This document shows, piece after piece, positions 1-34,642 of a stretch of DNA of 34,642 nucleotides. Source of the stretch: Candidatus Goldiibacteriota bacterium. GTDB lineage: Bacteria; Oederibacteriota; PGYV01. Below the pieces are notes generated by a model. It was not told the DNA's origin. It worked only from the letters and a program-made list of their open reading frames with translations, and did not search any database. The first letter of the stretch is position 1, and each line of letters begins with the position of its first letter. The translations under genes and the position numbers were made by a program. The DNA lies in NCBI GenBank assembly GCA_016937715.1, contig JAFGWA010000075.1, positions 1 to 34,642 on the forward strand, in the 5' to 3' direction.

Positions 1-64
1 CGAAGTCCGGATATGCCCCAATATATATAATAATATATTAATAATAAATTTTTTAATCTGCGCG

Positions 65-155
65 TTATTGCCTGTCAATTGCAATAAGCTATCCAATAAG
101 AAACTCCTGGTTATTGCCGTTTTTTTGTCAGGTTTAATTAACGGCAATGCAATAA
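65..155. repeat. Cluster of TTATTGC/GCAATAA inverted repeats
   Basis: TTATTGC at 65-71 pairs with GCAATAA at 81-87 (perfect 7-bp arms, 9-nt loop). ATTGCCGTT at 113-121 pairs with AACGGCAAT at 140-148 (perfect 9-bp arms). TTATTGC at 111-117 can alternatively pair with GCAATAA at 149-155. A T-run (120-126) follows the left arm of the second pair. The element could be a terminator or attenuator for a gene left of the window, or a binding-site cluster; the sequence does not decide between them. Confidence 0.45.
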
Positions 156-398
156 AATACAATTTCTGACATAATAATTAACTCTTACGCTTTATTGTTT
201 ATTATACTTCGTTCTATTTATTACTAATCTAATTATAATTATACTATATAAATACCTCTTGTCAAATACAAAAATTCTTATATTTTCTATATAAACCTAT
301 GCTTTTCTGATTTTTCGTAAACCAAATCCTATCTTTTTGTTTCCATAGGTAAAACTGCTGCATTTTTTAACACTTTTGCCATTTCTTTCATTTTAGTA

Positions 399-427
399 TT
401 GTTTTTTACACTACTTTCATATATAAT
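399..427 (+). promoter_or_regulatory. Sigma-70-like promoter of the DUF502 operon
   Basis: TTGTTT at 399-404 and a perfect TATAAT at 422-427 are separated by 17 bases. The predicted transcript would start near 434, about 23 bases ahead of the DUF502 start codon, just upstream of the GGAGG at 444-448. The prediction rests on sequence match only. Confidence 0.6.
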
Positions 428-456
428 TTCAATATTATTTAACGGAGGATAGCATT

Positions 457-1107
457 ATGCCGTCAGGATTCATCAAAAGGTTTTGGTCAAAAATACTGGC
501 CGGTTTAATTGTAATTTTGCCTGCTTTCCTTACTGTTTATATCACTTATTTCCTTCTAAACAAGCTGGATTCAATTTTAGGCCCTCTTCTTACCAAATAT
601 ATCGGAATATCTATCCCGGGACTTGGCCTTATAGCGCTTATCCTTCTATTGTGGATAACCGGCCTTTTTGCCACGCATTATCTGGGTAAAAAAATGGTTC
701 AAATATACGAAACGGTTATATCAAGAATACCTGTATTAAAACAGATTTTCGGCGGCATTAAACAGATAAGCGATACACTGTTTGCCGGCAAAAGACGCTC
801 TTTCAGGCAGGCCGCCCTTGTTCAGTATCCTTATTATGGTTTTTATGCTATTGGTTTTATAACTTCACAGGATGAAGTTACACTTGTTAATTCAAAAAAT
901 AAAGGCTCTTTTATACACGTTTTTATACCCACCACACCAAACCCCACTTCCGGTTTTCTAATACTTGTGCCGCCAAAAAATATCGTGCTTCTTGACACTC
1001 CGGTTGAAGACGCTTTAAAAACTGTTATCTCTCTGGGTATGATTCATCCCGAAAAATATACAATTAAAAAAGTCACCAAAAAGTCCCGTAAAAAGGATAA
1101 AAAATGA
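457..1107 (+). CDS. DUF502 family membrane protein
   Basis: A 216-residue inner-membrane protein matching the DUF502 family in length and layout. There are two hydrophobic segments near residues 11-33 and 50-72, then the family-typical soluble part beginning with a VISRIPVLKQIFGGIKQI-like stretch around residues 90-110 and a 'PTTPNPTSGF' motif near residues 155-165. The C-terminus is very lysine-rich. The family has no firmly established biochemical role. The ATG follows GGAGG with an 8-base spacer. The stop overlaps the next start by four bases (ATGA), so it is translationally coupled to the PilZ gene and is the first gene of a three-gene unit. The pairing with a PilZ protein hints at a surface or membrane function tuned by c-di-GMP, which is inference. 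Confidence 0.85.
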   Translation: MPSGFIKRFWSKILAGLIVILPAFLTVYITYFLLNKLDSILGPLLTKYIGISIPGLGLIALILLLWITGLFATHYLGKKMVQIYETVISRIPVLKQIFGGIKQISDTLFAGKRRSFRQAALVQYPYYGFYAIGFITSQDEVTLVNSKNKGSFIHVFIPTTPNPTSGFLILVPPKNIVLLDTPVEDALKTVISLGMIHPEKYTIKKVTKKSRKKDKK

Positions 1108-1529
1108 CAGAATTAAAAAAAGGCTGGCTGGAACGCCGCGAATACGAGCGGGTAAAAGACATCCTTAAAGTTTCATATTATCGCACCGCGGAAGAATCTC
1201 CGGAACTATCGGACGATTACAGGGACACCACGGTTGAAAAATTACAGATGGTACAGGGCAACAGGCTTATCACTTCAATGACAGATGATGTAAGCCGGGG
1301 CGGACTTGCCATAATCACAGATGAACCGCTTGCGCAGGGCGATAAACTTATAATAGACCTTTACATACCTCAAGCTTCAAGCCCCGTAAAACTGTTGGCA
1401 GAAGTTATGCGCCTTGAAGGGCTTAAGGGTAATGACACAAAGAAAGCCGGCCTAAAAATAATATCAATCAGCAAAAATGATTTAAAGCGCCTGGAATCTC
1501 ACCTTTCAGGGCTGAATAAAAATAAATAA
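1104..1529 (+). CDS. PilZ domain protein (c-di-GMP receptor)
   Basis: A 141-residue single-domain PilZ protein. The two c-di-GMP-binding signatures are visible: an RxxxR-type motif in 'RREYERV' (residues about 11-17) and a D-x-S-x-x-G motif in 'DDVSRGGL' (about residues 61-68). The rest follows the PilZ beta-barrel pattern, ending in a short C-terminal helix rich in Lys and Asn. No enzymatic domain is attached, so it probably acts as an adaptor that changes its partner on binding c-di-GMP. It overlaps the upstream DUF502 gene by four bases and is followed after 13 bases by the small duplicated protein, all apparently in one operon. A second PilZ protein (4976-5362) and a MerR-GGDEF regulator lie nearby. 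Confidence 0.88.
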   Translation: MTELKKGWLERREYERVKDILKVSYYRTAEESPELSDDYRDTTVEKLQMVQGNRLITSMTDDVSRGGLAIITDEPLAQGDKLIIDLYIPQASSPVKLLAEVMRLEGLKGNDTKKAGLKIISISKNDLKRLESHLSGLNKNK

Positions 1530-1542
1530 GGAGGAATTATAT

Positions 1543-1860
1543 ATGGCAGAGCGTTATGTCCACCTTGACGGAAATCTTTATTATGATTCAAAAGATAAAG
1601 TGATAGTAAAAAACATGGGAAACAGATACGTATATGTGCGCCACGACCGCAGGACAAAAAGTAAAGAGCTTCCCCAAAAAGAATTAAAACGCGAAAGCGA
1701 TAATACAAACAAAAACCTTATCCGCATTTCAGACGGAATCTATTTTGACAAAGTGCTTATTCAGATATATAGAATGATAAACGGCAAACTTGTGCTTTAT
1801 TCAAAAGACAGAAGAAAAGAAGCCAAGGCCGTGCCGGCGGACAGAAGAAAGAAGAAGTGA
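1543..1860 (+). CDS. Small basic protein with internal duplication
   Basis: A 105-residue hypothetical protein of no family I recognise. It has no signal peptide or membrane segment and is highly charged. Residues about 5-40 and 60-95 look like two diverged copies of the same ~35-residue unit. Each starts with a short hydrophobic-Asp-Gly pattern ('HLDGNLYYD', 'ISDGIYFD'), passes through a beta-like stretch and ends in a 'DRR' motif ('RHDRRTK', 'SKDRRKE'). The ATG follows a strong AAGGAGG ribosome binding site. The stop codon lies inside the first unit of the heptamer repeat array that follows. As the last gene of the DUF502-PilZ unit it may work with them; function unknown. Confidence 0.7.
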   Translation: MAERYVHLDGNLYYDSKDKVIVKNMGNRYVYVRHDRRTKSKELPQKELKRESDNTNKNLIRISDGIYFDKVLIQIYRMINGKLVLYSKDRRKEAKAVPADRRKKK

Positions 1861-2041
1861 CAAGTGACGGGTTACAAGTGACAAGTAACAGGTGACAGGT
1901 TACAGGTTACAGGTTACAGGTGACAGGTTACAAGTGACAGGTTACAAGTGACAGGTTACAAGTGACAAGTTACAAGTGACAAGTAACAGGTTACAGGTTA
2001 CACGCTTTGAGTTGTAACTTGTCAGTTGTCATTTGTAACTT
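1855..2041. repeat. Heptamer tandem array (21 units) with inverted units
   Basis: From 1855 to 2001 there are 21 head-to-tail 7-bp units of consensus ARGTKAC (AAGTGAC, AGGTTAC, AGGTGAC, AAGTTAC, AAGTAAC, one GGGTTAC) with no break in phase. After a 12-base non-repeat spacer, four units run in the opposite orientation at 2014-2041 (GTAACTT, GTCAGTT, GTCATTT, GTAACTT). The transcript could fold the inverted units back onto the direct ones. The array fills the whole gap between two convergent genes and even covers the stop codon of the left one, consistent with a bidirectional terminator or an expanding simple-sequence element. There are no spacers, so it is not CRISPR. Confidence 0.93.
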
Positions 2042-2045
2042 GTAA

Positions 2046-3275
2046 TCATTCCATGAACAACGGAATTGCCTTCTGGTCTCCCTGCGATATTTTTATCACC
2101 ACGTCCGCGGACCTTGATACCGCGTCATTTTCATCAGTGACCACAATTACAGCTTTGTAATCCCCTTCATTAAAAGGCATTCCATCCCTGTCAAGCCCGT
2201 CCCAGATAAGCGTTTCATCGGGCCTGCCTGCGCCTTCCCAGCTTTTAACAACTTTTCCTTTATTGTCTTTTATTTCAACCTTCCACTTAAATATTTCATA
2301 TTTTGTCATGGCCGTAACTTTTATGTACGTCTTTCTGTTGCCCCCGATAGGAGAAAAAACAGCAGGTTCCGGGGCAAGTTTTAATTCATAACCGCCGAAA
2401 CTGTACGACAGCGCCACCCTGTGATTAAGAGATAATTCCGTGTATGCGGCGCCATAATCAATTCCAAAACCCTCGTGCTTAAAACCAAATCCCGCGTTAA
2501 TTTCATTCACGTCGCCTATTGAAGCCGCGCCCGCCCTTAAATAAAGCGGCTGCATCACCTTATATTCCGCGCCCGCGCAGACAACAAAAGGCCCGCCCGC
2601 GAATGCTTTTTCGGCGTCAGTGTTCACTTTTAGCGTGCCGTCAAGAAACATAAAAGATAACCCAAGCCTTACAGCAGCCGGAAGCATCTCTTCAGAAAAA
2701 TCATATTTAATGCCCGCGGGAATCACGTTCTTTCCTGTCAGCGACGCCCTTCCCCATTCAAAACTTTTGGAAAATGACACGTCTGAATTAAAACCCATAT
2801 AATTTTTTCCGCCGATTCCGCGCACTATCGCCTTAAGCGCCAGGCCTCCCTGCACTCCTGCAAAAAGGTTGCGTCCATACGCGCCCGTCAGCATAAAATC
2901 ATTCATGACTTCATTACCTTGCACATTTCCTTCTTCAGATACCACTTCATATTCGCCGTAATACATATTTCTTATCGAAACCCCAAGCCCGCCCATTTTT
3001 CCTATAGGCCCGGAAAAACCCAAAGCATTAAAAGCGGCTCCGCCGTATAACATTTCATGGGACGCTTCTAACTGATTTGAAGTTATTGAATCAAGCATAG
3101 CCGGGCTCCAGAAAGAAGCCGAAGGGTCGGCGGAATCGGCAGAAGCGGCCCCGCCCATTGACAGCGCCCTTACACCCGCGCCGTGATTTATTACCTCCAC
3201 CGGCAATCCGGAAATTCCGCAGAATGCCGCCGTGTTAAGCATGAAAAATATCGCTGTAAATAATTTTACTTTCAT
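2046..3275 (-). CDS. PorV/PorQ-like outer-membrane protein with FlgD-like Ig domain
   Basis: A predicted 409-residue outer-membrane protein. It has an N-terminal signal peptide ('MKVKLFTAIFFMLNTAAFC'), then a PorV/UPF0164-like barrel opening with 'GVRALSMGGAASADSADPSA' and an 'FWSPAML' motif, both typical of this family (known members include the type IX secretion protein PorV). The last ~90 residues form a FlgD-like Ig module with the signature 'IWDGLDRDG...EGDYKAVIVV'. The ATG at 3275 is preferred to one 39 bases further upstream because it follows GAGGGTGG with correct spacing and begins a good signal peptide. It lies 45 bases downstream of trpB on the same strand. Transport or secretion-shuttle roles are both possible. 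Confidence 0.8.
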   Translation of the reverse strand: MKVKLFTAIFFMLNTAAFCGISGLPVEVINHGAGVRALSMGGAASADSADPSASFWSPAMLDSITSNQLEASHEMLYGGAAFNALGFSGPIGKMGGLGVSIRNMYYGEYEVVSEEGNVQGNEVMNDFMLTGAYGRNLFAGVQGGLALKAIVRGIGGKNYMGFNSDVSFSKSFEWGRASLTGKNVIPAGIKYDFSEEMLPAAVRLGLSFMFLDGTLKVNTDAEKAFAGGPFVVCAGAEYKVMQPLYLRAGAASIGDVNEINAGFGFKHEGFGIDYGAAYTELSLNHRVALSYSFGGYELKLAPEPAVFSPIGGNRKTYIKVTAMTKYEIFKWKVEIKDNKGKVVKSWEGAGRPDETLIWDGLDRDGMPFNEGDYKAVIVVTDENDAVSRSADVVIKISQGDQKAIPLFME

Positions 3276-3320
3276 ATACCACCCTCTATTCATCGCTATT
3301 TTATAAAACAGCACTATAAT

Positions 3321-4682
3321 TTAAAGCTTTGGAAGGCTTTCAAAACCTTTATCAATATCAGACTGCGGCAAAGGCACATCTTTCATCTTTTTTGTAAGAT
3401 ACGCTTCATAAGCGGCAAAATCAAAATTACCGTGCCCGCTTAAATTAAACAGAATTACTCTTTTTTCGCCTTTTGCTTTGGCATCAAGGGCTTCATTAAT
3501 TGCCACCCTTATCGCGTGCGTGCTTTCAGGTGCAGGTATTATCCCCTCTGTCTTCGCAAACTGTATTGCCGCGTCAAAACACTCTGTCTGATTATTTGCC
3601 ACAGCTTCAATAACACCATTTTTAAGAAGATTTGAAACAAGCGGCGAAGCTCCGTGATATCTTAATCCGCCCGCGTGAATTCCCGACGGCATAAATTTAT
3701 GCCCAAGAGTGTACATCATAAGAAGCGGCGTCATTTCGCCTGTATCGCCAAAATCATACGCGTTTCTTCCCTTTGTAAGCGTAGGACAGGCCGCGGGTTC
3801 AGCCGCTATAAGCCTTATATTTTTCTTATTGCCTTTCATCTTGTCATAAGCAAACGGGAAAGCGGTTCCCGCGAAATTGCTTCCGCCGCCATGGCACGCA
3901 ATAACCACATCCGGATAATCGCCTGCCATCTCCATCTGTTTCTTTGCTTCAAGGCCTATTACCGTCTGATGCAGCGCCACATGGTTTAAAACGCTTCCCA
4001 GCGCGTATTTGGTGTGCGGATCTTTTGCAGCCACTTCAACAGCTTCGGATATCGCGATTCCAAGAGAACCCAGAGAATCAGGATTCTGCTCAAGAATTTT
4101 TTTACCTATTTCCGTATGCTTTGTCGGTGAAGGGTATACTTTTGCGCCCCATGTTTCCATCATTAATTTTCTGTAAGGTTTAGCGTCGTAACTTACCCTT
4201 ACCATATATACTTCAACTTCAATGCCCATCATTGCTCCGGCAAGTGATAAAGCGGAACCCCACTGCCCTGCTCCGGTTTCTGTCGATAGTTTTTTAACGC
4301 CCTCTTTTTTATTGTAATAAGCCTGCGCTATGGCTGTGTTTGACTTATGGCTTCCCGCGGGAGATACACCTTCATATTTGTAATAAATTCTTGCAGGAGT
4401 ATCCAGCAGCTTTTCCAGACCTCTTGCCCTGATCAGCGGCGACGGCCTCCACAACTTAAGAATATCTATCACTTCACCCGGAATATCTATCCACTGTTTG
4501 GGTGACATTTCCTGTTCTATTAAAGCCATCGGAAAAATTGGAGCAAGATCTTCCGGCCCAAGCGGTTTTCCCGTTCCCGGATTAAGCGGCGGGTCAAGAG
4601 GAGTGGGAAGATCCGGAATAATATTGTACCACGCGCTTGGTATATCCTTTTCCTGAAGAATAAATTTTCTTGTGTCTGACAT
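3321..4682 (-). CDS. trpB: Tryptophan synthase beta chain, TrpB2 type
   Basis: A 453-residue PLP enzyme that condenses indole with L-serine to form tryptophan. The length, the N-terminal extension of roughly 80 residues before the core and motifs such as '[16 protein letters not shown]' place it with the TrpB2 subgroup and not with the ~400-residue TrpB1. The Schiff-base lysine is Lys113 in 'GSHKSN'. '[11 protein letters not shown]' and the phosphate-binding loop 'HGGGSNFAG' are intact, as is the C-terminal 'NLSGHGNFD'. The start follows AAGGAGGG. No trpA or other trp gene is next to it, which is common for TrpB2, proposed to act as an alpha-independent indole-salvage enzyme. The gene downstream is the PorV-like protein. 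Confidence 0.93.
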
Positions 4683-4810
4683 GATGCCCTCCTTAAAATT
4701 ATTGTTCCAAATAATATAACACTTTTTTCATTAAAAAAAAACTTGAAAATAAACCCAAAAAGCTTTATTACGTGTTTTTTTTACTTTCTGACGTAAAACC
4801 TCTCTTTAAG

Positions 4811-4839
4811 TTGACAAAGTCTGCCATTTAATATAGTAT
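4811..4839 (+). promoter_or_regulatory. Sigma-70 promoter of tRNA-Leu
   Basis: A perfect TTGACA at 4811-4816 and TAGTAT at 4834-4839 are 17 bases apart. Transcription would start about six bases before the 5' end of the mature tRNA. TATAGT at 4832-4837 is an overlapping alternative -10. It is one of the best promoter matches in the window, as expected for a stable RNA. Confidence 0.75.
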
Positions 4840-4852
4840 GTTTTCAGGACTG

Positions 4853-4938
4853 GCCGGAGTGGTGAAACGGTAGACACAGGAGACTCAAAATCTCCCGTCC
4901 GCAAGGTCATGTCGGTTCAAGTCCGACCTCCGGCACCA
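4853..4938 (+). tRNA. tRNA-Leu (anticodon CAA)
   Basis: An 86-nt class II tRNA. The acceptor stem GCCGGAG (4853-4859) pairs perfectly with CTCCGGC (4928-4934), followed by discriminator A and an encoded CCA (4936-4938). The anticodon stem is GGAGA/TCTCC around the loop CTCAAAA, giving anticodon CAA, which reads the leucine codon UUG. The T arm is GTCGG-TTCAAGT-CCGAC and the variable arm is long, as required for leucine tRNA. A PilZ gene starts only 37 bases downstream on the same strand. Confidence 0.96.
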
Positions 4939-4975
4939 ATTAATGCATAAAATAAACAAACCAAAAGGTGGCACG

Positions 4976-5362
4976 ATGAAAAAAGACGAAAGAGAAGCAA
5001 GGAAGCACCCCAGGTTCACCAAGATTCTGAACATTTCGGCTGTCCTTGACCGTTTTCCCGATGATATTACCGGTGAAAAATCAAAGCTAAAACAGGGAGA
5101 ATCTTTCCGCGCCACCACCATTAACGTAAGCGAAGAAGGAATGCTGATCAACTGCGATTTTCTGCTTCCGGAACGCACCACCCTTAAACTGGAAATACAC
5201 GAAAACGCCATAGCGGAAGACAAATTTAACCTTCTGGTACGCATTGAATGGACCAAGCGCAACGCTTATAAGATATTCGGAAGGTATTCAGCAGGGCTTC
5301 ATATACTTGAAGGCGAAAAAAAGCACATAGAAAAATTAATAGAACATTTTAACGAAAATTAA
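4976..5362 (+). CDS. PilZ domain protein
   Basis: A 128-residue PilZ protein, the second in the window. The c-di-GMP signatures are 'RKHPRF' (RxxxR, residues about 9-14) and 'NVSEEGM' (N-x-S-x-x-G, about residues 52-58). The start at 4976 is chosen over an in-frame ATG 33 bases upstream because it follows AAAGGTGG and begins directly with the charged 'MKKDEREARK' leader. No separate promoter is visible between it and the tRNA-Leu, so it is probably read through from the tRNA promoter. The next gene, a DUF2723/TPR membrane protein, begins three bases after its stop, so the two are probably co-translated. It may control surface glycan or export activity of that neighbour, but this is inference. 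Confidence 0.87.
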   Translation: MKKDEREARKHPRFTKILNISAVLDRFPDDITGEKSKLKQGESFRATTINVSEEGMLINCDFLLPERTTLKLEIHENAIAEDKFNLLVRIEWTKRNAYKIFGRYSAGLHILEGEKKHIEKLIEHFNEN

Positions 5363-5365
5363 AAT

Positions 5366-7438
5366 ATGTTTTCACGCAGATTCCTGCCTGCCGCTTTTTT
5401 TGCGGCAGTATTTTTAGTTGTATTTTATCTTTTATTAACCACCACACCGCCCGCGGTATTTTCAGGCGATTCAGGCGAAACTATAACAGCAAGCGTTACG
5501 CTTGGCATACAACACCCCCCGGGATATCCCGTGTTCTCGCTTCTTGGAAAAATATTTTCCTTTATTCCGGTTGCAGACCACTCCTTCCGCATTTATCTTC
5601 TGTCAATAACCCTTTCTTTAATTTGCGGCCTTCTTATCATTATTCTGTTTAACACCCTTTTGCGCGCTATGAATTTACCCGCTTATACGCCGCTTCCCGC
5701 GGCCGCTTGCGCCGTGTTTTTTATGACGGGCTTTTCAATCTGGGACCAGTCCATAACCGCCAAAGGCGGAATTTACCTTCTTAACATAGCCTTCACTCTG
5801 GGACTTTTAATCACAGCTTTTAATTGTTCTTTTACCTCCGTGCCGGGACAAAAAATCAAAACGCTAAGGCTGTTTTTCCTGATTTACGGTTTAAGCATGG
5901 GAAACCACCATATGTCGCAGATTATTATGTTTCCTGTTTATCTCTATATTATTTTAAGCCCGGGACTTAAAGAATTACTGCGCCCAACAAATATTATATC
6001 TTTAATACTTTTGTTTGCCGCGGGTTTTTCAATTTATCTTTACCTTCCAATACGGGCGCACAGCGCTGTGCTGAACTGGGGCGACCCTTCAAATCTTGAA
6101 AATTTCATGCAGGTCTTTTCCAGATATCAGTATGTCAGGGCTGAAATTGCCAAAAGCATAAACGCGCCTTTAATGCAGGCCGGAAAATTCTTTTCCTCCC
6201 TCGCGCGCGAACATTCCTTTGCCGGGCTTGCGCTGGCATTATCAGGCATAATATTCGCCTTTATTAAAAATAGAAAAACCGGAATCATCCTTGTGCTTAT
6301 ACCTTTTATATTTCTTGCTGTCACATCTTTTTATCTTAACCTTCCAAAAGAAAGGCTTTATATAATGGAAACTTACATCACGCCCGTTTATCTTTCTTTG
6401 GCTCTGTGTATGGCGATTGGACTTTACTCTTTAATGGCTTTTATAAAGAATAAAAAAACCTCGCGCATCGCCGCCGTTATATTATTCGCGGCGCTTTTTG
6501 CCCGCGATACAATTACCGCGTACCCGCTTTTAAACAGGTCCGCATATTTTTTTTCCAGGGATTTTAATTTAAACCTGCTGTCTTCCGTGGAAAAAAATTC
6601 ACTTCTGTTTGTCACCGGTGACGGCGTTGTTTTTCCGTTATGGTACCTGAAATACGTAAAAAAAATACGTACTGACGTGGTAATAATAGGTTCTGCCGTG
6701 CTGCCTATGCAATGGGTTCGTGATTCCATTAAAAAACAGGACCCTTCGGTAAAGGTACCGGTAATAAAAGAAAAAAAGATAGGCACGGAATCCACCGGTT
6801 ACATCATAAACGCGCTTATAAAAATGAATCTATCTTCCAGAAATATCTATTTTTCATATAACAAGCCTGAAGAAAACGCGCTTAACGGCGGATTTGAACT
6901 TATGCCCAAAGGAATGGCGTGGCGGGTTATGCCTTCAGATTACGCCTTTATAAGCGACATGTACACGGTGTCGCTGCGCAACATGTGGAAATATTATAAT
7001 TACAGAAATACGCTTGGTACATACACCGGGGCTTTCACGCAGCCCAACGAATCGCTTTACCTGAAAGATTTTGCCACATCATCAAATTCAGCGGGCGTAT
7101 TTTTTGAAGACAAAGGCTATAACGATTTGTCCCTGCAGTACTTTACACTTGCATTTCAGCTGCAGCCGGAAAACTGTGAATTTATTTATAACATGGGCAA
7201 CGCGCGGTTTAACCTGGGGGATTTTAAAACTGCCGAAGAAAACTATTTAAAGAGCCTTCAGCTGGACCCAGAATATGTTTCATCATGGCACAACCTGGGG
7301 GTGGTTTATTACAAAACCGGCAGGTATTCAGAAGCGCTTCAGGCATTCAGAAAAATCAAGGAAATTGACCCTTCCAGGGCGGATCTTAACAGCATTATTG
7401 CTGTGCTGGAAAAAATTCCCGCTCCGCCGAAAAACTAA
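5366..7438 (+). CDS. DUF2723 membrane protein with C-terminal TPR repeats
   Basis: A 690-residue polytopic membrane protein. The N-terminal ~100 residues carry the DUF2723 signature: an acidic 'FSGDSGETITAS' loop just after the first membrane segment, followed by 'GIQHPPGYPVFSLLGK'. This fold is related to the GT-C protein O-mannosyltransferases that move sugars from lipid-linked donors onto proteins in the periplasm. About ten hydrophobic segments fill residues 1-400. After a soluble part (about 400-550), the last ~120 residues contain three TPR repeats ('IYNMGNARFNLGDFKTAEEN', 'SWHNLGVVYYKTGRYSEALQ'). The ribosome binding site is weak, consistent with translational coupling to the PilZ gene. 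Its stop overlaps the convergent MerR-GGDEF gene by four bases. Acceptor unknown. Confidence 0.82.
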   Translation: MFSRRFLPAAFFAAVFLVVFYLLLTTTPPAVFSGDSGETITASVTLGIQHPPGYPVFSLLGKIFSFIPVADHSFRIYLLSITLSLICGLLIIILFNTLLRAMNLPAYTPLPAAACAVFFMTGFSIWDQSITAKGGIYLLNIAFTLGLLITAFNCSFTSVPGQKIKTLRLFFLIYGLSMGNHHMSQIIMFPVYLYIILSPGLKELLRPTNIISLILLFAAGFSIYLYLPIRAHSAVLNWGDPSNLENFMQVFSRYQYVRAEIAKSINAPLMQAGKFFSSLAREHSFAGLALALSGIIFAFIKNRKTGIILVLIPFIFLAVTSFYLNLPKERLYIMETYITPVYLSLALCMAIGLYSLMAFIKNKKTSRIAAVILFAALFARDTITAYPLLNRSAYFFSRDFNLNLLSSVEKNSLLFVTGDGVVFPLWYLKYVKKIRTDVVIIGSAVLPMQWVRDSIKKQDPSVKVPVIKEKKIGTESTGYIINALIKMNLSSRNIYFSYNKPEENALNGGFELMPKGMAWRVMPSDYAFISDMYTVSLRNMWKYYNYRNTLGTYTGAFTQPNESLYLKDFATSSNSAGVFFEDKGYNDLSLQYFTLAFQLQPENCEFIYNMGNARFNLGDFKTAEENYLKSLQLDPEYVSSWHNLGVVYYKTGRYSEALQAFRKIKEIDPSRADLNSIIAVLEKIPAPPKN

Positions 7439-8307
7439 TCACTTCTTCTGTCCACCACAAATTCGCTTTTTGGAAATTTCTGCGCGTATGATTTTAATTC
7501 CTGCGCTATATCCGCCACTTCGGCGTAATGAGTAAGTTTTCTTCTTATGTTCCATACCACTGAAACCGACAGAATCATAACCGCAGTCCTTATTTCTTCG
7601 CCGCGCCTGGTGTAGTTTACTATATAGCCTTTGTCGCGGTCTTCTTTTTCATAATGCTGCTCTATAAGAAGGTCAAACGACTTGATAAGTTCCGAACATA
7701 CTTTATTGTATTTTTCATGCGATGTTATTATGACAAAATTATCCCCGCCTATATGCCCGGCAATGTCTTCTTTGTCCCCGTTTTCCTTTACGACATCGTG
7801 AATAAGGCTGGCAAGAAATTTTATAACCGCGTCGCCTTTTTCATATCCGTAGCGTTTATTGTAATATTTAAAATCTTTCATATCCACGTAACATACCGCA
7901 ATCTTATAGTCTTCATCCAGCCTTCTTTCAATTTCCTGGCGGATGTACAGCGAATCCGGCAGGCCGGATAAAGGGTGAAGCTTACCCGCTTTCTTTGCCC
8001 TTTCATATATCTGTGAATCAAGGGCTATATTCAGGTCAAATACGTCAGGAGAATCAACCTTTTCTTTTAAAAGTTCATCCTGAAGAAACTTGGAAGAAGT
8101 AATAAGGTCATTTATCCTTAAATTGTACTTTTCAAGAATTTCTTTTATGGCAATAATTTTCTTTATCATGGGCTTGCTGAATTTTCTGTGCCCGGAAGGC
8201 AGCCTTACGGGTTTTATAAGCCCAAGGCTCTCCCAATATCTAAGTGTCCTTTCAGAAAGCCCGCTTAATTTAGCTCCCGCGCCTATACCTATAAGTTTTT
8301 CTTTCAT
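7435..8307 (-). CDS. MerR-type regulator fused to a degenerate GGDEF domain
   Basis: A 290-residue protein. Residues about 5-70 form a MerR-like winged helix-turn-helix ('GLSERTLRYWESLGLIKP' then 'GHRKF'). Residues about 110-270 are a GGDEF diguanylate cyclase-like domain: 'HPLSGLPDSLYIRQEIERRL', then 'VDMKDFKYYNKRYG' with metal-ligand candidate Asp142, and the signature loop 'GHIGGDNF' at residues 185-191. The fourth signature residue, normally Glu, is Asn190, so cyclase activity is doubtful. The domain may instead sense GTP or c-di-GMP and control DNA binding. Its own promoter (8358-8386) and a 12-bp inverted repeat lie directly upstream, suggesting autoregulation and control of the divergent rhodanese-MauE genes. 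The start follows AAGGGAAGGG. Confidence 0.85.
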   Translation of the reverse strand: MKEKLIGIGAGAKLSGLSERTLRYWESLGLIKPVRLPSGHRKFSKPMIKKIIAIKEILEKYNLRINDLITSSKFLQDELLKEKVDSPDVFDLNIALDSQIYERAKKAGKLHPLSGLPDSLYIRQEIERRLDEDYKIAVCYVDMKDFKYYNKRYGYEKGDAVIKFLASLIHDVVKENGDKEDIAGHIGGDNFVIITSHEKYNKVCSELIKSFDLLIEQHYEKEDRDKGYIVNYTRRGEEIRTAVMILSVSVVWNIRRKLTHYAEVADIAQELKSYAQKFPKSEFVVDRRSD

Positions 8308-8357
8308 AGTTGTTTTCCCTTCCCTTAAGTTATTGTAAATTTGTAGTTAACGATTTT

Positions 8358-8386
8358 AGTATATCAGCGCACAGATATTTTGTCAA
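8358..8386 (-). promoter_or_regulatory. Sigma-70 promoter of MerR-GGDEF gene
   Basis: Read on the minus strand, a perfect TTGACA (8386-8381) and TATACT (8363-8358) are separated by exactly 17 bases. Transcription would begin about 45 bases before the start codon at 8307. Normal 17-bp spacing differs from the stretched 19-20 bp spacers usual at MerR-activated promoters, so regulation here is more likely by repression or upstream binding. Confidence 0.75.
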
Positions 8387-8393
8387 GTATTGC

Positions 8394-8438
8394 ATTTAGG
8401 TTATTTGTTTTGTCAGGGTTTACATTAATAACCTAAAT
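8394..8438. promoter_or_regulatory. Perfect 12-bp inverted repeat, candidate operator
   Basis: ATTTAGGTTATT at 8394-8405 is matched without error by AATAACCTAAAT at 8427-8438, with 21 bases between the arms. It sits seven bases upstream of the -35 box of the MerR-GGDEF promoter, in the divergent regulatory region. There is no T-run, and it lies upstream of both genes, so a terminator is unlikely. A dimeric MerR-type protein binding here is the natural guess. Confidence 0.65.
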
Positions 8439-8557
8439 TCCGGTATTGAATATTTCATTTATACGTTTCAGCTGACATCTTACTTAAAAGATTTGTATTT
8501 ATTTTTGTATTTATATCCGCTTAAACTAATAATACAATGCTGTTTATAAATGCACTA

Positions 8558-8586
8558 TTGACTTTTAACCTTCAATGTTATTTAAT
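8558..8586 (+). promoter_or_regulatory. Probable promoter of rhodanese-MauE operon
   Basis: TTGACT at 8558-8563 and TTTAAT at 8581-8586 are 17 bases apart, about 45 bases before the ribosome binding site AGAGGTG at 8624-8630. The -10 box is only a moderate match in very AT-rich sequence. Confidence 0.5.
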
Positions 8587-8636
8587 TATATTTATAAGTA
8601 CTTAACGCATGATTTAAAAAATAAGAGGTGAACGTT

Positions 8637-9332
8637 ATGGCAAAAGCACGCCCTGTAAAAAAAAGCATTAAAACAACCGCCCCTGACACCGAAATAAAAA
8701 ATAAAACCGGTATCAACAAAAGCCTTATTACAGCTGCTGTAATTATCGCGGTTGCCATTACAGCCGGTATTGCAGCCACGCTTATGCGAAGCAAGAATCT
8801 TTCAAGCCGGCCGGCTGTAACTTCAAACGCGCAGGGCAGCATTACAATAAATGACCCGGCTACAAATCAGTCTTTTCAGCTGAACATTGAACCCGCTTCC
8901 GCTTCCGCCGAACCTGCCGGAGTACAGAACACAATGCCCTCCGCAAAAGCTGATTTCAGTTATCTTCTTAAGAACGCGGCTTCCAAAACAGAGATATTAA
9001 AAATAGGGCTTGATGAAGCCAAATACCTTTACGACAACGGCAAAGCTGTTTTTATTGATTCCAGATCTTACGGCGAATATGAACAGGCGCATATAAAAGG
9101 GGCAATTTCAATACCCGTAGGCACCGCGGTTCAGGACATCGAGAAAAATAAAACAGTTTTAAGCCAGAAAGGCAAAGTGCTTATCACCTACTGCCACGGT
9201 ATCGGATGCCGCCTTTCAGACAAGACCGCTTATATGCTTTATGACGCCGGCTACAAAAACGTTGTAATCTTCTTTGGAGGCTGGAATTCATGGTCAGAAG
9301 CAAATTACCCCGAGTACAAAAAAGCACAATAA
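8637..9332 (+). CDS. Membrane-anchored rhodanese-like protein
   Basis: A 231-residue protein with a basic N-terminus, one membrane segment (residues about 29-47), an Ala/Ser/Pro-rich linker to about residue 105 and a C-terminal rhodanese domain. The domain shows 'AVFIDSRSYGEYEQAHIKGA' and the catalytic loop C186-H-G-I-G-C191-R, which keeps the active-site cysteine and has a second cysteine. Rhodaneses transfer sulfane sulfur or handle thiols; the anchor suggests the domain faces the periplasm. The ATG at 8637 is chosen over a GTG at 8628 because AGAGGTG lies six bases before it. The end overlaps the MauE-like gene by 43 bases, so the two are tightly coupled. Probably a redox or sulfur-handling pair. 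Confidence 0.85.
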   Translation: MAKARPVKKSIKTTAPDTEIKNKTGINKSLITAAVIIAVAITAGIAATLMRSKNLSSRPAVTSNAQGSITINDPATNQSFQLNIEPASASAEPAGVQNTMPSAKADFSYLLKNAASKTEILKIGLDEAKYLYDNGKAVFIDSRSYGEYEQAHIKGAISIPVGTAVQDIEKNKTVLSQKGKVLITYCHGIGCRLSDKTAYMLYDAGYKNVVIFFGGWNSWSEANYPEYKKAQ

Positions 9333-9865
9333 AAAGACAGCCTGAAAAATACAAAATACCTTCAGCATCCGCATTAATTAAAACGCAGGATTTACTTATT
9401 AAGCTTTTTTCCAATAATGCTGTTTTGATTACATTCAAAATACTTATAGGCCTTGTATTTATACTTTCCAGCGTGACCAAAGTATTTGACCCCGAAGAAT
9501 TCTCCAAAGCTATCGGGTCTTATAAAATGCTCCCTGAAACAGTACTGTTCCCGCTTGCCGTTGTAATCCCCTGGCTTCAGCTTATATGCGGTATACTGCT
9601 GCTGGCCGATGTTTACGCCAAAAGTTCCGCTTTTATACTAAGCGGGCTTCTTGTAGTTTACACAATTGCCATAACACAGGCGTGGCTGCGCGGCTTTGAC
9701 ATGGAATGCGGATGTTTTGACCTTATGATAGGGCTGCCGGATAAAGTGGGCATATTCGCGATAATACGCGACCTTGTGCTGCTTGGGATGACAGGCTGTA
9801 TTTTTCTGTTTGATAAGGACGGGCTTTCTTTTTACGGTTTATTCAAAAACAAGAAGGAAATTTAA
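9290..9865 (+). CDS. MauE/DoxX-like membrane protein
   Basis: A 191-residue protein with four hydrophobic segments (about residues 45-62, 83-107, 113-131 and 152-175), matching the MauE/DoxX group. It keeps the 'SSVTKVFDPEEF' motif after the first segment and the 'MECGCFDL' motif (Cys140, Cys142) before the last, both typical of MauE. Family members assist disulfide formation or electron transfer to periplasmic proteins. The start is supported by a GGAGG at 9276-9280 inside the rhodanese gene with a 9-base spacer, making the 43-base overlap real. Together with the rhodanese it suggests a membrane thiol-redox system. It ends four bases from the convergent glycosyltransferase gene. Confidence 0.82.
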   Translation: MVRSKLPRVQKSTIKRQPEKYKIPSASALIKTQDLLIKLFSNNAVLITFKILIGLVFILSSVTKVFDPEEFSKAIGSYKMLPETVLFPLAVVIPWLQLICGILLLADVYAKSSAFILSGLLVVYTIAITQAWLRGFDMECGCFDLMIGLPDKVGIFAIIRDLVLLGMTGCIFLFDKDGLSFYGLFKNKKEI

Positions 9866-9869
9866 TATC

Positions 9870-10649
9870 TTAAATTTTTTCCACCAGATTGTGCCCGTAA
9901 ACGGCTTTCATTATTCTTTTATCGATTGACCCCGTAAGTTTTTCAAATCTGCGTATCAGGCAAGATTTATTCCCCCATTTTTCTTCCAGTTTTTGAATAT
10001 TCTCTTTTTCAAAACCATCGCCTTCATTTTCCTTTATATCCTTAATTGTCCTGCTGCCAAAGTGATGTATAAATGAAGATCCTGTAATATACGATTCAAA
10101 ACCGCATTTTTTAAGCCTCAGGAAAAAATCCATATCTTCCCCTATGCCTATGCCAAATTCTTCTGAAAACAATCCCACTTTTTCAAACCTGTCAGAAGCT
10201 ATAAGCATACACCAGCCGGAAAACCACTTTCTGCTGACATTTTTCATCCGGGCAGTATACGATTCTGCATAAGCCTGAAATTCATAATCAAGCGCGCCTT
10301 CCCTTGTGCCGGGGCTCACAATTCCCGCGTTATTTTTTCTTAAATAAAAATCCGCCAGCGATGACAGCCATCCCTTTCCGGCAACAATATCATTATTTAT
10401 TATACATACCATCCGGCCTGATGCCGCCCTTACCCCCTGGTTCCACGCTTTTGCAACGCCCATATTTTTCCCGTTTTCAATGAACTTTATTTTCTGTTTT
10501 TTAAGATACTCCACAGTACCGTCAGAAGAGCCGTTATCAACGGCAATTATTTCATACGCAATATCATCAGTGTTGGCTTTAATGGAGGCGAAGCATTTTT
10601 TTGTGTATTTTATCTGATTTAACAAAGGCACAACAATTGAAATTTTCAT
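9870..10649 (-). CDS. Glycosyltransferase family 2
   Basis: A 259-residue GT-A fold glycosyltransferase that transfers a sugar from a nucleotide-sugar donor. The N-terminus 'MKISIVVPLLNQIKYTKKCF' and the donor-binding 'VDNGSSDGT' (residues about 38-45) are classic family 2. 'INNDIVAG' around residues 85-90 supplies the DxD-like metal site. 'GIGEDMDFFLRLKKCG' near residue 170 resembles the 'ED.DF..R' acceptor/catalytic motif of rhamnosyl-type enzymes. No membrane segment is evident, so it probably works at the inner face of the membrane in glycan assembly. It overlaps the upstream inositol-phosphatase-like gene by four bases and is the last gene of the lipoprotein-IMPase-GT2 unit. Acceptor sugar unknown. 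Confidence 0.9.
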   Translation of the reverse strand: MKISIVVPLLNQIKYTKKCFASIKANTDDIAYEIIAVDNGSSDGTVEYLKKQKIKFIENGKNMGVAKAWNQGVRAASGRMVCIINNDIVAGKGWLSSLADFYLRKNNAGIVSPGTREGALDYEFQAYAESYTARMKNVSRKWFSGWCMLIASDRFEKVGLFSEEFGIGIGEDMDFFLRLKKCGFESYITGSSFIHHFGSRTIKDIKENEGDGFEKENIQKLEEKWGNKSCLIRRFEKLTGSIDKRIMKAVYGHNLVEKI

Positions 10650-11449
10650 TTTATTACTTTCTTTAACCCCTTTATCATTTTGCGGTGAAAGCCGGCATCA
10701 ACCGCAGCCACTACGTCATACCCGGTCACAAGCTCAAGCCCTTTTAATTTTAGCGGCCTGCCGTAAGGGTCGGTAATTATAAGCAGGCCGTATTTCTGCG
10801 CGATAAAATATGGCGCAAAATTTTCCAGTGAAAGTTTTCCGCGCACATCAATAAACACCCCGTAGTGCCCCATTAATATCTGAAGCATTTCGCCAATCGT
10901 GGCGCCAAGCGACCTGATACTTTCAAAACCATCGGTGAATTTTAAAAGCGCCTGCCCGTCTTTAAAGGTATTATTGGACATTACAAGAAGCGCTGAATTC
11001 CGTACCGGCACGGATGTTTTTTTTATACCTGCTTTTTTGCCGTTTATTACCGCTTTTTTTTTATCCGCGTAAAAATAATCTCCGGTAAAATAATTCCCGG
11101 CAAAGGACATAACAGGTTCATAATTACTGTCAAAAACAGCAATCCCCACACAGACAAAACCCACCGAGTTCATGTAATTATCCGACCCGTCCACCGGGTC
11201 TATGATTATGTAGTGCATATCGGTCCGGGAGGAATGATTTATTACAAACGGTTCCGCTATTTCTTCGGATATTACAGTGGCTTTAACTTTTATATTTTTC
11301 TTTAAAAAATCAATTATCTGTTTTTCGCAATAAACATCAAAAAACTTGGTGGTCTGCCCTTTAGAATTCTTACCGACGGCTTTTGATGAAATACCTTTTT
11401 TTACCCGCGCGGATAACCGGTTGAAAAAACTAACAAGCTTTTTTTCCAT
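10646..11449 (-). CDS. Inositol monophosphatase family phosphatase
   Basis: A 267-residue metal-dependent phosphatase of the inositol monophosphatase/FBPase superfamily. The metal-binding Glu pair is in 'VISEEI' (Glu62-Glu63) and the core motif is 'IIIDPVDGSDNY' (Asp84, Asp87). The late 'WDxAAG'-type motif is present in altered form as 'GYDVVAAVDAG'. Family members dephosphorylate inositol phosphate, PAP or sugar phosphates; the variant motifs do not reveal the substrate. The gene is followed directly by a glycosyltransferase through an ATGA overlap, which favours a role in making a sugar or inositol-containing glycan or lipid. It lies six bases downstream of the lipoprotein gene. Confidence 0.82.
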   Translation of the reverse strand: MEKKLVSFFNRLSARVKKGISSKAVGKNSKGQTTKFFDVYCEKQIIDFLKKNIKVKATVISEEIAEPFVINHSSRTDMHYIIIDPVDGSDNYMNSVGFVCVGIAVFDSNYEPVMSFAGNYFTGDYFYADKKKAVINGKKAGIKKTSVPVRNSALLVMSNNTFKDGQALLKFTDGFESIRSLGATIGEMLQILMGHYGVFIDVRGKLSLENFAPYFIAQKYGLLIITDPYGRPLKLKGLELVTGYDVVAAVDAGFHRKMIKGLKKVIK

Positions 11450-11455
11450 AACAGC

Positions 11456-11875
11456 TTACTTCTTATAAATGGTTATTTCATTCATAAATACGGCAGCGTA
11501 CCAGTCCGGCGGGCTTGGAAAACCGCCGTAAACTACCGCCGTCTGAGGCCCAATTTCAAATGATTCAGTTGTAAGAACTCCGTCTGTCCCCGTCACAAAA
11601 TACTGTCCCCAGGCATTTACCGATACAGTCTTACTTTCCTTTACTTTAATTACCCTGCTGTTAGCATCGGTAATTTCACTGTCAGACAGGGCATTTTCGG
11701 TTGGAAAAAACGATAGCGAGTCCGTACCATCCGCTTCTACTGTAATGCCTATATATTGATTTCCCGTAGGAACTATTCCTGAATGATTATATACCGTAAA
11801 ATTAACATCCTGTCCGCATCCGGCCAGTATAACCATTACTGCCGCTGCCGCAGTTAAAAAGAGGACTTTTTTCAT
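11456..11875 (-). CDS. Small predicted lipoprotein
   Basis: A 139-residue secreted protein with a clear lipoprotein signal peptide: 'MKKVLFLTAAAAVMVILAGC', with lipobox ILAGC and Cys20 as the acylated residue. The mature part is beta-rich ('VNFTVYNHSGIVPTGNQYIG') and belongs to no family I recognise. The start at 11875, and not an ATG 12 bases upstream, is supported by GGAGGG at the right distance and by the signal peptide. It is the first gene after the promoter at 11908-11936 and leads the unit with the phosphatase and glycosyltransferase. It is probably anchored in the inner or outer membrane; function unknown. Confidence 0.8.
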   Translation of the reverse strand: MKKVLFLTAAAAVMVILAGCGQDVNFTVYNHSGIVPTGNQYIGITVEADGTDSLSFFPTENALSDSEITDANSRVIKVKESKTVSVNAWGQYFVTGTDGVLTTESFEIGPQTAVVYGGFPSPPDWYAAVFMNEITIYKK

Positions 11876-11907
11876 ATTTCCCTCCATAATTTGTATTTAT
11901 TTATTAC

Positions 11908-11936
11908 ACTATAAACCAAATAAACCTTGTTTTCAA
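11908..11936 (-). promoter_or_regulatory. Sigma-70 promoter of lipoprotein-IMPase-GT2 unit
   Basis: On the minus strand TTGAAA (11936-11931) and TATAGT (11913-11908) are separated by 17 bases. The predicted start is about 25 bases before the lipoprotein ATG. It lies in the 87-base gap after the transglutaminase-like gene, so the three downstream genes can be expressed independently of polC. Confidence 0.65.
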
Positions 11937-11962
11937 GATAAATATAAATTTAACAGTACTGT

Positions 11963-13018
11963 CTATTCCGACCAGAACTTTACCGGCAGTGAATACACCC
12001 TGCCGTCCATTGGCGGATTTACCCTGGTATGAGCCCTTTTATACTGAATATTAAAACTTTTATCTTCCGTTGATACATAATATTCAAAAGTCCTGAAATA
12101 AGGGGCGCCGGGATTAAATGTATCCCTGTCATTAAACGGCATTGTAAATTCTATTTCACACGGCGCTTTAGCGGTGACAGAAACTCCGGGTTCTATTATG
12201 TAATCTGTTTTTCTTATAAGGTAAAACTTTCCTTCCGGCATTTCATTTGAAACAAGCGTAATATCCCCCGCCTTTAGTTTGCTAAAAACATCCATAGCTT
12301 CAGCCTTTTCTGTAAAAAAAACCTGCGTCACACCTGCAGTTTTCAAAGATGCTTCACCGGTGTTTATCTCTTCATTTAATAATTCTTTTAAGGATACCGG
12401 CTGCCATTCCACAGGCCCCATATGCCTTTCTTTTTTATCCTCTGTAAAATCCATAACCGCCCAGACGCTGTTGCCTTTCAGCGGTTTTATATAATATTCT
12501 ACAGCGTAATGCCCTTCGTAATAAACGATTCTTGCGGGAATGGTAAAACTTCTAAGCAGCGCTGTTGCCGCCCTGCACTTTTCAAGCAGGTTTCCGGATT
12601 TATCCCTTAATACAAAAAGCCCGGAGCGGTTTATTTTATGTAAATCTGAGGTCATTTCGTATTTATCAGGAGCGTCCTGTACAGTTGCCGTAATATAAGA
12701 ATACACGGCATCAGAAACATATACAGAGTTTGCCCGCCTCTTTTCAGATATAGATTCTAAAATCTCATCTCCAAATTCCTTCATCATAGACGTCCCCTGA
12801 TAAGCGTAATACGGGGAAGAAAATGTGAATTCTTTTACCCTTAACGGAAAAGATGAAAGTACACGGGCGCCATAATCCGGCATAGCCGCCGGTTTTACGC
12901 TTTTGCCTTCTATAAGAAAATAAACGCTGAACGGATACTCCTTTGCGGTTAACGGCAATATCGCGGTAAAAACAAAAATAACAATAGCCGCGGTAAATTT
13001 GAACTTAGTCCTCATCAT
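11963..13018 (-). CDS. Transglutaminase-like secreted protein
   Basis: A 351-residue protein with an N-terminal signal peptide or anchor (residues about 5-25). The middle resembles a transglutaminase-like papain-fold domain: Cys148 in 'NLLEKCRAATALLRS', followed by 'IPARIVYYEGH' with His170 and 'WAVMDFTE' with Asp190. This reproduces the Cys-His-Asp triad and the 'LLR..GIPAR' pattern of bacterial transglutaminase-like proteins, which act as peptidases or amidases. The C-terminal ~150 residues look beta-rich. It overlaps the upstream GT39-like gene by 14 bases and has an AGAGG site six bases before the ATG. Probably periplasmic or surface-exposed. The match is clear in the triad but the substrate is unknown. 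Confidence 0.7.
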   Translation of the reverse strand: MMRTKFKFTAAIVIFVFTAILPLTAKEYPFSVYFLIEGKSVKPAAMPDYGARVLSSFPLRVKEFTFSSPYYAYQGTSMMKEFGDEILESISEKRRANSVYVSDAVYSYITATVQDAPDKYEMTSDLHKINRSGLFVLRDKSGNLLEKCRAATALLRSFTIPARIVYYEGHYAVEYYIKPLKGNSVWAVMDFTEDKKERHMGPVEWQPVSLKELLNEEINTGEASLKTAGVTQVFFTEKAEAMDVFSKLKAGDITLVSNEMPEGKFYLIRKTDYIIEPGVSVTAKAPCEIEFTMPFNDRDTFNPGAPYFRTFEYYVSTEDKSFNIQYKRAHTRVNPPMDGRVYSLPVKFWSE

Positions 13019-14978
13019 TTATTACCTCTGTTTGTGAAAGTTCAAACAGGCCTTTTTTGGACTGCTGTAGTTTTTCTTTTTCCACATAATAACACCTGTA
13101 TATTTCTTCGCCGGTATGAGGATTATCCGTAATTTCCGGCACCGCCTCCGGAAATTGCGCTTTAATAGAATCTATTACATCAGTGTCACTTGGCCTGACA
13201 ACAATGCCTATCCCTTTTCTGCCCTGCAGATATGAAGGATAAACATTGTTTTGCGCGCCGCTTAGATATGAGAACCGGGCTTTTTTATGCGTGGTAAATG
13301 TCAGGATGACTTTCTGTTCAAAACTGTAAAAACCATACATTTTTTTTGCTTCAGATACATAAAAATACCAATCTTTTGACTGTTGGTTAACAAGCCTGCT
13401 GATGCCGTTGGCTTCCGGAGAATAATCCATATATGCCGACTTCTGGGAAGGATACACCACAAAGTACTGATGCACATTAATTACAGCTATCGCGGTTATA
13501 ATCACCACAGCGGCAATATTAAACCTTGATATTTTTTTTCCAAGTAAAAACAAACCGTTTTCTATCTTCCTGAACGCAATAAGAATAAGCATATATAGGG
13601 CCGGTATTACGGAAGAAGCCCTGTAAGCCTGAGGCGCCTCTATTGTTATCGTCATCATGCCCGGTAACAGCATCAGAAAGAACCACAAAAGCCAAAGCGA
13701 ATTCGCCCCGGCTGCCGCCGCCGCGGTAAACACGCCTGCCACAAGAAGCACCCCTGAAATATTGTCAACGAGAGGCGCTTTGTAAAGGTTATGCCTGCCG
13801 TTGTAATCACCTTCAAAATTAAACATAAGCAGATGCAGTTTAACGCTTAAGAGCAGCGGCTTTAAGCTGCCCTTCTCTTTTATTTCCTGCGTAATATTAA
13901 TATCCTTTACGCGCCTTGTATAATCCTGCCAGTTATTTACCGCATAGGTAATAAGCGGAGCGGCGGTTATAAGCCCTATTGCCCCGGCTATCATTACTTT
14001 TTTAAGCTGCTTTTTAACAAACATTTCTTTATCTTTAAGGAATGTTATAAACAGATGCGCCGCGGCTATCACCACCACCATATTTGCCGAAGAAAACGAA
14101 TAAAGTCCAATCCCTGCTATAAAACCCGCCAAAGCCGCAAAATACCACTTATTATCTTCTATCATCCTTATATAAAAGTAGAAGAACAATATCTCTATGA
14201 AAATTGTCTGCATCCCAAGAAAAGCCACTCTTGAAAAAGTGATATGCCACCTTGAAAAGGCCAGCAGCACCGCGGCTGCGGCTGCATAGCGCGCGCTGCC
14301 AAATACACGTTTTGCCAGAAAATAAAACGCGGGCACGCACAGCGTTCCTAAAATTATTGAGACCATTTTTAAAGACAGTATTTCCGGGCCCATTATTTTA
14401 ACAAATACGGACGCAAGCCAGGTGAACATTGCCGGCATTTGCGTTAATCTTGGTATAAAGACTTCAAACCTGTTTGTGGCAAGCATTGATATTACTTCAT
14501 TGCCGTTCTGCGCCTCGTCAAACCAGACACCAAGGGGTATTTCATTTATTTTGTAAATTCTAAGGAAAAAAGCGGCGGCAGTAATTAACACAAGAAATAA
14601 AATTTCATAAATACCTTTTACCCGCGGTTCTTTGTTCTCCCTGACATCCAAGCCTGTACGCGACGACAGAAACACCAGCACTCCGCCTGCAATCATCATA
14701 ATTGAAGCTGCGCCTGCCGTTCTTTGCATAAAAAAAGAGAAAATATACTGCGCCGCGGAAATCATAAGCATTCCCGGCCCCAGTAACATAAGAGACCGCG
14801 CCCCTTTTTTATCCCTGCCGGTTTCTTCCCCGTAATACTGAAAAAACGCAAGCACAATCAGGTATAAAAGCACGGTAATATAAGAGAACCTTGAAGGGAA
14901 AAAAACCGGATGTATTGATATCAGGGCCACTGAAAGAAAAAGAAAACTGTTCACATAAATACTTTTAATCCCGGTCAT
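13005..14978 (-). CDS. GT39-like (ArnT/PMT-type) membrane glycosyltransferase
   Basis: A 657-residue polytopic membrane protein with roughly twelve hydrophobic segments in the first 500 residues and a soluble periplasmic tail. After a few N-terminal segments comes 'RIYKINEIPLGVWFDEAQNG', whose Asp-Glu pair in the first large loop is the hallmark of GT-C enzymes of the GT39/GT83 type, using polyprenyl-linked sugars. Motifs such as 'AAVLLAFSRWHITFSRVAF' agree with this superfamily. Its ribosome binding site (AGGGG) lies in the 12 bases after polC, so the two are probably co-transcribed; the 3' end overlaps the transglutaminase-like gene. The acceptor may be protein or lipid. Confidence 0.8.
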   Translation of the reverse strand: MTGIKSIYVNSFLFLSVALISIHPVFFPSRFSYITVLLYLIVLAFFQYYGEETGRDKKGARSLMLLGPGMLMISAAQYIFSFFMQRTAGAASIMMIAGGVLVFLSSRTGLDVRENKEPRVKGIYEILFLVLITAAAFFLRIYKINEIPLGVWFDEAQNGNEVISMLATNRFEVFIPRLTQMPAMFTWLASVFVKIMGPEILSLKMVSIILGTLCVPAFYFLAKRVFGSARYAAAAAVLLAFSRWHITFSRVAFLGMQTIFIEILFFYFYIRMIEDNKWYFAALAGFIAGIGLYSFSSANMVVVIAAAHLFITFLKDKEMFVKKQLKKVMIAGAIGLITAAPLITYAVNNWQDYTRRVKDINITQEIKEKGSLKPLLLSVKLHLLMFNFEGDYNGRHNLYKAPLVDNISGVLLVAGVFTAAAAAGANSLWLLWFFLMLLPGMMTITIEAPQAYRASSVIPALYMLILIAFRKIENGLFLLGKKISRFNIAAVVIITAIAVINVHQYFVVYPSQKSAYMDYSPEANGISRLVNQQSKDWYFYVSEAKKMYGFYSFEQKVILTFTTHKKARFSYLSGAQNNVYPSYLQGRKGIGIVVRPSDTDVIDSIKAQFPEAVPEITDNPHTGEEIYRCYYVEKEKLQQSKKGLFELSQTEVINDED

Positions 14979-14990
14979 TATTACCCCTGT

Positions 14991-17900
14991 TTAAAAAAGT
15001 ACCGCCTGATCCGAATCCGGCAGGCTGCCCGCTAAATTATTTAACTTCATGAATTCTACCACACTTTTATTGACTTTTGTCCTTTTGACAAGGTCTTCCA
15101 CGGATGTAAACTGTGACTTGTGCCTTTCAATGGAAACACTTATGGCTACTTTTTCGCCAAGCCCCGGCACCGCGATTAAAGGCGGCAATATTTTACCGTC
15201 TTTTACCGTAAAGCGCGTCGGATGCGACTTATACAGGTCAACCTTTGAAAAAACATAACCGCGGTCTTTCATTTCCACAAGTACTTCAAGCACCTTAAAT
15301 CTGTCTTTTTCTTTTTTATCCGCGTCCTTCATAAACCTGGACTCGCGCAGCCTCTTTTTTACCGCTTCAAGGTCCATCGCCATGAATTCATATTCAAATC
15401 CGCCTATGTCCCTGTTAAGGTAATCAGCGTAAAAATGCTCCGGATGGTGAATCTTTATATACGCGATTCTAAAGGACATTATGGTATATGCCACAGCGTG
15501 CGCTTTGGGAAACATATATTTTATCTTTTTGCACGACTCAATGTACCATTCAGGCACCTTGTGTTCTTTCATGGCCTTTTCAAATTCAGGGGTAAGCCCC
15601 CTGCCCCTTCTGACACTTTCCATTATAGAAAACGCAAGGCCCTTCTCAAGCCCTTTTCTTATCAGGTATTCCATAATGTCATCCCTGGTGGAAATTACTT
15701 CTTTAAGGGTGGCTGTCTTTTTATTAATAAGTTCCTGCGCGTTTCCCACCCATACATTGGTACCGTGTGAAAGCCCTGAAATATAAACAAGTTCCGAAAA
15801 AGTCTTTGGCTTGGTGTCATTTAACATCTGCCTTAAAAAACCGGTGCCGAACTCCGGGACTCCAAGAGTACCTATCTGGCTGTCGTAATTTTCCGGATTT
15901 ACATTTAACGGCTTCAAACTGCTGAAAATCTGCATTGTTTGTTTATCATCAATGGGAATATCCGTCACTTTAATATTTAAATCCTCACAGATATGTTTTA
16001 AACTTGTGGGCAATTCATGGCCAAGGGCGTCTATCTTTACAAGCGTATCATGTATGAAATGGTAATCAAAGTGTGTGGTAATAGATACCTTGTCCGGCGC
16101 GTACTGAACCGGGGTAAAATCGCATATTTCCTTATCATCGGGAACAAGCATAAGCCCGCCTGGGTGCTGACCTGTACCGCGTTTTACATCGGCGCATCCG
16201 ATTGCAAGCCTCAACTTTTCAGCATTTTTAAGATTAGCCCCTGTCTTTTCTATATACTTACTCATGAAATCTTTTTTAATTGCGTTCTGCTGCAGCGTGT
16301 TAATCGTCCCCGCTTTAAAAACCTTTTCTTTGCCGAACATATTTATAAGAAAATTGTGTATCTTTTCCTGATACTCTCCGGAAAAGTTAAGATCTATATC
16401 AGGAACCTTATCGCCTTTAAATCCCATGAAAGTTTCAAAGGGTATATTAAATCCGTCGCGCGTCATTTCAATTTTGCAGTACGGGCATTTTTTTGAATCC
16501 ATATCCACACCCGCAAGTTCTGTATCTATGAATTCCATGTATTTACACTTGGGGCAAAGGTGGTGAGCCTGCAGGGGGTTAACCTCTGATATTCCGCAAA
16601 GATAAGCCACAATTGACGACCCAACGGACCCCCTTGAACCCACTATGTAACCGTCCATGTTGCTTCTTTCCACCATAACTTTTGCTATAAGATATAGCAC
16701 CGCGTAATTATTGCCTATGATAGATTTAAGCTCCCTGTCTATCCTTTCTTTAACTTCCGGCAGGATATTATCCCCGTACAGTTCGGCCGCGCGGTTCCAT
16801 GTGGCTTCCCGTATTTTATTATCCGCGTCAGGTAATGAAGGCGGATGAATCTTTGAAGGCACCGGTTCCAAAGCAGGTTCTATAAGGGCTGCTATTTTTT
16901 GCGGGGCTGTAATAACAACTTCTTTGGCAAGTTCAGGACCCAGATAGGCAAATTCTTCAAGCATTTCATCGGTGGTCCTTAAATACAGCTCCGCGTCCGC
17001 TTCTTCAAATCCCATTGCAAGCATCAGAAATTCCCTGTAAGTACGGTCTTTTTTATTTAAAAAGTGGGCATCACAGGTGGCCGCCACCGGCTTGTACATT
17101 TTTTTTCCAAGTTCCACTATGCGCCTGTTTATCCTGTGAAGGTCTTCTATTGAAGCCAGCGTGCCGTTCTTTAAAAGAAACATGTTATTTGTATCGGGCT
17201 GAATCTCAAAATAATCATAACGGGCGGCTATCTCTTCAATTACTTTTTCCTGCTTCTGTTCAAGAATCGCCTGATAAAGTTCACCCAGATAACACGCCGT
17301 GCCCAGCACAAGCCCTTCCCTGTTGGCTTTTAACAGCGAACGCGGTATCCTTGGTTTTTTATAAAAATATTCAAGGTGTGAGGCGGAAACAATTTTATAC
17401 AGATTCTTTAAACCCGTATAGTTTTTTGCAAGTATTATTATGTGCCACGGCTTATCATGTTCTTCATCTTTGGCTTCCCTGTCATCCACAAGATACCCTT
17501 CCATACCAAAGATAAGTTTTGTGGCGCCCCTCTGTTCAATCGCGTCCATATAACCTTCGCGCCTTGTCCTGCCTTTTACAAAAAGGTCCTTGTGCTTTTT
17601 CTCATAATAATCCACAAGCCTTTTATATGCGTCAGGAAAAGAATGCACCACGCCGTGATCGGTAATTGCCACCGCGGTATGTCCCCAGCTGGCAGCGGTT
17701 TTTATATAATCATCCAGCGCCATCAAAGAATCCATCGCGCTTAATTTGGTATGGGCGTGAAGTTCCACCCTTTTTTCCGCCGCACTGTCATGCCTCTCCG
17801 GCGCTTTAATCCGGTTAATCCTTCTTACTTTTGCGGATAATTCCCCGTCCCGGTCGTCATAAGACACTTCCGCGGAAAGCCTTACATAAGAAAGCGCGGA

Positions 17901-18716
17901 TAATGTGTCCCTTAACCCGTCATTTTCATCAATAAACGCGATACATTTCAAAGTATCTTCGTCATCCGTTATATAAAACTTAATAATGTATGTACCTTTT
18001 TTATTTTTAAGTTCGCTTATAGGTTCGGCATCAGGGTCAAAAAACACCCTGCCTTCCAGGATATATTTGCCGGCTTCAGAAATTGAATTTATCGATTTAA
18101 CAATGCCTTTTATTTCTTCCTTCACAAGCACTTTACTTTCCCTTTCACGCTTTCCCGTTATCTTTATGGAAGCAGCTTCAGGTTCCGCCGCGGGCTGATC
18201 CGCGGATATGGCTGTTGTTTTAACAGAAGCAATTTCAATATCCCTTGCGAAGAAATCCCTTATTGCTTTTCTTATAGAGGCCTGCACCCTGAAATCAGAA
18301 AGCTTGCCGGCAATAAATTCATTTTCACAAATAAGTTCCATTTTATTATCCGTAAACGAAGGCCTTGTACTTAAAATCCAGGTCCGCGCCTCACCGGCCC
18401 TTTCCGCAAAAAACACCCAAAGTTCTTTTATCTGGCTTTCGGTGGCGCCGCCTTCCTGAAAATTTATTTCAAAAGAAGCCGGCATTTGCGCGTTATTTTC
18501 TATTACGTTTTTAAGCGCGCACAGATAGGCCGCCGTAACCCCTTCCTTTACGTCAAGCGTAACCTGCACTTTAAAATCATTACCTTTGCCGTTTAATTCA
18601 ACGCGGTTAAATGATATTAATTCCGACGAGGGGTCGTCCTTTAAAGCCGGAAGGTTTTCATTCAGGATTCTTTTTGTTTCATCACTGTCAATTTTTATAA
18701 TATAAGCTGAAGACAT
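14991..18716 (-). CDS. polC: DNA polymerase III PolC-type alpha subunit lacking the exonuclease domain
   Basis: A 1241-residue replicative polymerase. Order: N-terminal region to about residue 190, OB-fold (about 195-305), PHP domain (about 315-555), polymerase palm/fingers and C-terminal helix-hairpin-helix region. PHP ligands are all present: His320, His322, Asp353, His354, Glu406, His425, Cys475, Asp549, His551. The PolC zinc finger is Cys721/724/744/747. Catalytic Asp773 and Asp775 ('VPDIDLNFSGEYQ') and Asp896 ('LVKIDALGHE') are intact. In Bacillus PolC (about 1437 residues) a DnaQ-like exonuclease of ~180 residues sits inside the PHP domain. Here only 18 residues separate Glu406 and His425 and no 'ETTG' motif exists. 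RBS AAAAGG; promoter at 18824-18852. Proofreading must come from elsewhere or from the PHP site. Confidence 0.95.
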   Translation of the reverse strand: MSSAYIIKIDSDETKRILNENLPALKDDPSSELISFNRVELNGKGNDFKVQVTLDVKEGVTAAYLCALKNVIENNAQMPASFEINFQEGGATESQIKELWVFFAERAGEARTWILSTRPSFTDNKMELICENEFIAGKLSDFRVQASIRKAIRDFFARDIEIASVKTTAISADQPAAEPEAASIKITGKRERESKVLVKEEIKGIVKSINSISEAGKYILEGRVFFDPDAEPISELKNKKGTYIIKFYITDDEDTLKCIAFIDENDGLRDTLSALSYVRLSAEVSYDDRDGELSAKVRRINRIKAPERHDSAAEKRVELHAHTKLSAMDSLMALDDYIKTAASWGHTAVAITDHGVVHSFPDAYKRLVDYYEKKHKDLFVKGRTRREGYMDAIEQRGATKLIFGMEGYLVDDREAKDEEHDKPWHIIILAKNYTGLKNLYKIVSASHLEYFYKKPRIPRSLLKANREGLVLGTACYLGELYQAILEQKQEKVIEEIAARYDYFEIQPDTNNMFLLKNGTLASIEDLHRINRRIVELGKKMYKPVAATCDAHFLNKKDRTYREFLMLAMGFEEADAELYLRTTDEMLEEFAYLGPELAKEVVITAPQKIAALIEPALEPVPSKIHPPSLPDADNKIREATWNRAAELYGDNILPEVKERIDRELKSIIGNNYAVLYLIAKVMVERSNMDGYIVGSRGSVGSSIVAYLCGISEVNPLQAHHLCPKCKYMEFIDTELAGVDMDSKKCPYCKIEMTRDGFNIPFETFMGFKGDKVPDIDLNFSGEYQEKIHNFLINMFGKEKVFKAGTINTLQQNAIKKDFMSKYIEKTGANLKNAEKLRLAIGCADVKRGTGQHPGGLMLVPDDKEICDFTPVQYAPDKVSITTHFDYHFIHDTLVKIDALGHELPTSLKHICEDLNIKVTDIPIDDKQTMQIFSSLKPLNVNPENYDSQIGTLGVPEFGTGFLRQMLNDTKPKTFSELVYISGLSHGTNVWVGNAQELINKKTATLKEVISTRDDIMEYLIRKGLEKGLAFSIMESVRRGRGLTPEFEKAMKEHKVPEWYIESCKKIKYMFPKAHAVAYTIMSFRIAYIKIHHPEHFYADYLNRDIGGFEYEFMAMDLEAVKKRLRESRFMKDADKKEKDRFKVLEVLVEMKDRGYVFSKVDLYKSHPTRFTVKDGKILPPLIAVPGLGEKVAISVSIERHKSQFTSVEDLVKRTKVNKSVVEFMKLNNLAGSLPDSDQAVLF

Positions 18717-18823
18717 ATATGCGACCTTTTAGTGATTGTTTTTTAAGCCTTTTGCGCGCGTGAACAGCTTTAAGATACCGGGCACAAAAATAACAAAAGA
18801 CTTTATTTCATTTAAGACATTTT

Positions 18824-18852
18824 ATTATACAAAGCCTTTTGCCAAATGTCCA
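18824..18852 (-). promoter_or_regulatory. Sigma-70 promoter of polC
   Basis: On the minus strand TGGACA (18852-18847) and a perfect TATAAT (18829-18824) are 17 bases apart, leaving an untranslated leader of about 100 bases before the polC ATG. The remaining intergenic sequence (18717-18911) is AT-rich and shows no clear terminator for the gene ending at 18912. Confidence 0.7.
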
Positions 18853-18911
18853 TTTTTTTTGCCAAAAAAATAAAACTCATATACTCAAATTGAAATTATT
18901 TTATATTTTAA

Positions 18912-20771
18912 TTATTTAAAAATACCTTTTAATAAATTATCTGTCCCTTTTTTCTGCGCGGATGATATTTTACTGTTTATTTCCGACTTTACTTTTTCTA
19001 TTTCCGCCTCCGCGCCTTTAAGAGCGGCTGTGTACCCGCCGGTAATTGCCGTAAGTTGTGTTTTGTAGCCTTCAGCCTGCTTTAAAAGTTTATCTTTTTC
19101 GCCTTTGATTGTATTTTCCACCTGCGCGTTAAGGCGCGCTTTCAGCTCTTCAGCTTTTTTTCCGTACAGCTTTGCGGCCGCTTTTGAAAGCCTGTCTTTT
19201 ATGTCGGAGGTTATGTCAATGTTCAGCCCTTCCAGGCCGTTAATAAGTGAAAAACCAACTGTAATACCGTCAATTGAACTTAAGGCCTGATATGTAAGAT
19301 CCTGCGTGTTACCCGCAGTGAAAACCGGGCTGTTTATCTCCGCGCTTCCTTTTATCGAAATATAGCTGTCCGTATTTATAAGGCTTACTTTTGAACGCAG
19401 ATTCTTTGATGATATGCTAACGTTTCCATAACCGGCAGTATATTCTTCAGGCATGCCGGACAGCACGGCCGTAATGGAATCATTAATCTTTTCCCTGTGA
19501 TCAATTACCCCTTGTACCGCTATTTTCTGAATACCTTTAACACCGCTCAAGTTTATTTTTGTCGGCATTCCTGTTATATACTGCTCCGCAGTCAAATCCG
19601 TCACGGTTCCCGAAAGCCCTAATCCGCCGTTTTCCCCGGAGCCGCCGGATAATAACAATTTTTTAACCCAGAACGAGGGGTACTGTTTGTCAGTAAATAT
19701 AATATCCGTGCCGTGCATCCTTTTAATCTGAGCGTATTTTTTCTTCTTTTTGACAGGAATATACCTGTTGGCAAGGCGTGCCGTATTCAATAAGTTTCTT
19801 ACCCTTGAATACCACACAGGCCCTACTATGGTTTTTTCTATCTCTGAAGGATTTAACATATTAATATTCATTATTGACATTGCATTATTAACATCCCTGT
19901 CCTTAGCCTCGTTTATTTCATCAAGCGAAGATACTGAATAAGCATAAAAACTATCCGCCCCGGCTTTTATCTCTTCAACTTTTTTCTTCGCTTCCTGAAG
20001 TTCCGCGTACACCTTATTAAGTTCATCCAGTTTTACTTTTGCCGCGGGAATATCTTCAACCGAAGCAACTTTTATTCCCTTTAAGTTTTCAGCCGCTTTT
20101 TTTATATCTTCCGCTTTTTTATTTATATCCGCAGAATTTGCGGAATTCATTATTTCATCTTTTTTCTGTGTGATTTTTCCGCTTACTTCACTGATTTTTT
20201 TAAATGATTCAAGGCTTTCTTTCGCCGCAATCTTTAAACTGTCCGCGGATTTGAATTTGTCCTGAATGTCTTCCAGTTTTGTTATAGGTAATTGCCCGGC
20301 AGCCTGAGCCTTGGCGCTTTCAAAAGCTTTCACCCCAAGTCCGTGTGCAAATTCTCCTTTTGCCGCAAGTTTTGCGTCCTTTTTTTCAATAGCTTTAAGC
20401 CTTGCTTCAGACAGTTTTCCGGAAGTTTTTCTTGTGCTTCCCGCCGTAACCCCTTCAATTGATACTGTGTCTATTATTATTTTTCCGCCCGGCAGCTGCG
20501 ATGTCATAAGATCAAAACCGGCGCTTTGCGCCTGAAAAAGATTCTTCATAGGATTATCCCTGTCAGCCACAGCAATACCCTGAATTACCACTTTGCCTTT
20601 CAACACCTGAATGTCAAACTTTTCAATTTCCACTTTCGCCTTAAAAATCCTCTCTCCAAAACTTATGGCAGTGTTCTTTACAAGTAAATCAAGGAAGAAA
20701 AAACCAAAAAGTAATGATATTACAACAAATACCAGAAGCGCAATAATGCCGCTTTTTCTGAAAACTTTCAT
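18912..20771 (-). CDS. TIGR03545 family protein
   Basis: A 619-residue protein with one N-terminal membrane anchor (residues about 9-30), then an AsmA-like beta stretch ('VKNTAISFGERIFKAKVEIE', 'ADRDNPMKNLFQAQ'), a long helical Lys/Ala/Glu-rich coiled coil (about residues 120-280), a second beta-rich part (about 340-520) and a C-terminal coiled coil. Architecture and the neighbouring gene match the TIGR03545/TIGR03546 pair, which I recall as rare, uncharacterised and found in bacteria with outer membranes. The AsmA-like features suggest a periplasmic role in lipid or outer-membrane transport, which is inference. It overlaps the TIGR03546 gene by four bases and is the last gene of the long PTS-rpoN run. 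Confidence 0.75.
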   Translation of the reverse strand: MKVFRKSGIIALLVFVVISLLFGFFFLDLLVKNTAISFGERIFKAKVEIEKFDIQVLKGKVVIQGIAVADRDNPMKNLFQAQSAGFDLMTSQLPGGKIIIDTVSIEGVTAGSTRKTSGKLSEARLKAIEKKDAKLAAKGEFAHGLGVKAFESAKAQAAGQLPITKLEDIQDKFKSADSLKIAAKESLESFKKISEVSGKITQKKDEIMNSANSADINKKAEDIKKAAENLKGIKVASVEDIPAAKVKLDELNKVYAELQEAKKKVEEIKAGADSFYAYSVSSLDEINEAKDRDVNNAMSIMNINMLNPSEIEKTIVGPVWYSRVRNLLNTARLANRYIPVKKKKKYAQIKRMHGTDIIFTDKQYPSFWVKKLLLSGGSGENGGLGLSGTVTDLTAEQYITGMPTKINLSGVKGIQKIAVQGVIDHREKINDSITAVLSGMPEEYTAGYGNVSISSKNLRSKVSLINTDSYISIKGSAEINSPVFTAGNTQDLTYQALSSIDGITVGFSLINGLEGLNIDITSDIKDRLSKAAAKLYGKKAEELKARLNAQVENTIKGEKDKLLKQAEGYKTQLTAITGGYTAALKGAEAEIEKVKSEINSKISSAQKKGTDNLLKGIFK

Positions 20772-21268
20772 TCTTTGTCCCCCCCTTCAAAAAAATTCCC
20801 CGCCTTAAGCGCTTTTACTATGCCAAACTTTTTAACTTTATCCTGCATGTGTTTTCTGTAAAAATCAATTACTTTTAAGGTTCCCATCCAGACAGGCACT
20901 ATCAATAAGAGACCGATTATAAAATCACCCATGATTACGGTATTGTTGAATTTTGTAAACGGGACAAGGGGCATTTCCGCCATTTTTGAAAAAACAGGCT
21001 CTAAAAAGGGAACCGTCAGAACCGCCCTTCCTATAATATCGCCCAACGGGTCAATTAAAAACGTAATAAGTTTAAATATACCGGTAAAAAGAAAAAACGC
21101 GGCTGTATTTACATTCAGGACAAGAACCAAAAGAAAAATTATAACGGCATTAAACGGCGCCAGAAGCAGAAAACCCGCAAACATACCAAAGACCACCCCA
21201 AGCGCTATTTCCCCGGGTTCTTTATTGGAATTCACAATGGAAAGTAATTTAGTTATTTGTCTTATCAT
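20768..21268 (-). CDS. TIGR03546 family membrane protein
   Basis: A 166-residue membrane protein with hydrophobic segments near residues 22-60, 62-80 and 112-130. The opening 'LLSIVNSNKEPGEIALGVVFGMFAGF' pattern (split here by position, residues about 8-33) resembles DUF2062-type proteins, and the size fits TIGR03546, known as the partner of TIGR03545. The start follows GGAGGG and the stop overlaps the TIGR03545 start (ATGA), so the two are made together. It lies 38 bases after galU without a visible promoter. The likely role is an inner-membrane partner for the anchored periplasmic TIGR03545 protein; biochemical function unknown. Confidence 0.75.
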   Translation of the reverse strand: MIRQITKLLSIVNSNKEPGEIALGVVFGMFAGFLLLAPFNAVIIFLLVLVLNVNTAAFFLFTGIFKLITFLIDPLGDIIGRAVLTVPFLEPVFSKMAEMPLVPFTKFNNTVIMGDFIIGLLLIVPVWMGTLKVIDFYRKHMQDKVKKFGIVKALKAGNFFEGGDKE

Positions 21269-21306
21269 GGTTCCCTCCGAACAGGTTTTATGCGATGTAA
21301 TAAATA

Positions 21307-22173
21307 CTAAAAGCTGAATATTTTCTTAATATCTTTCTTCAGCCTGCTTTTTATTTTTTCCTGCGCCGCGCCATATTTTATTATAGCCAGCAGGTATCCG
21401 TATTTATCCCCTGTATCGCATCTGTCGCCGTCAAATTCATCCGCTATCAGCCCTTCATTATGCATTACCATACGCAGGGCGTCTGTTAACTGAATCTCGC
21501 CGTTTTTACCGGGCTTTGTCTCTTTAATATAACCAAAAATAGAAGACGGCAGAATATACCTTCCCACAATGCCAAGGTTGGAAAACGCGTCTTTAACCGA
21601 AGGCTTTTCAGCCATATCAGTAATTTTATAGACCTTATCGCCTATCTTTTCCGGCTTTATAATACCGTAAGAACTTATCATTTTTTTGTCAACCGCCTCA
21701 ACGCCTATGACGTGCTTTTTAAATTTTGCCATAGTGTCAATCATCTGTTTCATAACGGGGACACGCGAGAAAACTATATCATCCGGAAGAAATACCGCAA
21801 AACTCTCATTCCCGACAAAACTCTTTGCGTGCATAATTGCGTCGCCAAGCCCTTTAGGCGTTTTCTGCGTTATAAAACTTTTTTTAAAATCAACCGGTAT
21901 CCTGTAATACTGGTTTAATATTTCCGGCCCCGCCTTTTTCTTTAATATTTTTTCCAGCGCGGGCTTCTTTTCAAAATACTCTTTTATACTGCCTTTACCG
22001 TCAGCGGTGATAAAAAGCACCTCTTCAATCCCTGAATTTAAAGCTTCTTCAACTATAAAATGAATTGACGGTATATCTATTATAGGAAGCATCTCTTTAG
22101 GGACGGCTTTTGTATAAGGCATAAAACGTGTGCCCATTCCCGCTACCGGTATTACAGCTTTTTTTATCTTCAT
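21307..22173 (-). CDS. galU: UTP-glucose-1-phosphate uridylyltransferase
   Basis: A 288-residue enzyme making UDP-glucose from UTP and glucose 1-phosphate. The nucleotide-binding start 'KAVIPVAGMGTRFMPYTKAV' followed by 'PKEMLPIIDIPSI' is diagnostic, as are 'FAVFLPDDIV', 'GIIKPEKIGDKVYKITDMAE' and 'GEIQLTDALR'. Length is normal for the family. It begins immediately after the enzyme I stop codon (TAA then ATG), so it is translationally linked to the PTS genes. UDP-glucose feeds glycan, LPS and capsule synthesis, fitting the glycosyltransferases in this window. Coupling to the PTS operon may match UDP-sugar supply to carbon state, as an inference. Confidence 0.94.
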   Translation of the reverse strand: MKIKKAVIPVAGMGTRFMPYTKAVPKEMLPIIDIPSIHFIVEEALNSGIEEVLFITADGKGSIKEYFEKKPALEKILKKKAGPEILNQYYRIPVDFKKSFITQKTPKGLGDAIMHAKSFVGNESFAVFLPDDIVFSRVPVMKQMIDTMAKFKKHVIGVEAVDKKMISSYGIIKPEKIGDKVYKITDMAEKPSVKDAFSNLGIVGRYILPSSIFGYIKETKPGKNGEIQLTDALRMVMHNEGLIADEFDGDRCDTGDKYGYLLAIIKYGAAQEKIKSRLKKDIKKIFSF

Positions 22174-23916
22174 TTAAGCCCCTTTCTCAGTTTCATAAAG
22201 CAGCTGATTGACCCTTCCGGTCAGGAAGTTCTTAATTTCAGAGGCTTTTTCCATCTTTAACGCGGCATCCGCCGTTTCAAGCGCGCTTTGAAACTTAATA
22301 CTGCGCACCATTTTTTTAACCGACAAAAGAGAAGCGGCATTGCCTGAAAGTTCATCCACACCAAGCCCTATAAGCAGAAACGCCAGATAAGGCTGGCCTG
22401 CCATTTCACCGCATACCGAAACTTTAATGCCGTTTCTGTGCGCGCTGTCAACAGTCATTTTAATGCTTCTTAAAACAGCCGGATTAAGCCCGTCATAAAG
22501 GTGCGAAACAGCTTCATTACCCCTGTCCACGGCAACAGTATACTGAATAAGGTCATTTGTGCCTATGCTGAAGAAATCCACGTGCCGGGCTATTTCAGCG
22601 GACATTAATACCGCCGAGGGCACTTCTATCATCGTTCCCACTTTTATATGCTCGTCAAACGGGACTTTTTTGCTTTTCAGTTCAAACTTTACTTCTTCTA
22701 AAATCTTCTTGGCCTCTTCTATTTCTTCAATAACTGAAATCATCGGGAACATTATTTTGGCCTTGCCAAAAGCCGAAGCACGCAGTATTGCCCTTAACTG
22801 CAGCCTGAAAATATTCTGATTTGCAAGCGAAAGCCTTATTGCCCTTAAACCAAGAAACGGATTCTGTTCGGGCATTATCTTGAAATACGGAAGAAATTTA
22901 TCGCCGCCAATATCCATCGTCCTTATCGTAACAGATTTACCGCCCATTTTCGATATTACGGTTTTGTAGGATTCAAACTGTTCTTCTTCCGAAGGCAGGT
23001 TCATCTTATTCATATAAATAAATTCCGTCCTGAAAAGCCCAACGCCGTCGGCGTTATTTTCAATAACCGCGCCTATTTCTTCCGGAAATTCTATATTGGC
23101 ATTAAGTTCCACTTTATGCTTATCCACCGTCACCGCTTCAAGGGTTTTTAACCTCTTTAGCATACGCAGTTTAAGCGTGTACTTCTTCTGTTCTTCTTTA
23201 TAAGCATTCATTACTTTAGCGCCGGGATTTACCGCCACAATCCCCTTTTCGCCGTCAAGTATAAGAACATCCCCCGTATTCAGCGTTCCCGTAATATCGC
23301 GCACGCCGACCACCGCCGGTATTTCAAGAGACCTTGCCACAATCGCGGTATGGGATGTGGCTCCCCCTACTTCCGTTACAAAACCCATCACTTTACCCTT
23401 ATCCATCTCCGCGGTGTCCGCGGGAGTAAGGTCATGCGCCACAACAATATACTTTTCAGCCGGCGCGTCGCTGTCTTTGGTTTTTAATTCAGCCAGGTTT
23501 TTGATAATTTTTTCAACAAGCCCGGATATATCCCTGCCGCGTTCTTTTAAATAGCTGTCGGAAATTTTATTGAAAAACTCCGCGTATTCCTTTAACACCT
23601 GCATAAGAGCGTATTCCGCGTTTACAGACTCTGTTTTTATTATCGTCTCTGATTTTCCTGCAAACATCCGGTCTTCAAGAAGCATCAGATAAGCGTTAAA
23701 GATATCCGCTTCGGAATTGCCGATATCATATATGACCTTTTCCTTAATTGACATAATGTCAATTTTGGTCTTTTCAACGGCTTTCCTAAGCCTTTGAATT
23801 TCAGCTTCTATAAGCTCGGGGGCAACCGCCCTTTTTGTAATCTCCGCGCTCTTTTTGTTTATTACATAGGCCTGCCCGATTACAATTCCCGGAGAGGCCG
23901 GTATTCCTTTATACAT
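22174..23916 (-). CDS. ptsI: PTS enzyme I
   Basis: A 580-residue phosphoenolpyruvate-protein phosphotransferase, the first step of the PTS phosphorelay, passing phosphate from PEP to HPr. The phosphorylated histidine is His189 in 'GGATSHTAIVARS'. The PEP-binding barrel shows 'GVGLFRTEFIYMN', 'RTMDIGGDKFLPYF', 'FFSIGTNDLIQY' and the catalytic-cysteine motif 'SVCGEMAG'. Length matches the usual 570-580 residues with no extra GAF domain, so it is the sugar-type enzyme and not PtsP. It overlaps the HPr stop by one base (TAATG) and precedes galU directly. Confidence 0.96.
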   Translation of the reverse strand: MYKGIPASPGIVIGQAYVINKKSAEITKRAVAPELIEAEIQRLRKAVEKTKIDIMSIKEKVIYDIGNSEADIFNAYLMLLEDRMFAGKSETIIKTESVNAEYALMQVLKEYAEFFNKISDSYLKERGRDISGLVEKIIKNLAELKTKDSDAPAEKYIVVAHDLTPADTAEMDKGKVMGFVTEVGGATSHTAIVARSLEIPAVVGVRDITGTLNTGDVLILDGEKGIVAVNPGAKVMNAYKEEQKKYTLKLRMLKRLKTLEAVTVDKHKVELNANIEFPEEIGAVIENNADGVGLFRTEFIYMNKMNLPSEEEQFESYKTVISKMGGKSVTIRTMDIGGDKFLPYFKIMPEQNPFLGLRAIRLSLANQNIFRLQLRAILRASAFGKAKIMFPMISVIEEIEEAKKILEEVKFELKSKKVPFDEHIKVGTMIEVPSAVLMSAEIARHVDFFSIGTNDLIQYTVAVDRGNEAVSHLYDGLNPAVLRSIKMTVDSAHRNGIKVSVCGEMAGQPYLAFLLIGLGVDELSGNAASLLSVKKMVRSIKFQSALETADAALKMEKASEIKNFLTGRVNQLLYETEKGA

Positions 23917-24188
23917 TATTCTTTCTCCCCAAATCTGTTTTCAATGACTTTAACAAGCTTGCTTACGGCTTCCTTCGCATCCTGCCCTTCCGCCTTTATT
24001 TCTATTTCCATACCCTGCGCCGCTATAAGGGTCATTAAACCCATTATACTTTTGCCGTCGGCTTCCACATCGCCGTTTTTTACTTTAATGAGCGATTTAT
24101 ACTTTTCCGATTCTTTCACAAAAACGGCCACCGCCCTTAAGTGGAAACCAAGTTTGTTTATTACTTTAACCTTTTTGCTGTATTCCAT
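23916..24188 (-). CDS. ptsH: Phosphocarrier protein HPr
   Basis: A 90-residue HPr. The phosphate-carrying His16 lies in 'NKLGFHLRAVAVFV' with the supporting Arg18; the usual proline of the GLHARPA motif is Ala. Ser47 in 'GKSIMGLMTL' is the regulatory serine phosphorylated by HPr kinase, and hprK lies in the same operon, so the regulatory loop is probably functional. The start at 24188 is chosen over a GTG one codon upstream because GGGAG lies at a better distance. It passes phosphate from enzyme I to the IIA proteins encoded upstream. Confidence 0.95.
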   Translation of the reverse strand: MEYSKKVKVINKLGFHLRAVAVFVKESEKYKSLIKVKNGDVEADGKSIMGLMTLIAAQGMEIEIKAEGQDAKEAVSKLVKVIENRFGEKE

Positions 24189-24200
24189 CACAATTCTCCC

Positions 24201-24980
24201 TTAAAATATGTATGCTATTATTATGCAGACGGTCATTAAAATCATAAGAATTCTGGATACAGAAACCTTGCGTTTTAACACCGACACCGTTACAAAGAAA
24301 ACAAAAGCCAAAAGAAGGCTGTCCACAAAATGAGAAGCTATATAATATTCATCGGTTACCGCGTATATTCCCGCGAACATTCCAAGAACTCCCATACCTG
24401 TTATCTTGATGCTTCTTAATATGTCCTGAAATTTAATTTTCTGTATCAGGCCAAAAAGCGCCTGATGCTGATAATAAGCCTTAAACAGAAGAAAGTACTT
24501 AATGGCAACCCTTGGCAGATTATAAAGAAAAAACGCCGCCGCCGCCGCCCAAATCCACAATCCCGGGCGCTGCGTCCCGCCAAGCATCACTATAACAACC
24601 CCTATAAGCAGGGCAAAAGGTTTTATCCCCGACCAGAAAAGGGAATCGCCTATGGCAGCCAAAGGCCCCATTATGCCCATTTTTGTATTTTCAATCTCAC
24701 GCTCTTTCGCAGCCGGTTCCTGATTGGATATATCTTCTTCAAGCCTGGCTATTACGCCAAGCGCCGCAGAACTGAAGAAAATATGCGTATTGAAAAAACT
24801 TATATGCCTTTTCATCGCGGCTGCCATTTCCGGCGTGCCTTTGCCGTATATCTTTTTAAGTATATTCATAATCGAAAAAAGAAAACCCGCATTCTGCAGC
24901 CTTTCAAAATTCCAGGAAGCCTGAAGAAAATTAAGTTTTATTCCGCTGTATAAAAGGTCCCATGCGCTTATTTTTTTCAT
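24201..24980 (-). CDS. PTS mannose-family IID component
   Basis: A 259-residue mannose/fructose/sorbose-family IID membrane subunit. 'SWNFERLQNAGFLFSIMNIL' and 'FNTHIFFSSAALGVIARLEE' near the N-terminus, and 'MGIMGPLAAIGDSLFWSGIK' around residues 105-125, are conserved IID signatures. The C-terminal third is a set of hydrophobic segments. It forms the transmembrane pore with IIC, whose gene overlaps by four bases (ATGA). Compared with ManZ (about 280 residues) it is slightly short but complete. Substrate cannot be told from sequence; hexoses or amino sugars are typical for the family. Confidence 0.92.
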   Translation of the reverse strand: MKKISAWDLLYSGIKLNFLQASWNFERLQNAGFLFSIMNILKKIYGKGTPEMAAAMKRHISFFNTHIFFSSAALGVIARLEEDISNQEPAAKEREIENTKMGIMGPLAAIGDSLFWSGIKPFALLIGVVIVMLGGTQRPGLWIWAAAAAFFLYNLPRVAIKYFLLFKAYYQHQALFGLIQKIKFQDILRSIKITGMGVLGMFAGIYAVTDEYYIASHFVDSLLLAFVFFVTVSVLKRKVSVSRILMILMTVCIIIAYIF

Positions 24981-25795
24981 GTTGTTTTTCCTTTTTTTCC
25001 CCAGACGGAATTATAAACCACAAATACAGACGCGGTTAAAACAGCCGCCAGAAAAAGAAAGACATCGGGCTTACGGAACGAGAATATAAGGTACGTTAAA
25101 GCAAACACGGCCACAAAAAGCCCTTCTCCCGTTTTGGTCCTGAACATATCAAAAACAACAGCAATTCCAATTGCCGGCATCGCCCAGAAAGCATAACCAA
25201 GGGCGTCAATAATCTGATCCGGAAGGGTTATATAAATAGCATTCGCCAGATACACACCGACGGAAAAAACAACCGCATAAACAAGAAAATCCCTTAATAA
25301 TTTTGCCGCAATAGCGGATACCTGTATCATTGTCACAAAAGACTGCCTGCCGGCTTTTATCTTATCTTCAAAAAGGTGCATTATTTTTGTGTTAAATTTC
25401 CTGTTCCATACATCCATAAGGCCAACAAAATAACCTATGCCGGCAGCGCTTAACAGTGTAAACATAAGTACCGGAGTGCTGGTATCTTCCTGTATCTGCT
25501 GCCCCATCGATGATGCCAGCACTGTTGCCGACATGGCAATTGCCGAAGCCGAAGGCGGAACATAAGCGCCCACAGGAGGAGCGTTTATCCAAAGCAGCTG
25601 AACAATCGCTCCCATAAGGACTCCCGTGTATATATCTCCGTTAAATATAAAACCAATCAGCGCGCCCGCAAATATAGGCTGCGAGATAAGCGTCATTCCG
25701 ACGAAGTAATTATCTATTTCCAGCATCGCCGCCGCAAAAGCCGCCAGCAATACCACATAGATATTTATGTTTGTAAGAAAATTCTGCAATTCCAT
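24977..25795 (-). CDS. PTS mannose-family IIC component
   Basis: A 272-residue polytopic membrane protein of the mannose-type IIC family, the sugar-translocating subunit partnering IID. Typical features are the N-terminal 'AAMLEIDNYFVGMTLISQPI' region, 'GFIFNGDIYTGVLMGAIVQL' and 'PPVGAYVPPSASAIAM' around residues 73-90, then repeated hydrophobic segments. The gene follows the IIB gene after 13 bases and overlaps the IID gene, so subunits IIB, IIC and IID are likely made in a coordinated ratio. The transported sugar is unknown. Confidence 0.92.
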   Translation of the reverse strand: MELQNFLTNINIYVVLLAAFAAAMLEIDNYFVGMTLISQPIFAGALIGFIFNGDIYTGVLMGAIVQLLWINAPPVGAYVPPSASAIAMSATVLASSMGQQIQEDTSTPVLMFTLLSAAGIGYFVGLMDVWNRKFNTKIMHLFEDKIKAGRQSFVTMIQVSAIAAKLLRDFLVYAVVFSVGVYLANAIYITLPDQIIDALGYAFWAMPAIGIAVVFDMFRTKTGEGLFVAVFALTYLIFSFRKPDVFLFLAAVLTASVFVVYNSVWGKKGKTT

Positions 25796-25808
25796 CAGAT
25801 AACCGCCT

Positions 25809-26300
25809 TCATTTTATGAATTTTTCTTTTATGGCCTTAAAAATATCTTTCTTTGAATCAGTGGGCACCATTCTTACTTCAAGCGCCACGCCCAGCTGAT
25901 TAATACGCTGAAAAGCCGCCACATCATCGCCGTCAACAAAAATAGCGTCATATAACTGCACCTTTGTGTCGGAAAAATGCATTCCGCCTATATTTATCTC
26001 GCCCACTTTTCCTCCGGCTTCAATTACGCCGCAGATATCCTTGGGGCTTTTCACCAGTATAATCGCCTTGTCGTCATCAAATTCCCTGTTTTTTATCTTT
26101 ATCGCGGCTTCTTTAACGCTGATAATGGAGAGATTTATTTCCGTGGGCGTAGCCATACGGAAAAGAAATTTCTGCATATCATTATTAACCACATCGTCAT
26201 TAACAACTATTATGTGATCCGCTTTTAAAGACTGCGCCCAGCCCACAACAACCTGGCCGTGTATTAACCTGTCGTCTATCCTTGTAAGCAGAATAGGCAT
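25809..26300 (-). CDS. PTS mannose-family IIB component
   Basis: A 163-residue cytoplasmic IIB protein. The phosphorylated histidine is His14 in 'RIDDRLIHGQVVVGWAQ', the family signature. 'IIVVNDDVVNNDMQK' and 'GGMHFSDTKVQL' later in the protein also fit. It takes phosphate from the neighbouring IIA protein and hands it to the incoming sugar at IIC/IID. The ribosome binding site (AGG) overlaps the end of the IIA gene eight bases upstream, so translation is probably coupled. Confidence 0.93.
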   Translation of the reverse strand: MPILLTRIDDRLIHGQVVVGWAQSLKADHIIVVNDDVVNNDMQKFLFRMATPTEINLSIISVKEAAIKIKNREFDDDKAIILVKSPKDICGVIEAGGKVGEINIGGMHFSDTKVQLYDAIFVDGDDVAAFQRINQLGVALEVRMVPTDSKKDIFKAIKEKFIK

Positions 26301-26308
26301 TTGGCCGT

Positions 26309-26710
26309 TTACCTTTTTCCTATCATCGATTTTACATCTATAATAAGCCTGTCTTTTTTCGCAAATATCATTTCCGTAATCTCAGCGGAACTTTTATCAA
26401 TGTGATTTATGGCTTCCACCACCATAGGCATATTTACGCCTGTTATTATCTTCACTTTTTCGTCGCCGCTGTAAAGCGCAAAAGCCGCGTTCATAGGCGT
26501 CCCGCCGAACATATCCGCCATTATTACAACACCTCTGCCGTCATCATTTTTTTCCACGGCATCCTTTAATTTCGCGGTAAAACTTTCAAGCGTGTCGCTT
26601 TTTAACAGCGTAAGCGCCGTCACTTTTTCTTTCTGCCCGACTATCATAAAAACAGTATCCTTAAGGCTTTCCGCAAAAGTATAATGCGTTGCAATTATTA
26701 TCCCCGCCAT
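26309..26710 (-). CDS. PTS mannose-family IIA component
   Basis: A 133-residue EIIA of the mannose (ManX-A) family. The active histidine is His9 in 'GIIIATHYTFAESL', preceding 'VGQKEKV'. 'VIMADMFGGTPMNAA' around residues 62-76 is the conserved substrate-free loop of the family. It accepts phosphate from HPr and passes it to IIB. It is encoded as a separate protein and not as a IIA-IIB fusion as in E. coli ManX. A good AGGGAG site precedes the ATG; the yvcK gene lies 25 bases upstream. Confidence 0.92.
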   Translation of the reverse strand: MAGIIIATHYTFAESLKDTVFMIVGQKEKVTALTLLKSDTLESFTAKLKDAVEKNDDGRGVVIMADMFGGTPMNAAFALYSGDEKVKIITGVNMPMVVEAINHIDKSSAEITEMIFAKKDRLIIDVKSMIGKR

Positions 26711-26735
26711 ACTGTACTCCCTTTTATTTTTCGCT

Positions 26736-28013
26736 TTAAATTATAAGCAGTTTCATTATCAGCTTGCCCAAAAGGCCTTCCGCGTGGCGGATGTAGTCTC
26801 CGTCATTAAAAAGTTTTCCTTCTACAAGCCTTACTCCAAGCCTGTTTATCTCTTCCCTGTCAATTCTTACAGGGTATGAATTTTCCTTTGCGTACCTGGA
26901 AAGAATTTCCTGCTTTGCTTCCTTATTATTTGCCACAACGTAGTCTATGACTTTGGATTCCGTATGTTTAAGCACCGCTTTTAAATGGTCAGACACGGTA
27001 AAATTATCTGTTTCTCCCGGCTGCGTCATTATATTGCACACGTATATTTTAGCCGCTTTCCTGTTTGACATAATTGCTTCTTTTATTCCCGGCACCAGCA
27101 GATTGGGAATAACGCTTGTAAAAAGGCTGCCCGGCCCCATAACTATTACTTCCGCTTTTTTTATCTCTTCAACCGCGTCCGGATTTGCCTTGCAGTCTTC
27201 CGGCATGATAAACAGCTTTTCTATCACGCCTTTTGCCTCGGGAATCAGCGATTCTCCCAGTATAAGCCTTCCGTCCTGCATCTTTGCCTGAAGCGACATA
27301 TTGTCAAAAGATACAGGCAGTACCTTTCCGTTTATGGCAAGCACCTTTGAACTTTCTTCAACGCCTTTTGAAAAATCTCCCGCCACATGAGTCATAGCCG
27401 TTATAAAAATGTTTCCAAAACTGTGGCCGGCAAGGTCTTCGCCTTTATCAAACCTGTACTGAAAAAGTTTTCCTAAAAGCGTTTCCTGATCGGCAAGCGC
27501 CACAATACAGTTTCTTATGTCTCCCGGCGGTATTATCTGATAGTCTTTTCTTAACCTTCCCGAAGATCCGCCGTCATCCGCAACTGTTACTATTGCAGCA
27601 AGGTTGGAAGTATACTTTTTTAAAGCTCTTAATGAATTCGGAAGCCCTGTCCCTCCGCCTATCGCTACAATCCTTGGACCCCGCCTTAACTTGGCTTTTC
27701 TATATGCCATGTTGATAAAATCTTCTTCCCTGTTGGGTATATACATGGCAAGCACCGAATAATATGCCCTTCTTACAGCCATCGAAACTCCAGCAATAGC
27801 CAGCAGTATTATCGCCACATCAATAAACTTTAACCGCTGTAACCTATAAAAAAAAGCGTCAAAATCTATACCGGTTTCTATTCTGAAATTACGTACAAGC
27901 GCGCCCAGTTGTCCGGAAAAACCAACCGCAAGTACTATCAGGCTTAGTATTAAAAGAAAAACCCACCTTTTTATCCTTATCCCCGGATAAAGCCATTTAT
28001 CAAATCTAGCCAT
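26736..28013 (-). CDS. yvcK: YvcK-family gluconeogenesis factor with membrane anchor
   Basis: A 425-residue protein. Residues about 105-420 are the YvcK/CofD-like domain: 'IVAIGGGTGLPNSLRALKKY' followed by 'VTVADDGGSSGRLRKDY' and 'PGDIRNCIVALAD', the family nucleotide-sugar-binding motifs. In Bacillus, YvcK is needed for growth on gluconeogenic carbon and normal cell-wall synthesis, and binds UDP-sugars. This protein carries an extra ~100-residue N-terminus with hydrophobic segments near residues 17-34 and 53-72, so it is probably membrane-anchored, whereas the Bacillus form (317 residues) is soluble. It overlaps hprK by eight bases. It sits where RapZ is found in the comparable proteobacterial cluster. 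Confidence 0.9.
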   Translation of the reverse strand: MARFDKWLYPGIRIKRWVFLLILSLIVLAVGFSGQLGALVRNFRIETGIDFDAFFYRLQRLKFIDVAIILLAIAGVSMAVRRAYYSVLAMYIPNREEDFINMAYRKAKLRRGPRIVAIGGGTGLPNSLRALKKYTSNLAAIVTVADDGGSSGRLRKDYQIIPPGDIRNCIVALADQETLLGKLFQYRFDKGEDLAGHSFGNIFITAMTHVAGDFSKGVEESSKVLAINGKVLPVSFDNMSLQAKMQDGRLILGESLIPEAKGVIEKLFIMPEDCKANPDAVEEIKKAEVIVMGPGSLFTSVIPNLLVPGIKEAIMSNRKAAKIYVCNIMTQPGETDNFTVSDHLKAVLKHTESKVIDYVVANNKEAKQEILSRYAKENSYPVRIDREEINRLGVRLVEGKLFNDGDYIRHAEGLLGKLIMKLLII

Positions 28014-28953
28014 TCTTTTTTCCTTTAAACATATACAACATCATCTTTTCATTAAGTTCTTTCGCGGGATTGTGCCCTTTCTGCCGTAATCTCTGATTCA
28101 TTGCCGCCACTTCCACAATTATGCTTAAGGTCCTGCCCGGTTTTACCGGAAGGACTATTTTTGGCACCTGCACACCAAGTATGTCCTGCATCTGCTCTTC
28201 TATTCCAAGCCTTTCGTAATCTTTGCCTTTTTCCCACTCTTCAAGGTGAAGCACAAGTTCCACTTTCTGATAATCCCTGACCGCGCCCACGCCAAAAAGC
28301 GTCCTTACGTCTATTATGCCCACTCCTCTGATTTCCATATGGTGCTGTACAACGCTCATTCCCCTTGCTTCAAGTTCGCCTTCCCCAAGCCTTGTAACTT
28401 CTATCAGGTCATCCGCTACAAGCCGGTGCCCTCTTTTTACCAGTTCTAAAGTTACTTCACTTTTTCCAATTCCGCTTTTGCCCGTTATTAAAACTCCCAG
28501 CCCGTAAACATCAACAAAAGTTCCGTGCATGGTGATTTTTGGAGCCAGTTTTTTTTCAAGGTATATCATCGTGGCGCTGATAATTTTTGTAGTAAAAAGG
28601 GAAGATTCAAAAACAGGCGTTTTGTATTTTTTTGCAAGAAGAAGGAATCCGGAAGGCGCCTTTAAATTTCTTGAAATTATCACGCACGGGACATTCTGTT
28701 TAAAAATCTCGCCCATAACCCTGTCGGCTTTTACACTTCCAAGTTTCTTTATATACGTGAATTCGGTCTTTCCAAAGACCTGAATGCGCTCATATGGGAA
28801 ATATCCAAAAAAACCGGCCAAAGCAAGCCCCGGCCGGTTTATGTCTGATACCACTATTTTTTTTTTATCAAGATATTCTTCGCCCGCTAAAATGTTAAGG
28901 CGGAATTTTTCATTATTATCTTCAAAGAACTCCTTGACGGTTATAAAATCCAT
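28006..28953 (-). CDS. hprK: HPr kinase/phosphorylase
   Basis: A 315-residue bifunctional enzyme that phosphorylates or dephosphorylates HPr at Ser47 according to metabolic state. The P-loop 'ITGKSGIGKSEVTLEL' (residues about 156-171) and the signature 'EIRGVGIIDVRTLFG' are intact, and the catalytic histidine lies just before the loop in 'MHGTFVDV'. The start at 28953 is preferred to a TTG one codon upstream because AGGAGG is placed six bases before it. ptsN lies upstream and yvcK overlaps downstream. Presence of HPr with Ser in the same run makes a complete regulatory circuit likely. Confidence 0.95.
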   Translation of the reverse strand: MDFITVKEFFEDNNEKFRLNILAGEEYLDKKKIVVSDINRPGLALAGFFGYFPYERIQVFGKTEFTYIKKLGSVKADRVMGEIFKQNVPCVIISRNLKAPSGFLLLAKKYKTPVFESSLFTTKIISATMIYLEKKLAPKITMHGTFVDVYGLGVLITGKSGIGKSEVTLELVKRGHRLVADDLIEVTRLGEGELEARGMSVVQHHMEIRGVGIIDVRTLFGVGAVRDYQKVELVLHLEEWEKGKDYERLGIEEQMQDILGVQVPKIVLPVKPGRTLSIIVEVAAMNQRLRQKGHNPAKELNEKMMLYMFKGKKNG

Positions 28954-28978
28954 CAACTACCTCCTAAGGAGCCGCATA

Positions 28979-29443
28979 TCACTGTTTTGTCTTTTCTTCC
29001 TCTTCTATTATCTGGATAACCGCTTCCTTGTCGGCTGCATCAAGGATTTTCTTCCTGTAATACTTATTCTTAAGAAAGTTGCTTACCCTTGCAAGCGCTT
29101 TAAGCATAACGCCGGCCGCGCCTTCGGGAGCAAGCAGAAGGAAAAATATATGTACAGGTTCGCCGTCAAGGGCGTCAAATTCCACGCCATTCTTGGAAAT
29201 TGCAAACGCGCCTATAAGTTCCTTTACGCCTTTTGTCTTACTGTGCGGTATTGCAATTCCCTGGCCAACGCCGGTGCTGCCAAGTTCTTCCCTTTCAAGC
29301 AGGGACTCTATTGTCACGTCCTTGTCGATAATGGCGTTTTTCTTTTTCAGAATTTCCACAATTTCTTCAATTGCTTCTTTTTTGTTTTTCGCCTTAATGT
29401 TAAGTTCTATGCTGTCCTTTTCAAGAAAATCAAGAATTCTCAT
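28979..29443 (-). CDS. ptsN: PTS IIA-like nitrogen/fructose-type regulator (PtsN)
   Basis: A 154-residue EIIA of the fructose/nitrogen family. The phospho-accepting histidine is His67 in 'GQGIAIPHSKT', with the upstream 'REELGSTGVG' motif. No IIB or IIC domain is attached, so it acts as a regulator and not a transporter part, as PtsN does in proteobacteria. Its place between hpf and hprK and close to rpoN is the classic setting for PtsN. It is likely phosphorylated by the local HPr and may regulate potassium, nitrogen or sigma-54 linked processes. The ATG follows AGAGGTGG. Confidence 0.92.
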   Translation of the reverse strand: MRILDFLEKDSIELNIKAKNKKEAIEEIVEILKKKNAIIDKDVTIESLLEREELGSTGVGQGIAIPHSKTKGVKELIGAFAISKNGVEFDALDGEPVHIFFLLLAPEGAAGVMLKALARVSNFLKNKYYRKKILDAADKEAVIQIIEEEEKTKQ

Positions 29444-29459
29444 ATTTATTCCACCTCTG

Positions 29460-30011
29460 TCAGTATTTGGATATGGTCAATCCGAATTTTTTATCTTTTC
29501 TTTTCCTTATCAGGCATACTTTGTTAAAATCCACATTGAAGAAAAGCAGCATTTTTTCAGGGGCTATCTCCGCTTCTTCCATAGCTTCTTCCGTATTCAT
29601 GGGCTTTGCCGCCATTAAATCCTCTTCCACAACTTCATTATAACGGTCATTGCCGGTTTTTCCTGACGAAGGAACGTTTGCAAGAATTTTTTCAATTCCG
29701 GGGCGTTTTCCGCCTTTAACAGGCTTTACAATTTTATCTTTATGTTTTTTAATCTGAGTGATAAGCTTTGTTTCCAGCATATCCAGGGAAGTATACATAT
29801 CCTTTGATGTCACTTTTGCCGTAAAAGTGTGTTTCTTGCCGTTCAGTATTGCTTCTGCCGAATGAATGTATTTATCCACGGAAATCACGATATGAAGCTT
29901 GCCGTTTTCCTTAAAATCAAAATATTCTTCAACTTTTTTGAATCTTTTCTTTGCGTAATCCGTAATACCCTTTGTCAGATCAAGATGCCTTCCCGTAATG
30001 TTTATCTCCAC
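29460..30011 (-). CDS. hpf: Long-form ribosome hibernation promoting factor
   Basis: A 183-residue HPF of the long type. Residues 1-100 form the ribosome-binding domain ('MEINITGRHLDLTKGITDYA', 'DMYTSLDMLETKLITQIKKH'), followed by a variable linker. Residues about 135-183 form the dimerisation tail ('KPMNTEEAMEEAEIAPEKML' then 'LIRKRKDKKFGL') that drives 100S ribosome formation in stationary phase. The start codon is GTG, supported by AGGAGG eight bases upstream; no alternative ATG is near. It lies downstream of rpoN with its own promoter, a common arrangement in proteobacteria. Confidence 0.93.
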   Translation of the reverse strand: MEINITGRHLDLTKGITDYAKKRFKKVEEYFDFKENGKLHIVISVDKYIHSAEAILNGKKHTFTAKVTSKDMYTSLDMLETKLITQIKKHKDKIVKPVKGGKRPGIEKILANVPSSGKTGNDRYNEVVEEDLMAAKPMNTEEAMEEAEIAPEKMLLFFNVDFNKVCLIRKRKDKKFGLTISKY

Positions 30012-30041
30012 GGTACGTCCTCCTTATATAATAATAACTTT

Positions 30042-30070
30042 AAATTATCATATTAAACACTTAATGTCAA
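30042..30070 (-). promoter_or_regulatory. Candidate promoter of hpf-PTS operon
   Basis: On the minus strand a perfect TTGACA (30070-30065) is followed after 17 bases by TAATTT (30047-30042), or after 15 bases by GATAAT (30049-30044). The -35 box is excellent and the -10 moderate. It would give hpf and the downstream phosphorelay genes a start independent of rpoN. The 135-base gap shows no clear terminator. Confidence 0.55.
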
Positions 30071-30146
30071 TTCAGTAAAAATTTAAACCCCGGAATATAA
30101 GGGATATTTTGAACCCTATTTACCGCATTACGGTACAAATTTACGC

Positions 30147-31667
30147 TTATTGCCTTTTTCTGGAAGAAGCCGGCAATATTTCCAGCTGCTCCCTGTACTT
30201 GGATACTGTCCTTCTGGCTATATTTATGCCAATTTCTTTAAGTTTTTCTTCTATCTGGGTGTCAGTAAGCGGTGAAGACGGGTCTTCCGCTTCTATCATT
30301 GCCCTTATTTTACCCTTCACACTGTCAGAAGACACATCGCCGTCAGCGCCTTTTAATTTACTTGAGAAGAAATCTTTAAGCGGCTTGATTCCCCCCGGAA
30401 GCTGGATATATTTCCTTGAGACAATCCTGCTTATAGTGGATTCATGCACCCCGATTTCATCCGCCACCTCTTTTAAAGTAAGGGGTTTTAAACCTGTCTC
30501 TTCATTCTTCATATAATAATCCTGTATCTGCAGGATTTTTTCAACAACAGTTTTTATAGTCTTGTTTCTTTCGTCCCAGGAATTCTTAAGCGTCTTAAGG
30601 TTTTCTTCGTATTTCTTCGCATAAGGTTTTGTTTCCTTATTGCTTTTATACAGCTCCAGCTGTTCTTTATTTACAACAAGCTCCGGAAATTCGCCGAAAA
30701 TACGCACGTGGTATCTGCCTTCTTCATCTTCATCCACTATTATATCCGGTATTATGTAATTTTTTACGTCTCCGGAAAACTGATATCCCGGGTAAGGCGA
30801 AAGAAGTTTAATCTCTTCTTCGGCTTTTTTTATGTTTTCTTCGCCTGTTTTATAAATTGAAGCAAGTTTTTCAAACTGCTGCCTTGATAAAAGTTCAAAA
30901 TTTTCTTCTATTATTTTATACGGAAGGGAATCTTTCATCTTTTTTTCTTTAAGCTGCATCAGAAGGCTTTCTCTGACGTTTTTTGCCCCGACTCCCGTGG
31001 GTTCAAATTTCTGTATTATCTGAATGGCGGCGGCTGTCATTTCCGGGCTTAATCCGGTTTCCTGCGCTATTTGGGAATCATCAAGTTCAAGAAATCCCCT
31101 GTCATCTATCATTGATATTACGGTGAAAACCGCCTGATAAATGTCCTCTTCAAGGTCCAGCGTATTCAGCTGACGGATAAGCACAGAATTAAGATCTTTG
31201 TCCCTGTCATCGGTAAGGCTGTCATACCTGTAATCGTTTATTTTTCCCGCATCCGGATTAAACTCTGTTTCGGGCCGTTCGCGCCACCCTGAATCTTCAA
31301 TTTCTCCGGCGGAATTATCAAAGTTTTTTATATCATTTACTTCGGCGTTTTTTTCTTTCCACCCGGAATTATCCTGCTCTCCGAACATATTATCGTAATT
31401 ATTAAAATCTATCTCCGACATATTGGGTTTTTCGCCTATTTTTACGTCTTCTGTCTGGCTTTTTTCCCTGGCTGTTGTTTCCGGATTAATGTCTTCTTTA
31501 AAAATTACATCATCCAGTATCGGATTTTCCTGCAGCTCTTTGTTTAATATTTCCCTTAGTTCCATATATGAACCCTGAAGGACTTCCAGCCTTAACCGCA
31601 TTTCAGGCGTCAGCTTAAGCTGCTGCTTTAATTCGTGGCTTAAATGCAGATGGTTGGATGGGCGCAT
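30147..31667 (-). CDS. rpoN: RNA polymerase sigma-54 factor
   Basis: A 506-residue sigma-54. The N-terminal activator region has the Gln/Leu-rich 'LHLSHELKQQLKLTPEMRLR' and 'ELREILNKELQENPILDD'. An acidic region II (about residues 55-165) follows, then the core-binding domain. The helix-turn-helix 'VADEIGVHESTISRIVSRKY' (about residues 415-434) and the RpoN box 'ARRTVSKYREQLEI' near residue 490 are both intact. It directs transcription from -24/-12 promoters with AAA+ activators. The acidic linker is longer than in many homologues. It lies 32 bases downstream of bioY with only a weak AGGG ribosome binding site, so co-transcription with bioY is likely. Confidence 0.95.
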   Translation of the reverse strand: MRPSNHLHLSHELKQQLKLTPEMRLRLEVLQGSYMELREILNKELQENPILDDVIFKEDINPETTAREKSQTEDVKIGEKPNMSEIDFNNYDNMFGEQDNSGWKEKNAEVNDIKNFDNSAGEIEDSGWRERPETEFNPDAGKINDYRYDSLTDDRDKDLNSVLIRQLNTLDLEEDIYQAVFTVISMIDDRGFLELDDSQIAQETGLSPEMTAAAIQIIQKFEPTGVGAKNVRESLLMQLKEKKMKDSLPYKIIEENFELLSRQQFEKLASIYKTGEENIKKAEEEIKLLSPYPGYQFSGDVKNYIIPDIIVDEDEEGRYHVRIFGEFPELVVNKEQLELYKSNKETKPYAKKYEENLKTLKNSWDERNKTIKTVVEKILQIQDYYMKNEETGLKPLTLKEVADEIGVHESTISRIVSRKYIQLPGGIKPLKDFFSSKLKGADGDVSSDSVKGKIRAMIEAEDPSSPLTDTQIEEKLKEIGINIARRTVSKYREQLEILPASSRKRQ

Positions 31668-31699
31668 CTATTTATCCCTGGCCTGCCGGTTTATTCTTG

Positions 31700-32260
31700 T
31701 TATTTCCTTACAGCCATCCTTAATGACGCGGCAGCTGCAATTTTTACGGCATCGGCAGCTATAAAGGGTATGATACCCGCGGCAACAGCACCCTTAATAC
31801 CCATTCCATAAACAAACGCAAGATGCGCGGCTCCCATAAAATATATTATTGCCATACCCGCTGAAAACACGGCTGCCATTCCGACAAAACCGTACTTTTC
31901 CATTGAAGGTTTCATAATGCTCATCACAATTCCCGCCGCGATGAATCCTGCCAGATAACCTGCTGTCGGCCCTACAAGAGCCATAGCTCCGGTCAATCCG
32001 GCGGCAAAAACAGGCGCGCCTATTATTCCCGCAAGAATATATAATGCCTGGGAAATCCCAAGTTCTTTAAGGTTAAGGTAATAAACCGCCATAAAAAGGG
32101 CAAATGTCTGAAGCGTGAAAGGCACAGGTGAAAACGGAGTCTGTATCCTTATCAGTGACGAAGCGAACATAATAAAAGAAAAAAACAGGACCATAAAAAT
32201 GCTTTTTACAGTTACGGAAACGGATATTTCTTTGTTTAATACGGCTGAAATACTTTTCAT
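31700..32260 (-). CDS. bioY: BioY family biotin transporter substrate-binding component
   Basis: A 186-residue membrane protein of the BioY family, the biotin-binding S component of ECF transporters. About six hydrophobic segments cover the chain. Family motifs visible are 'IQTPFSPVPFTLQTFALF' (residues about 43-60) and 'GAMALVGPTAGYLAGFIAAG' (about residues 89-108). No EcfT/EcfA genes are adjacent, so it either shares an energising module encoded elsewhere or works alone. The ATG follows GAGGTG and a promoter precedes it at 32295-32323. Lying directly before rpoN, it may lend its promoter to the sigma-54 gene. Confidence 0.92.
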   Translation of the reverse strand: MKSISAVLNKEISVSVTVKSIFMVLFFSFIMFASSLIRIQTPFSPVPFTLQTFALFMAVYYLNLKELGISQALYILAGIIGAPVFAAGLTGAMALVGPTAGYLAGFIAAGIVMSIMKPSMEKYGFVGMAAVFSAGMAIIYFMGAAHLAFVYGMGIKGAVAAGIIPFIAADAVKIAAAASLRMAVRK

Positions 32261-32294
32261 TTTTCACCTCTGATAGATTATTTAATTATTAAAA

Positions 32295-32323
32295 ATTCTA
32301 TATTACATACCGCGCAAAGTCAA
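32295..32323 (-). promoter_or_regulatory. Sigma-70 promoter of bioY-rpoN
   Basis: On the minus strand TTGACT (32323-32318) and TAGAAT (32300-32295) are separated by exactly 17 bases. The predicted start is about 30 bases before the bioY ATG. I see no clear BirA-type operator, although GC-containing 'CGCAATT' and 'GCGCAAT' stretches lie just upstream. Confidence 0.65.
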
Positions 32324-32364
32324 GTTCTATTGCGCTTTAATTGCGATTAAATCCGGGTTTTATT

Positions 32365-34642
32365 CTATCTATAAACATAAACCTTACTAATATTTTTAAT
32401 TATCCTTGCAGTATTTACGTCTTTATATGTTATTACCGCAATATATATTCCCGAAGACACCCTTGTTCCGGATACCGTCTTCATATCCCATTCAAAATCC
32501 AGCGAATTCAAGGTGTAATGACGTATAATTTCCCCTCTTAAATTGTAAATTTTCACCTTAATCCATTCGGCATCCGCTACAGCACCGGTAAACCTGATAT
32601 TATTCTTATCATAAACTATCCGCAGATCCTGAATTCCGGGTGCATTTTCCAGTATCACAGAGAACAATTTAATCAGAGTATATTCATTTCCATTGTTATC
32701 AACCGAAACAATTTTCGCAGTATAATTACCTGTAGGGGCCGAAACGCCGTCTTTATCTTTTCCATCCCATATGCCTATCAGCCTGCCTTTACCTTCACGG
32801 AATTCAAGCAGCGAAGTGCCTCTGTTTATAAACGGGTCCTGTGAAAGATAACTTTGATGTACCGCTTCGTCATTTCCCTGTTCAGCAAGCGTTGATACAA
32901 GCCTTCCGCTGCTGTCGTATACAGTAATTTTCACTTTATAATCAAGTATTATAACAGGTGTTACAGTAGGAGTAATACTGCACGTTGCCGTGTAATATAT
33001 TTCCGGAGTATTTGAAACAGTCTGCGTTGCGGTCCGCGTTACAGTAGGCGTTATCGTGCCTGTTACAGTAAGGATATCAGCCGGCGTATCTGTTGATGTC
33101 TGCGTATTTGTAAAAGTGGCTGACGGCGTAGCCGTTTCTGTAACCGTCCAAGTAATCGTATCTGTTACTGTCTGAGTGGACGTCATAGTGACTGTCTCCG
33201 TTACAGTTTCAGTCATTGTCCCGGCTGCGGTTTCAGTCGTTGTCTGTGTAGCGGTTTCAGTCATAGTTTCTGTTACTGTCTGCGTCACGGTTTCGGTTGC
33301 CGTTTCTGATGTTGTATAAGTAGCAGTTTCTGTACCTGTCTCAGTTCCGGTTTCAGTTGCAGTCTGTGTTGCAGTCTGTGTTGCAGTCTGTGTGGCAGTC
33401 TGTGTGGCAGTCTGTGTGGCAGTCTCCGTTGCTGTCTGAGTAGTAGTTTCTGTAACCGACTCAGTTACAGTGCCTGTCCCGGTTATCGTTTCCGTTGCTG
33501 TCTGCGTCGCAGTTTCTGTCATAGCCTCAGTAGATGTTTCAGTTACTGTTTCTGTTGCTGTTTGAGTGGTTGTCTCTGTTACTGTCTGAGTCGCAGTCTC
33601 CGTTACAGACTCAGTGGATGTTTCAGTTACTGTCTCTGTTGCTGTCTGTGTAGCGGTTTCCGTTACAGACGCAGTGGATGTTTCTGTTATAGTCTCTGTC
33701 GTTGTCTGTGTGTTTGTATCTGTCATTGTCTCGGTTATAGTCTGAGTAGCAGTCTCTGTTACAGACGCAGTGGCTGTTTTAGTATTTGTCTCTGTCGTTG
33801 TATCGGTTATAGTCTCTGTAACAGTCTCCGTTACAGACTCAGTAGACGTTTCAGTTACAGTCTCTGTTGCTGTCTGTGTGGTTGTTTCTGTTACAGACGC
33901 AGTAGATGTTTCAGTTACTGTCTCTGTTGCTGTTTGAGTGGTTGTCTCTGTTGCGGTCTGAGTAGCAGTCTCTGTTACAGACTCAGTAGACGTTTCAGTT
34001 ACTGTCTCTGTTGCTGTTTGAGTGGTTGTCTCTGTTGCGGTCTGAGTTGCGGTCTGAGTAGCAGTCTCCGTTACAGACTCAGTAGATGTTTCAGTTACTG
34101 TTTCAGTTACTGTTTGAGTAGTTGTCTCAGTCATTGTCTCTGTTACGGTCTGAGTAGCAGTCTCTGTTACAGACTCAGTAGATGTTTCAGTTACTGTTTC
34201 TGTTGCTGTTTGAGTAGTTGTCTCAGTCATTGTCTCTGTTGCGGTCTGAGTAGCAGTCTCTGTTAAAGACGCAGTAGACGTTTCAGTTACTGTCTCGGTT
34301 GTTGTTTTTGTGGTTGTTTCTGTTACAGACGCAGTAGACGTTTTAGTTACTGTCTCTGTTGCTGTCTGTGTAGTTGTTTCTGTTACAGACGCAGTAGATG
34401 TTTCTGTTACTGTTTGAGTAGTTGTCTCAGTCATTGTCTCTGTTACGGTCTGAGTAGCAGTCTCTGTTACAGACTCAGTAGATGTTCCAGTTACTGTTTC
34501 TGTTGCTGTTTGAGTAGTTGTCTCAGTCATTGTCTCTGTTGCGGTCTGAGTAGCAGTCTCTGTTACAGACGCAGTGGCTGTTTCAGTTACAGTCTCTGTT
34601 GCTGTCTGTGTGGCTGTCGCGGTTATTGTCTCAGTTGCCGTC
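32365..34642 (-). CDS. Giant Thr-rich repeat surface protein with FlgD-like Ig C-terminus (5' end outside window)
   Basis: The reading frame stays open to the right edge of the window, so the N-terminus and any signal peptide are missing; at least 758 residues are present. Residues covering roughly the first 560 follow a strict (Thr/Ser)-x alternation, with x mostly Glu, Ala, Val or Gln (TETATQTVTETMTETTTQ-like). The last ~196 residues are folded: 'VKITVYDSSGRLVSTLAEQG', an FlgD-like Ig module with 'GIWDGKDKDGVSAPTGNYTA', then a second beta module ending in 'SGIYIAVITYKDVNTARIIK', similar in style to C-terminal sorting/Ig domains of secreted proteins. It is probably exported and anchored, with the Thr-rich stalk open to O-glycosylation. 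An ATG at 34530 exists inside the repeat but is not a credible start. Confidence 0.85.
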   Translation of the reverse strand, partial: TATETITATATQTATETVTETATASVTETATQTATETMTETTTQTATETVTGTSTESVTETATQTVTETMTETTTQTVTETSTASVTETTTQTATETVTKTSTASVTETTTKTTTETVTETSTASLTETATQTATETMTETTTQTATETVTETSTESVTETATQTVTETMTETTTQTVTETVTETSTESVTETATQTATQTATETTTQTATETVTETSTESVTETATQTATETTTQTATETVTETSTASVTETTTQTATETVTETSTESVTETVTETITDTTTETNTKTATASVTETATQTITETMTDTNTQTTTETITETSTASVTETATQTATETVTETSTESVTETATQTVTETTTQTATETVTETSTEAMTETATQTATETITGTGTVTESVTETTTQTATETATQTATQTATQTATQTATQTATETGTETGTETATYTTSETATETVTQTVTETMTETATQTTTETAAGTMTETVTETVTMTSTQTVTDTITWTVTETATPSATFTNTQTSTDTPADILTVTGTITPTVTRTATQTVSNTPEIYYTATCSITPTVTPVIILDYKVKITVYDSSGRLVSTLAEQGNDEAVHQSYLSQDPFINRGTSLLEFREGKGRLIGIWDGKDKDGVSAPTGNYTAKIVSVDNNGNEYTLIKLFSVILENAPGIQDLRIVYDKNNIRFTGAVADAEWIKVKIYNLRGEIIRHYTLNSLDFEWDMKTVSGTRVSSGIYIAVITYKDVNTARIIKNISKVYVYR
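32956..34642 (-). repeat. 6-bp/12-bp periodic repeat encoding the Thr-x stalk
   Basis: The DNA has a six-base period (one Thr codon plus one variable codon). Superimposed are larger units, each ending in an STESV or STASV motif, with lengths of 20, 24, 28 or 32 residues, nearly always multiples of four residues (12 bp). Near 33355-33430 a 12-bp unit (GCAGTCTGTGTT-like) is repeated almost perfectly six times. The repeat is least regular toward the folded C-terminus (32956-33180), and it continues past the window edge. Lengths in 12-bp steps point to slippage or unequal recombination. Confidence 0.9.

Follow-up and report, generated by a model that had tools for sequence, protein, structure and literature searches.

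Results

The window encodes a PolC that lacks the exonuclease domain

The window, the 34,642-nucleotide stretch of DNA that we analysed, carries on its reverse strand an intact open reading frame for a PolC-type replicative polymerase of 1241 residues. Its features are as follows.

14991..18716, (-) strand: polC, DNA polymerase III alpha of the PolC type without the exonuclease (Exo) domain, 1241 aa; open reading frame, Pfam and equivalog profiles
14994..15008, (-) strand: QAVLF, C-terminal beta-clamp-binding pentapeptide (consensus QLSLF in the available text of PMC3919608)
15048..15248, (-) strand: helix-hairpin-helix (HhH), PF14579
16029..16031, (-) strand: D896, third polymerase aspartate
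16392..16400, (-) strand: polymerase catalytic motif D773-x-D775 (PDIDLNF)
16476..16556, (-) strand: PolC zinc finger, C721/C724/C744/C747
17217..17765, (-) strand: PHP domain, Pfam PF02811 match; nine ligands HHDHEHCDH
17442..17444, (-) strand: His425 codon, PHP ligand, 3' border of the usual Exo insertion site
17445..17498, (-) strand: 18-residue loop, residues 407-424, where other PolCs have a DEDDh exonuclease of about 200 residues
17499..17501, (-) strand: Glu406 codon, PHP ligand, 5' border of the usual Exo insertion site
17517..17621, (-) strand: PHP insertion, residues 366-400, genus-specific; modelled as a longer helix and one extra helix

Elsewhere in the window (32365-34530, (-) strand) lies a gene for a 721-aa protein with a weak match, under the curated cut-offs, to a type IX secretion (CHU_C / Por_Secre_tail) C-terminal domain.

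The PolC equivalog models PRK00448 and TIGR01405 scored 1278 and 1178 bits against the protein (cut-offs 873 and 1043), and DnaE models scored far under their own cut-offs. Pfam recognized the PHP, polymerase, fingers and HhH domains; neither Pfam nor equivalog profile searches of the protein matched an exonuclease domain or RNase_T. The protein has an OB-like region N-terminal to PHP, a zinc finger in the palm region, an HhH and a C-terminal clamp motif, and shares with the canonical PolC enzymes (B. subtilis, G. kaustophilus 3F2B and PDB 9qpc) the order N-terminal region, OB, PHP, palm-fingers with zinc finger, HhH and clamp motif. By contrast, the canonical enzymes have a DEDDh exonuclease between the fifth and sixth PHP metal ligands and the window PolC has an 18-residue loop there. 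The Exo insert is common but not universal in PolC, and the window protein is therefore an Exo-less variant. The predicted structure of residues 201-1241 had a mean pLDDT of 88.9 and matched PolC of G. kaustophilus (Gka) with a TM score of 0.90 in an alignment beginning at residue 212; the Gka structure, 3F2B, was itself solved without its Exo domain.

A preliminary description of this locus had reported 18 residues between Glu406 and His425 and no exonuclease domain, and both alignment and profile searches bear this out: the two ligands are 19 positions apart, and the segment that they bound spans 20 residues in the window and 217 in B. velezensis PolC (L164), where it contains the motif DVETTG. 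The length deficit of about 196 residues, ascribed to one missing Exo domain, likewise agrees with the 1437 residues of B. velezensis PolC as against 1241. All nine PHP ligands (H320, H322, D329, H354, E406, H425, C475, D549 and H551), the zinc-finger cysteines and polymerase aspartates D773, D775 and D896 are kept, as had been described. We found no repeat scars at the deletion site. The basic insertion noted at about residues 366-400 does exist (35 lysine/arginine-rich residues, with 10 K/R and 6 D/E); it is a helical extension confined to the window's genus and is not part of the Exo question.

The PHP site resembles that of proofreading DnaE enzymes

The nine ligands of the window PolC match the motif HHDHEH(C/H)DH that defines PHP-type proofreaders (PMC12926913). 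In M. tuberculosis DnaE1, the PHP domain binds three zincs through nine ligands and has proofreading activity, and a D226N mutant is inactive; Gka PolC, in which one PHP ligand is mutated, has no PHP proofreading activity (PMC5636811). According to the same study, the PolC DEDDh domain sits in a loop whose counterpart in Taq DnaE has 18 residues. Like the PHP-proofreading DnaE1 enzymes of M. tuberculosis and Thermus, the window PolC has these nine metal ligands together with a short loop, which is 18 residues long as in Taq. It differs from DnaE1, whose OB domain is C-terminal and which lacks the PolC zinc finger; moreover, PHP activity is proven in DnaE1 and predicted in the window PolC. At the eighth ligand position the window PolC has Asp549, and the PolCs compared from Bacillus, Listeria and Enterococcus have Asn.

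The Exo-less form is chromosomal and phylum-wide

The host is an uncultured bacterium whose order also includes Ca. Goldiibacteriota bacterium SKW142; in the NCBI listing, Goldiibacteriota stands outside Bacillota as a candidate phylum. The host's polymerases of this family comprise one PolC and one ordinary DnaE, and no second polC was found in the draft genome of 124 contigs. Two other genomes of the genus have an open polC, 95 and 89% identical and of the same architecture, which excludes chance or decay and bears out the earlier judgement that the gene is not decaying. Exo was absent from all 30 readable PolC loci of the phylum, which span many families, and the gap is therefore not an assembly deletion. 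An assembly or binning artefact, or a full-length PolC elsewhere in the genome, is exceedingly improbable: although the genome is a draft, it has a single PolC and a single DnaE, and the same architecture recurs at every readable locus of the phylum, including two same-genus genomes that are 99-100% complete. The preliminary description had named a second, Exo-containing polC and an assembly deletion as the two things that would overturn it; neither was found. The PolC of the window is thus chromosomal, naturally lacks the DEDDh exonuclease and is paired with a DnaE.

We also considered a viral origin and rejected it. Near matches labelled 'viral' or 'phage' PolC are mostly short unannotated records that probably represent host DNA; the phage enzymes that are annotated resemble DnaE, with about 23% identity to the window PolC. 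Two further observations concern the phylum. Four genomes of the window's order (G003, G004, G005 and G011) have PolC and yielded no DnaE at E <= 1e-40; PolC is reported never to occur alone, and these genomes are probably incomplete drafts. G003 is 94% complete, and DnaE is present in G008 of the same genus. The PolC of L031 (G017, family f10) is long-branched (end branch 0.95-1.1), Exo-less and PHP-intact.

Exo-less PolC is far commoner than reported

Absence of Exo had at first seemed to contradict the definition of PolC, a view that does not hold: the Exo-less form has been known since 2013. As given in the available text of that survey (Timinskas et al. 2013, PMC3919608), 6% of PolCs lacked Exo and came from Clostridia, Negativicutes and one extra Thermotogae copy; the Clostridia and Negativicutes enzymes share with the window PolC the gap at the PHP insertion point, the DnaE partner and the nine PHP ligands. 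The window PolC has every property of the 2013 variant, with no Exo, intact PHP and polymerase sites and a co-occurring DnaE. In an even sample of Bacillota, by contrast with the reported 6%, Exo was absent from 57 of 97 PolCs, more than half. Cultivable bacteria with an Exo-less PolC include species of Desulfosporosinus and Anaerovibrio. Of 13 PolC loci taken from elsewhere in the domain, none from the phylum of the window, 11 had an Exo-length insert and two did not. The Exo-less form is thus already known and far commoner than reported, whereas its clade-wide occurrence in a non-Firmicute phylum, in every readable PolC, is new.

Exo loss or original absence

The PolC tree, built without a named Thermotogae PolC, needs about 16 changes of Exo state, and forcing 16 Exo-less rows into one clade was rejected (p-AU 3e-6). 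Five PolCs (L099:2873-7093, L197, L141:5401-9624, L280 and L284) have an Exo-sized insert that has lost the DEDDh catalytic residues, together with an intact PHP site. L099 and L197 are closely related, and the five represent three or more separate lineages. By their sequences these dead-Exo enzymes look like intermediates, and they are counterexamples to the view that PolC never has an inactivated DnaQ domain. For Bacillota, repeated Exo loss is the simplest reading, because the changes are independent, the putative intermediates are dead and the insertion site is a single homologous one.

An alternative, compatible with PHP proofreading, is that PolC of the window's phylum never had Exo and that the ancestor of Exo-bearing PolCs gained the insertion afterwards. 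All readable members of the phylum are Exo-less, its PolCs form one side of a branch, and in one DnaE-rooted tree they branch first. However, once more outside phyla were added the root fell among Exo-bearing PolCs with the phylum nested, and we make no claim of ancestral absence from the rooted tree. The branch between DnaE and PolC is extremely long, and the repeated losses and dead-Exo intermediates of Bacillota also speak against a late insertion, which we consider unlikely. The fuller proposal, that the phylum's PolCs descend from a form never given the insertion, a state preceding the family hallmark in which PHP would have been the original proofreader, seems to us slightly less likely still.

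Every PolC compared keeps at least one of the two sites

We compared the states of the two sites in 220 distinct PolCs in which all nine PHP positions were readable. Exo was absent and PHP intact in 118, all of which read HHDHEHCDH; Exo was present but catalytically dead, with PHP intact, in 5; both sites were intact in 82; and Exo was intact with PHP broken in 15. None of the 220 had both sites non-intact, where about 8 would be expected if the states were independent, a figure that treats related sequences as separate. Because the sequences are related, events matter more than sequence counts. We accordingly set aside a raw Fisher test (p 0.0004) as pseudo-replicated and used an argument from branch share. 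The 15 broken PHP sites represent five events on the tree, all on branches with active Exo; such branches make up approximately 0.42-0.47 of tree length, and if five events fell at random the one-sided p would be about 0.013-0.023. When Exo and PHP states were compared in pairs on the tree, the test was not significant, since PHP losses are few and too few pairs were informative. The covariation is thus consistent with PHP proofreading, not overwhelming, and lends support to the option, raised in the preliminary description, that the intact PHP site corrects errors. The available text of PMC3919608 describes neither this covariation nor dead-Exo intermediates.

Conservation of a PHP site may also reflect other roles. 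The site might be kept for structure or other chemistry, such as a pyrophosphatase activity, with fidelity resting on base selection and mismatch repair and no proofreading at all; the available text of PMC4822814 proposes other PHP roles for E. coli DnaE. However, neither a structural function nor a pyrophosphatase activity would lead one to expect the nine ligands to be kept in 118 of 118 Exo-less PolCs and lost in some PolCs with active Exo. We therefore regard an exclusively non-proofreading PHP as doubtful.

Candidate proofreaders in the genome and in sister families

A stand-alone DnaQ, the other option raised at the outset, was not borne out. No RNase_T/DnaQ homologue was found in the window's genome (G000) or in the same-genus G002, which is 99% complete; the same search was positive in 11 of 14 control genomes. 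Nor did families f7, f11, f13 and f14 yield an RNase_T protein. In f12 and f15 the sole RNase_T protein is an oligoribonuclease, recognized by profile in three cases and by its N-terminus in the rest, and we rejected these matches as stand-alone DnaQs.

A different exonuclease could proofread in trans. A DEDDh-BRCT nuclease of about 310 aa, similar to PRK06195, occurs in several members of the order: in G001, where the match is of the PRK06195 type, and in G006, G007 and G013, with similar N-termini in G005 and G010. The window's genome has a single DEDDy (PF01612) protein, at G000:C88. This protein, however, is RNase D-like and nothing ties it to PolC, and the genomes and families that have no RNase_T protein, or an oligoribonuclease only, speak against such an arrangement as a whole. 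Proofreading in trans by either nuclease thus appears quite improbable.

The state of the DnaE partner differs between families. Its PHP site is intact in the window's genome and order, and PolC's PHP therefore need not be the only proofreader there. By contrast, DnaE PHP is broken in families f12 (8 genomes), f11 and f15 of the same phylum (L171, L172, L322, L324-L329 and L334), where PolC is Exo-less and PHP-intact. With the DnaE site broken, no DnaQ and no Exo, PolC's PHP is the only recognized candidate for a replicative proofreader in these families. Their division of labour resembles that of PolC and DnaE3 in Bacilli, but with PHP as the apparent proofreader.

Families f8 and f16 (L034-L041 and L043) present a separate picture, with no PolC found and stand-alone DnaQ-like proteins present. 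The best NCBIfam match of the protein from L035 (f16) is the PolC Exo domain. We considered whether these DnaQs are escaped PolC Exo domains; the tree gave no resolution.

Discussion

The reading that we favour, and hold to be reasonably probable, is that the window encodes a natural Exo-less chromosomal PolC that is paired with DnaE, presumably carries out bulk replication and is most likely proofread by its own PHP site. By analogy with other PolC bacteria, the window PolC would perform bulk replication. Mispaired primer ends would most likely be removed at its PHP site, a putative trinuclear zinc centre held by nine ligands, with a short loop in place of the Exo insert that resembles the loop of PHP-active DnaEs. 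DnaE, whose PHP is intact in the window's order, may take part in proofreading there. The anatomy, gene content and covariation were observed directly, whereas PHP catalysis in the window PolC is what we infer.

The 2013 survey described Exo-less PolCs, in its available text, from Firmicutes and a single Thermotogae copy; here they extend to a whole non-Firmicute phylum. PolC emerges as a replicase with two unrelated proofreading sites, one or other of which has been removed repeatedly in nature. All 220 PolCs, drawn from many lineages, keep at least one site, which speaks for a working proofreader in the PHP domain of PolC; surveys of 2013 and 2026 had raised this question and left it open. 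Exo-less PolCs would lend themselves ideally to a direct test, above all those from families whose DnaE PHP is dead. How common the Exo-less form is matters for annotation and for PolC as a target of antibiotics, and its pattern adds useful new evidence as to why PolC retains its PHP site.
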